Assembly: GCF_014077505.1 (NCBI RefSeq)
Contig: NZ_JACGWA010000007.1
Span: 1-64,000 of the forward strand
Direction: 5' to 3'
Origin: Colwellia sp. BRX10-3
GTDB taxonomy: Bacteria > Pseudomonadota > Gammaproteobacteria > Enterobacterales > Alteromonadaceae
Length of the DNA: 64,000 nt
The notes under the pieces were generated by a model. The model worked only from the letters and a program-made list of their open reading frames with translations. It was not told the origin of the DNA and did no database searches. This document shows positions 1 to 64,000 of the stretch, in pieces. The position numbers and the translations under genes were made by a program. Within the stretch, counting starts at the first letter, position 1; every line of letters begins with the position of its first letter.

Positions 1-64
1 AGTGTTACTTGAATGTTATTTGAATGTTATTTGAATGTTATTTGAATGTTATTTTAATGTGATT
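1..64. repeat. 11-bp direct tandem repeats
   Basis: Four exact copies of TGAATGTTATT run from 10 to 53, with a degenerate copy before them (1-9) and one after (54-64, TTAATGTGATT). The array probably continues to the left of the window. The period is close to one helical turn. No function can be read from it. Confidence 0.9.
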
Positions 65-767
65 TTTGTCATTGTTTACGCTTTGTCTACAACAGCAAAT
101 TTGAAGATTAAACACAGCAACGATGTTAGGCAGAAATGACTAGCCTAAGCTGAAGTCGTGCAATTAATCGATGTTTATTTTACTAGTTTTCATAAAGCGC
201 GCCCAAGCGCTTTTGATTTAAATAATCAATTATTTCTTGTTTGTATTGATTGATGTTAAGTTTTGAGTATTCAGTATTTTAATACTTTTTGAAGATGGCT
301 TGGTCAATAAATAAAATATAGCCATGCGGTAGTATATGGGGTTCAAATTCTTTTGGTAAGCTGTGGCTCTAACCTCTGATGCACTATAATGTTTTCACAT
401 AATAAATCTTTCAAGTGTGAGTGATTATTATCTAAGCTACTTCTTAAGCAAATAATATTTAAATATTATTTGCTAATCCTCAGTGGTGCTTTAAAAGCCT
501 ATACAATGTCGTTTTGAATTATATGACACACTTTTAGCTAGCGGCTGACTGTTTTTTGGGGAGTCTTTAGACGCTGATATAGTCAATAAGTACTTGAGTC
601 AATCATCGATCGCTAAAATAATGCTAGTGTGATATGAGCTTTGCTATAGGGAAGATATTTATATCGCAGACTTGAAATTTTAGCGGTATTTCTCACATTA
701 CTTAAAACTGACTGATCCTAATACCAATATGACTAAATTATTGGCCACTTTTACAAGTAAAAATACC

Positions 768-829
768 TCAAGGCAGCGTTGCTCTCAAGCCCAAAAGTCA
801 ACTATTGGGTAATTTAACGCCTGCCTTGA
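768..829 (-). terminator. Nested imperfect hairpin, possible his operon terminator or small repeat element
   Basis: The outer arms TCAAGGCAGCGTT (768-780) and AACGCCTGCCTTGA (816-829) are complementary apart from one extra base. An inner hairpin pairs CCCAA with TTGGG. Read on the minus strand it lies about 70 nt after the hisIE stop and is followed by a T-rich tract (GGTATTTTTAC), which fits a transcription terminator. It could equally be a short mobile inverted-repeat element. Confidence 0.4.
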
Positions 830-899
830 TTTATTTCTTATGATCATCAAGAGCACAAATACCAGTAAACCGGTGTCATAGTCGTTTTTAACTCGTCAT

Positions 900-1523
900 T
901 TATTTTTTTTGATGTCGTGCCTGTAATACTTCCATTACCTCACTTAGGTCAATATTTTGGTCTTGTAATAGTACTAAGGTGTGATAAAACAAGTCAGCAC
1001 ATTCACCCAATAAATCTTCTTTGGTTTCAGCCACAGCAGCTAGCGCAACTTCTACGCCTTCTTCGCCAACTTTTTGCGCAATTTTAGTGGTGCCTCGTGA
1101 AAATAAATGTGCGGTATAACTATCTTCTGGGGCATCATTTTTACGACTGGCAATAACTTGTTCAAGTTGACTGAGAAAGTTTTGTTGGCTTATGGTTTGT
1201 TCAGGAAAGCAAGACTCTGTGCCTAAATGACAAGTAGGGCCTTGTGGTCTACAAGCGATAAGCAAACTGTCTTGATCACAATCGGTTACTACTTGGCTTA
1301 CCTTTAAATAGTTACCACTAGTTTCGCCTTTGCACCAAAGTGCTTGTTTAGCGCGGCTGTAAAATGTCGCTAAGCCTGAGCTTAATGTTTTTTCTAAAGC
1401 CTCAACATTCATATAGCCTTGCATTAAAACCGCGCCGGTATCTTGATGCTGAATTATTGCTGGGATCATGCCCGACATTTTATCCCATGCCAGTTGGTTT
1501 ATATTATCTTGTGTAATTAACAT
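900..1523 (-). CDS. hisI: Bifunctional phosphoribosyl-AMP cyclohydrolase / phosphoribosyl-ATP pyrophosphatase HisIE
   Basis: This is the fused HisI-HisE enzyme that carries out steps 2 and 3 of histidine synthesis: hydrolysis of PR-ATP to PR-AMP, then ring opening to ProFAR. The first ~115 residues are the cyclohydrolase, with the metal-binding run CDQDSLL and the downstream CRPQGPTCH cysteines. The C-terminal ~90 residues are the MazG-like pyrophosphatase helices ([26 protein letters not shown]). The length of 207 aa is normal for the enterobacterial-type fusion. It is the last gene of the operon, and its start overlaps the end of hisF by 7 nt, so the two are probably translationally coupled. 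Confidence 0.97.
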
Positions 1524-2305
1524 AATCGGATCTCAATTTTTTCATTTTTAAGGGTTTGCTTTAATTCGTCCATGGGGATAATACCTTTATGGAAAACACT
1601 GGCAGCGAGTGCACCGTCAACATCTGCTTGTTGAAAAACATCAACAAAATGGGAGATTTCACCCGCACCGCCAGAAGCGATAAGTGGTACATTACACAAA
1701 TCTCTCACTTGTTTAAGCTGTTTAATATCATAGCCTTGGCGAACACCGTCTTGATTCATACAATTGAGTACAATTTCACCCGCACCTAATTTTTGTACTT
1801 CTTGTATCCAATCTAAGGTGCGCCATTTTGTTTTTTGCGTGCGCGTTTCATCACCAGTAAATTGGTAAACTTGATATTCACCTTCGCCATTGTTCGCGTC
1901 TTGATTGAAAAAGCTATCAACACCAACCACAATACATTGTTGGCCAAAAATATCAGCTAAGCGTGAGATTAAACTTGGATCTCTTAATGCAGGCGAATTG
2001 ATGGAAATTTTATCGGCGCCCATCATTAAAATTTGCTTAGCATCTTCTTCGGTTTTTATGCCGCCAGCGACACAAAAGGGAATATCAATAACTTGAGCAA
2101 TACGGCTAACCCAGCTTTTATCGACCACGCGATCGTCTGAGCTGGCAGTAATATCGTAAAAAACTAGTTCGTCGGCACCGGCTTCAGCGTACTTTTGTGC
2201 AAGGGGAACTATGTCACCGATAATCTCATGATTACGAAATTGTACACCTTTGACAACCTTGCCATCGCGAACATCAAGGCAGGGAATAATTCGTTTGGCT
2301 AACAT
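1517..2305 (-). CDS. hisF: Imidazole glycerol phosphate synthase, cyclase subunit HisF
   Basis: HisF is the (beta/alpha)8-barrel subunit that uses ammonia from HisH to convert PRFAR into imidazole glycerol phosphate and AICAR. The catalytic aspartates are visible in [12 protein letters not shown] (Asp11) and in VVGVDSF (the Asp130 equivalent). The phosphate-binding loops VAGGIKT and ASGGAG are intact. At 262 aa it is full length. A GGAG box lies 9 nt before its ATG. In many gammaproteobacteria hisF begins inside the hisA stop region. Here the functional start is 110 nt downstream of hisA, because a degenerate copy of the hisF 5' end occupies that position (2299-2433). Confidence 0.97.
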
Positions 2306-2433
2306 TGTACTAACTCCTTAATTTCGACACTACGAAACTGAACAGCAATACCTATATTAACCGCCTTACCGTCGTGAACATCAAGACAAGCGACTATGTA
2401 TTTAAGAAAATAAACTATGCGTTTGGCCAGCAT
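2299..2433 (-). pseudogene. Degenerate duplicate of the hisF 5' end
   Basis: A 44-codon open frame starts with ATG inside the end of hisA and stops just inside the hisF start. Its translation begins MLAKRI, then has an insertion (VYFLKY), then resumes IVACLDVHDGKAVN and VQFRSVEI. This parallels His[21 protein letters not shown] and VQFRNHEI. Overlap of hisA with an ATG-CTG-GCC-AAA start is the ancestral arrangement, so this copy probably marks the original hisF start, left behind by a tandem partial duplication. The frame has stayed open and ends over the real hisF ATG, so it could still be translated and couple hisA to hisF translation. Confidence 0.85.
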
Positions 2434-3152
2434 GCGATTGCCTCCTCTAAGGTAAACTTACCTTCAAGTAATGAACGACCGAGAATTACACCATCAACAC
2501 CGGTTGGGATCAGCGCTTTAATGTCATCTAATGAACCAATGCCGCCAGAAGCTTGCCACTTTATGCTAGGGTATTGTTGACACAGTTCTTGATACATACC
2601 CACATTGCTGCCCGTAAGCGTGCCGTCTTTGCTGATGTCAGTACAAAGTACATGTAATAAACCGGCGGCTATGTAGTCATCTAATAATGCTTCTAAATTA
2701 ACGCCACTGTCTTTTATCCAACCGTGCGTCGGTAAGGTTTTATTACCCATCACATCAATTTTTACATCTAGTGCTAGCACGATACGTTCACCACCAAACT
2801 CTGTTATCCATGTGCGCACTAAGTCAGGTTCTTTTATCGCCAGTGAGCCAATAACAACACGGTCTGCACCTAAGCTAAGAAGTTGTTGAACATCTTCTTT
2901 ACAACGCACACCGCCACCCACTTGAATAATCATGCTGTCATGCTTAACTAATGTTTCAAGTAATGCTAATTGGCGTTTATTACTATCTTTTGCACCGTCT
3001 AAATCAACAAAGTGCATAACGGTCGCACCGGCTTTTGCGTAAACGTTTTGTCGTTCTTTTGCGGTGTATTGATAGTTAGTTTTTTGTTGGTAATCACCTT
3101 GAAATAATCGGACTACTTCGCCGTCGATTAAATCAATTGCTGGGATCATCAT
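2415..3152 (-). CDS. hisA: ProFAR isomerase HisA
   Basis: HisA is the 1-(5-phosphoribosyl)-5-[(5-phosphoribosylamino)methylideneamino]imidazole-4-carboxamide isomerase, step 4 of histidine synthesis. It is a TIM barrel related to HisF. Visible are the catalytic Asp in PAIDLIDGEVVRL, the phosphate loops VGGGVR and ASGGIGS, and the central catalytic Asp in CTDISKDGTL. At 245 aa it matches the family. The start is placed by the MIPAIDLIDG opening typical of HisA and lies 3 nt after the hisH stop. Its 3' end overlaps the start codon of the hisF relic. Confidence 0.97.
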   Translation of the reverse strand: MMIPAIDLIDGEVVRLFQGDYQQKTNYQYTAKERQNVYAKAGATVMHFVDLDGAKDSNKRQLALLETLVKHDSMIIQVGGGVRCKEDVQQLLSLGADRVVIGSLAIKEPDLVRTWITEFGGERIVLALDVKIDVMGNKTLPTHGWIKDSGVNLEALLDDYIAAGLLHVLCTDISKDGTLTGSNVGMYQELCQQYPSIKWQASGGIGSLDDIKALIPTGVDGVILGRSLLEGKFTLEEAIACWPNA

Positions 3153-3155
3153 GAC

Positions 3156-3776
3156 TTACATCTCCAAAAAATTTTTAATTATTTTACTGCCAAGCGCGCT
3201 TGAGCGTTCTGGATGAAATTGACAACCAATAAAGTTGTCTTTTGCAATGGCGGCAGAAAACTCACTACCATATTGACAGCGAGCAAGGGTATATTCAGAA
3301 ATGGGCGCGGCAAAGCTATGTACAAAGTAGAAGTAATCTTCAGCCTTAATACCTTTGAATATGGGATGGTCGCTAACTTGCGTTAAGGTGTTCCAACCCA
3401 TGTGCGGCAGGCGTAAATTGTTCGCTTGCAGCGGCGTAATATCGGTAGAAATTAAACCTAAACATTGCACCACTTCATCTTTACCTGCGCCTTCAACAGA
3501 CGTGCGCGCCATTAACTGCATGCCTAGACAAAAACCTAATACCGGCTGGGTAAGTTGCTGCAACGTCGCCACTAAACCTTTTGCTTTGATATTTTCCATT
3601 GCGTGGCGAGCACTGCCAACACCAGGTAAAATAACTTTATCGGCACTTTTAATGATATTAATATCATCAGTAATAGTGATAACAAAGCCTAAACGTTCTA
3701 CGGCAAACTTAACTGAGGCTAGGTTTGCACAACCGGTATCAACAATGACAAAGTTAGCTTGCTTGTTTTCGCTCAT
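3156..3776 (-). CDS. hisH: Imidazole glycerol phosphate synthase, glutaminase subunit HisH
   Basis: HisH is the class I glutamine amidotransferase that feeds ammonia to HisF. The nucleophile Cys sits in LGFCLGMQLM, and the catalytic His-Glu pair in CQFHPERS. The oxyanion-strand region PGVGSA is also present. I place the start at the ATG encoding MSENKQ (3776), giving 206 aa. That start is 1 nt after the hisB stop, consistent with tight coupling; a longer upstream frame would overlap hisB and lacks family similarity. Confidence 0.95.
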   Translation of the reverse strand: MSENKQANFVIVDTGCANLASVKFAVERLGFVITITDDINIIKSADKVILPGVGSARHAMENIKAKGLVATLQQLTQPVLGFCLGMQLMARTSVEGAGKDEVVQCLGLISTDITPLQANNLRLPHMGWNTLTQVSDHPIFKGIKAEDYFYFVHSFAAPISEYTLARCQYGSEFSAAIAKDNFIGCQFHPERSSALGSKIIKNFLEM

Positions 3777-3777
3777 A

Positions 3778-4848
3778 CTACAGGCATCCCTTGGTGCTAG
3801 GTAAATCGTCACCAGCAACGGTTATTGCTTGGCGAAGAGCACGACCGAAAACTTTAAATAAGCTCTCAACTTGGTGATGACAATTGCCTTCAGTGGTTGA
3901 AAGGTGCAGTGTGATTGCCATGGAATCAGCTAATGAGCGGAAAAAGTGCGAGACCATTTGTGTCGACATTTGCCCAACCCTATTATCGGTAAAGTTCGCG
4001 TCAAACTCTAACCAAGGACGACCAGAAAGATCAATCGAACATTCGGCGCGACATTCGTCCATGGGCAAAACAAAGCCAAAGCGGCCGATACCACGTTTGT
4101 CACCTAAGGCTTGTTTAAGTGCTTGGCCTAAGGCTAAAGCGGTGTCTTCAACGCTGTGGTGTTCATCAATATGATAGTCACCATCAACATCTACTTGCAT
4201 GCTAAAGCCGCCATGTGCAGCAATTTGTTCAAGCATGTGATCGAAAAATCCTAAACCGGTTTTGATTTTGATATCACCGACTTTATCTAGGTTAATAGCC
4301 ACCTTGATATTTGTTTCTTTGGTTGTGCGAACCACTTTTGCAACTCTTGAACTGGTCAGTAGTTGTTCAGCAATGTCATCCCAATTAAGGGTTTGACGGT
4401 CATATTTAATCGCTTTAATACCCATATTTTTGGCAAGGGCAACATCGGTGTCGCGATCGCCAATAACATAAGAGTTGGCAAAGTTAACTTTACCTTGCTG
4501 TAAATAGTCGCTAACCAAACCTAATTTAGGTTTACGACAACTACAATTGTCTGATTCAAAATGAGGGCAAAGTAATACTTCATCAAAGGTAATACCTTGT
4601 GAGGCAAACATGGCCATCATTTTATCATGGGGTAAGTCAAAATCTTTTTGCGGATAGCTGGTCGTGCCTAAACCATCTTGGTTCGACACCATTACCAAAC
4701 GAAAGCCTTTTTTCTTTAAGGCTATTAACACTGGGATTACGTTAGGTTCAAACACTAACTTCTCTAAGCTATCGACTTGTTTATCAGTAATTGGCTCTTC
4801 AATTAAGGTACCGTCTCGGTCGATAAATAAAATATTTTCTTGGCTCAT
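3778..4848 (-). CDS. hisB: Bifunctional histidinol-phosphatase / imidazoleglycerol-phosphate dehydratase HisB
   Basis: This is the enterobacterial-type fusion. Residues ~1-165 form the HAD phosphatase, with the nucleophile motif [12 protein letters not shown] and a zinc-binding Cys/His cluster ([14 protein letters not shown]). The C-terminal ~190 residues are IGP dehydratase, with manganese-binding histidine motifs [23 protein letters not shown] and [15 protein letters not shown]. The start chosen is [13 protein letters not shown], giving 356 aa against ~355 in E. coli, 1 nt past the hisC stop. The upstream in-frame extension lies within hisC and is not conserved. The enzyme performs steps 6 and 8 of the pathway. 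Confidence 0.97.
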
Positions 4849-4849
4849 A

Positions 4850-5971
4850 TTAATTCTCTTGTGCCAGCGTTTGGGCTGTTGTCGTAGTAAAACTATGGGT
4901 AATAGTTTGCTGTAATAGTGAAAGTTCTCGTTCACTGCCAATGCTAATGCGTAAACAGTTAGCTAAGTTTTGCTGTTTGGATTGGTCGCGTATTAAAATA
5001 TCTTGGGCTACTAAACTATTAAAAATAAAATCTTTTAGTTCGTTACTTTGACAGCGAAATAAAACGAAATTGGCATCACTGTTAAATACTTCGTCGCACC
5101 AACTTTGTTCTTTTAACCACGTTGATAATTGAGCGCGTAAAATGTTAGTTTCTTGCACGCGAATACTCATTTTTTCAAGGCATGGCTGTGCTAATGCTTC
5201 ACTAGCAATATCGGCAACTGGCGCTGAAATAGGGTAAGGCGCTATCACTTTACTGAGCATTGTGATGACATCTTTATTTGCTAAGGTAAATCCGCAACGT
5301 AAACCCGCTAATGCAAAAGCTTTTGATAGTGTTCTTAAAATAACCAAATGCGGATAAGTTTTAAGCCAACTTGCTACTGATTGCTCTGGGCTAAATTCGA
5401 TATAAGCTTCATCCACCACTACAATGGCTAAGTCGGCAAATAGCTCAAGCGTAGCTTTAATGTCTTGCTGCGAGAGTAAATTACCGGTTGGATTACCAGG
5501 AGAGCATAAAAATACTACTTTTGCTTGACCTACTTGTGCCTTTAACCCCGTTAAGTCTAATGACATTTCTGTTGTTAAAGGAACTTTTATAATATCGGCA
5601 CCGTGATTTTCAGCACTAATCGCATACATACCATAAGTAGGGGGGCAAATTATAATGCTGTCTTGGTAGGCCTGACAAAATGTTCTGATGATCAGCTCTA
5701 TACCTTCATCAGCACCGCGCGTTGCTAGCAGGTTTTCTGGTGCTATCGCACTATATTCACTGTAAGCATTAATCAAGTTTTCTGGCTGAAAGTCAGGGTA
5801 ACGATTAATACGGTTACTGTTAACTTGGTAAACACCAGGGCCTGATGCTTCGTTGGCATTTAGCCAAATTTTCCCTTGCATGGCACCGCTACTGGCATAA
5901 AGTCTACGTGCTGATTGATAAGGCACCATATCTATTAGTTCTTTACGGGCAAGTTTGTTTGCAATGCTCAT
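4850..5971 (-). CDS. hisC: Histidinol-phosphate aminotransferase HisC
   Basis: HisC is the PLP-dependent class I/II aminotransferase of step 7 (imidazole acetol-phosphate to histidinol-phosphate). The PLP lysine lies in [15 protein letters not shown]. The cofactor-binding SPGNPTGNL and DEAYIEF motifs are intact, and the C-terminal LRISIGS carries the substrate-carboxylate arginine. The length is 373 aa. The ATG follows the hisD stop directly, with no gap. Confidence 0.97.
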
Positions 5972-7330
5972 TTATGCCTCCGTACTTTTAATATCTGCAT
6001 CTGCAGGTGTTTCTAATCGAATGGTGACAGCGCGTTTGTGTGCGTCTAATCCTTCAGCATCGGTGAGTTCGCAAATACATTCCGCTAAACTACTTAGACC
6101 TTCGCGAGTGATTTCTTGCACGGTAAAACGTCTTGAAAAGTCAGCTAATGACAAACTGCTAATAACTTTTGAATAACCGTAAGTTGGCAACACGTGATTA
6201 GTACCACTGGCATAATCACCAGCTGATTCTGGCGTATAGGCTCCGACAAAAATTGAACCAGCATTACGAAGCCCTGTTAATAGCTGTTGAGCATTATCGG
6301 TTTGAATAATTAAATGCTCTGGTCCGTATTCATTTGAAATTTCAATGGCTTGAACTAAGTTTTTTGTCAGTATTAAGCGACTTTGCTGTAGAGCTTGGCG
6401 CGCTATTTCTGCTCGAGATAAGGTGGTTAGTTGCGCTTCTAATGCTAATTGCACGGCGTTAATTAAGACTCTGCTATCGGATAACAAAATAACTTGGCTG
6501 TCTGGTCCGTGTTCGGCTTGCGATAATAAATCTGCAGCAACAAAACCTGCATTAGCATTGGCGTCTGCTATCACTAGCACTTCTGATGGTCCTGCAGGCA
6601 TATCAATGGCGAAACCATTAACTTGCTGTGACAACTGTTTTTTAGCCTCGGTAACATATTTATTACCTGGGCCAAAGATTTTGTTAACAGGTGCTATGGT
6701 TTCAGTACCAAAAGCTAACGCGCCACAGGCATGTGCACCGCCAACGCTATATATTTCATCAATACCACATAATGAAGCAGCAACGAGTATTTCGTCGGCT
6801 AATTGACCGCTCTTATTCGGTGGGCAAACCAGTACTTTACGTGGACATTTTGCCAGTTGAGCAGGCACACCTAACATCAACACCGTTGAGGGTAAGGGCG
6901 CGCTGCCAGCCGGTATATATAAACCGACACTGTCAATGGCTTCAGTTTTTAAAGTACAAATCACACCAGGTGTGGTTTCAACACGAATGTCTTCACTTAT
7001 TTGTGCTTGGTGAAAACGTTTGATTTGTCCGTAAGCTGTTTCAATGGCTTTTAGGCGCTTAACCGTTAATCTAGTTTTTGCAGCGGCAACCTGTTCAGGT
7101 GTAACTTTAAACGTATCAAGTTTCACGCCATCAAATTTTTCGGTTAAATCAAATAAAGCTTTATCACCATTTTCTCTGACATTAGCGAGAATGTTTTCTA
7201 CCTGCTGTGATAATAAGCCGCTTTCTGCAATTGCTGGGCGAGCAAGTGCAAAGCTGCGCTGAGCACTAGACAAATCTTCCCAAACAATTAAGTCTTTTAG
7301 TTCGGCTGTGTTTTGGTTCTTTATGCTCAT
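5972..7330 (-). CDS. hisD: Histidinol dehydrogenase HisD
   Basis: HisD is the zinc- and NAD-dependent four-electron dehydrogenase for the last two steps, histidinol to histidine. The zinc and catalytic residues are recognisable in LLSQAEHGPDSQ (Gln, His), EYGPEHL (Glu-His acid/base pair), SAGDYASGTNHVLP (Asp) and the C-terminal LDAHKRA (His). At 452 aa it is slightly longer than the usual ~434, the extra being an N-terminal extension before the conserved region. Its ATG is 2 nt past the hisG stop. Confidence 0.97.
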   Translation of the reverse strand: MSIKNQNTAELKDLIVWEDLSSAQRSFALARPAIAESGLLSQQVENILANVRENGDKALFDLTEKFDGVKLDTFKVTPEQVAAAKTRLTVKRLKAIETAYGQIKRFHQAQISEDIRVETTPGVICTLKTEAIDSVGLYIPAGSAPLPSTVLMLGVPAQLAKCPRKVLVCPPNKSGQLADEILVAASLCGIDEIYSVGGAHACGALAFGTETIAPVNKIFGPGNKYVTEAKKQLSQQVNGFAIDMPAGPSEVLVIADANANAGFVAADLLSQAEHGPDSQVILLSDSRVLINAVQLALEAQLTTLSRAEIARQALQQSRLILTKNLVQAIEISNEYGPEHLIIQTDNAQQLLTGLRNAGSIFVGAYTPESAGDYASGTNHVLPTYGYSKVISSLSLADFSRRFTVQEITREGLSSLAECICELTDAEGLDAHKRAVTIRLETPADADIKSTEA

Positions 7331-7332
7331 GT

Positions 7333-8232
7333 TTAGCCCATCATTTTTTCAATTGGCATTACTAAAATAGAGTTACAACCTAAAGCGTTAAGTTGCTCCA
7401 TGGTTTCCCAAAAAAATGTTTCTGTTGCTACAACGTGTACAGCCACAAGATCTTCACGCCCAGCTAAGGGTAATATTGTAGGTGTTTCTTTACCTGGCAT
7501 AAGTGCACTAACTTCGGCTATTTTATCTTTTGGAGCGTGCAGCATAATGTATTTACTTTCTTTTGCTTTCATCACACCTTGAATACGAGGTAACAAAGTA
7601 TCAAGAATAGCTTGTTTGTGAGGATCTAACGCACTGGCTGTTTGAATTAATGATGCTTTTGATTGAAAGATTTCTTCTACTTCAACTAGCCCGTTAGCTT
7701 CTAGCGTTGCACCCGTTGAAACTAAGTCACATATGCCGTCAGACAAGCCAACACGAGGCGCTACTTCAACAGAGCCTTTTAATAAACAAAACTCGACGTT
7801 GATACCATTTTTCTTGGCGTAACGATTGAGTAGTTGTGGATAGGTGGTTGCAAACCTGAGGCCGTCAAGGCTTTTTATACCTTTGTAATTAAAGCCATCT
7901 GGCATAGCGATTGACAAACGACAGCCGCCAAAATTTAAACCTGAAGTGCGGATATATTTTGATTTTTGATTCATTAAGGCACGTTCTAACGCGGCTTCTT
8001 CTAGGGTATTGTCACCGACTATGCCTAAATCGCAAACACCATCCATCACGAGTCCTGGAATATCGCTACTGCGTACACGCATAATATCTATCGGCATATT
8101 AGTAACATGAGCAAGTAAGCGGCGATCAGAGACATTAAGCTTAAGGCCACAACGCTTTAATAGCGCTTGTGTGTCGTCGCTCAAACGACCTGATTTTTGC
8201 ATTGCAATACGTAAACGTGGTTCTGTTGACAT
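7333..8232 (-). CDS. hisG: ATP phosphoribosyltransferase HisG (long form)
   Basis: HisG condenses ATP and PRPP to phosphoribosyl-ATP, the committed and feedback-inhibited step. At 299 aa it is the long form. It has two catalytic periplasmic-binding-like domains ([12 protein letters not shown], the PRPP loop [16 protein letters not shown]) and the C-terminal ~80-residue ACT-like histidine-sensing domain ending near [18 protein letters not shown]. It therefore does not need HisZ. AGGAAAA precedes the ATG. It is the first structural gene of the operon, downstream of the hisL attenuator. Confidence 0.97.
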
Positions 8233-8322
8233 GTTATTTTCCTATTAAATTTTATACTATTTAGTCGCTTTTAATGTGCTTAAAACATCATGTATATACA
8301 ATTCTAAAGCCATAAAAATGCG

Positions 8323-8358
8323 AAAACCCCCGAGAGAGGAGAACTCTTTCGGGGGTTT
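8323..8358 (-). terminator. his operon attenuator terminator
   Basis: On the minus strand five C (8355-8351) pair with five G (8331-8327), extended inward by seven pairs including one wobble and outward by A-U pairs, around a five-base loop. A T-rich tract (TTTTCGCATTTTTA) follows. The hairpin lies between hisL and hisG. In the family model a ribosome stalled at the His codons of hisL lets upstream segments pair and prevents this hairpin from forming. Alternative upstream pairing is visible between CTCAG and CTGAG around 8400-8420. Confidence 0.9.
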
Positions 8359-8424
8359 AGAAATTAATTTTTTATCTTACACCGCTGAAAGGTTCAAAGC
8401 CCCTCAGCGAATAAACCTGAGCAG

Positions 8425-8472
8425 CTAATCCGTATGGTGATGATGATGGATGGCAATCAGATTTAAAGTCAT
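8425..8472 (-). CDS. hisL: his operon leader peptide HisL
   Basis: The 15-codon frame reads MTLNLIAIHHHHHTD and contains five consecutive His codons (four CAT, one CAC). It starts about 115 nt upstream of a strong Rho-independent hairpin and 240 nt upstream of hisG. This is the classic enterobacterial his attenuation arrangement, in which histidyl-tRNA shortage stalls the ribosome in the leader. E. coli has seven histidines in a 16-residue peptide. No strong Shine-Dalgarno is visible. Confidence 0.92.
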   Translation of the reverse strand: MTLNLIAIHHHHHTD

Positions 8473-8537
8473 ATTTTATTTACTCAATGAGTGCTTTAGT
8501 AAGCGATGGTGTAAGTTAATTATCTATCTTGTGCTTG

Positions 8538-8559
8538 AATTAAAGTACTTACTTTAATT
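8538..8559. promoter_or_regulatory. Perfect palindrome in the hisL / orphan gene divergent promoter
   Basis: The arms AATTAAAGTA (8538-8547) and TACTTTAATT (8550-8559) are perfectly complementary, separated by CT. The site is 66-87 bp upstream of hisL and 179 bp upstream of the gene at 8738. Size and symmetry suit a dimeric repressor operator. No regulator can be named, and the surrounding -35/-10 boxes are too weak to place. Confidence 0.5.
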
Positions 8560-8737
8560 GAAACCCAACACTACGTTGATTTTTGAGACAGGGCAAGCGA
8601 TTAATTTCAACTCGATATTATATTTTGAACTAAGCTAGTATTGTTTAGTTCTAAGGTCTTGAGGCTACAATGTTAAAGATTAACTTAAAATAGCCGATAT
8701 AAACATACAGATATTATATTTTCAAAAGGGGGCAATA

Positions 8738-9067
8738 ATGGATATTTTTACTACGGCATTAACTCGCGTTGTTGCCGTTCCTATAAAGCCTGTCAACTTA
8801 AAAGTTAAAGCCTTGGCGAAAAGCGCTGCAACTAGTGCTGTTTCTGATGACATTGCGGGCTTAGAAGAGCCAGCGTTATATTTTAAAAAAATGCCAGCAG
8901 AAAAATCGTCAGATAAAAAAGAAAACCCAGAGCACTCGGAGTCAGTAGCTGTTGAACCATCAAGCGTGCCTACAGATAATACCGGCCAACATGTTGATGT
9001 GTTTGATGATAGTGAGGCCACACCCGAAAAAAAAGATGATAAACCGCACCTAGATATTTTCGTATAA
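8738..9067 (+). CDS. Uncharacterised small acidic protein
   Basis: I do not recognise this 109-aa protein. A strong AAAAGGGGG Shine-Dalgarno precedes the ATG, which supports translation. The first ~30 residues are positively charged and weakly amphipathic (TRVVAVPIKPVNLKVKALAK). The remainder is acidic, low complexity and probably disordered, rich in Glu, Asp, Ser and Lys. Short motifs of the form D-I/V-F recur at the N terminus (MDIF), near residue 90 (HVDVFDD) and at the very C terminus (HLDIFV), suggesting short linear binding motifs. No signal peptide or membrane segment is visible. It stands alone between the divergent his leader and yoaA. Confidence 0.65.
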   Translation: MDIFTTALTRVVAVPIKPVNLKVKALAKSAATSAVSDDIAGLEEPALYFKKMPAEKSSDKKENPEHSESVAVEPSSVPTDNTGQHVDVFDDSEATPEKKDDKPHLDIFV

Positions 9068-9238
9068 CAAAAGTAACTGTTTAAGATATTATTTTTTGCA
9101 AAGATATTATTAGCGTTTTAACTGATATTGTATTGAGTTTTTATTTAACACCTTATTAGAGAGTATCTGCTTTATTTTTTCTGTTATTTTTATCTATGAT
9201 GATTATAATGAGCGCAAATTTACCAATGTCGACCCCTC

Positions 9239-11191
9239 ATGAGTGTTGTTGAACATGCGTTTTCACATCAAGGTGCATTAGCGAAAGCCATTAATGGTTT
9301 TTCACCACGCCAAGCTCAGCTTGATATGGCATTGGAAGTCGCTAAAGCTATTGAGCAAAAAAGTTCGCTCATTGTTGAAGCGGGTACAGGTACTGGCAAA
9401 ACATTTGCCTACTTAATTCCAGCACTATTGGCTAACAAAGCTAATGCGGAAAATAATGCCGGGCAGATAAAAATTATTGTCTCAACCGGGACTAAAAACC
9501 TACAAGAACAATTATTTCATAAAGACTTACCTTTAATTCGCAAAGCACTTGTTAGCAATGCGCAAGTGGCGTTATTAAAAGGTAGGGCTAACTACCTTTG
9601 TATCTATCGTTTAGAACAATATCAACAATCGCGCGGCCAACTTGACGCGCAAACATTAGCCGATTTTGTCAAAGTACGTGCTTGGGCAAATGGCACACAC
9701 AGTGGCGATATTGGAGAATTGGTTAATGTTACAGAAGGCTCACCAGTATTCCCATTCGTTACCAGTACGGTTGATAATTGTCTCGCAAAAGATTGCCCCA
9801 ATATTGAAGATTGTTATTTAATTAAAGCGCGAACAAAAGCCATAGATGCTGATTTAGTGGTGGTAAATCATCATTTATTTTTTGCTGATATGGCCCTAAA
9901 GGACAGCGGTTTTGGTGAATTAATTCCCAAAGCTGACGTCATGATTTTTGATGAAGCGCATCAAATAGCTGACATTGCCAGTGAATACTTTGGCGAGGCG
10001 TTTTCTACTCGGCAGATGCTTGATCTTTGTAGTGATGTTTTACAAGTTTACCGAACAGAATTAACTGACGTAAAACAACTGGCAAAGGCAGCAGAAAAAC
10101 TGTTAAAAACCAGTCAAGAATTTCGTTTGTTATTTAATTATGATCCTGAACGTGGCAACTGGCGAGAAAAGCATCAGCAACAGCAATTTGCTAATGCTTT
10201 TAAACTATTAAAAATTGACTTAGATTTTCTTTATCAAGTGATCAAACTCTGTGTTTCTCGCAATGAGGCTATCGATAATTGTTTTGACCGAGCCGTAAAT
10301 TTATTAAGTCAATATGAAATAATGGCCGATGTAGATGCCATGGGCATGAGTTTTTGGTATGAAACCACGCCACGCCATGTTGTGTTACATAAAACGCCGT
10401 TATCGGTTGCAGATAAGTTTGGCACTTACGTGAAAGAGTCAGGTGCTGGCTGGATATTTACCTCAGCGACCCTGGCTGTAGATGGCGCATTCAAACATTT
10501 CTCTAGCCATTTAGGCCTTGAAGATTCAGCGAGTTTATTACTCGATAGCCCATTCGATTATGCTAAACAGTCTCAATTAATAATACCGCGTTATTTGCCT
10601 GCCGCTAACGATATGAACCGAGCTAAAGCATTAAGTGAGCTTGCTATTCCCTTAATTGAAGCCTGTGCTGGCGCGTGTTTTATGTTGTTTACCAGTTACC
10701 GTGTTATGCATCAGGTAGCTGAGTTATTAACCGAGAGCATTGATAATCCATTATTAGTGCAAGGGCAGATGGGTAAGCGAAAATTACTAGAAGAGTTTGT
10801 TGAGCAAGACAGCGCGATATTATTAGCTACGGCAAGTTTTTGGGAAGGTGTCGATGTGCGCGGTGACAAACTTACCTGTGTGATCATCGACAAATTACCT
10901 TTTGCTTCACCGAACGATCCTTTGTTACAAGCACGTAGTGAAGATGTAAAACGACAAGGTAAAGACCCGTTTGCCGAAATTCAATTACCGCAAGCCGTAA
11001 TTGCTTTAAAACAAGGAGTAGGGCGTTTAATTCGTGATGTGAATGACAATGGTATTCTTGTTATATGTGATGACAGACTGGTTAATCGCCCTTATGGCGA
11101 AGTTTTTCTTAAGAGCTTACCTGATATGAAACGCAGTCGAGATGTTAACCAAGCAGCAACATTTTTAGCACAACTTGTAGCGCGCGAATAA
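9239..11191 (+). CDS. yoaA: DinG/XPD-family ATP-dependent DNA helicase YoaA
   Basis: This is a superfamily 2 iron-sulfur helicase acting on damaged or stalled DNA; E. coli YoaA works with the HolC clamp-loader subunit. Visible are Walker A in VEAGTGTGKTFAYL (~residues 46-59), four cysteines of the Fe-S domain (YLC, then CLAKDCPNIEDC, ~119-200), the DEAH box in MIFDEAHQIA (~240), and motif VI in QGVGRLIRD (~595). At 650 aa it fits YoaA (636 in E. coli) better than DinG (~716). Its order before tsaB matches the yoaA-tsaB (yeaZ) neighbourhood of E. coli. I see no LexA box upstream. Confidence 0.93.
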   Translation: MSVVEHAFSHQGALAKAINGFSPRQAQLDMALEVAKAIEQKSSLIVEAGTGTGKTFAYLIPALLANKANAENNAGQIKIIVSTGTKNLQEQLFHKDLPLIRKALVSNAQVALLKGRANYLCIYRLEQYQQSRGQLDAQTLADFVKVRAWANGTHSGDIGELVNVTEGSPVFPFVTSTVDNCLAKDCPNIEDCYLIKARTKAIDADLVVVNHHLFFADMALKDSGFGELIPKADVMIFDEAHQIADIASEYFGEAFSTRQMLDLCSDVLQVYRTELTDVKQLAKAAEKLLKTSQEFRLLFNYDPERGNWREKHQQQQFANAFKLLKIDLDFLYQVIKLCVSRNEAIDNCFDRAVNLLSQYEIMADVDAMGMSFWYETTPRHVVLHKTPLSVADKFGTYVKESGAGWIFTSATLAVDGAFKHFSSHLGLEDSASLLLDSPFDYAKQSQLIIPRYLPAANDMNRAKALSELAIPLIEACAGACFMLFTSYRVMHQVAELLTESIDNPLLVQGQMGKRKLLEEFVEQDSAILLATASFWEGVDVRGDKLTCVIIDKLPFASPNDPLLQARSEDVKRQGKDPFAEIQLPQAVIALKQGVGRLIRDVNDNGILVICDDRLVNRPYGEVFLKSLPDMKRSRDVNQAATFLAQLVARE

Positions 11192-11329
11192 AGTTGCTCA
11201 CAATTAAAGCATGCTTTAGTTCACACTAGTAGATTTCAAGCCCGCCAGTGTTAAAGTTTTCTGGGATTAACATAAAATAATGTTAAACTCGCCCGATAAA
11301 TAACGAAGTAATCTTAAAAGGTTTTTGAC

Positions 11330-12016
11330 GTGAATTTTTTGGCCATCGATGCCTCAACTGAAGCTTGTTCAGTAGCAATTAAATATAATGATAAACAGTT
11401 TAGCGAATATGAACTGTGTCCCCAGTCACATAGCTTGCGTTTACTGCCGATGATCGACAGCGTGTTAAAGCAGGCTAATGTTAAGCTAACTGAACTTGAC
11501 GGTATTATTTTTGGCCAAGGCCCTGGTAGTTTTACCGGCGTGCGAATTGGTATTGGTGTAACCCAAGGTTTAGCATTTTCAGCAGAGTTGTCTGCACGGG
11601 GTGTTTCTACTTTACAAGCGATGGCTCAGCAAGCATTCGACAATAAAGGTGAGGGCAAAGTTATTGCAGCAATAGATGCCCGCATGTCAGAAGTTTATAC
11701 CTGCTACTTTGAAGTTGACGAACAAGGGATTATGCAAGCTAAAACTGAAGAAACGGTGTTAAAACCTGAGTTTGTTGCTCAGTACTATCAAGACCTAGCA
11801 TTACCGGCTTATGGTGTTGGCACAGGTTGGGATGCTTACCCTGAATTATCTGCATTAAAATCAAATGCTGATTCGCCTGAAATTTTGTTTCCAACTGCTG
11901 TGGCTATGTTAACACTTGGGCAAGTGGATTTTGCTCAACATTGTGTTGACGCTGAACACGCACAACCTAAATACGTTCGCGATACGGTTTCTTGGAAAAA
12001 GCTTCCTGGAAGATAA
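11330..12016 (+). CDS. tsaB: tRNA threonylcarbamoyladenosine biosynthesis protein TsaB
   Basis: TsaB (YeaZ) is the inactive ASKHA-fold partner that scaffolds TsaD and TsaE in making t6A at position 37 of ANN-decoding tRNAs. The N-terminal phosphate-like loop LAIDASTEACSVAI and the conserved GPGSFTGVRIG segment (~residues 63-75) are diagnostic. The length of 228 aa is normal. The start is GTG, preceded by AAAAGG. It follows yoaA as in enterobacteria. Confidence 0.95.
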   Translation: MNFLAIDASTEACSVAIKYNDKQFSEYELCPQSHSLRLLPMIDSVLKQANVKLTELDGIIFGQGPGSFTGVRIGIGVTQGLAFSAELSARGVSTLQAMAQQAFDNKGEGKVIAAIDARMSEVYTCYFEVDEQGIMQAKTEETVLKPEFVAQYYQDLALPAYGVGTGWDAYPELSALKSNADSPEILFPTAVAMLTLGQVDFAQHCVDAEHAQPKYVRDTVSWKKLPGR

Positions 12017-12194
12017 CGCAAATTTGATAGAGCTTTAGTTTTAATTATTGCTCTTTTATAAGCTACTCACATTGGCTGATTTTACTCTACCCAATTATAT
12101 TTAATGTAAATTAAGGTCGCTGGTTTATTAACTTTGAGTTTAGTTTGATAAAAAGTAGTGTTCACCCTGACGAGAATTTGTTAAATTAACTTTT

Positions 12195-12617
12195 ATGCAA
12201 GTCAATAATTCTGTCAATTTAGCATCCCAAGCTGCCATAGCCTTGGGAAACAGCACCTCTGTACCAGCTCAAGAGCAACGTACTAGAGCACTTGCGCGTG
12301 AGAATTTTAACTCTGCAGAACTTACCTCTGAAAATAATAAAACACAAAGTTCACAATCTGATGTTAACGCGCGCCAACGCCTTGATATTGATGAACAGGC
12401 TATTGCACTTATCGAACGTGAGCAATTGCCGCCGTCCAATAGTCGCAACAACGCACAACAAAGCTTTACGCCGAACAATCAGCAAAATAGCTACAATAGT
12501 GGTTATGATGCGCCATCGAGTCAAAATAAACTAGCAGTAGCTGCTTATCAGTCTGTTGGCGCTATTTCTCAGCGTGATAACATTCAACAAGTTTTTGGTG
12601 TTGATTTATTTGCCTGA
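12195..12617 (+). CDS. Uncharacterised Asn/Gln/Ser-rich protein
   Basis: I do not recognise this 140-aa protein. The first ~110 residues are hydrophilic and low complexity (Asn, Gln, Ser, Ala) and probably disordered. The last ~30 (KLAVAAYQSVGAISQRDNIQ then QVFGVDLFA) look ordered and more constrained, with an amphipathic helix and a fixed hydrophobic C terminus. That pattern suggests a C-terminal docking motif on a flexible tail. There is no signal peptide. It slightly precedes the protease gene, whose upstream frame runs over its 3' end. Confidence 0.6.
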   Translation: MQVNNSVNLASQAAIALGNSTSVPAQEQRTRALARENFNSAELTSENNKTQSSQSDVNARQRLDIDEQAIALIEREQLPPSNSRNNAQQSFTPNNQQNSYNSGYDAPSSQNKLAVAAYQSVGAISQRDNIQQVFGVDLFA

Positions 12618-12660
12618 TTCATCGAATAAAAAATTTAATTCCTCCTCTGAAAAATCAACT

Positions 12661-13314
12661 ATGAGCTTTAGCCATAAATATAAATTTTGGCTGATGTTAT
12701 TAACAGCGTTAATTATTCTACAACTGCCAATTATATCCATTCCATTTAAATGGCTAGAAAGTTATTTTCATGAAATTAGCCACGGTTTAACCGCGCTGTT
12801 AACTGGTGGGAGTATCGTTCAAATTCAATTATTTCCTAATGGTGCTGGATTATGTACAACTCGTGGTGGCTCAGCGTTTTTTATTAGTTTGATGGGTTAT
12901 GGTGGCGCAATATTGTGGGGTACTTTATTATTCTACTTGGCTTCGAGCCATCAAAAAATTGCACAGGTTTGTTCTATTCTGCTGGTCGGGTTATTAGCGA
13001 GTAGTATATTGTTGTGGGTAAGAGATTTATTAACCTTATTTATTGTTTCAGTTTTGCTTATTTTAGTGCTAGCGAAAATAAAGTATTCATCACAAAAGTA
13101 CTTGCAAAAATCATTACAAGTAACAGGTTTATTAGTCTTACTTAATAGTTTGATGAGTCCGCTTTATTTACTAGATGGCCAAGCTCGTGGCGACGGTGCA
13201 GCCTTAGCGGATATTACCTATATTCCTGAAATAATTTGGGTTGTTATTTGGTTTTTAGCTGCATTGTTGGCAACCTACAAACTCAGTAAAATATCATTAC
13301 GCAGCACACGTTAG
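12661..13314 (+). CDS. M50-family (M50B-like) membrane metallopeptidase
   Basis: This is a predicted polytopic inner-membrane zinc protease. The HExxH signature is in YFHEISHGLTALLTGG near residue 38, at the end of the first membrane segment, followed by glycine-rich GYGGAILWGTLLFY and several further hydrophobic helices. A C-terminal LYLLDGQARGDGAALAD segment may supply the third metal ligand (Asp), as in the NPDG/LDG motifs of M50 proteases. I place the start at the ATG at 12661, giving 217 aa. Longer frames would overlap the upstream gene. The substrate is unknown. Confidence 0.75.
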   Translation: MSFSHKYKFWLMLLTALIILQLPIISIPFKWLESYFHEISHGLTALLTGGSIVQIQLFPNGAGLCTTRGGSAFFISLMGYGGAILWGTLLFYLASSHQKIAQVCSILLVGLLASSILLWVRDLLTLFIVSVLLILVLAKIKYSSQKYLQKSLQVTGLLVLLNSLMSPLYLLDGQARGDGAALADITYIPEIIWVVIWFLAALLATYKLSKISLRSTR

Positions 13315-13380
13315 CTTCTAGAACAACATTATCTTCATTTAAAACAAGCTATACCTTTGTCGGCTTATTAAAGGATTTTC

Positions 13381-14238
13381 ATGCCAACTTCTAACATATT
13401 TAAAACAATAGTATTCGATGTTAATGGACGAAAAATTAGCGGCTTAAGTAATGGTAATGTGCAGGGGAAATTGCTTTTATGCTTGCATGGCTGGCTCGAC
13501 AATGCTGCGAGCTTTGAACCCTTAATGCCACATTTGTCAAACTATCATGTTATTGCCATTGATTGGCCCGGACATGGCTTATCTGATCATCGAAGTGTTG
13601 ATGCTCATTATCATTTTTTAGATTGGGTGTCTGACTTAATCAATATATTTCGCTCACAACAGTGGCAAGCTATTGATATTGTTGGTCACTCTATGGGAGG
13701 AATGGTAGCGTCTGCGTTCGCAGCCGCATTTCCTGAACATGTGAAATCATTAACATTGATTGACTCCATCGGTTTGTTAACGTCCGACGAAATGACCACA
13801 ACCAAACAATTACGTAAAGGCTTGTTAAGCCGTTTATCGCAAAATACTAAAGTTAAAAAATATCATACTAGTCTTGATTCTGCGATTCAGGCGAGGGTGT
13901 TGGTGTCTGACTTAAGCCAAGCTAATGCCGCGTTAATTGTTAAGCGAGGTATTGAGCAAACAGAGTCTGGGTTTATTTGGCGCTCTGACAATCGTTTACG
14001 CTCGACTTCTCCATATCGGCTAAGCATGGCGCAAGCGAAGCAGCTTGTTGCAGATATAAGCATACCTGTGCAATTGCTTTATGGCAGTAAAGGCATGGAA
14101 ATGGTCACTGAAGGGCTAAAACACTTTGGCCCGTTGTTTAAAAAACTATCAGTACATAAATTGATTGGTGGACACCATGTTCACATGGAACAAGCTGAGC
14201 ATGCTGCTATGCTAATAAATGAGTTTATTCATCAGTAA
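13381..14238 (+). CDS. Alpha/beta-fold hydrolase
   Basis: This 285-aa protein is a serine hydrolase of the alpha/beta superfamily. The oxyanion-hole motif LHGWLDNAASF lies at ~34-44, the strand DWPGHGLSDH at ~61-70, the nucleophile elbow VGHSMGG centres on Ser104, and the candidate catalytic His is in GGHHVHMEQ near the C terminus. It has no signal peptide, so it is probably cytoplasmic. AAAGGA precedes the ATG. The substrate cannot be read from the sequence. The position just before fadD hints at ester or thioester metabolism, but the two are separated by a hairpin and operators. Confidence 0.85.
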   Translation: MPTSNIFKTIVFDVNGRKISGLSNGNVQGKLLLCLHGWLDNAASFEPLMPHLSNYHVIAIDWPGHGLSDHRSVDAHYHFLDWVSDLINIFRSQQWQAIDIVGHSMGGMVASAFAAAFPEHVKSLTLIDSIGLLTSDEMTTTKQLRKGLLSRLSQNTKVKKYHTSLDSAIQARVLVSDLSQANAALIVKRGIEQTESGFIWRSDNRLRSTSPYRLSMAQAKQLVADISIPVQLLYGSKGMEMVTEGLKHFGPLFKKLSVHKLIGGHHVHMEQAEHAAMLINEFIHQ

Positions 14239-14272
14239 GTTGATTAGCAAGGCTATCGCTAAGCTAATCAAC
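14239..14272 (+). terminator. Hairpin after the alpha/beta hydrolase
   Basis: A perfect 10-bp stem pairs GTTGATTAGC (14239-14248) with GCTAATCAAC (14263-14272), starting right at the stop codon. The T run (TTTTTTTT) comes about 14 nt later, so this is a non-canonical terminator at best. Confidence 0.5.
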
Positions 14273-14345
14273 AAAATTAATTCAGTTTTTTTTAGGTTAT
14301 TAAGCGTAAATTTCAATTAGTTCAACTAAAATAATTTTACTAATT

Positions 14346-14383
14346 ATCCAGTTAATTTAAACAAGTGTTTAAATTAACTGGAT
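14346..14383. promoter_or_regulatory. 17-bp-arm palindrome, PsrA-like operator upstream of fadD
   Basis: Arms of 17 bp are perfectly complementary around the spacer AAGT. The centre reads TAAACAAGTGTTTA, matching the AAAC-N4-GTTT core known for PsrA, the TetR-family fatty-acid-degradation regulator. No T run follows, arguing against a terminator. It is 68-105 bp upstream of fadD, and its right arm overlaps a FadR-like site. Confidence 0.6.
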
Positions 14384-14392
14384 TGACCAGTG
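14376..14392. promoter_or_regulatory. FadR-like operator upstream of fadD
   Basis: AACTGGATTGACCAGTG matches the enterobacterial FadR consensus AACTGGTCNGACCAGTT at all but three informative positions and keeps the TGG-N5-CCA core. It lies 59-75 bp before the fadD start. FadR represses fad genes until long-chain acyl-CoA is bound. Confidence 0.7.
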
Positions 14393-14450
14393 AAAATTTG
14401 ATAAAACTTATCATCAAATTAAGAATAAAAATATAAAGAGGAAATACACT

Positions 14451-16106
14451 GTGGAAAAAATTTGGCTTGAGAAGAGTTATCCTCCTGGCGTTCCATTTGA
14501 AATTGATCCTGATAAATACGCTTCAATTGTCGATATGTTCCATAAATACACCAAGGTTTATGCCGATCGTTCTGCCTTTATTAATATGGGTGCGGAAATT
14601 AGCTATCGTGAACTTGCTGAACAGGCAACTAGTTTTGCCGCCTATTTACAGCAAGATTTAGGTTTAGTGAAAGGCGATAAATTTGCCATTATGGTACCGA
14701 ACTGTTTGCAATACCCTATTGCACTCTTTGGCGCCTTGTTAGCTGGCTTAACCGTGGTGAATGTTAACCCGCTTTACACTGCACGTGAATTACAGCACCA
14801 ATTAAAAGACTCCAATACCAAAGCAATTTTGATTATTGAAAATTTTGCCAGTATTTTGGAAAAAGTCATTGATAACACACCGGTTGAAAAAGTTATTTTG
14901 ACTTCGCTTGGCGACCGCTTAGGCACAGTTAAAGGTACGATTGTTAACGGTGTAATTAAATACGTTAAAAAAATGATACCGGCTTTCAATCTTGCTAATA
15001 CCGAGCATTTTAATAAGGCGTTAGTAAAAGGTGCTAAGCTTTCATTTAAAGCGATTACGCTTACCGGTGAAGATTTAGCCTTCTTGCAATATACCGGTGG
15101 TACAACAGGTGTTTCAAAAGGTGCTATGTTAACCCATCGCAATATGGTTGCTAACTTAGAGCAAGCTAAAGCGGCGATTAAACCACAACTAGAAGAAGGT
15201 AAAGAACTGGTTGTCACTGCGTTACCGCTTTATCATATTTTTGCTTTAACGGCGAATTGCCTAACCTTTATTACTTTAGGTGGCACAAATTTATTGATCA
15301 CCAACCCGCGTGATATGCCTGGTTTTGTTAAAGAGCTAGCAAAATATGATTTTACGGCGATTACCGGTGTAAACACTTTATTCAATGGTTTAATAAATAC
15401 CCCAGGTTTTAGTGAACTAAATTTTTCTAATTTAAAATTATCACTAGGTGGTGGTATGGCTGTTCAACGCCCAGTTGCTGAAAAGTGGGAAAGTATCACG
15501 AAAACACGCTTGCTTGAAGGCTACGGTTTGACAGAATGTGCACCTTTAGTAACTATATGCCCATACAACCAAGCGCATTACAGTGGCACCATTGGTTTAC
15601 CAGCACCTTCAACAGATATTCGTATTGTTTTAGAAGATGGTAGTGATGCTAATGTTGGTGAAGCTGGAGAAATGTGGGTTAAAGGCCCACAAGTAATGAA
15701 AGGTTATTATAATCGTCAAGAAGCTACCGATGAAATTTTAAAAGATGGCTGGTTAGCAACAGGTGATATTGCCTGCATGGATGAGAATGGCTTTTTCAAA
15801 ATAGTGGACCGTAAAAAAGATATGATCATTGTCTCTGGCTTTAACGTCTTTCCAAATGAGATTGAAGAGGTAGTAGCAAGTCATGAAGGTGTATTAGAAG
15901 CTGCCGCGATTGGTGTTCCAAATGATGCTTCAGGTGAAGCGGTAAAACTATTTGTTGTTCGTAAAGACCCTAAATTAACCGAAAAAGAGTTGATTAGTCA
16001 TTGTCGTGAAAACTTAACCAGTTATAAAGTACCAAAAATTGTTGAGTTTCGTGATGAGTTGCCAAAAACTAACGTCGGTAAAATTTTACGACGTGAGCTA
16101 CGCTAA
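14451..16106 (+). CDS. fadD: Long-chain fatty acid-CoA ligase FadD
   Basis: FadD activates exogenous long-chain fatty acids to acyl-CoA at the inner membrane, coupled to FadL uptake. It is an ANL-superfamily enzyme with P-loop [13 protein letters not shown] (~residues 213-225), A5 motif [12 protein letters not shown]-binding WLATGDIA and the C-terminal domain hinge [20 protein letters not shown], ending [13 protein letters not shown]. Similarity to E. coli FadD extends over the whole length. The start is GTG, with AAAGAGGAAA upstream. Overlapping PsrA-like and FadR-like sites sit in its promoter region. Confidence 0.96.
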
Positions 16107-16146
16107 AACAAATTTAGTTATATAGCTTTAAGTTAAAGTTACAGAA

Positions 16147-16172
16147 AAAAGGCCAACAGTTGTTGGCCTTTT
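16147..16172. terminator. Bidirectional terminator between fadD and yciK
   Basis: AAAAGGCCAACA pairs perfectly with TGTTGGCCTTTT around GT, with A and T tracts on the two sides, so it can serve fadD on the plus strand and yciK on the minus strand. Confidence 0.9.
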
Positions 16173-16248
16173 ATGTTCAGGATGAACAGTCAGTTTTTTT
16201 GTTCCAGACAAAAACTAAGTACCCAAGCTTAATGCATTAGCCTAATCA

Positions 16249-16986
16249 CTATTGTGCGTTTAACCTTTGACCATTAACTGCCTTACTGTCGTCTGCCATT
16301 AAATATACATAAAGTGGCATAATGTCTTCAGGAGAGGCAATGTCAGCTTTATTCTCAGCCGGATAAGCAACTGAACGCATATTTGTATTAGTGCTACCAG
16401 GGTTAATGGCATTGGCTCTAAGCGAGCTGTTTTCATATTCATCTGCGATAACTTGCATCATGCCTTCGGTAGCAAATTTAGAAACGCTATAAGCGCCCCA
16501 ATAAGCTTTACCTTTATTACCCACGCCTGAAGAGGTAAATACTAATGAAGAGCTTTTAGATTTCAATAGGATAGGTATTATTGCTTGAGCTAATAAAAAT
16601 TGTGCATTAACGTTGACTTGCATAACGTCTTGCCAAATTTGTTGATGAATTTGGTGAAATGGTGTTAACTCTCCTAATATAGAGGCATTTAGTAATGCCC
16701 CATCTAGCTGGCCAAATTGATTATCAATGGTGGCGGCTAAATCAATATAATTTTGTTTTGTTGCGCCTTTTAAATCAAGTGGCACAATAGCGGGTTCAGG
16801 GTAGCCCTTGGCGATAATTTCATCATAAACTGTTTCAAGTTTTGCCACAGTTTTACCTAATAAAATGACCGTAGCGCCAAGCTCTGCATAAGTTAATGCT
16901 GATTGGCGACCAATGCCTGCACCTGCACCTGTAATTAAAATGGTTTTATTTGCTAAAATTTGTGGTGTTATTGCGTAGTCAAACAT
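16249..16986 (-). CDS. yciK: Short-chain dehydrogenase/reductase, YciK family
   Basis: This is a classical SDR. The NAD(P) motif ILITGAGAGIGRQ lies at ~16-28, NAS replaces the usual NAG motif (LLNASILG), the catalytic Ser is in VFTSSGVG, and the YxxxK motif is in YSVSKFATEGMMQV. The ADEYENSSLRANAINPGSTNTNMR region closely follows E. coli YciK. At 245 aa it is typical. The physiological substrate of YciK is not known to me. It is transcribed divergently from the volA-like gene, so the FadR-like site between them could serve either. Confidence 0.88.
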   Translation of the reverse strand: MFDYAITPQILANKTILITGAGAGIGRQSALTYAELGATVILLGKTVAKLETVYDEIIAKGYPEPAIVPLDLKGATKQNYIDLAATIDNQFGQLDGALLNASILGELTPFHQIHQQIWQDVMQVNVNAQFLLAQAIIPILLKSKSSSLVFTSSGVGNKGKAYWGAYSVSKFATEGMMQVIADEYENSSLRANAINPGSTNTNMRSVAYPAENKADIASPEDIMPLYVYLMADDSKAVNGQRLNAQ

Positions 16987-17136
16987 ATGATTAATTGCTG
17001 AAAAAGTTTGTTAATAATTCTACTACTTTCACCGCTATGCTGACGAGTGTTTTTCGTTAGTATTCTACATTTGCGGAACAAAACAGTGAATAAATCAAAA
17101 AATCACTAGCACTTGATCTATTCTTGAGTTAAGTTT

Positions 17137-17153
17137 GACTGGTCGAACAAGTT
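17137..17153. promoter_or_regulatory. FadR-like operator upstream of the volA-like gene
   Basis: GACTGGTCGAACAAGTT agrees with the FadR consensus AACTGGTCNGACCAGTT at 13 of 16 informative positions, including the complete CTGGTC half. It lies 114-130 bp before the lipoprotein phospholipase start and 151-167 bp upstream of the divergent yciK start. Confidence 0.5.
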
Positions 17154-17266
17154 GAGGTTAATGCTAGGATAGGTATAAAAATCAACAATAATAATGCAAA
17201 TAATAAATATATGCTTAGTAAACAGCTAAGTTTATAAAAATAAAGACTAGACAGTGGGGAGATAAA

Positions 17267-19684
17267 ATGAAAAAGCTAGTACTCAGTCTCGCAATAGCCA
17301 GCACCTTAGGTTTAAGTGCTTGTGAAGACGAAACCATACAAGATGTTGAACAAGAAGTTGCAAATAACGGTACTGCCGTAACAGCAACAGCACGCGTTAA
17401 ATTTGATCCAGCAGCAGGTGCTGCCGGACTTTCTATTCCAAATGATTTGATTTTTTCTGGTACCGTTGACGGAACATTAGAAATTCCAGTTGCCGATCCA
17501 ACTGATGGCTCAGACCCTTTTGTTGCCATTAGTGCACTTGACGGTTGGTCTATTTCTCAACCTTTCTCTCTTGGTATTGAATTCCCAGCAGGTACTTCTT
17601 TAGATGGCAGTAGTGTTTCTAATCCTACGTCAGTAAGAATTTTTGAAGCGGTTATGGGTGGTGACGCAACAGACAGTGATTGTACTCCTGTAACACGAGG
17701 TCTTGCTTGTAAAATTGTTGGTGAACTAACTTTTGGGCAAGATTTTGCTACGAAAATGTCTGCCGACGGCAAAAGTGTTGCTGTGATACCGATTCAACCG
17801 CTTAAAGCTGAAACAACTTATATTATGATGATGAGTAATAATCTTCGTGATAATAATGGTAAAGCTATTGCAGGCTCTAGTACTTATGAACTAGCCCGCC
17901 AAGATATTAATACCTCACCTTTAGGTAATGCATCACAATTAGGCCTTCAAGCTGCAATTAACAGTTACGAAGCCGCACTTGTTGCTGCTGGCGTTGACAG
18001 CGACACTATTATTTATAGTGCTGCGATGACGACTCAATCTACAACACGAGTTTTAAGTACTGTTAAATCTTTAATGGCAGCGGGTGTACCGCAATTACTT
18101 GCTAATGCTCAACAGGGCATTCCTGCAATTGGTGTTCAAGATACGGGTATGTCAGTTGCTACTGTTTTAACGGGTTTGATTCCTCCAGAATTAGTGCCGT
18201 TATATTCTGCTGCTAACTATATTCGGGGTTCTATTACACTGCCATATTACTCTGGTGTTCCTTCTGCGGAAAATCCACTGGCACCAGTTAATGATTGGTG
18301 GCGTGCACGTTGTGATTCAGGTGCAACCCTTGCTGGTTTAGCAGCTGCAAACCCAGCGGCAATACCTACTGGGCCATTAGACGCAAATGATGGCTTTTGT
18401 ATGAACTTTGGTTTACGTGACTTAAGCTCTGTTATGGCAATTGATACCGAACGTAATTTAACTAAGTTCAACCCAATTCCAGCAACAAGTGCGATGTTGC
18501 CAATTGATGTGCAAATGACTACGCCAGATTTAGCTTGGGCTAACCCTGTTCGTGCCAGTATGGGATTAGAGGCGATAGAAGAACCTGCAAACGGTTGGCC
18601 AGTAGCAATGTTGGTGCATGGTATAACATCGACTAAAGAACAAATGTTACCGATTACCGGTATATTATCATTATTTGGTATAGCAACTATTGCTATTGAT
18701 CAGCCTTTACATGGCAGCCGTGGCTTTGACTTAAACGGTGATGATGTCGACGATATTAATACCAGTACAGTGTCTACATTACATTATGTAAACTTAGGCA
18801 GCATGTTAACCATGCGTGATAATACGCGTCAAAGTACCGCTGACTTACTTGGTTTACGTTTAGGTATGAACTTCCTAGGTGGAGTGCATATTGAAGGCAA
18901 TCCAATTAAAATAGATAGCTCAAAAGTTCACCTTTTAGGCCATTCGTTAGGTGGTATATACGGAATGAATACGGTTGGTCTAGCAAACACCGACTTAAAC
19001 CCGCAAATCGATGGTTTATTCAAAATTGCTAGTACGTCGTTAGCTATGCCAGGTTTAATGTTAGCTAACTTTGGTATTGATTCACCGGCATTTGAAGGTT
19101 TAGCAAAATCTAATCTAACCTTGCAATTATCGCCTGAGTTTAAGGCGGCGGTTGATGCAACTTTACCTGCTAATTATAGCCAAACAGAATTAAGTGAATT
19201 CTATTTTGCTTTTTATGACAGTTTATCGGCAGAGCAAAGAGCAACATTAGATGGTGGTTTTGCGCAATTTACTTTTGCAGCCCAAACGGTAACTGATTCT
19301 GGTGACCCGATTGCTTACATACAAACATTAGCTGCGACTGAAACACCGACGCATTTAATTGAAGTCGTGGGTAACGGTGGCGATAACCTATCAGACCAAA
19401 CGGTAACGAATACTGCACCATTTACTCCAATGGGCGGCACTGATCCTATAATTCGTTTCTTAGGCTTGCAAAGTGTTGGCGAAACAACGCCAGGCTCTGG
19501 TGTGGTGAAGTTTATTAATGGCCATCATAGTTCAATACTTGATCCTCGTCCTGCTGCAGCATCACCTGACGCTGAATTAAGTGCTAGAGCAACTCAAGAG
19601 ATGCAAACGCAAGTAGCGACATTCTTTGCGAGCATGGGGCAATTAATCACAGTAACGGATACTGCTGTTGTAAAACAAGACTAA
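17267..19684 (+). CDS. VolA/Pla-1-family surface lipoprotein (lyso)phospholipase
   Basis: This 805-aa lipoprotein has signal peptide MKKLVLSLAIASTLGLSAC with lipobox LSAC (Cys19). It belongs by overall character to the VolA/Pla-1/cef extracellular lipase group. The serine hydrolase elbow LLGHSLGGIYG lies at ~557-567 (Ser560), the oxyanion motif LVHGITSTKEQ at ~447-457, and the candidate catalytic His in INGHHSS near the C terminus. In Vibrio cholerae VolA is a surface-exposed lysophospholipase whose released fatty acids enter through FadL. The nearby fadD and the FadR-like site fit that pathway. GGGGAG precedes the ATG. Confidence 0.85.
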   Translation: MKKLVLSLAIASTLGLSACEDETIQDVEQEVANNGTAVTATARVKFDPAAGAAGLSIPNDLIFSGTVDGTLEIPVADPTDGSDPFVAISALDGWSISQPFSLGIEFPAGTSLDGSSVSNPTSVRIFEAVMGGDATDSDCTPVTRGLACKIVGELTFGQDFATKMSADGKSVAVIPIQPLKAETTYIMMMSNNLRDNNGKAIAGSSTYELARQDINTSPLGNASQLGLQAAINSYEAALVAAGVDSDTIIYSAAMTTQSTTRVLSTVKSLMAAGVPQLLANAQQGIPAIGVQDTGMSVATVLTGLIPPELVPLYSAANYIRGSITLPYYSGVPSAENPLAPVNDWWRARCDSGATLAGLAAANPAAIPTGPLDANDGFCMNFGLRDLSSVMAIDTERNLTKFNPIPATSAMLPIDVQMTTPDLAWANPVRASMGLEAIEEPANGWPVAMLVHGITSTKEQMLPITGILSLFGIATIAIDQPLHGSRGFDLNGDDVDDINTSTVSTLHYVNLGSMLTMRDNTRQSTADLLGLRLGMNFLGGVHIEGNPIKIDSSKVHLLGHSLGGIYGMNTVGLANTDLNPQIDGLFKIASTSLAMPGLMLANFGIDSPAFEGLAKSNLTLQLSPEFKAAVDATLPANYSQTELSEFYFAFYDSLSAEQRATLDGGFAQFTFAAQTVTDSGDPIAYIQTLAATETPTHLIEVVGNGGDNLSDQTVTNTAPFTPMGGTDPIIRFLGLQSVGETTPGSGVVKFINGHHSSILDPRPAAASPDAELSARATQEMQTQVATFFASMGQLITVTDTAVVKQD

Positions 19685-19699
19685 GCTTAGCTTAAGTTT

Positions 19700-19725
19700 A
19701 AAAGCCCTCTTTTGAGGGCTTTTTT
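19700..19725 (+). terminator. Terminator of the volA-like gene
   Basis: AAAAGCCCTC pairs with GAGGGCTTTT around a short T-rich loop and is followed by further T residues, just after the stop at 19684. Confidence 0.92.
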
Positions 19726-19882
19726 ATTTGTTCTCATTTTTAAAGTTAACTTTTTTGAATAATTTAATCGTTGACCTTTATTTATAAACTAATCACCCCA
19801 TATTATTAGATAGAATAATTTTTAGCATTAATACATAACAGCAAGGTTAACTTAAGTTAATTTGTTAGTTAGGAGAGAAATA

Positions 19883-20932
19883 TTGGAATTTTTGTATGAA
19901 TACGGCTTGTTTTTAGCGAAAGCCATCACCTTCGTTATAGCAGTAATTGCTATTATTATTGCCATCGCATCTTCAGCAATGAAGCAAGGTGGTAAGAAAG
20001 GTGAGTTAGAAATTACTGACTTGTCTGAGCAATATACTGAAGTGGAAGAAGATATTACCCATCACTTATTATCGAAAGAAGAATTAAAAGAAAAAGATAA
20101 AAAAGATAAAAAAGCTGAAAAAGAACAAGCAAAAATTGCTAAGAAAGCCAGCAAAGATGAAAGTAAAGAAAAAGCAGTAACGCCACGCTTATTTGTTGTA
20201 GATTTTAACGGCAGTATTGATGCTAAAGAAGTTGGTTCTTTACGTGAAGAAATTAGCGCAATATTAACGGTTGCTCAGTCTAGCGATGAAGTGTTTGTTC
20301 GTTTAGAGAGTGGCGGCGGCATGGTACACGGCTACGGCTTAGCTGCTTCACAACTTGACCGTATACGTCAAAAAAACATCCCACTTACCGCTTCTGTTGA
20401 TAAAGTAGCAGCAAGTGGTGGCTATATGATGGCTTGTGTTGCAAATAAAATAGTGTCAGCACCCTTTGCCATCATTGGCTCAATTGGCGTTATTGCTCAA
20501 GTGCCAAATTTTCACAAACTATTAAAGAAAAACGATGTCGATTTTGAGCAGTTTACTGCCGGTGAGTTTAAACGTACTGTAACCATGTTTGGTGAGAATA
20601 CTGATAAAGGCCGTGAAAAATTTGTTGAAGAACTAGAAGAAACCCACGTGCTATTTAAGAATTTTGTTAGTGAACATCGTCCAAGCTTAGATATTGCTAA
20701 AGTGGCAACGGGTGAACATTGGTTTGGCACGCAAGCAAAAGATTTAGGGCTAGTTGATGAATTACAAACCAGTGACGACTACCTACAAGCACGTTGTAAA
20801 TCTCATAAAATAGTACAAATTAAATATGCAACGAAAAAAGGCTTAGCTGAAAAGTTTTCAAAAGCCGCGTCTTTGTCGTTCGATGCCTTTATCAGTAAAG
20901 TTTGGCAAAATAATCGTATTTTCCCAGGTTAA
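19883..20932 (+). CDS. sohB: Inner-membrane serine protease SohB (S49 family)
   Basis: SohB is an SppA-like protease. One N-terminal membrane helix (FLAKAITFVIAVIAIIIAIA, ~8-27) is followed by a Lys/Glu-rich charged linker (~60-105) and the S49 catalytic domain. The catalytic Ser lies in VAASGGYMMACVA and the lysine in the later GEFKRTVTMFGENT segment. I choose the TTG at 19883 because AGGAGA lies 7 nt upstream and the protein MEFLYEYGLFLAK then aligns end to end with E. coli SohB at exactly 349 aa. An earlier in-frame TTG at 19862 would put that ribosome site inside the gene. Confidence 0.94.
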   Translation: MEFLYEYGLFLAKAITFVIAVIAIIIAIASSAMKQGGKKGELEITDLSEQYTEVEEDITHHLLSKEELKEKDKKDKKAEKEQAKIAKKASKDESKEKAVTPRLFVVDFNGSIDAKEVGSLREEISAILTVAQSSDEVFVRLESGGGMVHGYGLAASQLDRIRQKNIPLTASVDKVAASGGYMMACVANKIVSAPFAIIGSIGVIAQVPNFHKLLKKNDVDFEQFTAGEFKRTVTMFGENTDKGREKFVEELEETHVLFKNFVSEHRPSLDIAKVATGEHWFGTQAKDLGLVDELQTSDDYLQARCKSHKIVQIKYATKKGLAEKFSKAASLSFDAFISKVWQNNRIFPG

Positions 20933-20972
20933 TCGCTTTATTCAAATAAATAACGGCAGTTGAATAATAAAA

Positions 20973-21626
20973 ATGGATAATAGTTTTTGGCATAAATGTT
21001 GGGAGCGCAACACGCTTGGTTTTCACCAAAGTGATGTGCACCCGCTATTATCCTCTTATTTCAACAAACTAACTTTACGCACTGATAAGCATGTTTTTGT
21101 GCCCTTATGTGGTAAAACGCTCGATATGGTGTATTTAGCGCGGTTTATGAAGGTTACGGGTAGTGAGTTAAGTGAAATTGCCTGTCGTGACTTTTTTATT
21201 GAGCACAATATCGCTTATCAACAGCAGACCTTAGGTGATTTTGAACACTTTTCTTGCCCGCAGCTTTCATTATTACAAGGTGACTTTTTTAAGCTTTCTG
21301 CAAAGGCAATCGAAAGCATAGATTGGATATATGACCGTGCTGCGTTAATCGCACTACCACCAGCCATGCAACAACAATACGTTGAGCACTTAAAAACTTT
21401 CTTCTCGGCGCAGACGCGGTTGTTTTTAGTGACAGTCGAGTTTCCAAAAATGCAATTGAACGGTCCGCCGTTTGCGGTTACTGAAACTGATGTAAAAAGC
21501 TTATTTTCAGGTTTTAAAATTGAGTGTATTTCGACAAATAAAATCAAAGATAAACAATTTGCGCAGCGTAAATTTGAAGTTGATTACTTGATTGAAAAGC
21601 TTTATGTCATTTCATGTGACAACTAA
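20973..21626 (+). CDS. tpm: Thiopurine S-methyltransferase family protein (Tpm)
   Basis: This is an SAM-dependent methyltransferase of the bacterial TPMT family, linked in other bacteria to methylation of thiopurines and of selenium or tellurium compounds. The N-terminal FWHKCWERNTLGFHQ and the SAM-binding strand VFVPLCGKTLDMVYLA (~residues 42-57) are characteristic, as are IDWIYDRAALIALPP and the later VTVEFP. The length is 217 aa. It starts 40 nt after sohB and may be cotranscribed with it. Confidence 0.93.
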   Translation: MDNSFWHKCWERNTLGFHQSDVHPLLSSYFNKLTLRTDKHVFVPLCGKTLDMVYLARFMKVTGSELSEIACRDFFIEHNIAYQQQTLGDFEHFSCPQLSLLQGDFFKLSAKAIESIDWIYDRAALIALPPAMQQQYVEHLKTFFSAQTRLFLVTVEFPKMQLNGPPFAVTETDVKSLFSGFKIECISTNKIKDKQFAQRKFEVDYLIEKLYVISCDN

Positions 21627-21930
21627 TGCCTGTGGCTAATAATATATAATTGATGTTTTTGGCATAACTGCTGACCTACAACAAACCGCCTTAGACCTCT
21701 CTATATGTAATTAGGGGTATTAATACTATATTCATCAGTTACTTTTATCCTCCAAGGTAAATGATAATCCTCAGATAACGTCAATAGATTAATTAACCCT
21801 GTATTAGTTGTTTGATGGCTTTTATATTTAGTGGGATTCGATTGGCTTTAGATAACAAAAAAGGTGCATTAAGCACCTTTTATTTACGCGTATTAATTCT
21901 ATAGAAATTAATGCTATGTCGACAAACTGA
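21627..21930. other. Intergenic region between tpm and a small secreted protein gene
   Basis: The two flanking genes converge here. Apart from the hairpin at 21859-21881 I see no coding frame, promoter or repeat. Confidence 0.6.
21859..21881. terminator. Terminator hairpin between converging genes
   Basis: AAAAGGTGC (21859-21867) pairs with GCACCTTTT (21873-21881) around ATTAA, with A and T tracts on both sides, so it can end the minus-strand gene at 21931 and the plus-strand tpm transcript. Confidence 0.85.
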
Positions 21931-22197
21931 CTATTCAGCAAGCGTTTCAACTTTACTTACATTATTAACGTCTTTTTTTGTGTATAAGCGATTCATTGCT
22001 ACTTGAGCACGAGCCGTTTTTTCGATAGGGTTAATCACTACCGTATTCAATTTAATTGATTCTGCTAAATGTAGTTTAGTCATTTCTAAAAGTTCAACGG
22101 CGTTGAACGCTTGTACTTTTACTAATTGTGTTGCTTGGCTGTTATTTGCCACTAAAGCTAGCATGGCGATAGTTGATAATTTAATAATGTTGTTCAT
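21931..22197 (-). CDS. Uncharacterised small exported protein
   Basis: I do not recognise the family. The 88-aa product has a clear Sec signal peptide (MNNIIKLSTIAMLALVANNS, cleavage likely after QAT or SQA near residue 22), leaving a ~65-residue basic, Thr/Val/Asn-rich mature protein without cysteines. A Shine-Dalgarno-like AGGTG precedes the ATG, and a terminator follows. It is divergent from gcvA, whose LysR-type site lies in the shared upstream region. Confidence 0.65.
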   Translation of the reverse strand: MNNIIKLSTIAMLALVANNSQATQLVKVQAFNAVELLEMTKLHLAESIKLNTVVINPIEKTARAQVAMNRLYTKKDVNNVSKVETLAE

Positions 22198-22391
22198 AAG
22201 TCACCTGTAATAAAACGTCAATAGTATGTATAGATGCTTTAGGGACTCTTTCTTTTCAATTACAAACAAGGGTTGGGAGCCTGTTTGATTATCACCCGAT
22301 CAATTCGCGGTAAAGATGAAGTCCTGCATCTATGGTGGGTATAGTACGGTAATGCTGGTAAATTTTAAAACGACTAATTATAATGTTATGT

Positions 22392-22406
22392 ATTAGAAAA
22401 ACTAAT
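22392..22406. promoter_or_regulatory. Putative GcvA/LysR-type binding site
   Basis: ATTAG-N5-CTAAT is a perfect inverted repeat using CTAAT, the core reported for E. coli GcvA sites. Another CTAAT lies at 22374-22378. They are 77-109 bp upstream of gcvA, fitting autoregulation or control of the divergent gene. Confidence 0.55.
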
Positions 22407-22482
22407 CCGACATGATTATGTCGAAAATCTGGTGAATTATGCATATGCATATTCATTATCAACGTGATTCAATAGGTGCAGA

Positions 22483-23391
22483 TTGGCGAACAGACTCCCA
22501 CCACTTAATGCTTTGAGAGCTTTTGAAGCGTCAGCGAGACAGTTGAGCTTCACCCGGGCAGCTGAAGAATTATTCGTCACTCAAGCAGCGATAAGTCATC
22601 AAATAAAAGCTTTGGAAGATAATTTAGGCATAAAATTATTTATGCGTAAAAATAGAAATTTATTACTGACCGAAGAAGGGCAGTCGTATTATCTCGATAT
22701 TAAAGATGTTTTTAATGCTTTGCATGACGCTACTGAAAGACTCTTAGCTCGCGGTGAAAAGGGCGCTATAACGGTAAGCTTGCAACCCAGCTTTGCAATA
22801 CAGTGGCTGGTGCCTAGGTTAAACACTTTCAGCTTATTACATCCTGATATTGATGTACGTATAAAGGCGGTTGATCAACCTGAAAATTCGCTTACCGAAG
22901 ATGTAGATTTAGCCATATATTATGGTAGAGGGCGCTGGAAAGGTATTCATGCAGAGCAGCTACATACCGAATATTTGATCCCCGTGTGCTCTCCTTTATT
23001 ATTATCGGGTAAAAAACCATTGAATAAGATTGAAGATTTAGCAAATCATACCTTGTTGCATGACACATCGAGAAGAGACTGGAAGCGCTGGTTTAAGCAT
23101 GTTGACGTGAGCGGGGGTAATGTTAATCATGGACCTATATTTAGTCATTCTGCCATGGTGTTGCAGGCTGCTATTCATGGACAAGGGGTTGCGCTCGCAC
23201 ATAGTGTATTAGCTAAACCTGATATTGATAGTGGTCGATTAGTTTGTCCCTTTAAAGATGTGTTGGTCAGTAAAAATTCTTATTACATTGTCTGTCGCGA
23301 ACAGCAACTGGAATTAGGCAAAATAGCGGCCTTTCGTGAATGGGTTCTACAAACCGTTGCTGATGAACAAAATATTATTGATAAAGGGTAA
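22483..23391 (+). CDS. gcvA: LysR-type regulator GcvA
   Basis: GcvA controls the glycine-cleavage operon. The N-terminal winged helix (LPPLNALRAFEASARQLSFT, then RAAEELFVTQAAISHQIKAL, residues ~4-45) and the effector domain with SLQPSFAIQWLVPRL and GPIFSHSAMVLQAAIHGQGVA follow E. coli GcvA throughout. The length is 302 aa. The start is TTG, with AGGTG 6 nt upstream. The order gcvA - hydrolase - ygdD - rlmM resembles E. coli gcvA-ygdD-rlmM, with one added gene. I find no GcvB-like RNA on the opposite strand, unlike E. coli. Confidence 0.95.
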   Translation: MANRLPPLNALRAFEASARQLSFTRAAEELFVTQAAISHQIKALEDNLGIKLFMRKNRNLLLTEEGQSYYLDIKDVFNALHDATERLLARGEKGAITVSLQPSFAIQWLVPRLNTFSLLHPDIDVRIKAVDQPENSLTEDVDLAIYYGRGRWKGIHAEQLHTEYLIPVCSPLLLSGKKPLNKIEDLANHTLLHDTSRRDWKRWFKHVDVSGGNVNHGPIFSHSAMVLQAAIHGQGVALAHSVLAKPDIDSGRLVCPFKDVLVSKNSYYIVCREQQLELGKIAAFREWVLQTVADEQNIIDKG

Positions 23392-23394
23392 GGT

Positions 23395-24060
23395 TTGATT
23401 AATCAACAGTTGTCAGTAAGTAGTAAACTCAATAAAGCCAAAGACGCAAAAGCATTAGTTATATTTGCCCATGGTGCGGGTGCAGATATGGAACATGAGT
23501 ATCTTGAAGAGCTCGTGCGTTTGATGAACGCACAACAATTAAGTGTTTTACGTTTTAACTTTCCTTTTATGGATAAGCGAAAACTCGATGGTAAAAGGCG
23601 TCCGCCTGACAGAATGCCCGCGTTAATTGATTGTTATCAGTCATTAATAGCAAATTTCACTACAAATTTGCCGATATATATTGGTGGTAAATCTATGGGT
23701 GGGCGAGTGGCGGCCACTTTAGCTGGAGATGAAATCTTGATAACGGCTCATCAAATACAGGGGGTTATCTGCTTAGGTTATCCGTTTCATCCGGTAAAGA
23801 AGCCAGAAAAATTAAGGTTAGAGCCACTGCAAGATACGCAGTTACCTATACTGATATTGCAAGGGGATAGAGATGCTCTGGGTAACGAGATAGAGATTAA
23901 TGAATATACAATTTCTTCGCAATGCCAGTTACATTTTTTTAATGATGGCGACCACGATCTAAAGCCACGGGTAAAATCTGGTTATACCTTAATACAACAC
24001 CAAAGTGTTGCAGTGAATAAAATGAGGTACTTTATCGATGAAATTAATAACTGTTGCTAA
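23395..24060 (+). CDS. Alpha/beta-family hydrolase (KANL3/TEX30-like)
   Basis: This 221-aa protein has the alpha/beta hydrolase pattern of the KANL3/TEX30-like family. The oxyanion strand VIFAHGAGADMEHEY lies at ~22-36, the nucleophile elbow GGKSMGGRVAA centres on Ser ~101, the acid-loop region ILQGDRDALG at ~156-165, and the candidate His in NDGDHDLKPR at ~182-191. The start is TTG, immediately after gcvA, whose last codons contain the AAGGGTAAGG ribosome-binding sequence. That implies coupling to gcvA. It overlaps ygdD by 23 nt. Function unknown. Confidence 0.8.
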   Translation: MINQQLSVSSKLNKAKDAKALVIFAHGAGADMEHEYLEELVRLMNAQQLSVLRFNFPFMDKRKLDGKRRPPDRMPALIDCYQSLIANFTTNLPIYIGGKSMGGRVAATLAGDEILITAHQIQGVICLGYPFHPVKKPEKLRLEPLQDTQLPILILQGDRDALGNEIEINEYTISSQCQLHFFNDGDHDLKPRVKSGYTLIQHQSVAVNKMRYFIDEINNCC

Positions 24061-24439
24061 ACTACTGATGATATTTGTTGGTATCAGTGGTTGTTTTTCT
24101 GTATTATTCGGCGCTTGGTTAGCCCATGGTGGACAATCACTACCTTTGGCGTCACAAGAGCGACTAATAACAGCATTAACGTATCAGTTTTTTCATACGT
24201 TGGCGTTAATGCTAACCATTATCTTATATAGGCTTCATTCCAAAGCTATGTTATTGATTGCAGGCATTTTGTTTGCACTTGGCATTGTGTTGTTTAGTGG
24301 CAGTTTGTATATCAAAACCTTATTCGATGTGTTGAGTATTGGAAAGTTGGCGCCCTCAGGCGGCCTGTCATTTGCACTTGCATGGCTATTGGTTGGATTT
24401 GCAGGTACTAAAATGTTTGATCAAAAGTTAGGTAATTAA
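24038..24439 (+). CDS. ygdD: DUF423 membrane protein YgdD
   Basis: YgdD is a 133-aa DUF423 inner-membrane protein with four predicted helices. The family signature is seen in SGCFSVLFGAWLAHGGQ, TALTYQFFHTLALML, LFSGSLYIKTL and APSGGLSFALAWLLVGFAG. Its role is unknown. It overlaps the upstream hydrolase, with GAGGT 9 nt before the ATG, and lies 5 nt before rlmM, as in E. coli, where ygdD precedes rlmM. Confidence 0.92.
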   Translation: MKLITVAKLLMIFVGISGCFSVLFGAWLAHGGQSLPLASQERLITALTYQFFHTLALMLTIILYRLHSKAMLLIAGILFALGIVLFSGSLYIKTLFDVLSIGKLAPSGGLSFALAWLLVGFAGTKMFDQKLGN

Positions 24440-24444
24440 TCGAA

Positions 24445-25530
24445 ATGACTGCAATAGTTTTATACTGTCGCCCCGGATTTGAAAAAGAATGTGGCGCAGA
24501 AATTCAAGAAAAAGCCTCATGGAATGAAGTTTATGGCTATTTAGAGCTAAGTAAAAATCAGGGTGTAGTTTATTTTCATTTAAATAAACCTGAAGAGGGC
24601 GAAGCCTTAATGGAAAAAATTCCATTACGTCGTCTTATTTTTGCTCGCCAATGGTTTGTCACGGTAACTGAAAAAATTGACTTACCTGATTACAATCGTG
24701 TTGAAGCGATTGTAGAAGCGTTAGGTACTAAGTGGCAATACGCTGATTTGCGTATGGAAACACCAGATACTAACGATGGTAAAGAGCTGTCTAAGTTTTG
24801 TCGAAAATTAGCGGTACCATTGCGACAAGCACTGAGAAAAGAAAAAATATTGACTGAAAAAGGTAATAAAGACGGCGCGGTTTTACATGCGTTATTTTTA
24901 TCGGGTAAAGAAGTTATATTTGGCTTTTCACTGGCGCGAAACACTTCGCCACATGTTATGGGTATTCCACGTTTAAAATTCCCTAACGCCGCGCCAAGTC
25001 GTTCAACATTAAAACTAGACGAAGCTTTTTTATATTTTATTCCTAAAGAGGAATGGGATATACGTTTAACATCAGGTATGAATGCTGTTGATCTAGGCGC
25101 TGCGCCTGGCGGATGGACTTATCAATTGGTCCGTCGTGGCATGATGGTAACGTCAATAGATAATGGTCCAATGGCTGAGTCATTGATGGAAACAGGGCAA
25201 GTAAAACATCGCACTATGGATGGCTTTAAATATGTTCCGCAAAAGAAGAACGTTTATTGGCTAGTATGCGACATGATTGAAAAACCACAACGCGTAGCAA
25301 AACTTATGAGCGAGTGGTTATTAAAAGGGCTGTGCCAAGAAGCAATTTTTAACTTGAAACTGCCGATGAAAGGCCGTTATCAGCAAGTTAATGACGATTT
25401 ACAAGCCATGAAAGATGCATTTTCTCTTCACAACGTTAAGTACGAATTGTTTGCTAAACATTTGTATTATGACCGTGAAGAAGTAACCGTTCATGCAAGA
25501 TTGCTTTCTCCTCCTCCAACAGATATTTAA
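24445..25530 (+). CDS. rlmM: 23S rRNA 2'-O-ribose methyltransferase RlmM (C2498)
   Basis: RlmM methylates the ribose of C2498 in 23S rRNA. It has an N-terminal THUMP-like domain starting with LYCRPGFEKECGAEI, then a Rossmann methyltransferase domain with SAM motif NAVDLGAAPGGWTYQLV (~residues 213-229) and catalytic K-D-K-E tetrad positions, including the Asp in WLVCDMIEKP and the Lys in FNLKLPMKGR. The length of 361 aa is typical. It is the last gene of the gcvA-hydrolase-ygdD-rlmM run. Confidence 0.95.
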   Translation: MTAIVLYCRPGFEKECGAEIQEKASWNEVYGYLELSKNQGVVYFHLNKPEEGEALMEKIPLRRLIFARQWFVTVTEKIDLPDYNRVEAIVEALGTKWQYADLRMETPDTNDGKELSKFCRKLAVPLRQALRKEKILTEKGNKDGAVLHALFLSGKEVIFGFSLARNTSPHVMGIPRLKFPNAAPSRSTLKLDEAFLYFIPKEEWDIRLTSGMNAVDLGAAPGGWTYQLVRRGMMVTSIDNGPMAESLMETGQVKHRTMDGFKYVPQKKNVYWLVCDMIEKPQRVAKLMSEWLLKGLCQEAIFNLKLPMKGRYQQVNDDLQAMKDAFSLHNVKYELFAKHLYYDREEVTVHARLLSPPPTDI

Positions 25531-25558
25531 GTCTTATATTAGTAAAAGCAATCTGAAT

Positions 25559-25594
25559 AAACGCCCTAAATTTTTATAAAGTTCAGGGCGTTTT
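25559..25594 (+). terminator. rlmM terminator
   Basis: AAACGCCCT pairs with AGGGCGTTT across a 17-nt A/T-rich loop, followed by T residues, 29 nt after the rlmM stop. It also sits beyond the end of the convergent pseudogene. Confidence 0.85.
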
Positions 25595-25629
25595 ACTATG
25601 TGAAAACTATCACTTATCGTTTTCTCTTT

Positions 25630-26456
25630 TTATGCATAAATGCGGGTTCGATTATCATCATTTTTTTGTCTAGAAAGTATCTGACTTACTATAAAAAATA
25701 GTAATGCCAAGAGCATTATTCCTAATGATTTTGATTCACTCACTATTACTGTACTAGATACTCCTTGAATGACTACATTTTGAAATGCGATAACTTCACT
25801 ACCGCCATTTGCTTTGGCCTTTAATTCAAGTGTTAATAAATTTCCGGTATCTAATATTGATGAAATAAATGCTGTAAATTTATTGCTGAGTAATTTTGAG
25901 TTTACTGTCATGGGATCGTTTATAGTTAGCAGGCTGTTATCTTCTAAGCGATAGTTCTGTGAGATGTCTTCATCGCTGAGACCATGAAAAGTCTTGAGTA
26001 TGGACTGTTGTCAATACTATAGCGCCACTCGAACCAATCACTACTTTCAAAATCGCCCATGGCTGCCATATCAATTAAAAACATTATTTCGGTTAGGTTG
26101 GTGATATCTACTTGCCAGCTAGCTACAGCATTATTGTTTGGGTTGTCTTGATTTACGGTATCCACAATGCCAAAAAAAGCTTGTGTATTGGTGCTAGTAA
26201 TAATGCCTAAACTATCAGAGATTGTTATACCACTGTTATCTAACAACGCGCTGGGTATATTTAAATAGATATTTCTTTGATAAATCTGAAAGCCATCTGC
26301 ATTACTTGAAAAAGCATCTGTGTAGGGATTTTCCTAGCTAATGTGTGGTGAAAAATTTAGGGTTAGTAGATCATAGTTTATTAGGGATGCAAAACTATTA
26401 CCTGCAAGTAAATAGGTGAATAGCATAGCTGTAATTTTGCATTGAAATTGATTCAT
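25630..26456 (-). pseudogene. Broken gene for an exported protein with a PEP-CTERM-like C terminus
   Basis: Reading from the ATG at 26456, a signal peptide (MNQFQCKITAMLFTYLLAGN then SFAS) leads into ~20 residues before an in-frame TAG at 26336-26334. The same frame then continues open (ENPYTDAFSSNADGFQIYQR onward) to about 25985. There a one-base deletion shifts the reading frame; the restored frame runs LSDEDISQNYRLEDNSLLT to the end. The tail VIVSESKSLGIMLLALLFFI is followed by SQILSRQK. It resembles a PEP-CTERM sorting signal (short motif with Glu, hydrophobic helix, basic end), although the usual E-P is E-S. So there is one nonsense mutation and one frameshift in an otherwise continuous ~275-codon gene. 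The body has no family I recognise. Confidence 0.8.
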
Positions 26457-26850
26457 AACAAAGTCCTTTTGTTTTGATCTGTTTAGTTTAAGTTCTCTAG
26501 AATTTTTCGCTTTATTTGAAAAAACGAGTAATTAACCGCATTAAATATAACTACTTTCATCATTGGAGCAGTCTAGTATTACAGTTTTATAGCGTTAGTA
26601 TCAATTAACAGCATATAAAACTTTACATAGTATAGTGGTGGTTTTAATAAATGCGAATTCGCCTCAACTAAATAATAAATCTCTTAGCTTTATGTGAAGG
26701 TAGGGTAAGTTCTTGTATGCAAATAAATAGACTTAACGCTATTGAGTTTTAGACATACAGGCGCACGAAATCAATAACTTGAATATAAAAAAACCAAGCT
26801 ATAGGGCTTGGTTTTCATATATATACTTGGCGCTTAAACGCTAAATAATG
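26457..26850. other. Intergenic region upstream of the pseudogene
   Basis: A/T-rich, without a credible coding frame. It contains the upstream region of the broken CTERM gene and, at its right end, the terminator of the isocitrate dehydrogenase gene. Confidence 0.55.
26790..26815 (-). terminator. Terminator of the isocitrate dehydrogenase gene
   Basis: AAAACCAAGC (26790-26799) pairs with GCTTGGTTTT (26806-26815) around a six-base loop. On the minus strand the T tract follows the stem, 35 nt past the stop codon. Confidence 0.9.
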
Positions 26851-27858
26851 TTATAAACGTTCTAATACAGCTTGGGTGAAGTCTGAGGTGCCATGTGTGC
26901 CACCAAGATCACGGGTTGTACGATCGCCAGTTTCGATAACTTCAGTGATAGCGCGACGAATGTTATCGGCTTTATCTGCCATGCCTAAATATTCTAACAT
27001 TTGAATGGCAGCTAAAATAACAGAGGTGGGGTTAGCCAAGTTTTTACCGGCAATATCAGGCGCACTACCGTGAACAGCTTCAAATATCGCACAGCCATTA
27101 CCAATATTAGCGCCAGGTGCCATACCTAAACCACCCACCAAACCTGCACATAAATCTGACAATATATCGCCAAATAGATTGGTGGTAACAATGACATCAA
27201 ACTGCTCAGGATTCATAACTAACTGCATACAACAGTTATCTACGATCATTTCTGTTGATTCAATTTGTGGGTAACGTGCGGCTACTTCACGGGCAACCTT
27301 GAGAAATAGGCCTGATGTAGATTTTAATATATTCGCTTTATGAACAGCCGTTACTTTTTTACGACCTTCTTTTATTGCTGTTTCGTAGGCAAAGGTAACA
27401 ATGCGTTCAGCACCTTCACGGGTAACAAGGCTCATTGCTTCAGCATAATTGCCATCTTCTGAAACTGTTTGCCCTAGGCCAGAATACATACCTTCTGTAT
27501 TTTCACGAATAGTAATGATATCAATATTTTCATAACGAGCTTTAGTGCCTTTAAACGACAGCACAGGACGAACATTTGCATAGAGTTGAAAATGCTTACG
27601 TAAAGTTACGTTAATTGATGTAAATCCATCACCTACGGGTGTTGTTAATGGACCTTTGAGGGCGATTTTATTTTTTTCAATCAGCGCTAATGTTGATTCT
27701 GGCACTAAATCGCCATGATTCTCCAAGGCTGTCAAGCCAGCGTCAGCATACTCATATTCAAAATTACAGCCAGCTTTATCAAGTACTTTGATAGTCGCGT
27801 CTATAATGTCTGGACCTATACCATCGCCTGGGATCACTGTTATGATTTGTTTTGCCAT
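26851..27858 (-). CDS. NAD-dependent isocitrate dehydrogenase (IDH/IPMDH family)
   Basis: This 335-aa enzyme of the beta-decarboxylating dehydrogenase family looks like the short NAD-type isocitrate dehydrogenase. Visible are the N-terminal VIPGDGIGPDI, the substrate loop IRENTEGMYSGLGQ (Ser/Asn pattern of IDH rather than LeuB), the lysine-containing VTAVHKANILKSTSGLF, metal-binding aspartates in NLFGDILSDLCAGLVGG, and the nucleotide-binding EAVHGSAPDIAGK. IDH of this type converts isocitrate to 2-oxoglutarate. Homoisocitrate or tartrate dehydrogenase activity cannot be excluded from motifs alone. It is monocistronic. Confidence 0.85.
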   Translation of the reverse strand: MAKQIITVIPGDGIGPDIIDATIKVLDKAGCNFEYEYADAGLTALENHGDLVPESTLALIEKNKIALKGPLTTPVGDGFTSINVTLRKHFQLYANVRPVLSFKGTKARYENIDIITIRENTEGMYSGLGQTVSEDGNYAEAMSLVTREGAERIVTFAYETAIKEGRKKVTAVHKANILKSTSGLFLKVAREVAARYPQIESTEMIVDNCCMQLVMNPEQFDVIVTTNLFGDILSDLCAGLVGGLGMAPGANIGNGCAIFEAVHGSAPDIAGKNLANPTSVILAAIQMLEYLGMADKADNIRRAITEVIETGDRTTRDLGGTHGTSDFTQAVLERL

Positions 27859-28323
27859 TGTTTTATTACCTTTTGAGTATTACTTTTCTTGAATTGCGAG
27901 AATCGAGTGCTATTGGTTACATATAAAAAAATTACTAGCAGATACGTTTTAAGTGGCACTGCTGTTAAAGATTCAACCGAGTTAATGGCTGCAATTATAG
28001 CAACTAATCGGAGCAGTTAGTAAATTTTAGCGTTAAACTTTAGTCTTAGTTTTATATGTAAGGTTTATATTGAGTGTTGAGCTTCGAAAGTGATATTTTC
28101 AGTACGGAAATTAACAGTGATAAGGCTTTAGCAATCGAATGTTAGCTAAAAACATGATTTATTGTCCTGGTTGATTTAGCTTGATTAACAGCCTAAAATT
28201 AACCAACGACCTAGTGATTAACCAACGACCTAGTGATTAACCAACGACCTAGTGTATGTGCAGACTAATATCTGGTCGTTGATTATAAAGATAAAGCCTT
28301 AAGGCTAGTTAAACTTAGGCGAG
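27859..28323. other. Intergenic region with a triplicated 19-bp repeat
   Basis: No gene is seen between the isocitrate dehydrogenase start and the DUF3192 gene. The notable content is the perfect tandem repeat at 28198-28254 and an inverted partial copy just after it (near 28272-28285). Confidence 0.6.
28198..28254. repeat. Three perfect 19-bp tandem repeats
   Basis: ATTAACCAACGACCTAGTG occurs three times without a mismatch. About 18 nt later CTGGTCGTTGATTA is an inverted near-copy of the repeat core, so one unit could pair with it as a hairpin. The array is downstream of the DUF3192 gene on the minus strand. Identity of the copies suggests recent expansion. Confidence 0.95.
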
Positions 28324-28701
28324 TTAAAACGCTTTGAACTGCTGATAGGCTGTTTTTCCAATCGCCGTTAGTATGCCGTCGGTAAACAATAATGCTGTGC
28401 ACTCATCTTGTGTAGTGATGCCATCAGATTTTACGTGTTGTGTACGGTAAAAACTCACCTGGTAACTTCTTTCATTGACTAACTTAGCCTCAGTAATGTC
28501 AGGACTGCCAAGCTGTTCGATAGCGCTATTAAAGTTAAACTTCTTCAATTCAAGTTTAGCTATAAATTGTCGGTTATAAGCTTCTCGGTCTTCCCACTGC
28601 ATTTTTGCAGGGCTGTCATCGTAAAAATTCATCACTAGTGCGACAAATATACCATATGCTATTAATGCGACTAATATTCTAGCGATAATTTTTTTATTCA
28701 C
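28324..28701 (-). CDS. DUF3192-like membrane-anchored protein
   Basis: This 125-aa protein has an N-terminal signal anchor (KIIARILVALIAYGIFVALVM, ~4-24) and a periplasmic domain. The domain matches the lipoprotein encoded at 34942-35289. Shared features are YNRQFIAKLEL, the G-x-P/A-D turn, the strand VSFYRTQHVKSDGITTQDEC and the hydrophobic end FTDGILTAIG. I assign both to DUF3192 from memory of the YYRTxxxxxDGxTTxDEC pattern. Function unknown. It follows xni on the same strand after a 164-nt gap. Confidence 0.78.
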   Translation of the reverse strand: MNKKIIARILVALIAYGIFVALVMNFYDDSPAKMQWEDREAYNRQFIAKLELKKFNFNSAIEQLGSPDITEAKLVNERSYQVSFYRTQHVKSDGITTQDECTALLFTDGILTAIGKTAYQQFKAF

Positions 28702-28865
28702 TTTTAATCCTTGAACCTTTCTGACCGATGATTTTAATATTATGTACTTATTGTGACTCGTAATAGTTAAACTCTGGCTATTTTTTAGCCACTAATTATT
28801 TACAATGCCATTATAGTGAACCACATTACGATGATTTTTTATCGTGCTGTGATGTTACCAGATTG

Positions 28866-29687
28866 TTAACTACTGGCAAGTCCATTTTCACTTGGTAGTC
28901 TTATATCTTTAAGATTAAAACCTAAAGGAATATCAATTTTTAATGTGAGTAGTTTGCGACTTAATGCTATTTGTTCATCATGCTGTGATAGTTTTTCACT
29001 GATACTACTTTTTAAGTCTGTGGCGCACAGTATACTTTTAATCGAACCATATTGATTTAGTAGTTGTGAGGCGGTTACTTGTCCAATGCCAGCTACACCT
29101 GGTATTTTATTCGTGTTGTCTCCGGTTAACGTCCATAAATCCATTAACTTGTCTGGTTTTACAGTGAATTTGTTTAACACATACTCTTCGTCCAAATAAC
29201 GTCGATTAAAATAGTCATATACCTTTATATTAGGGTTTAGCAACGACAAAAAGCACTTGTCTGTAGACACTATAGTGACATTTTGACCCCGTAATGCGAC
29301 TTTGATCGCCAAGGTAGCAATTAAGTCATCAGCCTCGTCTGCTTCTGAAACTAAAGAGTCAACAAAGTGTTTCATAAAGCGGTCTTGAATATCAGGTAGT
29401 TTATCGGCCAAATGCTCAGGCATTTTTTTACGGCCTTTTTTATAGTCAGGAAAAATATCATAGCGCCAGCAGGGGGCTTGAGAATCAAAAACCATCAATG
29501 CATGGCTAGGTTCTAATTGTTCTAGTATCTTTTGTAATGCTTGTTCGCATGCTTTAGCGGTATTAAATAAAACTTGTTGTTTGGTATTATCCGCCAATTC
29601 GTTGTTTAACAAAAAAGGCCGCTCTTGCACAGCATAAATTCTTCTGATCAAATTTAATGCATCAATTAATACCAAGTGGACCGTCAT
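28866..29687 (-). CDS. xni: Flap endonuclease Xni (ExoIX)
   Basis: Xni is the free-standing homologue of the DNA polymerase I 5'-nuclease domain. LVLIDALNLIRR supplies the first metal-site Asp, DYKKGRKKMPEHL the helical-arch lysines, and EADEADDLIATLA the acidic cluster. The helix-hairpin-helix is NKIPGVAGIGQVTASQLL (~residues 185-203). The length is 273 aa (251 in E. coli). It begins 5 nt after the ppnN stop, so the pair is cotranscribed; in E. coli the two genes are near neighbours. Confidence 0.94.
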   Translation of the reverse strand: MTVHLVLIDALNLIRRIYAVQERPFLLNNELADNTKQQVLFNTAKACEQALQKILEQLEPSHALMVFDSQAPCWRYDIFPDYKKGRKKMPEHLADKLPDIQDRFMKHFVDSLVSEADEADDLIATLAIKVALRGQNVTIVSTDKCFLSLLNPNIKVYDYFNRRYLDEEYVLNKFTVKPDKLMDLWTLTGDNTNKIPGVAGIGQVTASQLLNQYGSIKSILCATDLKSSISEKLSQHDEQIALSRKLLTLKIDIPLGFNLKDIRLPSENGLASS

Positions 29688-29692
29688 AAAAC

Positions 29693-31033
29693 CTAACCTT
29701 CAATGACTGTATAACAAGGAACATATTTACTGCCGGGCAGTTTCATTCTTTGTTGTTTAACGAAAGAATTTAATAGTGTATCCATTAAAGCCATCATTTT
29801 ACTATCACCACTTATTTCAAAGGGGCCGTTTTCTCTAATTGCTTTTATACCACTCGCTTTTACATTGCCTGCAACAATACCAGAGAATGCGCGACGTAAG
29901 TTGGCCGCTAATGACGCTATGCTTTGGTCATAATGTAAATTCAATGAAGCCATATTTTTATGATCTGGCTCAAATGGCTGTTGAAATTCTGGTTCAATAA
30001 CTAATGACCAATTAAAATGATAAGAGTCGCCGGTAAGCTTACGATGAGCGACCACATCTTCAGTGGTTGATTTCAATGTTTTTGCGACTTGTTCCGGATC
30101 GTCGATAATTATTGTATAGAGTTGTTGAGCTGATTCACCCAAGGTAGCGGCAATAAATTTGTCTATCTGCTCGAAGTATTCTGCGCTTTCAATTGGCCCT
30201 GTTAAAATAATGGGTAATTTTTGTGATTGATTTTTTGGGTGCAGCATAATCCCCAGAATATAAAGTAATTCTTCTGCTGTGCCAGCACCACCTGGGAATA
30301 TAATAATACCATGCGACATACGAACAAACGCTTCTAAACGTTTTTCAATGTCGGGCATAATAACTAATTCATTGACGATAGGGTTTGGTGGTTCTGCGGC
30401 AATAATACTTGGCTCAGTTAAGCCTAAATAGCGACCAGTAGCATTACGTTGCTTGGCATGACCAAACGTGGCTCCTTTCATTGGGCCTTTCATTGCGCCA
30501 GGACCACAACCAGTACAAATATTAAAACCACGTAAGCCAAGGTGATAGCCGACTTTTTTAGTATACTTATACTCAGTGCTGTTAATGGAATGTCCACCCC
30601 AACAAGTGATTAAATTTGGTGAACTGTCAGGAATTATGGCGTTGGCATTGCGTAACATATCGAAGATAACATTAGTCGTACTTTCAACTGCTTTTGCATT
30701 GTAAGAGTCGCCAATAAATAATATATCGCGTAATACTGCAGAAAGGTGTTCTTGAATACCTTTAATAATAACACCGTCAACAAATGCATGTTCTGGCGGG
30801 TTATCTAATGCTAACTTCACACCACGTTCACGTCGTAATACTTGAATTTGAAAGTCTAGAAATTGTTGATAAATATCTTCAGCATTGTCGGTATGACTGC
30901 CGGCATTAAGTACGGCTAAAGAGCAATTACGATAAAGATTATAGAGCTCACTAGTTGCGGATTGCTGCAAGTGATCAACTTCTGCTTGTGACAGTAAGTT
31001 CATTTTACCTACGGGATTAACTTGGGTGTGCAT
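29693..31033 (-). CDS. ppnN: Pyrimidine/purine nucleotide 5'-monophosphate nucleosidase PpnN
   Basis: PpnN (YgdH) is a LOG-family nucleosidase that splits nucleoside monophosphates to base and ribose 5-phosphate; in E. coli it is activated by (p)ppGpp. The LOG catalytic motif is [18 protein letters not shown], and the phosphate loop [16 protein letters not shown] is intact. N-terminal [17 protein letters not shown]-like [12 protein letters not shown], and C-terminal [13 protein letters not shown] follow the E. coli protein. The length is 446 aa against 454. It lies between the diguanylate cyclase gene (22-nt gap) and xni. Confidence 0.96.
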
Positions 31034-31055
31034 TATTCAACTTCCTCGTTTTATT

Positions 31056-32690
31056 TTACCCGTATATCACTTTATTTTTGCCATCATTTTTGGCCTGATA
31101 AAGTGCGGTATCAGCACGTTCAAATGCCGAGTGAACATTGTCATCTCTTTGAACCAAAGTTACGCCGATGGAGAAGGTAATACTGACACGGGTACCTTTG
31201 AAAGTGAAAGGTAAACTTGACACTTTTTTACGTAACATGTTGAGTTTGTTCATCACAGTTATTTTGTCTACACCTTTAAAAATTAAGACGAACTCTTCAC
31301 CTCCATATCGGCTAATAAAAACATCTTTACTCATAAATTTTGTTAAGGTATCGGCAATAACCTGCAGAGTTTTATCACCAGCGGTATGACCATAAGTGTC
31401 ATTTATACGTTTAAAGTCGTCTAAATCAATAACAGTTATCGCTAAATCAAACGGTTTATGGTGAAATCGGACTATTTCTTTTGCAAAAAATTCATCAAAT
31501 GCTGCCCGATTAGCTAGTTTAGTTAAGGCATCTTGGAAACTTTTAGCCTGAACTTCTTGAATACGTTTTTCAAAAACCTTACTTTGTTTTTCTAATTGCT
31601 CGACCTGTGCTGACATATTATTTAGCTTTTCATGCAAAGCTAAACTTTGTTTTTCTTCTAACTTAGTTTTGTTTTCTAATGTTTTAGCAATTTGCTGAAT
31701 TTTATCATTAACATCGACTTTCATTTCACTTAACGAGCCTGCGTCGATAATGCCAATGCTCACTGCGTTTATTTTATCAGTAAGTTCTTTATTAATTTTT
31801 GCATTTTGCACACTGCATTTTGATGAACTAACAATAGTTGCGCTTACTGAAACTTGAACAGAGCTTAGTGTTTCGCTGAGTGTTGATAAAAACACTTTAG
31901 CTCTACTGCGCTCTTGCTCTAAATCTTCAATCATAAAATCGAAAACATTTAAGCACTTTGTCATTAATAGTTGGTTTGAAACTGGGCCGTGTAAACTCGA
32001 TTTAATTTTGGTGATATCGGCTTTATGCTTATTTGAAAGCACTAAGGTATTTAGGATTGAACTAAATCTCCCTATTAACTCTTTTGGAACAACTTGTTCT
32101 GTAACTAAGGTTTTTTCGGTTAACTCATTCGTGCTAACTTTATTGATTGAGCTGAGTGAAACTAACTTGTTAGGAGCTAGTGCTTGCTCTGCGGGTTTAT
32201 TAATTTGCTGATGTATAATACTTTCATAAAAGGCAATAAATTCGCTCATTATTGGTATGTACTGGATTAATGACGATTGGCTTTGCTTTATTTTACCGAT
32301 TAGTGCTTGCAGCTGATGACGATTTTCCTTTGGAAATTTTTTGACTTTTTGCAAACCAGTACTGGAAGCATTTAATTGTTCATGTATTTCAATGCTATTT
32401 TTATCGTTTTTTAGCGAGTGCTGTCGTAACAATGTCGATATAGCTTTAATGTCTTTGTCTAAATCTGTGAAGCTGGTTGATGTTTTTAGGGTTGTTCTTA
32501 ATTTAGCTAATTTATTATCAAGCAATATGTCAGTGCCTTTACAGGCTTGTGATAATTTTCCAATAAAGCTGGTTAACAAGGCTGACTGTGCACTAAATTC
32601 GTTTTCTATTTCACTTCGAGCGTTAATAGCGGACTCAAGCCGAGATTTTAAAGTTTTAATTGTTTTTTCGGCAACAGAAATTTCGCTCAT
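31056..32690 (-). CDS. Diguanylate cyclase with N-terminal coiled-coil region
   Basis: This 544-aa GGDEF protein probably makes cyclic di-GMP. The C-terminal ~165 residues carry the full GGDEF domain, with VIDLDDFKRINDTYGHTAGD and active-site SRYGGEEFVLIF (~460-471). I see no RxxD inhibitory site just before it. The N-terminal ~370 residues lack membrane segments and are long helices, with coiled coil predicted at ~330-375 (KLEEKQSLALHEKLNNMSAQ); the sensor is unrecognised. It lies 22 nt upstream of ppnN and likely shares its transcript. Confidence 0.9.
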   Translation of the reverse strand: MSEISVAEKTIKTLKSRLESAINARSEIENEFSAQSALLTSFIGKLSQACKGTDILLDNKLAKLRTTLKTSTSFTDLDKDIKAISTLLRQHSLKNDKNSIEIHEQLNASSTGLQKVKKFPKENRHQLQALIGKIKQSQSSLIQYIPIMSEFIAFYESIIHQQINKPAEQALAPNKLVSLSSINKVSTNELTEKTLVTEQVVPKELIGRFSSILNTLVLSNKHKADITKIKSSLHGPVSNQLLMTKCLNVFDFMIEDLEQERSRAKVFLSTLSETLSSVQVSVSATIVSSSKCSVQNAKINKELTDKINAVSIGIIDAGSLSEMKVDVNDKIQQIAKTLENKTKLEEKQSLALHEKLNNMSAQVEQLEKQSKVFEKRIQEVQAKSFQDALTKLANRAAFDEFFAKEIVRFHHKPFDLAITVIDLDDFKRINDTYGHTAGDKTLQVIADTLTKFMSKDVFISRYGGEEFVLIFKGVDKITVMNKLNMLRKKVSSLPFTFKGTRVSITFSIGVTLVQRDDNVHSAFERADTALYQAKNDGKNKVIYG

Positions 32691-32875
32691 AAAAAATCTT
32701 CCCTAAAATACGATATGATGAAAATAGCACTGGGTGTGCTTTTAAAAATATAGCTTTAGCATTACAGATAAAACTCTATTTTCAGTATATGTTAATAATA
32801 AACATAAGTGCATAAAAAGTTAGCATAAGTGCATATCAAACCCCTGATTGCTCAAAGATTGTACATTGCTTTTAC

Positions 32876-33727
32876 TTATTGTCTGAGTGTTCTTAGTTTC
32901 GGTGCTTTTTTATCAATTGTTGAGCGAAAAGGATTAATATCTAAACCACCTCTACGTGTGTATCTGGCAAAAACCGTTAGGCTATCTATTTGGCATAAAC
33001 GTTTTATGTCACAAAATATGCGTTCTACACATTGTTCATGAAATTCATTATGTTGGCGAAACGAAATTAAATATTTTAATAATGTTTCATGACAAATTTT
33101 CTTACCTTTGTATTTTATATAAACACTTGCCCAGTCAGGTTGGTTAGTAATTAAACAATTTGATTTCAACAAATGGCAAACTAAATATTCTGTTACATTA
33201 TCGCCTTGAGCATGACTGGCATTTATTAATATCTCAGGCGTTAATTGGTATTGGTTAACTTCAATATCTAGATCATCTATGCATATTGCTGTATCACCTG
33301 ATAAATTAAGTGCAGGGCAGTTATTAACAGGAAATAGCTTTACCTCTGCAGTAGCTCCTGCCGTGGCCGATAAATCATTAGTTAATGCAGATTCAACACT
33401 TTTCCACGAGGAAAATGTAGATTGATTAAAGCTATTCAAATACAGCTTAAATGACTTTGACTCAACAATGTTGGGGCTTGTACATGGGAAACTAAATTCA
33501 GCAACCGCAACAACAGGTTTACCTTTATCATTTAGCCATGAAAGCTCATAACCGTACCAAACATCTTCACCAATAAAGGGGAGTTTATCAGCGGTTATGC
33601 CTAAGCTGTCTCTATTTAAGCTTCTTGGTACCGCCTGCAGTAATTCTGCGTTATATTGACTACAATACTCTGTTGCTTTTCCAAGTGTTAAGTCGCTTAA
33701 CGCTTTTGCGTTTGTGTAAGTGCTCAT
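32876..33727 (-). CDS. queF: 7-cyano-7-deazaguanine (preQ0) reductase QueF
   Basis: QueF reduces preQ0 to preQ1 with NADPH in queuosine synthesis. This is the long, two-T-fold type. The catalytic Cys is in [15 protein letters not shown] (with the proton-donor Asp), and the substrate-binding Glu/His in [10 protein letters not shown]. The NADPH-binding [14 protein letters not shown] is conserved. I start it at [17 protein letters not shown] (33727), giving 283 aa versus 282 in E. coli. It is divergent from syd by 72 bp, as in E. coli. Confidence 0.95.
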
Positions 33728-33799
33728 TTTTGAGTAACTTCTTCCTGATTGTAACAATGTAGATAGAATTTTCTTTATTTTATAGGAATTATCCGTTAG

Positions 33800-34381
33800 A
33801 TGAAAATATCAAATTATTCTCTTAATGAACTTGTGTGGCATTTTTCACAAGATTACTTACAAGCTTACCAACATAGGTTTGAACATTTACCTATTACTCA
33901 TAAGGATGAAGATTGGGCATCGCCTTGTGAACAAGGAGATCACGAAGAAGATTTTTCTTTATGGCATCCGATAAAAGTTGATGAAGCCCTAACGTTTGAC
34001 AATGTTGAAGCGGCATTAGAAGTAAAGCTTCATGATGACATTAAACAGTATTTTACCGCTATTTATAGTGACAGTTTAGATGCAAGTTGTGTTGAAGGAG
34101 ATTTGTCGCTGCTATTTGCATGGAGCGAAAAAGACTTTGCTCGTTTACAAGAAAATATAATTGGTCATATTTTAATGAAAACGAAGTTAAAGCAAAAGTT
34201 AACCATATTTTTTGCCATCACAGATGACGACGACCATATAATATCATTAGACAATGAAACTGGCTCAGTTTGGGTGGAAAAAGTTGGCTGCAACCCGCAT
34301 AAAAAAATAGCGGATACCTTGGCTGAATTTATTTTGCAACTTACACCACGTATTCCGCCAAAAGCTATAGAAAATGATTAG
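33800..34381 (+). CDS. syd: SecY-interacting protein Syd
   Basis: Syd is a peripheral cytoplasmic protein that binds SecY and may act in quality control of the translocon. Family features seen are the SPCEQGD-like N-terminal segment, [20 protein letters not shown], the conserved [20 protein letters not shown] (~residues 102-122), and [20 protein letters not shown]. The length is 193 aa (181 in E. coli). It pairs divergently with queF, a conserved arrangement. Confidence 0.92.
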
Positions 34382-34436
34382 TGAGCTATATTTAGCTCTA
34401 TTATGATCTTAACTAATAACAGCGATTGAGCTTAGA

Positions 34437-34769
34437 TTAGTTATTATTTTTTATTAATTGATTTTCCAACAGCTGTTTTACCTGTTGTTTTAATTCAGCT
34501 ATTTCTTGCTGTAATGGCACTAAAGCATTGGCTATTTGTAAGCTTATTTCTTCATGAACAGGTTTTAGTTCAGTTAATGCTTTGCTTGAAATTTCTTGAT
34601 GCGGACTACGAATGAATTCTGGATCATGATGCCAATTTTTTAAAGCAGCAATAATTTTTGGCAAAGGTGTGGCTTGACTCAGCTGACTTTTAATCAGTGC
34701 GACACTTGGAACTTTACCGTCATTGGCAAGTTTGTTGGCGATGATGGAAATTTCATCAAATATAGTCAT
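34437..34769 (-). CDS. Small KfrA-N-like putative DNA-binding protein
   Basis: This 110-aa protein has an N-terminal ~50-residue helical segment (ISIIANKLANDGKVPSVALI, then a short LSQATPLPKIIAALKNW) resembling the KfrA N-terminal DNA-binding domain pattern, in which helix-turn text of the type A-x-x-L-x-x-x-G-K-x-P-S-V recurs. A C-terminal heptad-rich coiled coil (LQQEIAELKQQVKQLLENQL) suggests dimerisation. It is convergent with syd. The family assignment is by pattern only and is tentative. Confidence 0.6.
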   Translation of the reverse strand: MTIFDEISIIANKLANDGKVPSVALIKSQLSQATPLPKIIAALKNWHHDPEFIRSPHQEISSKALTELKPVHEEISLQIANALVPLQQEIAELKQQVKQLLENQLIKNNN

Positions 34770-34941
34770 TAGTCATAACTCAAGTGTTAAAGAGGCAATA
34801 TTTTAGCGAAAAATACTAATATTGTCTTGCTTTGTTTTATGTTTATTTAATAATATTTAACTTAATCAATGGGTTAAAAAAGTGGTTTGGCAATTGCAAA
34901 TAGCTTTAGCAAAACCATTACATTGATAAGAGAAAAATAAA

Positions 34942-35289
34942 ATGAAAAAATCGTTATTAGCATTAATCGTTATCGCGCCATTAACATTGGGTTTAACCGG
35001 TTGTGTTATTGCCGTTGGTGGCGAAGATGGCCACTCTATTTCAGGTGATTTTGAAGATAGAGAATTCAAAAATAGAAAAAAAATCGCAGGCATTCAATTA
35101 AACACTTCATTTACCGATGTTTCTCGTGAAATGGGCGTAGCTGATTTTAGCGAATCTTATTTGGATGATGGAAAAACGGTGAACGTTGTTTATTACCGTA
35201 CACATCGCTTACATAAAGATGGATTAACCACTAAAGATGAATGTACAAAATTAGTTTTTGTAAATAATAATCTAACCGCTATAGAGTAA
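34942..35289 (+). CDS. DUF3192-family lipoprotein
   Basis: This 115-aa lipoprotein has lipobox LTGC (Cys21) and a small outer- or inner-membrane-tethered domain. It is a paralogue of the protein at 28324-28701. Aligned features are NRKKIAGIQLNTSFTDVSRE, the YYRTHRLHKDGLTTKDEC strand-loop, and LVFVNNNLTAIE at the C terminus. A single Cys in the KDEC position is common to both. Function unknown. It is monocistronic, with a strong terminator. Confidence 0.82.
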   Translation: MKKSLLALIVIAPLTLGLTGCVIAVGGEDGHSISGDFEDREFKNRKKIAGIQLNTSFTDVSREMGVADFSESYLDDGKTVNVVYYRTHRLHKDGLTTKDECTKLVFVNNNLTAIE

Positions 35290-35340
35290 AGACGAACTCG
35301 AGTAACTTTTTAGCGTAGACATAGCGCTACAATTTAATGA

Positions 35341-35377
35341 AAAAAGGGCAATATCATTGAGTGATATTGCCCTTTTT
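35341..35377. terminator. Strong bidirectional terminator
   Basis: A perfect 16-bp stem (35341-35356 with 35362-35377) encloses TTGAG, with five A on one side and five T on the other. It serves the DUF3192 lipoprotein gene on plus and probably the DUF3300 gene on minus. Confidence 0.95.
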
Positions 35378-35446
35378 GTTTCTTTGTAAACTCAATCTTT
35401 GCTTTTAACAGAAATGAGTTTGTGGCTAACCTTAAAACAGAAAAAG

Positions 35447-36961
35447 CTAGTTATGCTGTTTTGCTCTGCTTTGATGTGTTCTGCTGCCACTGCTTTTTCG
35501 GCGGTTGGCTACTTTAGTCTCTGCGCGTTTATTCACTTTTTTTACGCTTTTAGCACTTTGACTTTTCTTGTAAGTACTTTTAGGTGTATTTACAGGTTTA
35601 GAATAATTTCTTTCAGTAACACCTTGGTTACTAAATACCTGTTTACTTTGTCTATGACTATCGTTACTTACCTTACTTTTGACTGCATTATGCTTATTAG
35701 TAGATCGATTAGGTAATGATTTGCTCGACCTAGTAGTTTTTACTTTTCCATTGTAAGCTTTTCTACTGTCTTTAGCGTGCTGCCAATTTTTATCTTTATA
35801 GGGTTCATGCTTAGTCAATGACTGCTTACTTACCTGATGTTTATCAATTTTAACCTGATGTTTGTCAATTTTGACCGCTTGATTGACTCGCAATTTATTT
35901 TTCAAACCCTGACTTTTACTACTGTTATATTTACTACTGTTATATTTACTCGATTTCAGTTTTGTCGTGTGTTTGTTTTTATTCACAAAATGCTTTTGTT
36001 TTCCACGCACTGCCTTGTGTTGTTGCTGGCTCGGCGTGTGACTACTATATTTTTTCTGTATGTTTGACGTACGATAAGCTACGCCTTTTCTGTGATTAGG
36101 GTTATGCTCCCAGCGTTGTGCCTGATGACTGCTAGAAACCTTTTTCTTGCTATGATGTTTGTAATATCTAGACTTGTGATGATGAACAACTACATGACGA
36201 TTGCTCCAATGCACAGCGCCAAAAAACAGCCCTACAGTAAGATGTACCGGGTTATGCCAGTAATATGGACCATGATGCGAAGCATATTGTACTGGGTGAT
36301 GCCAAAAAATTGGAGGATAATGTGACCAACGCCAATCGCCATAAACCACTCTAGTGTCGTAGTAAGGTACATAAATTATATCGGGCTGTCTTGACTCAAT
36401 AATGATTGTTTTAGTTTCACGAACAACCTTTACGTTGTTCATATTTTGAAGATTACCTGCTTGATCTGCTTGTTGACGCAATACTTGCACACTAGCCAGT
36501 AACTTTGCCTCATCTTGTAAAAAAGCATCGCCTAAATTACGCATCCAATGTAAATCATCACTTAATCTTTTAAGCACATTTGGAAAAGGTAATAGTGCTT
36601 TGACGCTGGCATCCCAATTTTTATGTTCTGCAGCGTCGGCAAGAGCTTGAGCGCTCAGCTGGCTGTTTTTATTTATCCAGCGTTCGGCGTCAACAACTTC
36701 AATAGGATAAGTTGTGGCAATCAAAATATGAGTAAGTAAAGCATCTGGATACAATGCGATAGGGGCTAGCATCTGTTCTAGCTCCGCATCTGTATAATTG
36801 CTGGTGTTATTTGCTTGCTCAGTTAAGGTTGCATTACTGTTTGCCCCATAAGGGCTTGAGCTAGAGTTGTCAGCGGCAAGGCCGGATGTTGAAAACACCA
36901 AAGCGCTTGTTAGCGATAGCACTAAATAATTTAATGACCTTCTTAATTTAACTTTTTGCAT
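35447..36961 (-). CDS. DUF3300 exported His/Lys-rich protein
   Basis: I start this at MQKVKLRRSLNYL (36961), where AGGAG lies 8 nt upstream; the product is 504 aa. A Sec signal peptide (~1-30, ending GLAAD) is followed by the DUF3300 domain (~55-240: LEQMLAPIALYPDALLTHIL, WDASVKALLPFPNVL, PDIIYVPYYDTRVVYGDW). A His/Tyr/Trp-rich stretch follows (HHPVQYASHHGPYYWHNPVH). The last ~220 residues are very basic, with Lys, Ser, His and Asn repeats. It is probably periplasmic or surface, possibly metal- or polyanion-binding. A GTTCAG direct repeat upstream links it to the adjacent PhoP-like system. Confidence 0.85.
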   Translation of the reverse strand: MQKVKLRRSLNYLVLSLTSALVFSTSGLAADNSSSSPYGANSNATLTEQANNTSNYTDAELEQMLAPIALYPDALLTHILIATTYPIEVVDAERWINKNSQLSAQALADAAEHKNWDASVKALLPFPNVLKRLSDDLHWMRNLGDAFLQDEAKLLASVQVLRQQADQAGNLQNMNNVKVVRETKTIIIESRQPDIIYVPYYDTRVVYGDWRWSHYPPIFWHHPVQYASHHGPYYWHNPVHLTVGLFFGAVHWSNRHVVVHHHKSRYYKHHSKKKVSSSHQAQRWEHNPNHRKGVAYRTSNIQKKYSSHTPSQQQHKAVRGKQKHFVNKNKHTTKLKSSKYNSSKYNSSKSQGLKNKLRVNQAVKIDKHQVKIDKHQVSKQSLTKHEPYKDKNWQHAKDSRKAYNGKVKTTRSSKSLPNRSTNKHNAVKSKVSNDSHRQSKQVFSNQGVTERNYSKPVNTPKSTYKKSQSAKSVKKVNKRAETKVANRRKSSGSRTHQSRAKQHN

Positions 36962-37073
36962 GTTAACACTCCTGTATATCGGATGATTAAAAGGTCGCCT
37001 TCGAATGAACGGCTCAAAGTAAAAGCTGTTCAGATGACTTTTTAAGTTATGCTGCAATATTAACCGTTGTAAA

Positions 37074-37090
37074 CTGAACCTTAGCTGAAC
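37074..37090 (-). promoter_or_regulatory. PhoP-box-like direct repeat upstream of the DUF3300 gene
   Basis: On the minus strand GTTCAG-CTAAG-GTTCAG is an exact direct repeat with an 11-bp period, the layout of OmpR/PhoP-family operators. It lies 113-129 bp upstream of the DUF3300 start. Near-identical repeats precede the other two units of this cluster. Confidence 0.65.
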
Positions 37091-37115
37091 AGACATACTA
37101 TTTGGTATTAATTAT

Positions 37116-38510
37116 TTATAAAGGGAAGTTTAGGGTGAATTTTGCACCTTTTAATCGCTCTGACGATTCAATGAGCATACTACCTTGGTAACTATTGACT
37201 AAATCTCGTACTATGGCCAAACCAATGCCATGACCATGTTGATAAGTGTCTGCTCGAGTACCGCGTTGTAATATCTCTTCTCTTTGGGCTGGTGCTATGC
37301 CTGCACCATCGTCTTGTATAACGATGATCATGCTATTTTTAGTGTTATTAGCGCTGAGGCTGATATCAAGTTGAACTTCTTTTTTTGCCGCTTTACAGGC
37401 GTTATCTAATAAGTTTCCGAGTATCTCTAATAGGTCGGCTTCATCACCTTTAAAGTTACATTCAGCAGCAATATTGACCTTAAATGATAATGATTTATCT
37501 CGATAAATTTTTTCTAAACTGTTGAGTAATTTTTTCGCTATTGGTGCTGCCGCAGTGCCCAAGTACCATGATGATTGCCCCGCGCTTTGTGCTTTGCGAA
37601 GTTGATGTTCAATAATTACATTGATAATACTGAGTTGCTCTTGAGTGAGCGCTGATAACTCTTGTTGTGTTTGCATAACAGCTAGAGGGGTTTTTAGGCT
37701 ATGAGCAAGATCAGATAGCGCATTACGATAGCGTTTACGTTGTTTTTGTTCCGCATTTAACAACAAGTTCAATTGTTCAGTAACCTGGGTTAGCTCGGTT
37801 GGATAAACCCCTGTAAGTCGCTCACTTTTTCCTTGCTCGACATCACTGAGCTCGGTTGTTAAGGCTTTTAACGGTTTTAAGGTCCACAAAGACCAAAGAT
37901 ATTGAATCAGTAAAAGCACCAACATTAAGCCTGCTAACCCTAGCATGAGCTGGCGATGAAATTCTGCCATCATCTGAGTTAAGTCGTCTTGCTGCTTTAT
38001 AATATGTAAAGTCATGGGGAAAGGTTGTTGCTCACTGCCATAGCTAACACTTAAGCTGTACACAAAGTGTGGCTGCGTATCTATTTCTACTTGATAAAAT
38101 GCACTATCGCCTAATACCGGTTGCTGTAAGCCTTTTGTTTGCCATGGCGACAGTAAGGATTGAGAGCTCCAAAGTTTTTCTGTAGAAGTTGACCCTGTTT
38201 GCGCTATGTTGTTTTTTATTGTGCTTAGGCTACGGGTTAATACAGCATATAGGCCTGACTGGCTAACATTAAATTGAGGTTCTAATAGCAGTTCTGGCAT
38301 AACAAGGCTGTTATCTTCAACTTCTATAATAGCTAAAATAGAATAAGAATAAGCTGACAGCTCATTCTTTAAACTAGCCACCATATGTTTTTCATAAGCA
38401 TTACTGATAATTAACCCAACGATGGGTAATAAGATAAAAATCATTAATAAGGCACTAAACAGTACCCTTGTTTTTAATGAGTTTAGTGACTTTTTCAGCG
38501 AATTTAACAA
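37116..38510 (-). CDS. PhoQ-like sensor histidine kinase
   Basis: This 464-aa membrane kinase has two membrane helices (~16-38 and ~190-210) around a ~150-residue periplasmic sensor and a HAMP-like linker. The H-box is SDLAHSLKTPLAVM, the N-box LGNLLDNACKAAKKE, and G-boxes are VIQDDGAGIAP and GHGIGLAIVRDLV. The H-box and catalytic core resemble PhoQ. The periplasmic domain lacks an obvious acidic patch, so the stimulus is not clear. The start is TTG with AAGGTAG upstream. It is 44 nt after the response regulator gene. Confidence 0.88.
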   Translation of the reverse strand: MLNSLKKSLNSLKTRVLFSALLMIFILLPIVGLIISNAYEKHMVASLKNELSAYSYSILAIIEVEDNSLVMPELLLEPQFNVSQSGLYAVLTRSLSTIKNNIAQTGSTSTEKLWSSQSLLSPWQTKGLQQPVLGDSAFYQVEIDTQPHFVYSLSVSYGSEQQPFPMTLHIIKQQDDLTQMMAEFHRQLMLGLAGLMLVLLLIQYLWSLWTLKPLKALTTELSDVEQGKSERLTGVYPTELTQVTEQLNLLLNAEQKQRKRYRNALSDLAHSLKTPLAVMQTQQELSALTQEQLSIINVIIEHQLRKAQSAGQSSWYLGTAAAPIAKKLLNSLEKIYRDKSLSFKVNIAAECNFKGDEADLLEILGNLLDNACKAAKKEVQLDISLSANNTKNSMIIVIQDDGAGIAPAQREEILQRGTRADTYQHGHGIGLAIVRDLVNSYQGSMLIESSERLKGAKFTLNFPL

Positions 38511-38554
38511 CTAAATCTACCTTTTTATTCTTAAGTGGCTACAACGCTAATAAA

Positions 38555-39244
38555 TCAACCTGAATTGAGGTTGATTAAGTTTTTTAATAAGTAGCCTTGG
38601 CCACGCAACGTTTCAATAAATTGGTATTGATTGTCAGGGTCAAGTTTTTTTCGTAACCGGCGAATAAAGACTTCAATAACGTTTGAATCTAGATCAAAGT
38701 CTTGATCATAAATATGTTCAGTAAGCTGTGCTTTTGATTTTACTTCGCCTAAATGATGCATCAAATATTCAAATAACTTGTATTCATAACTGCTGAGCGA
38801 AATGACTTCTTGATTCACACTAACTTGCATACTCGCAGTATTTATCGCAAATGGGCCATTTTCGATTATTGGACTCGCTTGGCCGGTACTGCGGCGAATT
38901 AAAGCATTTAATCGTGCTAATAGTTCTTCAATATGAAAAGGCTTAGTTAAATAATCATCAGCACCAGCGTCTAATCCGGATACTTTATCTTGCCAACTGC
39001 CACGCGCCGTTAATATTAAGATAGGAAATGTAAAACCTTGTTCACGTAAAGATTTAACAACACTGACACCGTCAATTTTAGGTAGACCTAAATCAATAAT
39101 TGCCGCGTCGTATGGAAACTCTTGGCCTTGAAATAGACCTGATTCGCCATCACTTGCTACATCAACACTGTATTTAGCCATGATTAAATGATTTTTTACG
39201 TGTTGTTGTAGATTTTCATCGTCTTCGACGAGCAATATTCTCAT
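38555..39244 (-). CDS. PhoP-like OmpR-family response regulator
   Basis: This 229-aa regulator has a receiver domain (LLVEDDENLQQHV; phospho-acceptor Asp in AAIIDLGLPKIDG, ~51; Thr in LILTARGSWQDKV; Lys in YLTKPFHIEELLAR). Its winged-helix DNA-binding domain ends with VIEVFIRRLRKKL and IETLRGQGYLL. The ARxSWQDKVxxLxAGADDYxTKPFHIEE stretch is close to E. coli PhoP. It lies 3 nt after the PepSY gene and precedes its kinase. It is the likely reader of the three GTTCA direct repeats nearby. Confidence 0.92.
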   Translation of the reverse strand: MRILLVEDDENLQQHVKNHLIMAKYSVDVASDGESGLFQGQEFPYDAAIIDLGLPKIDGVSVVKSLREQGFTFPILILTARGSWQDKVSGLDAGADDYLTKPFHIEELLARLNALIRRSTGQASPIIENGPFAINTASMQVSVNQEVISLSSYEYKLFEYLMHHLGEVKSKAQLTEHIYDQDFDLDSNVIEVFIRRLRKKLDPDNQYQFIETLRGQGYLLKNLINLNSG

Positions 39245-39247
39245 TGA

Positions 39248-39559
39248 TTAGTGTCCCGATATACGGCCAGATTCGGCGTCTACATTGACTGATATTACAT
39301 GGCCATTGTCTTTAAGTAACTTAATTCGGTAACTTGGTTTTTTTTTAGAACCACTGTTGTTAACCTTTAACACTTTGCCGCCAAATTTATTTTTTACGAT
39401 ACGAGCAGCTTGTTGAGCACTAATGGATTTAGCATTACTCGATTGTCCGTATTTAGCTTTTACAATCATCATACTATTAGGCACTGCCTCGATCTTAGCA
39501 AACACAGGTGCTGCTAATAATGAAGCTATTACGCTTAAAATAAATAATTGTTTTTTCAT
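39248..39559 (-). CDS. PepSY-domain periplasmic protein
   Basis: This 103-aa protein has a Sec signal peptide (MKKQLFILSVIASLLAAPVF, cleavage after FAK or VFA) and one PepSY domain (ISAQQAARIVKNKFGGKVLK, SYRIKLLKDNGHVISVNVDA, ESGRISGH). Such proteins are often cotranscribed with OmpR-type two-component systems and may modulate the sensor or a protease. It is the first gene of the unit, 3 nt before the regulator. Confidence 0.9.
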   Translation of the reverse strand: MKKQLFILSVIASLLAAPVFAKIEAVPNSMMIVKAKYGQSSNAKSISAQQAARIVKNKFGGKVLKVNNSGSKKKPSYRIKLLKDNGHVISVNVDAESGRISGH

Positions 39560-39645
39560 GTTAGTACCTTTTCAAAGCGATCTTGTTCAACAGTGTAAAA
39601 TAATGATTGAGGTAATCCAAGTAACCTTACTTTAATATAACTAAG

Positions 39646-39662
39646 CTGAATGCTTTATGAAC
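39646..39662 (-). promoter_or_regulatory. PhoP-box-like direct repeat upstream of the PepSY-regulator-kinase unit
   Basis: On the minus strand GTTCAT-AAAGC-ATTCAG shows two near-identical hexamers 11 bp apart, 87-103 bp upstream of the PepSY gene. It fits autoregulation of the two-component operon. Confidence 0.5.
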
Positions 39663-39736
39663 ATAAATTAACTCTTTAGCTAGTCTGTAATTATTGATGT
39701 TCAAAAAATCTCTGGGTTATAAATCAAGTAAAGGTT

Positions 39737-39753
39737 GTTCAGCTAGGGTTCAT
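39737..39753 (+). promoter_or_regulatory. PhoP-box-like direct repeat upstream of the choice-of-anchor H gene
   Basis: GTTCAG-CTAGG-GTTCAT lies 49-65 bp before the start at 39802. It shares the 17-nt core TGTTCAGCTARGGTTCA with the site upstream of the DUF3300 gene, differing only at R. Confidence 0.6.
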
Positions 39754-39801
39754 ATTAACTCAGGTTAAATGATAGCCATACTTTATATTGAGGCTGTCGC
39801 T

Positions 39802-40617
39802 ATGTTTAATAAAATTTTTAAAAAAAGGTTTAATAAAAAAATAACAACCAACCTAACCGCAACTTTGTTGTTGGTAAGCCAAATATCTTTTGCACAAACA
39901 CTATCAAAAGTAGAGCAGGTAAGCTCCTCTACTGGTGGGCTAAAAAATAATATAGTTGAGCTTGATAAAAGTGATATTGTCTCTAAGAATCAAGTGGGTG
40001 CCAACCATAAAACCTTAACCTATAAGGGGATGGATAGAACTGAGGTAATACTTGCCCGAAACAAAAAAGTAAAACAACTTGTACCAGCGTCTTCACTTAA
40101 CCAAAGCATTGAATATAGTGCGGCTTTGTATCATAGCTTCTCAATTTACACCGGCTACAGTCAACTTATTGAAGATATTGATGAAGATGGATATTACCAG
40201 ACCTTTGGCGTAACTTTTGATGCCGATGTATTATCGTCAATACCTAACGATCAAGCTGTTGTATATGCTGACTTATACTTGAGTGAAGATGGTGGACCTT
40301 GGATTTTATATTTTTCTACCGATGATTTCGTTATAACAGGGGAATATACTGAAGATGAATTTGAGGTGATTACTCAGTTAGACTCAGGTTATGTGCCAAG
40401 TAATTACGACGTGTTAATTGATTTATATGAAGTGGGTTACAGTGATGTGGTAGCGACTTATAGCTCAAACGATAGTAATGCGCTTTATGGCCTACCATTA
40501 GAAAGTGGCGATTATGATCCTGAATATATAGAAGTTGAATACATCGAAGAACACTCAGGAGGCAGCAGTTGGTTGTTGTTTGGTGCATTAATGGCATTAG
40601 TTATTCGCCGTCGTTAA
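39802..40617 (+). CDS. Choice-of-anchor H family surface protein with GlyGly-CTERM tail
   Basis: I start this at MFNKIFKKRF (39802), with GAGG upstream, giving 271 aa. It has a signal peptide (~1-31, ending ISFAQ), a linker, and a conserved acidic Tyr-rich domain (IDEDGYYQTFGVTFDADVLS, ADLYLSEDGGPWILYFSTDD, YDVLIDLYEVGYSDVVATYS) that I recognise as the choice-of-anchor H family. It ends SGGSSWLLFGALMALVIRRR, a GlyGly-CTERM signal: Gly-Gly-Ser, hydrophobic helix, Arg cluster. That tail is expected to be processed by a rhombosortase, and the protein then exported, often via type II secretion. Function unknown. Confidence 0.82.
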   Translation: MFNKIFKKRFNKKITTNLTATLLLVSQISFAQTLSKVEQVSSSTGGLKNNIVELDKSDIVSKNQVGANHKTLTYKGMDRTEVILARNKKVKQLVPASSLNQSIEYSAALYHSFSIYTGYSQLIEDIDEDGYYQTFGVTFDADVLSSIPNDQAVVYADLYLSEDGGPWILYFSTDDFVITGEYTEDEFEVITQLDSGYVPSNYDVLIDLYEVGYSDVVATYSSNDSNALYGLPLESGDYDPEYIEVEYIEEHSGGSSWLLFGALMALVIRRR

Positions 40618-40789
40618 GATACATAACCTAATAAAGTTACGCTACATCCAACAATAAAACGGTTGATGAGCGAAAGTAGCGTGACTTCTATCCTACCTTT
40701 AGGAATATAATTTGACCTGATTTCTAGAACCCTGATATGGTGAACAGATAAGAATAATAAAAATTCGTACCATTTTTTAGGGATCCCCA

Positions 40790-41440
40790 ATGTCATCACA
40801 AGCCAGTGACAAAAACAATGTTGATATAAAAGCCGCCTATCTTTCGGCGGAAGATTTGAAATTAGCTGCATCATTATTATATCAAGCCTATCATGATGAT
40901 CCGGTGTTTCTTGAAATATTTTCTGCTGAAAAGAGTGATTACGAACAACGTTTACGTGCTGCAATACGCGAGGAGTTAAATGCTTTTTGGCAAGCAAAAC
41001 AACCTATGATTGGTTTGTACTTAGGTGAAACTATGGTGGGTGTTGCCTGTTTGAATAATCCAGAAGAAGGAGTGTCATCTGAGCGCTTCTGGCATTGGCG
41101 TTTAAAAATGTTGCTCGGTGCGGGGTATTTTAGTACTAAACAAATGATTGAAAAAGAAAAAATTGTTTTAGCTTCAGTACCTTTGAAAAAATTTCATATG
41201 TTGTCATTTATTGCTATACATCCATTACATCAACATCATGGTTTTGGCCATTATTTAATGGCGGCAGTAAATACCATTCTTGCAGAACATAAAGATAGTG
41301 AAGGTGTTGCTGTTTACGCTACGAGTAAAAAATATAAAGCGTTTTTTAAAGATGTGAATTATCAGTTTATTAAAGAGGTTGCTGTGGGCAATGTCTCTGG
41401 TTCTTTAATGGTTTATTATCGTGAAGCGGACGAAAGCTAG
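40790..41440 (+). CDS. GNAT-family N-acetyltransferase
   Basis: This 216-aa protein shows the GNAT fold. The N-terminal helix region DLKLAASLLYQAYHDDPVF is followed by MVGVACLNNPEE and the acetyl-CoA-binding motif A, HMLSFIAIHPLHQHHGFGHYLMAAV (~residues 139-163; the Q/R-x-x-G-x-G/A loop reads HQHHGFGHYL). The C-terminal VAVYATSKKYKAFFKDVNYQ is motif B. The substrate cannot be named. It is followed by the csr RNA region. Confidence 0.85.
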   Translation: MSSQASDKNNVDIKAAYLSAEDLKLAASLLYQAYHDDPVFLEIFSAEKSDYEQRLRAAIREELNAFWQAKQPMIGLYLGETMVGVACLNNPEEGVSSERFWHWRLKMLLGAGYFSTKQMIEKEKIVLASVPLKKFHMLSFIAIHPLHQHHGFGHYLMAAVNTILAEHKDSEGVAVYATSKKYKAFFKDVNYQFIKEVAVGNVSGSLMVYYREADES

Positions 41441-41847
41441 TCGTTAGCATTTTTAGTTAATTTTACCTAAGTAAGGTTAAGCACAAGGTGTTTAACTTTA
41501 CTTAGCTAATACATAGGCTCTTCAAAGGTTTTTATTTCATAGCGTTGATTATAGATACGGTTATCTAGTATTGGCGATGAAATTACACTTCACTTAAAAC
41601 ATCAAATCGCTTTTCTCTCACACTCTAGAGAATTACTCAATCGCCTTAATATGACCATTCAATGTAAGAGATATCTTACGTTGCTGTAGGATATAGTGTT
41701 TTTGGTGCCTGATGTAACTTAATGTGACGCTTTAAGTTGATGTTTTTTAATGTTTTTATTTGTGCATTTAAATGCCATCATTTACTTTTACTGTTTTTTT
41801 TAATTTACTCACTTTGAATAGTTCGCATTTAGTCTACTATTATAACT
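41441..41847. other. Upstream region of csr-like RNA 1
   Basis: No coding frame is evident. It contains the UvrY/GacA-type palindrome at 41663-41680 and A/T-rich sequence leading to the presumed RNA start near 41848, preceded by a TACTAT/TATTAT -10-like hexamer. Confidence 0.6.
41663..41680. promoter_or_regulatory. UvrY/GacA binding palindrome upstream of csr-like RNA 1
   Basis: TGTAAGAGATATCTTACG is nearly identical to the gammaproteobacterial UvrY/GacA site (TGTAAG-N6-CTTACA). It lies 185 bp before the GTCAGGAAGAC motif taken as the RNA 5' end. In E. coli the UvrY site lies at a similar distance upstream of csrB. Confidence 0.85.
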
Positions 41848-42150
41848 GTCAGGAAGACAAAGGGATTACAAATAACGGTAAGGATATACCAATAGGATGC
41901 TTAGATTAGCAAAGAGATAGGATGTCTCGCAAGGATAGATGGACTAAATTGTCACGGAATAGTCATCAGGAAGATGAGTACAGACAATTGATGTAACTCG
42001 GATAGTTACTTTTAAGGACAATGAGGACAGCAAATGGTTTGCTAGGAAAGGCTAGGGATAGCTCTTTATGGATGAAGCGGGATCATTATATATTTATGCA
42101 GGATGCATATAAGCTAGTTATAGAAATGCGGTTCATAGAACCGCTTTTTT
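41848..42150 (+). ncRNA. CsrB-family regulatory RNA 1
   Basis: This gene-free stretch carries 17 GGA triplets in about 300 nt, mostly AGGA, AGGGA or TGGA in small hairpin contexts (for example ATGCAGGATGCAT, and GATAGGATGTC). It ends in the terminator GCGGTTC-ATA-GAACCGC plus six T (42128-42150). A UvrY-type palindrome precedes it. CsrB-type RNAs sequester the translational regulator CsrA through GGA loops. E. coli csrB sits next to syd and before yqcC-truC; here the RNA likewise lies between syd and truC, though with many genes inserted. The 5' end is inferred from the motif shared with RNA 2. Confidence 0.88.
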
Positions 42151-42424
42151 ATGCCCAAAATTTATTCATTGTAGTTCAATCAACCTGATTCTTTAATCCT
42201 TATCAAAACAACGCAATAGCCAATGCCTACTTCGCTTCAAATTCTTAGTAGCTATTAATCAACCCATTTCTTGGCAACCCTCGCTTTGAGCTGATTGTGT
42301 AGCTATATCTGGTATTAAGATATTCGCTTTGGTCATACAAATTTAAACATTAAGTAAAAAATTACAATGTGCCATAAAGTATTGAAATCTGGTATGCCAG
42401 CTTATATCCATCTGGTGTTCTTGC

Positions 42425-43540
42425 TTAATATTCAATTAAATTGGCATAAAAGGGCGATTTCCCTAACGTTGCTTGGCTACCCTTTAGTGAAAAGTTGTAA
42501 CCGCAAAGCGCAAAGCTATTTTTAAAAGCGATATTTTTAATTAACCTTTTAGTATCTAATGGTGAGAAGTAGGCATAATAGCCGCTGTCCGCTGTGCTAA
42601 CACTATAGGTTCTTATTGCTTCTTCATCATTAAACTTGATAGTTTCACAGCTTTTATCACCTTTAGCAGTGCCTAGGGCCCAAACTTCACGATTATTTTT
42701 CACATCAGCTTGCCAATGGATAACAATAGCTTCATCCGCAGCGATCATGACAGAAAAGTTATCTGGCAATGTTAATTTATGTTGATAGCTTGTTGTTTCT
42801 TGAACTTGGCTTGTTTGCTCTATAGGGCTTAGAGTTGGTGATGATCGTGAAAAAATCAAAGATATTACCAGCACTAACATAAATAACGAAATAATTACCG
42901 CGATAGTGATCCGAGCATTTTTTTTACTAAAGAGTGCTAATCGAATTGATTCAGCAAGTTCTATTTTGTCTTGTATATTCGCACTAGAGTGATTCATTTG
43001 GCTTGTTGAAGAACTGTTTTCAATACTGTCTGTAAATGGCGAATAGTGACTTTGAGATACCGAAGGCTGATTAACATTGATACTATTCATTGTTGGTTCA
43101 ACACGTTGGTTGTTGTGTACGTTTGCTTTATTTACTGGTTGAAAGTCTGATAAATTAACCGGACCATTATAGCCAAGTATATAGCGTTTTTGTCTTTTAC
43201 TTGGATAAGTTAACAGTAGTAAACTCAAAAATAATGGCATCAACAACAACCAATAGCTAATGCCATAACTGGTAAAGATAATAATTAAACCTGTCATTAA
43301 TAAGCTGCCCGCGGGAGCTAAAATCCATTTGCTATTCAGTTGTGCATCATTTAATCGGCGCCGAGTCGTCGTTAAGCAAGTTAATGAACATACTAACAGT
43401 ATGACACTGACGCTTAATTTATAATCACTTAAGCTCAAATTTAAAATGATAAAAGCAATTAAGCATGAAAGCATAATAAAGATAAAACGTTGTCGATTAT
43501 CAAAACCGTGCCAGCAATATAGTGACTTAATAAGTTGCAC
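42425..43540 (-). CDS. DUF805-like membrane protein with C-terminal extracytoplasmic domain
   Basis: This 371-aa protein starts with a DUF805-like module (SLYCWHGFDNRQRFIFIMLS, TTRRRLNDAQLNSKWILAP; about four helices to ~115). A hydrophilic Asn/Ser-rich linker (~125-195), a further membrane helix (ARITIAVIISLFMLVLVISL, ~210-230) and a ~140-residue C-terminal domain (KLTLPDNFSVMIAADEAIVI) of unknown family follow. The start is GTG with GGAGG upstream. It lies on the minus strand between two csr-like RNAs. Function unknown. Confidence 0.8.
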   Translation of the reverse strand: MQLIKSLYCWHGFDNRQRFIFIMLSCLIAFIILNLSLSDYKLSVSVILLVCSLTCLTTTRRRLNDAQLNSKWILAPAGSLLMTGLIIIFTSYGISYWLLLMPLFLSLLLLTYPSKRQKRYILGYNGPVNLSDFQPVNKANVHNNQRVEPTMNSINVNQPSVSQSHYSPFTDSIENSSSTSQMNHSSANIQDKIELAESIRLALFSKKNARITIAVIISLFMLVLVISLIFSRSSPTLSPIEQTSQVQETTSYQHKLTLPDNFSVMIAADEAIVIHWQADVKNNREVWALGTAKGDKSCETIKFNDEEAIRTYSVSTADSGYYAYFSPLDTKRLIKNIAFKNSFALCGYNFSLKGSQATLGKSPFYANLIEY

Positions 43541-44037
43541 AAAACCTCCGAAAATAAGTCAGCTCTTTATTGTATGCGCTGACTTGAAAAATACTAGAAT
43601 AAAAACTCCATGAGAGTGGGCAGGGTAACCAATTTCAACTGCAAAGTCAGTTTATCTAGACGATTTATTTGGGTATTTACGGGGCAGTACAATACATAGT
43701 TATTGGGTTAGTTATTTTAAGTGATTTGAACATGATTTAAAGTGCAGTTCTTCGGTATAAATTTCGATGTTCTAGGTAGTAAGGTAAATATTTAATATGT
43801 GTAGGACTGGTTATTATAAATGAATGATGAAAATCGTAATTTGAGCAAAATTATGTAAGAGATATCTGTAGGTTTTGTCAGTTGGTACGAATTAACTTGG
43901 TTTTTATCTGTTATTGTTTTTTTATAATACTGATTTTTAATGTTTATTTTATTTAAATGGTTTTTTATTAATACCACATACGAAAATAAAACTGTTACCG
44001 TCTATTTTATAAAATCACTTCAATTAAACTTGTTGTT
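43541..44037. other. Upstream region of csr-like RNA 2
   Basis: Strongly A/T-rich, without a credible gene. A 61-codon open frame on the minus strand (43792-43977) overlaps the UvrY site and looks like chance. The region carries the UvrY/GacA-type site at 43854-43871 and the presumed RNA 2 promoter. Confidence 0.6.
43854..43871. promoter_or_regulatory. UvrY/GacA binding palindrome upstream of csr-like RNA 2
   Basis: TGTAAGAGATATCTGTAG shares its first 14 bases with the site at 41663 and differs in the last arm. It lies 184 bp before GTCAAGGAGAC, against 185 bp at the first RNA. Confidence 0.8.
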
Positions 44038-44288
44038 GTCAAGGAGACGCAGAGTTAGGGAAACCGATTAGGTACAAAAGCATTGACAGTGATGTATTTA
44101 TGGATTAAATGGAATTATTGTTAAAAATGGAGTTAGATTATTTAATCTTAGGTAAATAAGGATGTTATGCAGGATGTATAGGTTATTCATGGAGTGAACT
44201 GATTTTTTAGGGAAGAAGTGCTAAAGGATAGCAAGCCAAGGATATAGTTAAATAATCAAAATGAAAAAGCGACATTATGTCGCTTTTT
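44038..44288 (+). ncRNA. CsrB-family regulatory RNA 2
   Basis: About 250 nt hold 11 GGA motifs, including GCTAAAGGATAGC, a stem with GGA in its loop. It starts with GTCAAGGAGAC like RNA 1 (GTCAGGAAGAC) and shares the internal ATGCAGGATGYATA. It ends in the terminator AAAAAGCGACA-TTA-TGTCGCTTTTT (44264-44288). The matching UvrY-type site upstream supports transcription under the BarA/UvrY (GacS/GacA) system. It is shorter and poorer in GGA than RNA 1, so a CsrC-like partner. The convergent DUF3301 gene ends 30 nt beyond the terminator. Confidence 0.82.
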
Positions 44289-44317
44289 ATTTGCCTGCTC
44301 ATTTATTTTGAGGTTTA

Positions 44318-44620
44318 TTAATTTACACGGTAAGCAGGAGTGTCAATATTATCGAGCTTGTAACCTCGCAATGTCATCGTGCCATGGTATGTTGATTCAC
44401 CATCACCACTAAATTCAAAATCGAAATTACTCAGCCAATGCGGCCCCAAGTGTTTAGAAAATTTAAATCGGCTAGAAAGACGCGCTATCGCTAAAAATTG
44501 TAAATTTTCTTGTTTACAATATTTATCAGCATGTGAACGTGCATACTCTGCGACTTTTCGTAAATACACGAAATACCAAAAAAGTAACCCTATAAAAAGT
44601 AAATAGTAAATATTTTCCAT
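44318..44620 (-). CDS. DUF3301 domain protein
   Basis: This 100-aa protein has one N-terminal membrane helix (YYLLFIGLLFWYFVYLR, ~5-21) followed by a soluble domain with AEYARSHADKYCKQENLQFL, LSSRFKFSKH and FDFEFSGDGESTYHGTMTLR. These fit DUF3301 as I remember it from Vibrio and Shewanella, where it is likewise paired with a DUF3549 gene. It starts 8 nt after the DUF3549 stop. Function unknown. Confidence 0.85.
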   Translation of the reverse strand: MENIYYLLFIGLLFWYFVYLRKVAEYARSHADKYCKQENLQFLAIARLSSRFKFSKHLGPHWLSNFDFEFSGDGESTYHGTMTLRGYKLDNIDTPAYRVN

Positions 44621-44628
44621 GAGAATGC

Positions 44629-45669
44629 CTATTGTTTAAAAAGCATGCCAATGGCTTGGGCCAAATCTGGGCTGCGTTTTGGTGAACGAATTGCTTGCAA
44701 TAGTACGGGGCGTATCAATGGTATTGCAACTAAATCTTTAAATATTGCCGAAAATAATTCGTTATCATTGTCTTTTATTAAATGTTCTAAATAGACAAAA
44801 AGCACTTTTTCAGTACTTAATATTGGCCATAAACGACCCGCAATAATAATCAGTATTTCGTCATTAAGTGCTTTATTAGTGATTAAAGACGTCAAAAATT
44901 CGTGACTAAAAGGATGTTCAGTACTCGATGCAAGTGCACGCAGTAATGCTATAGCCGCTGTATTGTTATTATCATTTATTTCTCGCTGGAAACGTGACGT
45001 TATTTGCATAATAACTTCAGCAGATAACGTGATATTTTCAAGTGCAGAACATAGAGGCACAAGTACTTGTTCAGGCAAATAACTTAAAGCGTTTGCTAAA
45101 GTATCGTTATTGTTAACTTCATTTAATCGAAAGGCAAAGTCAGATAAACCTTGCACACCTATCTCTTGCCAATATTGCCAACCGTTATCGCCTGATAAGT
45201 AACTTTGTGCAGGTGCGTAGAACTTGCTGGCATTTTGTTTAAGTAAAGATGATACAACACTGTTTACTGCGGCTAATTTATATTGAACGGGCGTAAAGTG
45301 ATAGGGGTTTTTCTTAAGCAAAGCTTCTTGCTGCTCGGTTGGACTTACCGTGAGATTATCACCTAATGCTTCAATGATAATAGCAATAAAATGGTTTCTA
45401 GCTCCTTGATTTAATAAGCCACGTTCATCTAGAGGTAGTTTTATAAACCATAAATAAGGGCTAGCTGATTGTTTTTGCCAAAATGCAATAGCGAGCAATG
45501 CATGCCCTTGAATAGGATAAGGATAAGGTAGTTGAGCCGCCTCAATTTTTTCAAATTGCTCTTTCGATATTTTATCTACTCGACGACCAATATCATAAAT
45601 TCGATATTGAGAATCAGATAAGCTCAGTAGTGCTGAAATTGAAGAAATAGTGTCTGAAGTTGTACTCAT
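44629..45669 (-). CDS. DUF3549 family protein
   Basis: This 346-aa cytoplasmic protein matches the DUF3549 pattern: N-terminal ISALLSLSDSQYRIYDIGRR, PYPYPIQGHALLAIAFWQ, YLWFIKLPLDERGLLNQGAR, FTPVQYKLAAVNSVVS, and a helical HEAT-like C-terminal half. It forms a pair with the DUF3301 gene. Both lie between the csr RNAs and truC. Function unknown. Confidence 0.85.
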   Translation of the reverse strand: MSTTSDTISSISALLSLSDSQYRIYDIGRRVDKISKEQFEKIEAAQLPYPYPIQGHALLAIAFWQKQSASPYLWFIKLPLDERGLLNQGARNHFIAIIIEALGDNLTVSPTEQQEALLKKNPYHFTPVQYKLAAVNSVVSSLLKQNASKFYAPAQSYLSGDNGWQYWQEIGVQGLSDFAFRLNEVNNNDTLANALSYLPEQVLVPLCSALENITLSAEVIMQITSRFQREINDNNNTAAIALLRALASSTEHPFSHEFLTSLITNKALNDEILIIIAGRLWPILSTEKVLFVYLEHLIKDNDNELFSAIFKDLVAIPLIRPVLLQAIRSPKRSPDLAQAIGMLFKQ

Positions 45670-46051
45670 ATAATATTACTGTCGCTATTTAAAGTTAATA
45701 AAAATTGATAAAAGAAGGTACAAGTTGTTATGGCGCAATATTATAGAGATAATAGTGATTTAACTCCACCGTTAATCTTTTCTCTTAGTAACTAAATTAA
45801 ACAAAAACTAAGCAGTTTTATTGATGGACTTTGTTCAGGATAAGTAGCTATAAAACCATAGTAAGTTATATATCATCAATGATTTTTTATTAACATTGCA
45901 TATGTTGTTGAATACATCGCTGAAGACTTAAACTGGCTTGTTTATTGTATTTAATGGAAAATATACAGTGAATAATTCGCAACAAAAAATATTGATGGCT
46001 TACTCTACAGGGGCCAATAAATAATCATATATATGAGAAGAATACATCAGC
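45670..46051. other. Intergenic region between divergent DUF3549 and truC genes
   Basis: I looked for a yqcC homologue, which precedes truC in E. coli, and found only short frames of about 20 codons. No repeats or clear promoters stand out. Confidence 0.5.
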
Positions 46052-46828
46052 ATGACAATTAAAAATGCCGGAACGGTAATTGTTGATAAACCCGTGTTAA
46101 AAATTTTATATCAAGACGAGTACTTGGTTGCAGTTGATAAACCTGCAGGGCTATTTGTCCATCGAAGTTTTATGGATAAAGATGAAATTTATTTTGCTTT
46201 ACAACTTATTCGTGATCAAATTGGTCAATATGTTTACCCATTACACCGACTTGATCGGCCAACTTCAGGTGTGTTGATGTTTGCTTTAACTCAAGATGTT
46301 GCTCGCTTAATGGGGCAGGCGTTTAGTGAGCGGAGGATTCAAAAAATCTACTACGCGTTAACGCGAGGACACTTGTTAAATGATGGGACAATTGACTACT
46401 CATTAAAAGAGAAGCTTGATGATTTAGGGGATAAAAATGTTAGTCGTGACAAAGAAGCGCAAAATGCGATAACTGACTATCATTCTGTAGCTACAGCTTC
46501 ATTACAGGTGCCATTAGGGAAGTATTCAAGCGTTCGGTATTCGTTAATTAAATGTCGGCCTCATACTGGGAGACGTCATCAAATTCGACGACATTTAGCG
46601 CATTTACGTCACCCTATAATTGGCGATATAAATTATGGCGACAATAAGCAAAATCCATTTTTTGGTGAGCACTTTGGTTTTAAACGTTTAATGCTAATCG
46701 CTAAGCAAGTAGATTTTATTCATCCAGTTACCGGAACAGCGGTGACGATTGAAGCAGAGTTTGATACACAATGGCAGCAAATTTTTAATGAATTTGAATG
46801 GCAAGAGTTAATGCTTAATGTGCTGTAA
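46052..46828 (+). CDS. truC: tRNA pseudouridine(65) synthase TruC
   Basis: TruC isomerises U65 in tRNA(Ile1) and tRNA(Asp). It is a RluA-family synthase with LYQDEYLVAVDKPAGLFVHRS and the catalytic motif LHRLDRPTSGVLMFA (catalytic Asp ~70). RPHTGRRHQIRRHLAHLRHP and IIGDINYGD are the other family signatures, and HFGFKRLMLIA separates it from RluA and RluC. The length is 258 aa (260 in E. coli). About 17 extra residues precede the usual start at LKILYQDE. Confidence 0.95.
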   Translation: MTIKNAGTVIVDKPVLKILYQDEYLVAVDKPAGLFVHRSFMDKDEIYFALQLIRDQIGQYVYPLHRLDRPTSGVLMFALTQDVARLMGQAFSERRIQKIYYALTRGHLLNDGTIDYSLKEKLDDLGDKNVSRDKEAQNAITDYHSVATASLQVPLGKYSSVRYSLIKCRPHTGRRHQIRRHLAHLRHPIIGDINYGDNKQNPFFGEHFGFKRLMLIAKQVDFIHPVTGTAVTIEAEFDTQWQQIFNEFEWQELMLNVL

Positions 46829-46871
46829 ATTACTATGCAAACGCGTATGTTTGAAATTACTTTAATTGCAC

Positions 46872-47225
46872 TTAATTTGGACCGCTAATTAGCACAGAAT
46901 TAAAGTCTTGTGCAATTAATTTACTGTAGCTGTTGGTAGGTCTTGTTGTTGTGTACTTATCATTAAAGTCGTCATTGTACTCATCACTTTTAGGCCCTCT
47001 AATTTCGACCGCGTTGACAAAGTAGATGGATTGATAATTTTCACGTTGTTCAGCAAAGGCCAACATCATTTGTTGATCTTGTGTCATTTCACGGTTCAAT
47101 AAACTCATCATTAAGTGGTGGTCTGAAAGCAAGGTTTTTTTGCTAACAACAATTTTGGGTGTTGTACTGCAAGCTGATAGAAAAATAACAATTACAATAG
47201 CGATCAATAGTGGTAATTTTTTCAT
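46872..47225 (-). CDS. Uncharacterised lipoprotein
   Basis: I do not recognise this family. The start at MKKLPLLIAIVIVIFLSAC (47225) gives 117 aa, with lipobox LSAC (Cys19). The mature part is ~98 residues, with Met-rich HHLMMSLLNREMTQDQQMML, then an acidic segment and no further cysteines. A longer frame begins eight codons earlier but would move the hydrophobic core away from the N terminus. It converges with truC. Confidence 0.65.
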   Translation of the reverse strand: MKKLPLLIAIVIVIFLSACSTTPKIVVSKKTLLSDHHLMMSLLNREMTQDQQMMLAFAEQRENYQSIYFVNAVEIRGPKSDEYNDDFNDKYTTTRPTNSYSKLIAQDFNSVLISGPN

Positions 47226-47531
47226 AATACTTTTGCTAATTAAGTGCACTTATTATCACTATCGCAAAGGTTATGCCAATTGTAATTTTGACTATGTTTA
47301 ATTGTGTTTTTTTATCGGTGTTTGATTAATAAGTTATTGATTTATAATGGGTGGTTTGATTTTTTTTGTATTTAATAAATTTGAAGTTATTGTAGAAAAG
47401 GGGATTATTGGCAAATTATTTATTGTGTGATTACTGTTGTTAACTTAGTGTCAAAAAAACATCATTTTATAAAATCACACAATATTTTTATTAAATAATA
47501 TTGTATGATTTTATTATGTAATAGCCGTTAT
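47226..47531. other. Intergenic region between dapD and the lipoprotein gene
   Basis: Very A/T-rich, without a credible coding frame. It contains the promoter region of the lipoprotein gene and the long A/T hairpin at 47473-47512. Confidence 0.55.
47473..47512 (-). terminator. A/T-rich hairpin after dapD
   Basis: A 15-bp stem (47473-47487 with 47498-47512) has one wobble and a 10-nt loop. It lies 20 nt after the dapD stop and is followed on the minus strand by TTTTATAAAA. It is a plausible terminator despite little GC. Confidence 0.55.
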
Positions 47532-48362
47532 TTACTCATCAGATACAGAGCGAAGTAAAGCATTAATACCCACTTTCGCACGCGTTTTTGCGTCAACCTT
47601 TTTAACGATAATCGCAGCATATAAGCTATAAGTACCACATTTAGAAGGCAAGTTGCCGGGAACAACCACTGAGCCCGCGGGTACTCGGCCGTAATGTACT
47701 TCGCCGGTTTCTCTGTCATAAATACGGGTACTTTGACCGATATAAACGCCCATTGATATTACCGCTCCTTCTTCGACGACTACGCCTTCTACAATTTCTG
47801 AGCGAGCTCCGATAAAACAGTTGTCTTCGATAATTGTTGGTCCAGCTTGAAGGGGTTCAAGTACGCCACCAATACCAACGCCACCAGATAAATGTACGTT
47901 TTTACCAATTTGCGCGCAAGAGCCTACAGTTGCCCAACCGTCTACCATACAGCCTTCATCTACATAGGCACCAATATTAACGAAACTCGGCATTACCACA
48001 ACATTTTTACCAATAAAGCTACCGGTACGCACTGAAGCACCCGGAACAATTCTTACGCCGTCAGCGACAAAGTCTGCGTGGCTATAATCAGTATATTTCA
48101 TTGGTACTTTGTCGAAGAACTTGCTTTCTGCACCGTCAATAACTTCGTTATCCCAAATTCTAAAAGAGAGTAACACCGCTTTCTTTAGCCATTGGTGAAC
48201 CACCCATTCACCGGCAATTTTTTCTGCAACGCGTGCAGAGCCATTATTTAACGCCGCTAGTGCATCTAAAACGGCTTGTTTTACTTCAGTAGATACAGTA
48301 GCAGGCGTTATGTTCATTCGTTCTTCGAACGCTTGCTCAATAATTGTTTGTAATTGTGACAT
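47532..48362 (-). CDS. dapD: Tetrahydrodipicolinate N-succinyltransferase DapD
   Basis: DapD succinylates tetrahydrodipicolinate in the succinylase branch of lysine/diaminopimelate synthesis. It has a helical N-terminal domain (~1-100) and a left-handed beta-helix of hexapeptide repeats ([60 protein letters not shown]). The length is 276 aa (274 in E. coli). It is 29 nt after glnD, in the map-glnD-dapD order of E. coli. Confidence 0.96.
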
Positions 48363-48391
48363 GGAGATCCCTAATATTAATATTGTAAAAT

Positions 48392-51016
48392 TTATCGCTG
48401 ACTATCTGAGCAAAGCATAGCTTCTAATGCGTCTTTTTGTTCTTGAGTAAGCGCGAGATTGTCATTATTTGAAATCGTAAAAACATCTTCAGCTTTTTCG
48501 CCAAATGTAGTGATTTTAGCTGAATGTATTTGAATTTTGCACTTTTGAAAAATAGTGGCAATATTCGCTAACAGCCCTGGATGATCTAGCGCCACTATTT
48601 CCAGTAAAGTACGATTTTTAGCAGCACCGGCTATAAAGCTAACATGCGTTGGCACTTTAAATTGGCGAAACCTTTTTGCCAAAGGTTTTGGCTTGATACG
48701 AATTTGCTTTGAGGCTAATTTAACACTTAATGAACGGGCTATGGTCAAAGCTCTAGCACTATCATTAATAGCTTTATTGCGGTTATCTAACACGACAAAA
48801 GTATTTGCCGTGTAACCCGATTTATTGGTGGTGATTTTTGCATCATGAATTGAGAGCTTTTTTGCACCAAGCAATGAAACAATATTAAAAAATATATTGG
48901 GTTTATCTTTTGTATAAACAAATACTTCTGTTCCACCACGATAAGGTTTTGGACTTATGATGACCAAGGGCTTATCTTTGTTGTGTGACAATATATGTTT
49001 AAAGTGCCAAGCAATTTGTTCAGGTGAGTAGCGTAAAAAGTAATCCGCTTTAAACTCTTTCCACAATTGCTTTAAACGTACTTGATCGATTGTTTCTGCT
49101 TTTAAAATTTCAATCGCTTGTTGTTGGTTTTCTCTGATTTTAGCGCGTAAATCGACCGGTTTTTCAAGACCACGTCTAAAGGCTCGCTTGGTACTAAAAT
49201 ATAAATCTTCTAGTAAATTGGCTTTCCAACTATTCCATAAACTTTCGTTGGTAGCGCGCATGTCGGCGACAGTTAAACAATATAAATAATCTAGATGAGC
49301 TTCATCACGAACAATTTCAGCGAAAGTTTTAATAACTTCAGGATCTGATATATCTCTGCGCTGCGCGGTAACTGACATTAATAAATGCTTTTCAACTAGC
49401 CAAGCTATCATGCGACCATCGTGATCACCCAATTTATGGATTTTAGCAAAATCTAACGCGTCAATCGCGCCAAGTTTTGCATGATCGCCACCACGTCCTT
49501 TGGCAATGTCGTGAAATATACCGGCAAAATATAATAGCTCAGGTTTGCGTACACGCTGAACAATTTTACTGCACAAGGGGTATTCAGCATTATGTTCTGC
49601 TTGGCTAAAACGGTACAAGTTTTTCAATAAACGATAACTGTGCTCATCGACAGAATAGGCATGAAACAAATCAAATTGCATTTGACCAACAATATTACGC
49701 CACAGAGGTAAATAGGCACCAATAATTGAATGGCGGTGCATCAATGTGAACGCTAAACCTAAACCACGAGGGTGTTTAATTAAGGCGACAAATATTTCTC
49801 TACATCGCTCATAGTCAATCATGCCTGAAACTAAACGTCGGCGCGCATTTCGCATTAAACGCAAGGTTTCAGGATGTAAATCAGTAATTTCTTTGTGTTG
49901 TGCTATCAGTAAAAACATTTCCATGATCATGGTTGAACGAGTAAAAACCCGTTTATTACAAACCTTGATTTGACCGTCAATAATCACGAAGTCCTCATTG
50001 AGGACAATTTCTTTACTGTGTTTTTTCTCGTTTAAAATAGCGTATTCAAAATGCTGTAGCAGCATTCTATTGAGCTCTGAAACGCGAGATATAATACGGA
50101 AAAAACGCTTCATCATACGTTCAATAGCAAGCTTGCCGCCATCACCAAACCCCATTAATTCAGCAACATCGGCCTGATAATCAAACAGTAAGCGGTTTTC
50201 ATTACGTCCGGCAATAAAGTGTAACGCACAGCGCATACGCCAGAGATAATCTTGACACTCAAGCAGTTCAAAAAACTCATTAGTGGTTAGGTAGTTATGG
50301 TCAATCAATTGCTCTAGGGTATCAGCCATAAAATGGCGTTTGGCTACCCAGCCAATGGTTTGAATATCTCTTAAACCACCGGGGTTTGCTTTTAAATTTG
50401 GTTCAAGCGTATAAGATGCGCCATGGTATTGTTGATGACGCTGATATTGCTCATTGCGCTTGGCAATAAAAAACTTCTCAGAAGTCCAAAATATATCTTC
50501 AATCAACAAGGGTTGTAACTGAGATACTAAAGCGTTATTGCCACAAATCTGACGCATTTCCATCAAATTAGTTGCTATGGTAACGTCGTCAATTGCTTGG
50601 TTTAGGCATTCTTTTATACTGCGAACACTGTGACCAATATCCAGTTTTACATCCCAAAGTTGGGTAATAAAAGCAGATATTTTTTCGGCTAAGTCATCTG
50701 CTATTACATCTTGGGTAATTAATAAAATATCAACATCTGAATAAGGATGAAGCTCTCGACGGCCATAACCGCCAACAGCAGCCAAACTAATTTGAAACTC
50801 ATCTAAATGGTGTTGGCACCATAGTTTGGTTAAAATTAGATCAACATAGAAGGCTCTTGCAGCAACAAGCGAGGTAACTTCACTGATGGGGAACTGATCT
50901 TGTTGCCACTGAAGAAATTCATTACTGAGTAAACATATTTGTGAGCTACTTAATGAAGGGGCACTAATGGCTAGAGCTTCACTGTATTTTTCTGGGATTA
51001 ATGATGGTGTATTCAA
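48392..51016 (-). CDS. glnD: Bifunctional uridylyltransferase/uridylyl-removing enzyme GlnD
   Basis: GlnD senses glutamine and modifies the PII protein. Domain order is the nucleotidyltransferase, with [18 protein letters not shown] (metal Asp pair, ~90-107), then the helical PII-UTase linker, the HD phosphohydrolase domain ([19 protein letters not shown], ~500-518), and two C-terminal ACT domains ([20 protein letters not shown], ~690-710, and [20 protein letters not shown], ~800-820). The length of 874 aa is near the usual 890. All active-site motifs are intact. Confidence 0.96.
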
Positions 51017-51099
51017 CAGTTAGCTCTCATATTTTTATTTATATTGCCGTTAGCCTTTAATTTACAAATACCTAAATTAGTTAATGGGTAATTGGCAAT

Positions 51100-51888
51100 T
51101 TAATTATGCAGTATGCGGGCGATGGTATCATCTTTACGCAAGGTTAATATTTCACAGCCAGTTTTAGTAACCACAACCGTATGCTCCCATTGCGCTGATT
51201 TTTTAGCATCTAAGGTATATACCGTCCAATTATCTTCTTTATCAAGCAAGGTGTTAGCACGACCTAAATTAATCATAGGTTCAATAGTGAAGCACATGCC
51301 TTCTTGCATTTTTTCACTGTCATTATTTTTATAATGAACAATTTGTGGCTCTTCGTGAAATTCTTTACCAATACCATGACCGCAATATTCTTTTACTATT
51401 GAATAACGCCCAGATTTTTTGATGAACTTTTGAATTGCTGTACCTATTTCACCAAAGGTATTGCCAGGCTTAACTTTTTTAAGACCAACATATAAAGATT
51501 CTTGAGTAATGCGACAAAGACGATTGTCTTCTGCTGAGGTTTCGCCAATGAGAAACATTTTACTAGTATCACCGTGATAACCATCTTTAATGACGGTAAT
51601 ATCAATATTGATAATGTCGCCATCCACTAATGGTGTGTCATTTGGAATGCCGTGACAAACCACGTGGTTAACTGAGGTACAAATGGACTTTGGAAAACCA
51701 TGATAATTTAATGGTGCAGAAATCGCATTTTGCACTTTATCAGTATATTCAGCACATAAAGTATTAAGCTGATCTGTTGTAATGCCTTCTTGAACATGAG
51801 GTTCTATCATTTCCAATACTTCTGCAGCAAGTTTTCCCGCAATTCTCATTTTCTCTATTTCTTGCTGATCTTTAATCGTGATTGTCAT
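51100..51888 (-). CDS. map: Type I methionine aminopeptidase Map
   Basis: Map removes initiator methionine from nascent proteins. Metal ligands are visible: Asp in INIDITVIKDGYHGDTS (two), His in GHGIGKEFHEEP, Glu in FTIEPMIN and Glu in QWEHTVVVT. The substrate-side His is in CHGIPND. The length is 262 aa (264 in E. coli). It is divergent from rpsB, as in E. coli, though a DsbA-like gene lies between them here. A small hairpin (CATTCTC-TCAA-GAGAATG, 51948-51965) lies 60 bp upstream. Confidence 0.96.
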   Translation of the reverse strand: MTITIKDQQEIEKMRIAGKLAAEVLEMIEPHVQEGITTDQLNTLCAEYTDKVQNAISAPLNYHGFPKSICTSVNHVVCHGIPNDTPLVDGDIINIDITVIKDGYHGDTSKMFLIGETSAEDNRLCRITQESLYVGLKKVKPGNTFGEIGTAIQKFIKKSGRYSIVKEYCGHGIGKEFHEEPQIVHYKNNDSEKMQEGMCFTIEPMINLGRANTLLDKEDNWTVYTLDAKKSAQWEHTVVVTKTGCEILTLRKDDTIARILHN

Positions 51889-52274
51889 AAAACCTCAAAT
51901 GTGAATCTGTACTTAATGTCATTAGGATAAATTAGTTATCGGCTTAACATTCTCTCAAGAGAATGAAAAATTATAGCTGTAGATAAATAATCATTGTTAC
52001 TGATTTTACCTGCTTTTTTTACCTTTGCCCAATCGTAAAATGCCAGAGTAAATAATTAAATGTTATATGCTGGTGTTTGCTGAGTATAGTGTCCAAATAC
52101 TACGGATGAAAAAAATATAAAAACACTTAGAAATAAAGTCATTGTTGATTTCTATGTTTATTGAAAAATGCTTTAAAAGTAAATCTTTTAAACTGGGCGT
52201 ATTTGAAATTTACCTTTAGGCGCAATATTGATGACAACGCAAAGCTGCCATCAATAACACTATGGTAAATCAGC
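51889..52274. other. Intergenic region upstream of map
   Basis: No coding frame is seen. It contains the small perfect inverted repeat at 51948-51965 and otherwise unremarkable A/T-rich sequence. Confidence 0.55.
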
Positions 52275-52901
52275 TTATGATAAATTTTCTAGTTCAAGCT
52301 TCACTGCTTCTATTATCGCTTCAGGGTTTTCTAAATAAAGGTTGTGGTTCAACAACACTAAACTTTCATTGCAAGCTAATAACATGGCTGGAATAGCTTG
52401 AGTGCCAATAATCTCTTGCACTTCTATGATGTCATGAATGGCAAATTCAGCATCTTTAGTTAACTTGTTAGATTGAAGACATTTTGCTGGAGGTGAGAGC
52501 TTTAGCTCATCAATAATGTCACTAACACTTTCTTCGTCGGTCAGTTCGTTACCTAAAACAAAGTGTGCATATTGTAACTTTTGCAATAATTCAAAAGCAG
52601 ATTTTGCTGATTTGTTTTGCACCCACGCCATTAAATTCGCCACTAATGTAGAGTCTTTTGTATAATTGAGTGTATCAATGTAGTTGGCACCAAACGCTAC
52701 TTGACTAAATTCGCCAACAGCTGAAAGAGTGATCGGCGATACTTTGTTGTCGCCATCGTAATAACCTATATGCATAGCTCTAAGGGTAATAGCCGGAAAA
52801 GCGCTTAACACTTTTTCAACTAATACGGTTGAGGCATAGCTCCAAGGACAATGGCTATCGTAAATATAAAAAAGTTCTGCAGTAGGTGTGTTCAATGACA
52901 T
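52275..52901 (-). CDS. DsbA-family thioredoxin-fold protein with CPWS motif
   Basis: This 208-aa cytoplasmic protein (no signal peptide) has a DsbA/FrnE-like thioredoxin fold with an inserted helical domain. The redox-motif position reads DSHCPWSYAS, that is C-P-W-S, with only the first cysteine retained. The cis-proline loop is GTQAIPAMLL. Such CPWS proteins resemble the HCCA isomerase or glutathione S-transferase kappa side of the family rather than disulfide oxidases. The function is open. It lies between map and rpsB. Confidence 0.8.
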   Translation of the reverse strand: MSLNTPTAELFYIYDSHCPWSYASTVLVEKVLSAFPAITLRAMHIGYYDGDNKVSPITLSAVGEFSQVAFGANYIDTLNYTKDSTLVANLMAWVQNKSAKSAFELLQKLQYAHFVLGNELTDEESVSDIIDELKLSPPAKCLQSNKLTKDAEFAIHDIIEVQEIIGTQAIPAMLLACNESLVLLNHNLYLENPEAIIEAVKLELENLS

Positions 52902-53033
52902 GATTTAATTAGCTTGATAAAAAAAGTAAGTTAATTTTAACTCGCTGGTATTAAAGATCCTAGTCCTAAGCAAAATAAAATATCATTAGGGTTAATTTCA
53001 AGCTAAAAGCTGGTTAATTGTTCGAGTTTATGG

Positions 53034-53250
53034 TATAAAGTGCGCCGTTAATTTGTTTGTCTGAATCTTCAATAGATTTCTCAAATATTTTTAGCATAAA
53101 GGGTATTGAAAAAATTCAATACATTAAAACTAAACTCACATACATCTAGCAAAGATATACCGGGGTGCTCAGCGAATTTACGATAAGTAAAACGCAATAA
53201 GGGTCGTGTATATTGGATGTATGAACGCTTAACCCCACAAAGGAAAAAAC
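53034..53250 (+). promoter_or_regulatory. rpsB promoter and structured leader
   Basis: A TATAAA -10 hexamer at 53034-53039 is followed by a GC-rich discriminator (GTGCGCC), a feature of stringently controlled promoters; the -35 is weak. In the leader GGGGT (53162-53166) can pair with ACCCC (53232-53236), and AGCG (53171-53174) with CGCT (53226-53229). This encloses a large loop and places the stem just before the AAGGAAA ribosome site. This fits the autogenous S2 leader known upstream of rpsB in gammaproteobacteria. Confidence 0.65.
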
Positions 53251-53979
53251 ATGCCAAACGTTTCTATGCGCGATATGCTTAAAGCAGGTGTTCATTTCGG
53301 TCACAAAACCCGTTATTGGAACCCAAAAATGAAATCATACATTTTTGGTTCACGCGATAAAGTTCATATCATCAACCTTGAACAAACTGTTCCAATGTTC
53401 AACGAAGCTCTTGCTGTATTAAGCAACGTTTCTGCGAAGAAAGGTAAAGTTTTATTTGTTGGTACTAAACGCGCTGCAAGCGATGCTATAAAAGATGCTG
53501 CAATAAAATGTGATCAATTCTACGTAAATCACCGTTGGTTAGGTGGTATGTTGACTAACTGGAAAACAGTTCGTCAATCAATCAAACGTTTAAAAGATCT
53601 TGAAGCTCAAAGCTCAGACGGTACTTTTGAAGCACTTACTAAGAAAGAAGCTTTAATGCGTACTCGTGAAATGGAAAAACTTGAGAAAAGCCTTGGTGGT
53701 ATCAAAAACATGGGTGGTTTACCTGATGTTTTATTCATCATTGATGCGGATCACGAGCACATTTCTATTAAAGAAGCTAACAACTTAGGCATTCCAGTAA
53801 TTTCTGTTGTTGATACAAACTCAAATCCAGATGGCGTTGACTACATCGTTCCAGGTAACGATGATGCGATTCGCGCTGTGACCTTATACCTAGATTCAGC
53901 TGCTAATGCTGTTCTTTCAGGTCGCGAGCAAAACATCGCAGTACAAGCAGAAAAAGACGGTTTTGTTGAAACTGAATAA
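53251..53979 (+). CDS. rpsB: 30S ribosomal protein S2
   Basis: S2 binds at the head-body junction of the small subunit and, with S1, controls translation of its own operon. The sequence is highly conserved: [60 protein letters not shown] and [20 protein letters not shown]. The length of 242 aa is standard. AAAGGAAA precedes the ATG. It is the first gene of the rpsB-tsf operon. Confidence 0.98.
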
Positions 53980-54009
53980 ATTCAGTTTTAAGTAACGTTT
54001 TATACTGTT

Positions 54010-54041
54010 ATTACCACAACAGCCAAGGTTGTTGTGGTAAT
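54010..54041 (+). terminator. rpsB-tsf intergenic hairpin (attenuator)
   Basis: ATTACCACAAC pairs with GTTGTGGTAAT across a 10-nt loop between rpsB and tsf. A T run (CTTTTTATAT) follows about 10 nt later. It probably partially terminates or stabilises the rpsB transcript and tunes the S2 to EF-Ts ratio, as reported in E. coli. Confidence 0.7.
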
Positions 54042-54073
54042 TACTGAACACTTTTTATATTGAGGAAAATTTC

Positions 54074-54946
54074 ATGGCAATTACTGCTGCACAAGTTAAA
54101 GAATTACGTCAACGCACAGCTGCGGGCATGATGGATTGTAAGAAAGCTTTACAAGAAGCTGATGGCGATATGGAACTTGCGATTGAAAACATGCGTAAGT
54201 CTGGCCAAGCGAAAGCGGCTAAAAAAGCAGGTAACATTGCTGCTGAAGGTACTATTTTAATTAAAACTGAAGCTGGCGTTGCTGCTTTAGTAGAAATTAA
54301 CTGTCAAACTGATTTTGTAGCTAAAGATAATAACTTCCTAGCTTTTGCTAACGAAGTTGCTGATGCTGCTGTTGCTTCTAAAGCAACTATCGAAGAGCTA
54401 CAAGCTCAATTCGAAGAAAAGCGTATTACACTAGTGACAAAAATTGGTGAAAACATCAATGTTCGTCGCGTAGAGTACATTGAAGGCGCTTTATTAGCTT
54501 CATACAGTCACGGCGCTACTATTGGTGTTGTTGTTGCTGGTGAAGGTGATGCAGAATCTCTTAAGCACATCGCTATGCACGTTGCTGCAAGCAAGCCTGA
54601 TTACATCAACCCTGCAGACGTTCCTGCAAGCGTAGTTGAAAATGAACAACGTATTCAATTAGATATTTTAAAAACTGAAAACGATGCTCTTGAAGAAAGT
54701 AAGAAAAAGCCAGTTGATTTACTTGAAAAGATCATCATCGGCCGTATGAAGAAATTTACCGGTGAAATTTCTTTAACAGGTCAAGCTTTTATTATGGAAC
54801 CTAAGAAAACTGTTGGTGCTATATTAAAAGAGAAAGGCTTAACTGTTTCTTCATTTGTACGTTTAGAAGTTGGTGAAGGTATTGAGAAAAAATCAGAAGA
54901 TTTTGCTGCTGAAGTAGAAGCACAAATCGCTGCAGCTAAAGGTTAA
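54074..54946 (+). CDS. tsf: Elongation factor Ts
   Basis: EF-Ts is the guanine nucleotide exchange factor for EF-Tu. The N-terminal UBA-like domain ([40 protein letters not shown]) and the core [10 protein letters not shown], with the Thr-Asp-Phe-Val signature (~residues 80-83) that contacts EF-Tu, are intact. The length is 290 aa (283 in E. coli). GAGGAAAA precedes the ATG. Confidence 0.98.
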
Positions 54947-54978
54947 TTTACTTCGGTGAATTAATATTAGCTCAATTG

Positions 54979-55006
54979 AAAAAGCGCCAGTAGGCGCTTT
55001 TTTTTT
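54979..55006 (+). terminator. tsf terminator
   Basis: AAAAAGCGCC-AGTA-GGCGCTTTTTTTTT is a canonical Rho-independent terminator 33 nt after the tsf stop, separating rpsB-tsf from the pyrH transcript. Confidence 0.95.
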
Positions 55007-55137
55007 GGCAAAAATTTGAAGCTTATTAGACTCTTTTTATATTAGAGTTTTTTCTTAACGTGAATAAGCGTTTAAAAATCGCACTATTTTATGCTTAATA
55101 AACGATAAATAGCTTCTACTTTAGTCTTTTTTCATAT

Positions 55138-55168
55138 TTGACTTTCGAACCGTGGCTAAACGTATTAA
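55138..55168 (+). promoter_or_regulatory. Candidate pyrH promoter
   Basis: TTGACT at 55138-55143 and TATTAA at 55163-55168 are spaced 19 bp, wider than ideal, about 65 bp before the pyrH start. It is the only TTGACA-like hexamer in this interval. Confidence 0.35.
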
Positions 55169-55231
55169 AATAGCTGCGGTCGATCAGGCCTAGACTATTT
55201 TAATTTAAAATTCTTAAGGAATGTTTATTAC

Positions 55232-55972
55232 ATGAGCATCAATCCCAAACCAATGTATCGTCGGATCCTTTTAAAACTTAGTGGTGAAGCCCTAATGGGC
55301 GAAGAAGGTTTTGGCATAGATCCAAAAGTATTGGATCGTATGGCGCAAGAAATAAAAGAATTAATCGAAATGGGCATTCAGGTCGGCTTGGTTATTGGCG
55401 GTGGCAATTTGTTTCGTGGTAAAGGCTTAGCAGAAGCGGGCATGAACAGAGTAGTAGGCGACCAAATGGGTATGCTAGCAACGGTTATGAATGGTTTAGC
55501 CATGCGTGACGCTTTGCATCGTGCTTTTGTCAATACGCGTTTAATGTCAGCAATCGATCTTGCTGGTGTTTGTGACCGATATAACTGGGCTGAGGCCATT
55601 AGTTTATTAAAGTCTGGCCGTGTAGTTATATTTAGTGCTGGCACAGGTAACCCATTTTTTACCACTGACTCAGCAGCTTGCTTACGCGGCATTGAAATTG
55701 AAGCTGACGTGGTATTAAAAGCAACGAAAGTTGATGGTATTTACTCAGAAGATCCTGTTTCCAACCCAGACGCAACCTTGTATAGCCATTTAACTTATCA
55801 AGATGTTTTAGAAAAAGAATTACAAGTGATGGATCTAGCTGCTTTTACGCTAGCTCGTGATCACAGTATGACACTACGTGTTTTTAACATGAATAAACCA
55901 GGCGCGTTAAGGTCTGTTATTATGGGTGGTGATGAAGGTACAACGATAGATCACGCCAAAAATTTAAATTAA
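55232..55972 (+). CDS. pyrH: UMP kinase PyrH
   Basis: PyrH phosphorylates UMP to UDP and belongs to the amino-acid-kinase fold, with GTP activation and UTP inhibition. Visible are the phosphate loop [44 protein letters not shown] and the ATP-binding [19 protein letters not shown]. The length is 246 aa (241 in E. coli). It is followed after 20 nt by frr, a conserved pair. Confidence 0.97.
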
Positions 55973-55992
55973 TTAGTGCAGGAATAAAAATA

Positions 55993-56550
55993 GTGATAAA
56001 CGAAATAAAACAAGACGCTCAAGACAGAATGGCGAAAAGTATCGAGTCATTAAAAATTAGTTTGAACAAAGTACGTACTGGGCGAGCACATCGTTCTTTA
56101 CTTGATAATATTGTTGTTGAATATTACGGCATGGATACACCACTTAACCAAGTGGGTAATATATCGGTGCCAGACGCTCGTACTTTAGCCATTACCGTAT
56201 TTGATAAAGGCATGATTGGAGCTGTTGAAAAAGCTATTTTAAAGTCTGATTTAGGCCTTAATCCTTCGTCTCAAGGCACCCTAATTCGTATTCCATTACC
56301 TGCGTTAACAGAAGAGCGACGTAAAGACTTAGTTAAAGTGGTTCGTGGTGAAGCTGAAGGCGGTAAAGTTGCGATACGCAATATTCGTCGCGATGCAAAT
56401 ACCGACATTAAATCATTGAATAAAGAAAAAGAAATTAGTGAAGATGAAATGCACCAAGCAGAAGATGAAGTGCAAAAGATTACCGACGTCTTTATTAAAC
56501 AAGTTGACGATATTTTAAGCACGAAAGAAAAGGAATTAATGGAAATTTAA
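55993..56550 (+). CDS. frr: Ribosome recycling factor
   Basis: Frr splits the post-termination ribosome together with EF-G. The three-helix-bundle and head signatures are clear ([60 protein letters not shown]). The length of 185 aa is the family standard. The start is GTG, with AGGAA upstream. A strong terminator follows. Confidence 0.97.
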
Positions 56551-56572
56551 AATTTTCATTGCTTAATCCATG

Positions 56573-56601
56573 ACGCCGTAGATAATGACTACGGCGTTTT
56601 T
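56573..56601 (+). terminator. frr terminator
   Basis: ACGCCGTAG pairs with CTACGGCGT around seven nucleotides and is followed by TTTT, 22 nt after the frr stop. Confidence 0.92.
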
Positions 56602-56742
56602 GCATATAAAAGAATAACTATTACCCACTTATCACACCTTGATTTAACTTTCTAGCGTAGAGCTGAAGTTGCATATTAAAGTGGCAAGGGTGTAACAATA
56701 AAATATTATAATACTCAGCGTTAAGCTTACAATGGAGATTGT

Positions 56743-57510
56743 GTGAGTAAAGCAGATAACCTAACAAATCAATTGTTAGTCTCAGAAGCGAAAGTACCTC
56801 AACATGTTGCCATTATTATGGATGGCAATGGCCGTTGGGCACAGTTAAGAGGTAAAAAGCGGGCAGCCGGTCATAAATCTGGTGTCGAGTCTGTAAGAAC
56901 TTCTGTCGCTGCTGCGGGAAAGGCAGGGGTTAAAGCCTTAACTTTATTCGCTTTTAGTAGCGAAAACTGGCAACGTCCTGAAAGCGAAGTTAGCGTGTTG
57001 ATGGATCTATTTATGTTTGTCTTAACTAGAGAAGTTAAGCGATTGCATAAAAATGATATTAAATTTAATGTCATTGGTGATTTAAGCAAGTTTTCCAGCA
57101 AACTGCAGAAAATGATTAAAGAATCAGAAGCATTAACCGCTGAAAATACCGGTATGGTATTATCGGTTGCTGCTAATTATGGTGGCCGTTGGGATATTAC
57201 TTATGCCGCAAAAAAATTAGCTGAAAAAGTTGAACGCCAAGAAATTACAGCTGCTGAAATTACAGAAGCATCACTTAATGAACATATAAGTTTGGCAGAA
57301 CTACCTGAATTAGATTTATTAATTAGAACAGGTGGCGATTATCGCATTAGTAATTTTTTGCTTTGGCAAGCAGCCTATGCAGAATTATATTTTACCGACG
57401 TGCTATGGCCAGATTTCAATGAAATAGAATTTACTAAAGCCATTACTGTGTTTGACCAACGAGAACGACGATTTGGGAAAACTGGTGAACAAGTAACTAA
57501 TAAAAACTAA
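56743..57510 (+). CDS. uppS: Undecaprenyl diphosphate synthase UppS
   Basis: UppS is the cis-prenyltransferase making C55-PP for peptidoglycan and O-antigen carriers. [20 protein letters not shown] (catalytic Asp ~28), [14 protein letters not shown], and [20 protein letters not shown] are signature regions, followed by [12 protein letters not shown]. The length is 255 aa. The start is GTG with TGGAGA upstream. It begins the uppS-cdsA-dxr-rseP-bamA-skp series, which has short gaps throughout. Confidence 0.97.
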
Positions 57511-57540
57511 AAATACTTAACACAATTTAAGGAATATGGT

Positions 57541-58407
57541 TTGTTAAAACAACGCATTATAACTGCATTAATACTCGCACCCGCTGCGATTTGGGCGATT
57601 TTTTATTTATCTCTAATTAACTTTGCCGCTGTAATGTTGGTTGTTATGGCGATTGGCGCATGGGAGTGGGGTCCACTCATGGGCTGTGCTAGCAAACGTT
57701 ATCGTATCGCTTTTGTCAGTATTACCAGTATATTAATAGCAACATTATGGTATTTCTTAACTCTTGAGCAATTATGGCAAGCGCCAAAACTCTTAATTGA
57801 ACAAGCCAACATAGTGCTGTGGTTAGCTGTTGCATGGTGGCTTTTGTCTGCAGGTTTAACATTTGTATATCCACGCTGTAGTGCGTTTTGGTCGAGTCAT
57901 CGCTCAGTGCGTGGGCTATTTGGTTGGTTAACGTTAGTACCGACTTGGCTTGCTTTTATGGTACTTAGAACCAGTGAGTATCAAGTTGACAGCTATCATG
58001 GCGCGCAATTATTGATGTTTCTATTTTTAATGGTGTGGAGTGCTGACGTAGGTGCTTATTTCGTTGGTAAGTCTATTGGTAAAAATAAGTTATTACCCAA
58101 TGTAAGCCCTGGAAAAACCTTAGAAGGCTTTTTAGGTGGAGTTATCTTTGCCTGTATTATGGTTTCAATTGCAGGCTATTTCATTGACTGGTCTTTTGAA
58201 CAATATCGCATTGTTATACCGGTAACTATTCTAATCACAACCATTTCTGTTTTGGGCGATTTAAATGAAAGTATGTTTAAACGCCAAGCTGGTGTAAAAG
58301 ATAGTGGGACAATATTGCCAGGTCACGGTGGTGTGCTTGACCGTATTGACAGCTTAACTGCTACCGCACCTATATATGCTTTATGTTACGCATACTTGGG
58401 TTGGTAG
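57541..58407 (+). CDS. cdsA: Phosphatidate cytidylyltransferase CdsA
   Basis: CdsA makes CDP-diacylglycerol from phosphatidate and CTP in the inner membrane. The protein has about eight hydrophobic helices. The family signature near the C terminus reads NESMFKRQAGVKDSGTILPG then HGGVLDRIDSL, with the metal-binding Asp residues. VWSADVGAYFVGKSIGKNKL is also conserved. The length is 288 aa. The start is TTG with AAGGAA upstream. Confidence 0.96.
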   Translation: MLKQRIITALILAPAAIWAIFYLSLINFAAVMLVVMAIGAWEWGPLMGCASKRYRIAFVSITSILIATLWYFLTLEQLWQAPKLLIEQANIVLWLAVAWWLLSAGLTFVYPRCSAFWSSHRSVRGLFGWLTLVPTWLAFMVLRTSEYQVDSYHGAQLLMFLFLMVWSADVGAYFVGKSIGKNKLLPNVSPGKTLEGFLGGVIFACIMVSIAGYFIDWSFEQYRIVIPVTILITTISVLGDLNESMFKRQAGVKDSGTILPGHGGVLDRIDSLTATAPIYALCYAYLGW

Positions 58408-58412
58408 AATAA

Positions 58413-59612
58413 ATGCAAACTTTGTGTATTTTAGGCTCTACCGGATCGATTGGTAAAAGCACGTTAGACGTTGTGCGATTGCACCCTGAAAAATTTGATA
58501 TCGTAAGTTTGTCAGCCCATTCAAGCGTTGAACTTATGTTTGCTCAGTGTTTGGAGTTTCGGCCAAATAAAGTGGTTATGGTTTCAACAAAGCATGCCAA
58601 AGCGCTTGCTAGTAAGCTTGTTGCTGCCAACCTTAGTGATATTGAGGTTACTTCAGGCACTTCTGCCCTTGAAACTATTGCCCAAGCCCCATCTACAGAC
58701 ACTGTAATGGCAGCTATTGTTGGCGCATCTGGTTTATTACCCACATTGGCGGCAGTAAAGGCAGGTAAAAAAGTGTTGTTGGCCAATAAAGAAGCTTTAG
58801 TTACTTCTGGAGCTATATTTATTGATGCGGTCAAACAGTCTGGCGCGCAACTCTTACCCATTGATAGTGAACATAATGCTATATTTCAATGTTTACCGTT
58901 AAACGCCCAGCAACAACCTGGCTATTGTGATTTGCCTAATGAAGGTGTTAGTAAAATATTACTAACAGGTTCAGGAGGCCCCTTTAGAACTTGGCAGTTA
59001 GATGAATTAGAAAAGGTAACGCCAGACCAAGCATGTGCACATCCAAACTGGGATATGGGGCGAAAAATATCGGTCGACTCAGCCACTATGATGAACAAAG
59101 GCTTAGAGTTTATTGAGGCTAAATGGCTCTTTAATCTTGAGCCCGATGATATTCAAGTGGTGTTACATCCTCAAAGTACCATTCATTCAATGGTGCAATA
59201 TAAAGACGGCTCAGTCATAGCTCAAATGGGTAATCCTGATATGCGTACACCCATTGCACATGCGTTAAGTTTTCCTCAGCGTATTGAATCTGGTGTAGCT
59301 CCTTTTGATTTTTTCGCCGCAAAATCGTTAGAATTTGAAGCTGTCGACTTCGATAAATACCCTAACTTAAAGTTAGCCATTGAAGCCTGTAAAAGTGGTC
59401 AAGGTGCATGTACAGCACTTAATGCCGCGAATGAAATTGCCGTTGATGCTTTTTTAAACGAAAAAATTAAATTTACTGATATTGTGAAAATAAATGAAAC
59501 TTCTGTGAATAAATTTGTCTCAGAAAAGGTGACTTCAATTGAAGATGTAGTTGCACTGGATAACAATGTTAGAATTTTTGCACAATCATTAGTCACTGAA
59601 CCCAAGCATTAG
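58413..59612 (+). CDS. dxr: 1-deoxy-D-xylulose 5-phosphate reductoisomerase Dxr
   Basis: Dxr converts DXP to MEP in the non-mevalonate isoprenoid pathway, supplying precursors for UppS upstream. NADPH-binding [16 protein letters not shown] opens the protein. Metal and substrate motifs are [44 protein letters not shown] and [12 protein letters not shown]. The length is 399 aa (398 in E. coli). It starts 5 nt after cdsA. Confidence 0.97.
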
Positions 59613-59632
59613 AGCAATTATAGAGTAGTAGC

Positions 59633-60988
59633 ATGATAGAGTTTATTTGGAATCTTGGGTCATTTGTCGTTGCATTAGGTATTTTAATTACCGTTCATGA
59701 ATATGGTCATTTTTGGGTTGCACGCAAAAATGGTGTGCAAGTCGAGCGTTTTTCCATTGGTTTTGGTAAAGCCATTTGGCGTAAGTATGATCGCCATGGC
59801 ACCGAATTTGTTATCGCTATGATACCACTAGGTGGTTACGTTAAAATGCTTGATAGTCGAGTCGATGATGTAACTGAAGCGCAAATAAGTCGTACATTCA
59901 ATGCTAAGTCAGTTTATCAACGTATTGCTATAATCGCGGCTGGGCCCTTTGCTAACTTTGCTTTTGCCATCGTCGCTTTTTACTTAATGTTTTTAATCGG
60001 TGTGCCAAGCGTTAAGCCGATTATTGGCGAGGTTATTGTTGGCTCTATTGCTGCAGAAGCAGAACTACCTAAAAATAGTGAAATAATGGCTATTTCTGGG
60101 CAAAAAACCTTAGATTGGCAAGATGTTAATTTAGCGTTGGTCAGTGCAATAGGCGACGAAAAAATTACCTTTACGGTAAAGTCAGTTGGTAGAACATCCA
60201 CCCAAGACTTTACATTAAACACGCAAAACTGGGCCTTTTCCCCGGAAAAAGAATCTTCTATGGCGAGTCTAGGCTTCATGCCATATCGAGCTAAGGTGCA
60301 AGCAAAGTTAGCCGTTGTCGCAGAAGGCAGTCCAGCAGAGAAAGCAGGTTTTAAAGTTGGCGATGAGTTACTGTCGATTGAGGATGCAAACATCAATGGC
60401 AAGTGGCAGACGTTTTCTGATGAAATTAAACGGTATCCAGAAAAAAATATTCAGGTAAGGGTGTTGCGAAATGGCAAAGAACTTACCCTTAATGTACAAC
60501 CTGAGTCGAGAAAGTTACAGGATAAGGTTATTGGATATTTGGGCGTACAGCCAATATCTGAACCCTATCCAGAAGAATATTTATTTGATCAAGCTTATGG
60601 TCCTATAACTGCACTTGAACAAAGTGTATTAAAAACGTGGAATTTAGTGATTTTAAGTTTTGATATGATTGGTAAGTTAATTACCGGTGACGTATCGGTT
60701 AAAAATTTAAGTGGCCCGATATCTATTGCACAAGGTGCAGGGAATAGTGCAGATTATGGCTTTGTTTACTTTTTAGGCTTCTTAGCCTTAATTAGTATCA
60801 ACCTAGGCATAATTAACCTTTTACCTTTACCTGTTTTAGATGGTGGACACTTATTTTATTATTTTATCGAGCTTTTAACGGGGAAACCCGTACCAGAAAA
60901 AATACAAGAAATAGGTTTTAAATTTGGTACTATAGCGCTACTAAGCTTAATGAGTATCGCCATATTTAACGATTTATCGCGATTATAA
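59633..60988 (+). CDS. rseP: Site-2 protease RseP
   Basis: RseP is the intramembrane zinc metalloprotease that cuts the anti-sigma factor RseA after DegS, activating sigma E, and also clears signal-peptide remnants. The HExxH site is ITVHEYGHFWVARKNG in helix 1 (~residues 19-34). The third ligand region is PLPVLDGGHLFYYFIELLTG near the C terminus. Two periplasmic PDZ domains lie between (~110-310; the second includes EGSPAEKAGFKVGDELLSIE). The length is 451 aa (450 in E. coli). It is just before its envelope client bamA. Confidence 0.97.
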   Translation: MIEFIWNLGSFVVALGILITVHEYGHFWVARKNGVQVERFSIGFGKAIWRKYDRHGTEFVIAMIPLGGYVKMLDSRVDDVTEAQISRTFNAKSVYQRIAIIAAGPFANFAFAIVAFYLMFLIGVPSVKPIIGEVIVGSIAAEAELPKNSEIMAISGQKTLDWQDVNLALVSAIGDEKITFTVKSVGRTSTQDFTLNTQNWAFSPEKESSMASLGFMPYRAKVQAKLAVVAEGSPAEKAGFKVGDELLSIEDANINGKWQTFSDEIKRYPEKNIQVRVLRNGKELTLNVQPESRKLQDKVIGYLGVQPISEPYPEEYLFDQAYGPITALEQSVLKTWNLVILSFDMIGKLITGDVSVKNLSGPISIAQGAGNSADYGFVYFLGFLALISINLGIINLLPLPVLDGGHLFYYFIELLTGKPVPEKIQEIGFKFGTIALLSLMSIAIFNDLSRL

Positions 60989-61017
60989 CTAAAAGAAGTA
61001 TATAAAGTTAATATTTT

Positions 61018-63492
61018 ATGATTATTAAAAAACTTGCCCTGGCGGTATTATTAGGTAGTTTGGGAACATCAGCGCATGCCGCTGACGATTTTCAAGTAGA
61101 AGATATTCAAGTTAAAGGTCTACAGCGTGTCGCGCTAGGGGCAGCATTAACGCATATCCCATTCAATGTTGGTGATAACTTAAACGAGTTTCGGGTATCA
61201 CAATCGATTAAGGCACTTTATAAATCTGGGCACTTTAGTGACATTGTGGTGTCAAGAGATGCTAACACCGTTATTTATCGTGTTCGAGAAAGAGCAACGA
61301 TTAGTGCTATTACCTTTGATGGTAATAAAGATCTAAAAGAAGAGCAATTAACTGAAAGCTTAGATAGCAGTGATATTCGCGTTGGTGAAACGCTTGATAT
61401 GACCGTTATCTCAGGTATTGAGGTCGGTTTAGAAGACTTTTATCACAGTGTTGGTAAATACAACGCTGATGTTAAAGCAAATGTTACGCACTTGCCGCGT
61501 AACCGCGTTAACATCGACTTTGTTTTTAAAGAAGGTGATGCCGCCGCGATAGAGCAAATTAATATCGTCGGCAATGAAAAGTTTTCAGATGCTGAGCTGC
61601 TAGAGCGAATTGAGCTAACTTATGATTCTCCTTGGTGGGATTTTATGGCGCAAGATCGCTATCAAAAGCAAACTTTGCAAGGCGATATGGAAACCATTAA
61701 AAGCTATTATCTCGATCGAGGTTATTTGCAATATAAAGTTGATTCAACGCAAGTGTCAATGACACCAAATAAAGAAGCGGTATACATTACGCTTAATGTC
61801 ACTGAAGGTGAGGTTTATACGGTTAGCGAAGTTGATTTTATAGGTGATATGGCCGGTTTTGATAAAACTATTCGCGCCATTACGCCAATTAGAACTGATG
61901 AGCTTTATAATGGTGCTCTTGTGACTTATTCAGAAGAACTCGTTAGCAAGTTTTTAGGTCGTTATGGTTATGCTTATCCCAAAGTGGTTACTATTCCAGA
62001 AATCGATGAAGAAAACAAAACCGTAAAATTGGTCTTGTCAATCGACCCGGGTAAGCGCGTTTATGTTAATCGTATTAACTTTAAAGGTAACAATGTTACC
62101 GCTGAGCATGTTTTACGCCGAGAAATGCGTCAAATGGAAGGTGCTTGGTTATCTAATAGCTTAGTTGAAGGCTCAAAAGCTTGGTTACAACGTTTGCCTT
62201 ACATGGAAACTGTTGAGTTTGAAACCAATCAATTACCCGGTGAAGACGACCTCGTTAATATTGACTTTGAAGTCAAAGAACAGCCGTCGGGTTCATTTAC
62301 CGCAGGTATTGGTTATGGCTCACAAACACAGTTAAGTTTGAATGCCGGTATACAGCAAAATAACTTTTTGGGTACAGGTAATCGCTTAGGTTTTAGCATT
62401 AATACTTCAAGCTATTCAAAAAGTGCTAATGTTTCATTCACCGACCCATACTTTACCGTTGACGGAGTATCGTTAGGTGGCAATATTTTCTATCAAGAAT
62501 TTGATGCAGGTAATGCCAACCTCGTTGAGTATAATAATAAAACTTATGGTGCAGGCCTAACTTTAGGTTTTCCTGTTAACGAGTATGTACGCTTGAGTTT
62601 TGGTGTAGGCTACAAAAATAATGGCATTACTCGCCTAGAAACTTACGAACAAATTCAGAAGTTTTATGAATTATATTCAGATCCTAATGATCCGGATGGT
62701 GGTTTGAGTTTTGAAAACTTTGATCTGAATGCGGCTATAATGCGCTCAACGCTGAATCGCGGTACATTTCCTACTGACGGTTCGCAACAAAGTTTATCTT
62801 ACAAGATGACTACACCTAATTCAGATGTAAATTACTTTAAAGTTAACTTAGATACTAAGTGGTATTTCCCGTTAACACGCGACCAACGTTGGACCGTTTT
62901 AGCTAAATTTCAGTTAGGTTATGGTAACGGTTATGGTTCTGTAGAAGGTAACGACCAAGTGTTACCATTTTGGGAAAACTTTAGAGCGGGTGGCTCAGGG
63001 ACTTTAAGAGGCTTTGAGGCTAATATTGTAGGTCCACGTGCCATTTATCGTAGACCCACTTCAATTCCTGGCACTCCTGATTCAGTTGGCGCTGGTGGTG
63101 GTTGTTGTTTAGGACCAGATCATGATTTTATTCAAACGTCGAGACGTTCTGTTGGTGGTAATGCCATAGCAATTGCGGGACTTGAACTTATTGTACCAAC
63201 ACCATTTTTAGATGAAGGCTTCAGCAATAGTGTTCGCTCAAGTATATTTATCGATGCAGGTAATGTTTGGGATACTGAATTTAATTTAGATGACTATAAA
63301 GATTTGAATAGCGTAGAACGTGAAAAAATTGCAGACTATTCCGATGCTGGGCGTTACCGAGCGTCTGCAGGATTATCGGTACAATGGATATCGCCAATGG
63401 GACCTATGATTTTTAGTTTTGCCAAAACTTTGAAAGAAGTTGAAGGTGATGATACTGAATTCTTTAGCTTCAATATCGGGCAAACATTTTAA
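61018..63492 (+). CDS. bamA: Outer membrane protein assembly factor BamA
   Basis: BamA is the Omp85 insertase of the BAM complex. A signal peptide (~1-21, ending SAHAA) is followed by five POTRA domains (~25-425) and a C-terminal 16-strand barrel. The L6 motif is GSGTLRGFEANIVGPRAIYR (RGF intact), followed by SVGGNAIAIAGLELIVPTPF. The protein ends FFSFNIGQTF with a terminal Phe. At 824 aa it is slightly longer than E. coli (810). In the extracellular loop, two cysteines are adjacent (GGGCCLGPDHD), whereas E. coli BamA has two cysteines separated by nine residues. Confidence 0.97.
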   Translation: MIIKKLALAVLLGSLGTSAHAADDFQVEDIQVKGLQRVALGAALTHIPFNVGDNLNEFRVSQSIKALYKSGHFSDIVVSRDANTVIYRVRERATISAITFDGNKDLKEEQLTESLDSSDIRVGETLDMTVISGIEVGLEDFYHSVGKYNADVKANVTHLPRNRVNIDFVFKEGDAAAIEQINIVGNEKFSDAELLERIELTYDSPWWDFMAQDRYQKQTLQGDMETIKSYYLDRGYLQYKVDSTQVSMTPNKEAVYITLNVTEGEVYTVSEVDFIGDMAGFDKTIRAITPIRTDELYNGALVTYSEELVSKFLGRYGYAYPKVVTIPEIDEENKTVKLVLSIDPGKRVYVNRINFKGNNVTAEHVLRREMRQMEGAWLSNSLVEGSKAWLQRLPYMETVEFETNQLPGEDDLVNIDFEVKEQPSGSFTAGIGYGSQTQLSLNAGIQQNNFLGTGNRLGFSINTSSYSKSANVSFTDPYFTVDGVSLGGNIFYQEFDAGNANLVEYNNKTYGAGLTLGFPVNEYVRLSFGVGYKNNGITRLETYEQIQKFYELYSDPNDPDGGLSFENFDLNAAIMRSTLNRGTFPTDGSQQSLSYKMTTPNSDVNYFKVNLDTKWYFPLTRDQRWTVLAKFQLGYGNGYGSVEGNDQVLPFWENFRAGGSGTLRGFEANIVGPRAIYRRPTSIPGTPDSVGAGGGCCLGPDHDFIQTSRRSVGGNAIAIAGLELIVPTPFLDEGFSNSVRSSIFIDAGNVWDTEFNLDDYKDLNSVEREKIADYSDAGRYRASAGLSVQWISPMGPMIFSFAKTLKEVEGDDTEFFSFNIGQTF

Positions 63493-63633
63493 GGTTTACT
63501 TAAATAAAGGTTATTAATTGTTTAAATTAAGCATCCTTTAAATAAATAGGCTTGAACCAAATTAACTGAGACGGTATAACTACCGCATAACAAAATAATA
63601 TAAATATATTTGAAAATATTTTAGGAGTAAAAA

Positions 63634-64000
63634 TTGAAAAATTTGATTAGAACTATCGCAATCGCTACAGCGGCATCAGGGTATATTTTAGCAAGTTCAG
63701 CTATGGCAGCAGATCAAAAAATTGCTGTGGTAAATTTCCAAGAAATTATGGGTAAAATTCCACAAACTGCGGCAGTAATGAAAAGCTTAGAAGAAGAGTT
63801 TAAAGACGAAAAAGCTGTGCTTGCACAACTTGAGCAAGATATTAAATATCTTCAAGAAAAGCGTAAGCGCGACGGTTCTTTAATGAGTGCTAAAGATATT
63901 GAAGAATTAGAAGCCAAAATTGGTGTGCTTTTTCAAGATTACCAAACCAAAGGAAAAGCTTTTCAACAGAGCACTGGTGCTAGAAAAAATGAAGAAACTA
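63634..64000 (+). CDS. skp: Periplasmic chaperone Skp (OmpH), 3' end outside the window
   Basis: Skp holds unfolded outer-membrane proteins for delivery to BamA. The visible 122 codons start with TTG after AGGAG and encode a signal peptide (MKNLIRTIAIATAASGYILA, cleavage after AMA), then KIAVVNFQEIMGKIPQTAAV and a long charged helix (LEQDIKYLQEKRKRDG), as expected for the tentacle of Skp. The gene follows bamA, as in most gammaproteobacteria, and is cut by the window edge. Confidence 0.93.
   Translation, partial: MKNLIRTIAIATAASGYILASSAMAADQKIAVVNFQEIMGKIPQTAAVMKSLEEEFKDEKAVLAQLEQDIKYLQEKRKRDGSLMSAKDIEELEAKIGVLFQDYQTKGKAFQQSTGARKNEET

Follow-up and report, generated by a model that had tools for sequence, protein, structure and literature searches.

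The question raised by this locus is whether two gene-free, GGA-dense tracts in a 64,000-nucleotide stretch of the Colwellia sp. BRX10-3 genome (the window) are genes for CsrB-type small RNAs and, if so, how the two copies are related. The initial annotation had counted 17 and 11 GGA motifs in these tracts, designated here RNA1 and RNA2 (Table 1), and the counts were reproduced exactly; TCC occurs in neither. In a scan of the whole 64 kb on both strands (250-nt windows, 5-nt steps; mean 1.2 GGA, sd 1.26) RNA1 and RNA2 gave the two highest values, 16 and 11, the third being 7. The observed counts were reached in 0/2000 dinucleotide shuffles for RNA1 and 4/2000 for RNA2, so that both show the GGA enrichment above background of CsrB/RsmB-type RNAs.

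Table 1 Features of the two GGA-dense loci and their surroundings, in window coordinates.
Feature	Position	Strand	Remarks
syd	33800..34381	+	PF07348, 203 bits; conserved upstream neighbour
GNAT-like acetyltransferase gene	40790..41440	+	immediately 5' of RNA1; FR47 20.1 bits, below gathering (22.1)
Putative UvrY/GacA-type box of RNA1, TGTAAGAGATATCTTACG	41663..41680	+	similar to the inverted repeat of E. coli csrB
Extra half-site TGTAGGATA	41685..41693	+	4 nt past RNA1 box
IHF-like element of RNA1 promoter, TAAGTTGATGTTT	41733..41745	+	70 nt past box start; 7/9 consensus letters
Sigma-70-like promoter of RNA1, TTGAAT-18-TATTAT	41814..41843	+	called on position
RNA1, predicted CsrB-type RNA	41848..42152	+	17 GGA; intrinsic terminator 42128-42150
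DUF805-like membrane protein gene	42425..43540	-	between RNA1 and RNA2
Putative UvrY-type box of RNA2, TGTAAGAGATATCTGTAG	43854..43871	+	altered right half
IHF-like element of RNA2, TATAATACTGATT	43923..43935	+	matching offset; 7/9
RNA2, predicted CsrB-type RNA	44038..44288	+	11 GGA; terminator 44264-44288
DUF3301 gene	44318..44620	-	conserved downstream neighbour
DUF3549 gene	44629..45669	-	conserved downstream neighbour
truC-like pseudouridine synthase gene	46052..46828	+	

The two RNAs open with the motifs GTCAGGAAGAC (41848) and GTCAAGGAGAC (44038), carry ATGCAGGATGCATA and ATGCAGGATGTATA, respectively, and each ends in an intrinsic terminator, as had been claimed and as is typical of CsrB/RsmB-type RNAs. 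That of RNA1 is GCGGTTC-ATA-GAACCGC followed by a T-run; that of RNA2, AAAAAGCGACATTATGTCGCTTTTT, is reported by a pattern scan on the minus strand only, because its T-run sits inside the stem.

Matching palindromes had been noted upstream of both tracts. Their positions and spacing hold, as TGTAAGAGATATCT is found at 41663 and 43854, 185 and 184 nt ahead of the RNA1 and RNA2 starts, and the box position is kept in relatives, but the right half of the RNA2 palindrome is imperfect (CTGTAG rather than CTTACA). In E. coli the csrB inverted repeat, TGTGAGAGATCTCTTACA, is described as centred at -183/-182 (PMC4682653). The extra half-site past the RNA1 box also has an E. coli csrB counterpart, TGTAGGAGA, 5 nt past the box. 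A role for IHF at the csrB promoter is known from E. coli csrB (PMC4682653) and in Colwellia would be assumed by analogy. The best IHF match in the RNA1 promoter scores 8/9, at offset 85. Among 40 upstream regions, 27 contain a match of at least 8/9 to the IHF consensus (9.5 in shuffles), 21 of these having it 65-95 nt past the box start (2.5 in shuffles), and 28 of the 40 have their best match at offset 68-72, where the window's own two promoters reach only 7/9. Sigma-70-like sites number 8 in the region against 12.5 expected in shuffles, and the RNA1 promoter call is therefore supported by its position only.

A genome-wide search for the box returned 15 matches to TGTAAGNNATNNCT, of which only the two window sites are exact copies of TGTAAGAGATATCT, and 7 to TGTRNGANATNTCY; three matches are common to both, giving 19 distinct sites. 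Only the two window sites have a GGA-dense tract after the box, with 13 and 10 motifs per 200 nt; no more than 5 GGA follow any of the remaining 17, and where their opposite side was scored it had no more than 7. A pattern of three closely spaced AGGA matched 27 times in the genome, four of these inside RNA1; the pattern reads the same when reversed, and a reversed control thus carries no information. Six further stretches, five from the 27 AGGA matches and one around a box, contained at most 6 GGA per 200 nt. None of the sites and stretches scored resembles a third Csr RNA, although a short Rsm-like RNA could escape this search. The proteins of the pathway are encoded in the genome: a single csrA gene exceeds the cut-off (91 bits), and uvrY (396 bits) and barA (1150 bits) exceed their curated cut-offs. 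The best match to CsrD, at 415.8 bits, falls below the cut-off of 663.

The placement between syd and truC proposed in the initial annotation is correct, if loose, since syd lies ~7.5 kb and several genes upstream. The E. coli csrB locus, queF-syd-csrB-yqcC-truC, occupies the same place, and the neighbourhood and its orientation (syd, GNAT, DUF3301, DUF3549, truC) identify the Colwellia pair as lying at the orthologous locus. Most of the Shewanella loci surveyed, which did not include S. oneidensis, have two boxed GGA clusters with the GNAT gene upstream and DUF3301-DUF3549-truC downstream, and a homologue of the GNAT-like gene is present in 33/40 loci of Shewanella and kin. There is a membrane protein gene between the RNAs, as annotated, but its assignment to DUF805 is weak (15 bits, E 0.035, gathering 25.7); homologues occur in 24/39 named Colwelliaceae loci and in 0/40 of those of Shewanella and kin. 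Both RNAs are also present at locus L103, from the cultured relative Cognaticolwellia aestuarii KCTC 12480. The arrangement varies within the genus. In genomes G009 and G014 a relocation of RNA1 was considered and rejected, as the GNAT, HK, RR, PepSY and ORF39769 genes still adjoin it; the break separates RNA1 from the DUF3301 side. In a third genome, G007, RNA1 is ~12 kb from the DUF3549 gene, with extra genes in between.

Comparison of the interval among related genomes, which had been suggested as a check, found RNA1 exactly once in 16/16 near-complete genomes of the genus (16/17 overall, the one miss being a 66% complete genome). On average its GGA motifs are retained by 10.0 of the 11 relatives and its other triplets by 7.4 (p 0.00035). 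Both RNAs fold better than their shuffles (z -2.88 and -4.62; 100 and 200 shuffles). In the RNA1 structure 98.1% of cells are paired and 10/73 pairs have changed on both sides, compared with 2.9 in shuffled and 1-3 in slid alignments; for RNA2 there are 9 such changes, compared with 4.1 and 1-3. The structures were predicted from the tested alignments themselves (12 and 8 related sequences), which biases these counts in their favour, and by one covariation measure the further pair types of RNA1 are not above shuffles (23 against 24.6). Conserved hairpins of RNA1 present GGA in their loops; RNA2 has fewer, namely the GTC..GAC and TGCAGGATGCA hairpins.

RNA1 is recovered by an HMM trained only on the RNA1 sequences of 10 Colwelliaceae from outside the genus, at E 1e-50 where the best of ten Markov controls gave 1.9; the RNA part alone gives 3e-38 with zero control matches. 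The corresponding model of other genera's RNA2 picks up the terminator of RNA2 and nothing more of the window (E 3.4e-5). With a model of 12 Shewanella RNAs neither RNA is significant, the best E values (0.22-0.25) falling at the RNA1 promoter region. Sequence kinship beyond the family consequently lacks support, and the body of RNA2 is unrecognisable outside the genus. In the Rfam covariance search suggested earlier, RNA1 reaches 23.2 bits with the CsrB model (RF00018), whose gathering threshold is 71 bits; the E value is 8.8e-4 for a 3-kb search and 2.7e-4 for the whole genome, with a composition bias of 10.4 bits. RNA2 gives no match. Six related GGA-cluster loci, two of them from Shewanella (L159 and L148; the others are L107, L114, L101 and L129), likewise have no match at gathering level, hence the model looks narrow. 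RNA1 and RNA2 are classed here as CsrB-type RNAs and not as members of RF00018, and the results suggest that the Colwelliaceae lie beyond the range of the CsrB model in Rfam.

The pair had been attributed to a local duplication followed by divergence. The kind of event stands; its age needs revision, as the copy-specific terminators, which recur in Thalassotalea and Thalassomonas, probably place the origin of the pair before that of the genus. The age was judged by these terminators and not by the tree, which has 37 rows and excludes 7 Colwelliaceae rows, all 12 Shewanella rows and RNA2 of two genomes (G013 and G015). In it, RNA2 of the genus groups with that of Thalassotalea (90/82, not starred), RNA2 of Thalassomonas is placed with RNA1 and a single clade of all RNA2 is rejected (p 0.00036); a duplication confined to the genus is not rejected (p 0.139), and the tree alone leaves the age unsettled. 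RNA2 is intact in 8/16 near-complete genomes of the genus and partial, reduced to its terminator or absent in the other eight. Four changes of state are needed on the best tree, two of them forced by strong branches; RNA2 was lost more than once among close relatives.

Synteny with E. coli and Shewanella, covariation, GGA retention and the presence of csrA, barA and uvrY all support the original reading of the tracts as CsrB-type RNAs with UvrY/GacA boxes, Rfam being the exception. Very probably, judging from the sequence, both are genes for small RNAs that act as CsrA sponges under BarA/UvrY control. Phosphorylated UvrY would bind the upstream palindrome, perhaps with the help of IHF as at E. 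coli csrB, and RNA polymerase would initiate near 41848 and 44038 and be stopped by the intrinsic terminators. Through their 17 and 11 GGA, many of which lie in the loops of hairpins, the RNAs would then titrate the one CsrA protein and so lift or reverse the regulation it exerts on target mRNAs. RNA1 would be the core copy and RNA2 an older sibling providing extra sponge capacity, dispensable in many relatives.

The strongest alternative, which we consider possible but doubtful, is that RNA2 is no longer strictly under UvrY and responds to another input, the pair integrating two signals. The right half of the box reads CTG(C/T)A in all 8/8 intact RNA2 copies of the genus, against the YYAC(A/G) that ends the 16 RNA1 boxes, and among seven loci from other genera that have two copies, the RNA2 box is regular in five (L062, L107, L111, L112 and L119). 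Differential control of csrB siblings is described in Vibrio tasmaniensis (PMC6262261) and suggested for those of S. oneidensis (PMC3171408). However, RNA2 boxes retain TGTAAG as their left half as well as the spacing, and E. coli csrC, whose right half is similarly weak (TGTGAGACATTGCCGATA), is nevertheless reported to be bound by UvrY (PMC4682653). Of the remaining two loci, L114 also has a weak box (TGTAAGACATTGTCAATA) and in L118 no box was found, indicating that right-half decay is not limited to this genus.

That RNA1 alone functions, and that RNA2 is a decaying relic of an old duplicate with GGA motifs left by chance, is improbable. It would fit the patchy retention of RNA2, its faster evolution (69-79% identity to the window copy in full-length matches, against 76-94% for RNA1), its asymmetric box and the failure of promoter HMMs from other genera to detect its promoter. 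However, intact RNA2 copies retain GGA at roughly double the rate of all triplets once the terminator is set aside (in 4.9 of 7 relatives against 2.4; 0/20000), their helices covary, and 8/8 of them preserve a TGTAAG/CGTAAG box, the terminator and the GTC..GAC hairpin at the 5' end. RNA2 is also still intact in G009 and G014, where rearrangement has separated it from RNA1. A coding or leader function is very improbable: a 55-codon frame overlaps RNA1 (42021-42188), but in both RNAs the indels among relatives are not all multiples of three, terminators end both, and the next downstream genes (DUF805-like and DUF3301) are convergent on the opposite strand.

Within the reading of both RNAs as CsrA sponges, we offer as a conjecture, more likely wrong than right, that RNA2 of the genus gained its altered UvrY half-site before the species split, giving the copies different inputs, and that RNA2, no longer needed in some niches, was then lost more than once. 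If so, the locus would be a natural series, from intact copy to terminator-only relic, for the use of a second sponge.

The sibling of E. coli csrB, csrC, is located elsewhere. CsrA-regulating RNAs were reportedly predicted by Kulkarni et al. in 2006 (Nucleic Acids Res. 34:3361), and those predictions might include a Colwellia. The available text of papers on csrB and CsrA small RNAs of Colwellia, Thalassotalea and Alteromonadales (PMC5471319, PMC11882849, PMC3840354) does not describe the pair. A close parallel is csrB1/csrB2 of S. oneidensis, a proven pair reported to depend on BarA and UvrY (PMC3171408), also consisting of two nearby GGA-type RNAs with TGTAAGN6CTTACA-type boxes and a gene between them. 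The S. oneidensis RNAs are described there as larger by prediction (420 and 421 bp, against 305 and 251 nt) and the intervening gene as a transposase, rather than the DUF805-like membrane protein of many Colwelliaceae. The paired arrangement proven in Shewanella is extended here to the Colwelliaceae. The E. coli csrB locus (L193) shares the queF-syd-csrB-...-truC neighbourhood and relative orientation, and its promoter region as described has the box near -183, the half-site after it and, between these and the promoter itself, a putative IHF site; it carries a single csrB in place of a pair, annotated at 369 nt, for which PMC11882849 gives 22 GGA.

Among marine relatives, Csr RNAs are described in Pseudoalteromonas fuliginea (Pf1-Pf3; PMC11882849, PMC9927453), where CsrA binding and increased glycogen in E. 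coli are reported for Pf2 and Pf3, and in Alteromonas, where Aln1a-c lie within one 404-nt intergenic region (PMC5864184); the parallel with the Colwellia pair is drawn from their descriptions. The only match to the Pf RNAs outside Pseudoalteromonas given in PMC11882849, as far as its available text goes, is a partial one to Pf3 in Thalassotalea sp. LPB0316. In Vibrio, as in Colwellia, the copy number of csrB paralogues is reported to shift by duplication and loss, but the Vibrio copies are assigned to different synteny groups (PMC6262261) whereas those of Colwellia are neighbours. CsrB-type RNAs at the known csrB place are of an already known kind, and what is new is the repeated loss of RNA2 and its altered half-box. 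A genus with one fixed and one variable Csr sibling makes the redundancy of several Csr RNAs testable across close relatives.

Both predicted RNA genes are rich in GGA (Table), with 16 (RNA1) and 11 (RNA2) GGA per 250-nt window being the two highest values on both strands of the 64 kb and the third being 7. Each has a small GTC..GAC hairpin at its 5' end and an intrinsic terminator at its 3' end, and a TGTAAGAGATATCT palindrome, the UvrY/GacA-type box, is located 185 nt upstream of RNA1 and 184 nt upstream of RNA2. The gene between them is on the opposite strand, has 371 codons and weakly resembles DUF805 (15 bits, E 0.035). The initial annotation of two CsrB-type RNAs was right: both very probably belong to the CsrB type and occupy the ancestral csrB locus. 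A single CsrA gene of the genome passes the cut-off (91 bits); UvrY and BarA are encoded as well, scoring 396 and 1150 bits, together with a CsrD-like protein that stays under its cut-off. No third csr RNA was found in the genome.

Table. Features of the csrB region and of the rest of the window.
Feature	Position	Strand	GGA	TCC
Histidine operon leader (RF00514)	8318-8449	-		
syd	33800-34381			
DUF3300, histidine kinase, response regulator and PepSY genes	35447-39559			
Protein without a Pfam match	39769-40617	+		
RNA1	41848-42152	+	17	0
RNA2	44038-44288	+	11	0

RNA1 is present as a single copy in each of 16 genomes of the genus, the other 15 copies being 76-94% identical, and was not found in a seventeenth, which is 66% complete. 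An HMM built only from the RNA1 of other genera matches it with an E-value of 1e-50 (3e-38 for the RNA part alone), the best value in ten 64-kb Markov sequences being 1.9. In G011 (locus L050) an internal insertion lengthens RNA1 to 376 nt from about 307, with 20 GGA, and three successive nhmmer matches fall on one stretch of about 35 model positions, a pattern suggestive of tandem duplication of a GGA unit.

RNA2 is intact in eight of the 16 genomes (that of the window, G002, G004, G009, G010, G013, G014 and G015). Remnants with 4-5 GGA and no box are found in G007, G011 and G012, only the terminator is left in G005 and G008, and G001 has a terminator-like relic, judged by eye; no trace of RNA2 was recognisable in G003 and G016. 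These states need four changes on the tree of three neighbouring genes (bootstrap range 3-5), two of which are forced by the strongly supported branches alone. The changes are read as losses because RNA2 is also present in Thalassotalea and Thalassomonas.

On average, a GGA triplet of the window RNA1 is conserved in 10.0 of 11 relatives and a triplet of any other kind in 7.4 (permutation p 0.00035), in an alignment of 12 of the 16 genomes that excludes G007, G009 and G014, where RNA1 lay outside the stretches first fetched, and G011, which has the insertion. For RNA2, using all eight intact copies, the values are 4.9 of 7 for GGA and 2.4 when every triplet outside the terminator is counted (0/20000). 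In the RNA1 consensus structure 98.1% of cells are paired and 10 of 73 pairs are changed on both sides (2.9 shuffled, at most 3 slid), further pair types being at or under the shuffle level (23 vs 24.6); for RNA2 the figure is 9 of 35 (4.1 shuffled, at most 3 slid). All of these numbers are indicative, because independence holds neither between neighbouring triplets nor between related species, and because the structures were derived from the same alignments.

The Rfam CsrB model scores RNA1 at 23.2 bits, well short of its gathering threshold of 71; the E-value is 8.8e-4 for a 3-kb search space and 2.7e-4 for the whole genome. At E ≤1 the model also matches in five of 14 control genomes, in one over the cut-off. 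Judged by the refuting outcome set beforehand, a score no better than that of shuffled sequence, the claim held for RNA1 by its E-value and not for RNA2, which the model does not match. Six loci bearing GGA clusters of this kind, two from Shewanella and four from Colwelliaceae, likewise gave no CsrB at gathering level; the weak score therefore probably reflects the reach of the model more than these RNAs. The predicted identity of RNA2 rests on the genus alignment instead of Rfam.

In several genera the RNA1 terminators have a GCGG(C/T)TC..GA(A/G)CCGC-like stem in common and those of RNA2 a AAAAGCGAC..GTCGCTTTT-like stem (AAGCGGC..GCCGCTTTT in Thalassomonas), the exceptions being mostly single-copy or more distant rows. 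This recurrence of copy-specific stems argues that RNA1 and RNA2 would already have been separate genes in an ancestor of these genera, with which a tree of 37 RNAs is in partial, incomplete agreement.

The RNA1 box ends in YYAC(A/G) in its 16 copies. Counted from the box start, the best match to an IHF consensus is located at a distance of 68-72 nt in 28 of 40 upstream regions, in 19 at a level of at least 8/9. The right half of the RNA2 box contains CTG(C/T)A in all eight intact genus copies. In the two-copy loci of other genera the RNA2 box is regular in five of seven; its right half is likewise weak in L114, and no good box was found in L118. The uneven RNA2 box is the one feature unexpected from the literature consulted and, with the unequal fate of the copies, merits a second look. 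A further strong UvrY-type box (TGTAAGACATATCT) is present at G000:C28:47537-47550 (-) (loci L002 and L186); at most 5 GGA per 200 nt follow downstream, not enough for a csr RNA, and the box is possibly a direct UvrY target.

The window order is queF, syd, the DUF3300 to PepSY series, an unassigned ORF, a GNAT-like gene, RNA1, the DUF805-like gene, RNA2, DUF3301, DUF3549 and truC, followed by dapD, glnD, map and rpsB (these four assigned by Pfam). The kinase, regulator, PepSY, ORF and GNAT genes and RNA1 are still linked in G009 and G014 despite rearrangement. The end (GGSSWLLFGALMALVIRRR) of the protein without a Pfam match resembles a GlyGly-CTERM-type sorting signal. The histidine leader (50.5 bits, gathering threshold 49) is directly upstream of minus-strand ORFs.

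Among 40 loci of Shewanella and kin, drawn from the 80 best-ranked of 192 retained relatives, boxed GGA clusters are found at the same place, two in 26 loci, one in 10 and none in four. The contigs of two of these four (L150, L158) measure 4.9 and 5.6 kb. Homologues of GNAT (33), syd (31), DUF3301 (36) and truC (37) are found in these loci; the DUF805-like gene has a homologue in none of the 40, but in 24 of the 39 named loci from Colwelliaceae. The same strict count, which misses copies with an altered box, such as the RNA2 of the genus, and those outside the fetched flank, gives two boxed clusters in five of the 39, one in 21 and none in 13. Copy number at the csrB locus seems to change readily. 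Four loci from other genera or families of the order (L069, L076, L083, L084) have 2-3 GGA-rich clusters at this place, most with UvrY-type boxes. The published csrB1/csrB2 pair of S. oneidensis has a transposase in between and depends on BarA and UvrY (PMC3171408). In E. coli MG1655 the order is queF, syd, csrB, yqcC and truC, with the same relative orientation as in the window. The RNA1 boxes resemble the E. coli site TGTGAGAGATCTCTTACA, the window RNA1 shares with E. coli csrB an extra half-site directly after the box, and in E. coli UvrY is aided at csrB by IHF (PMC4682653).
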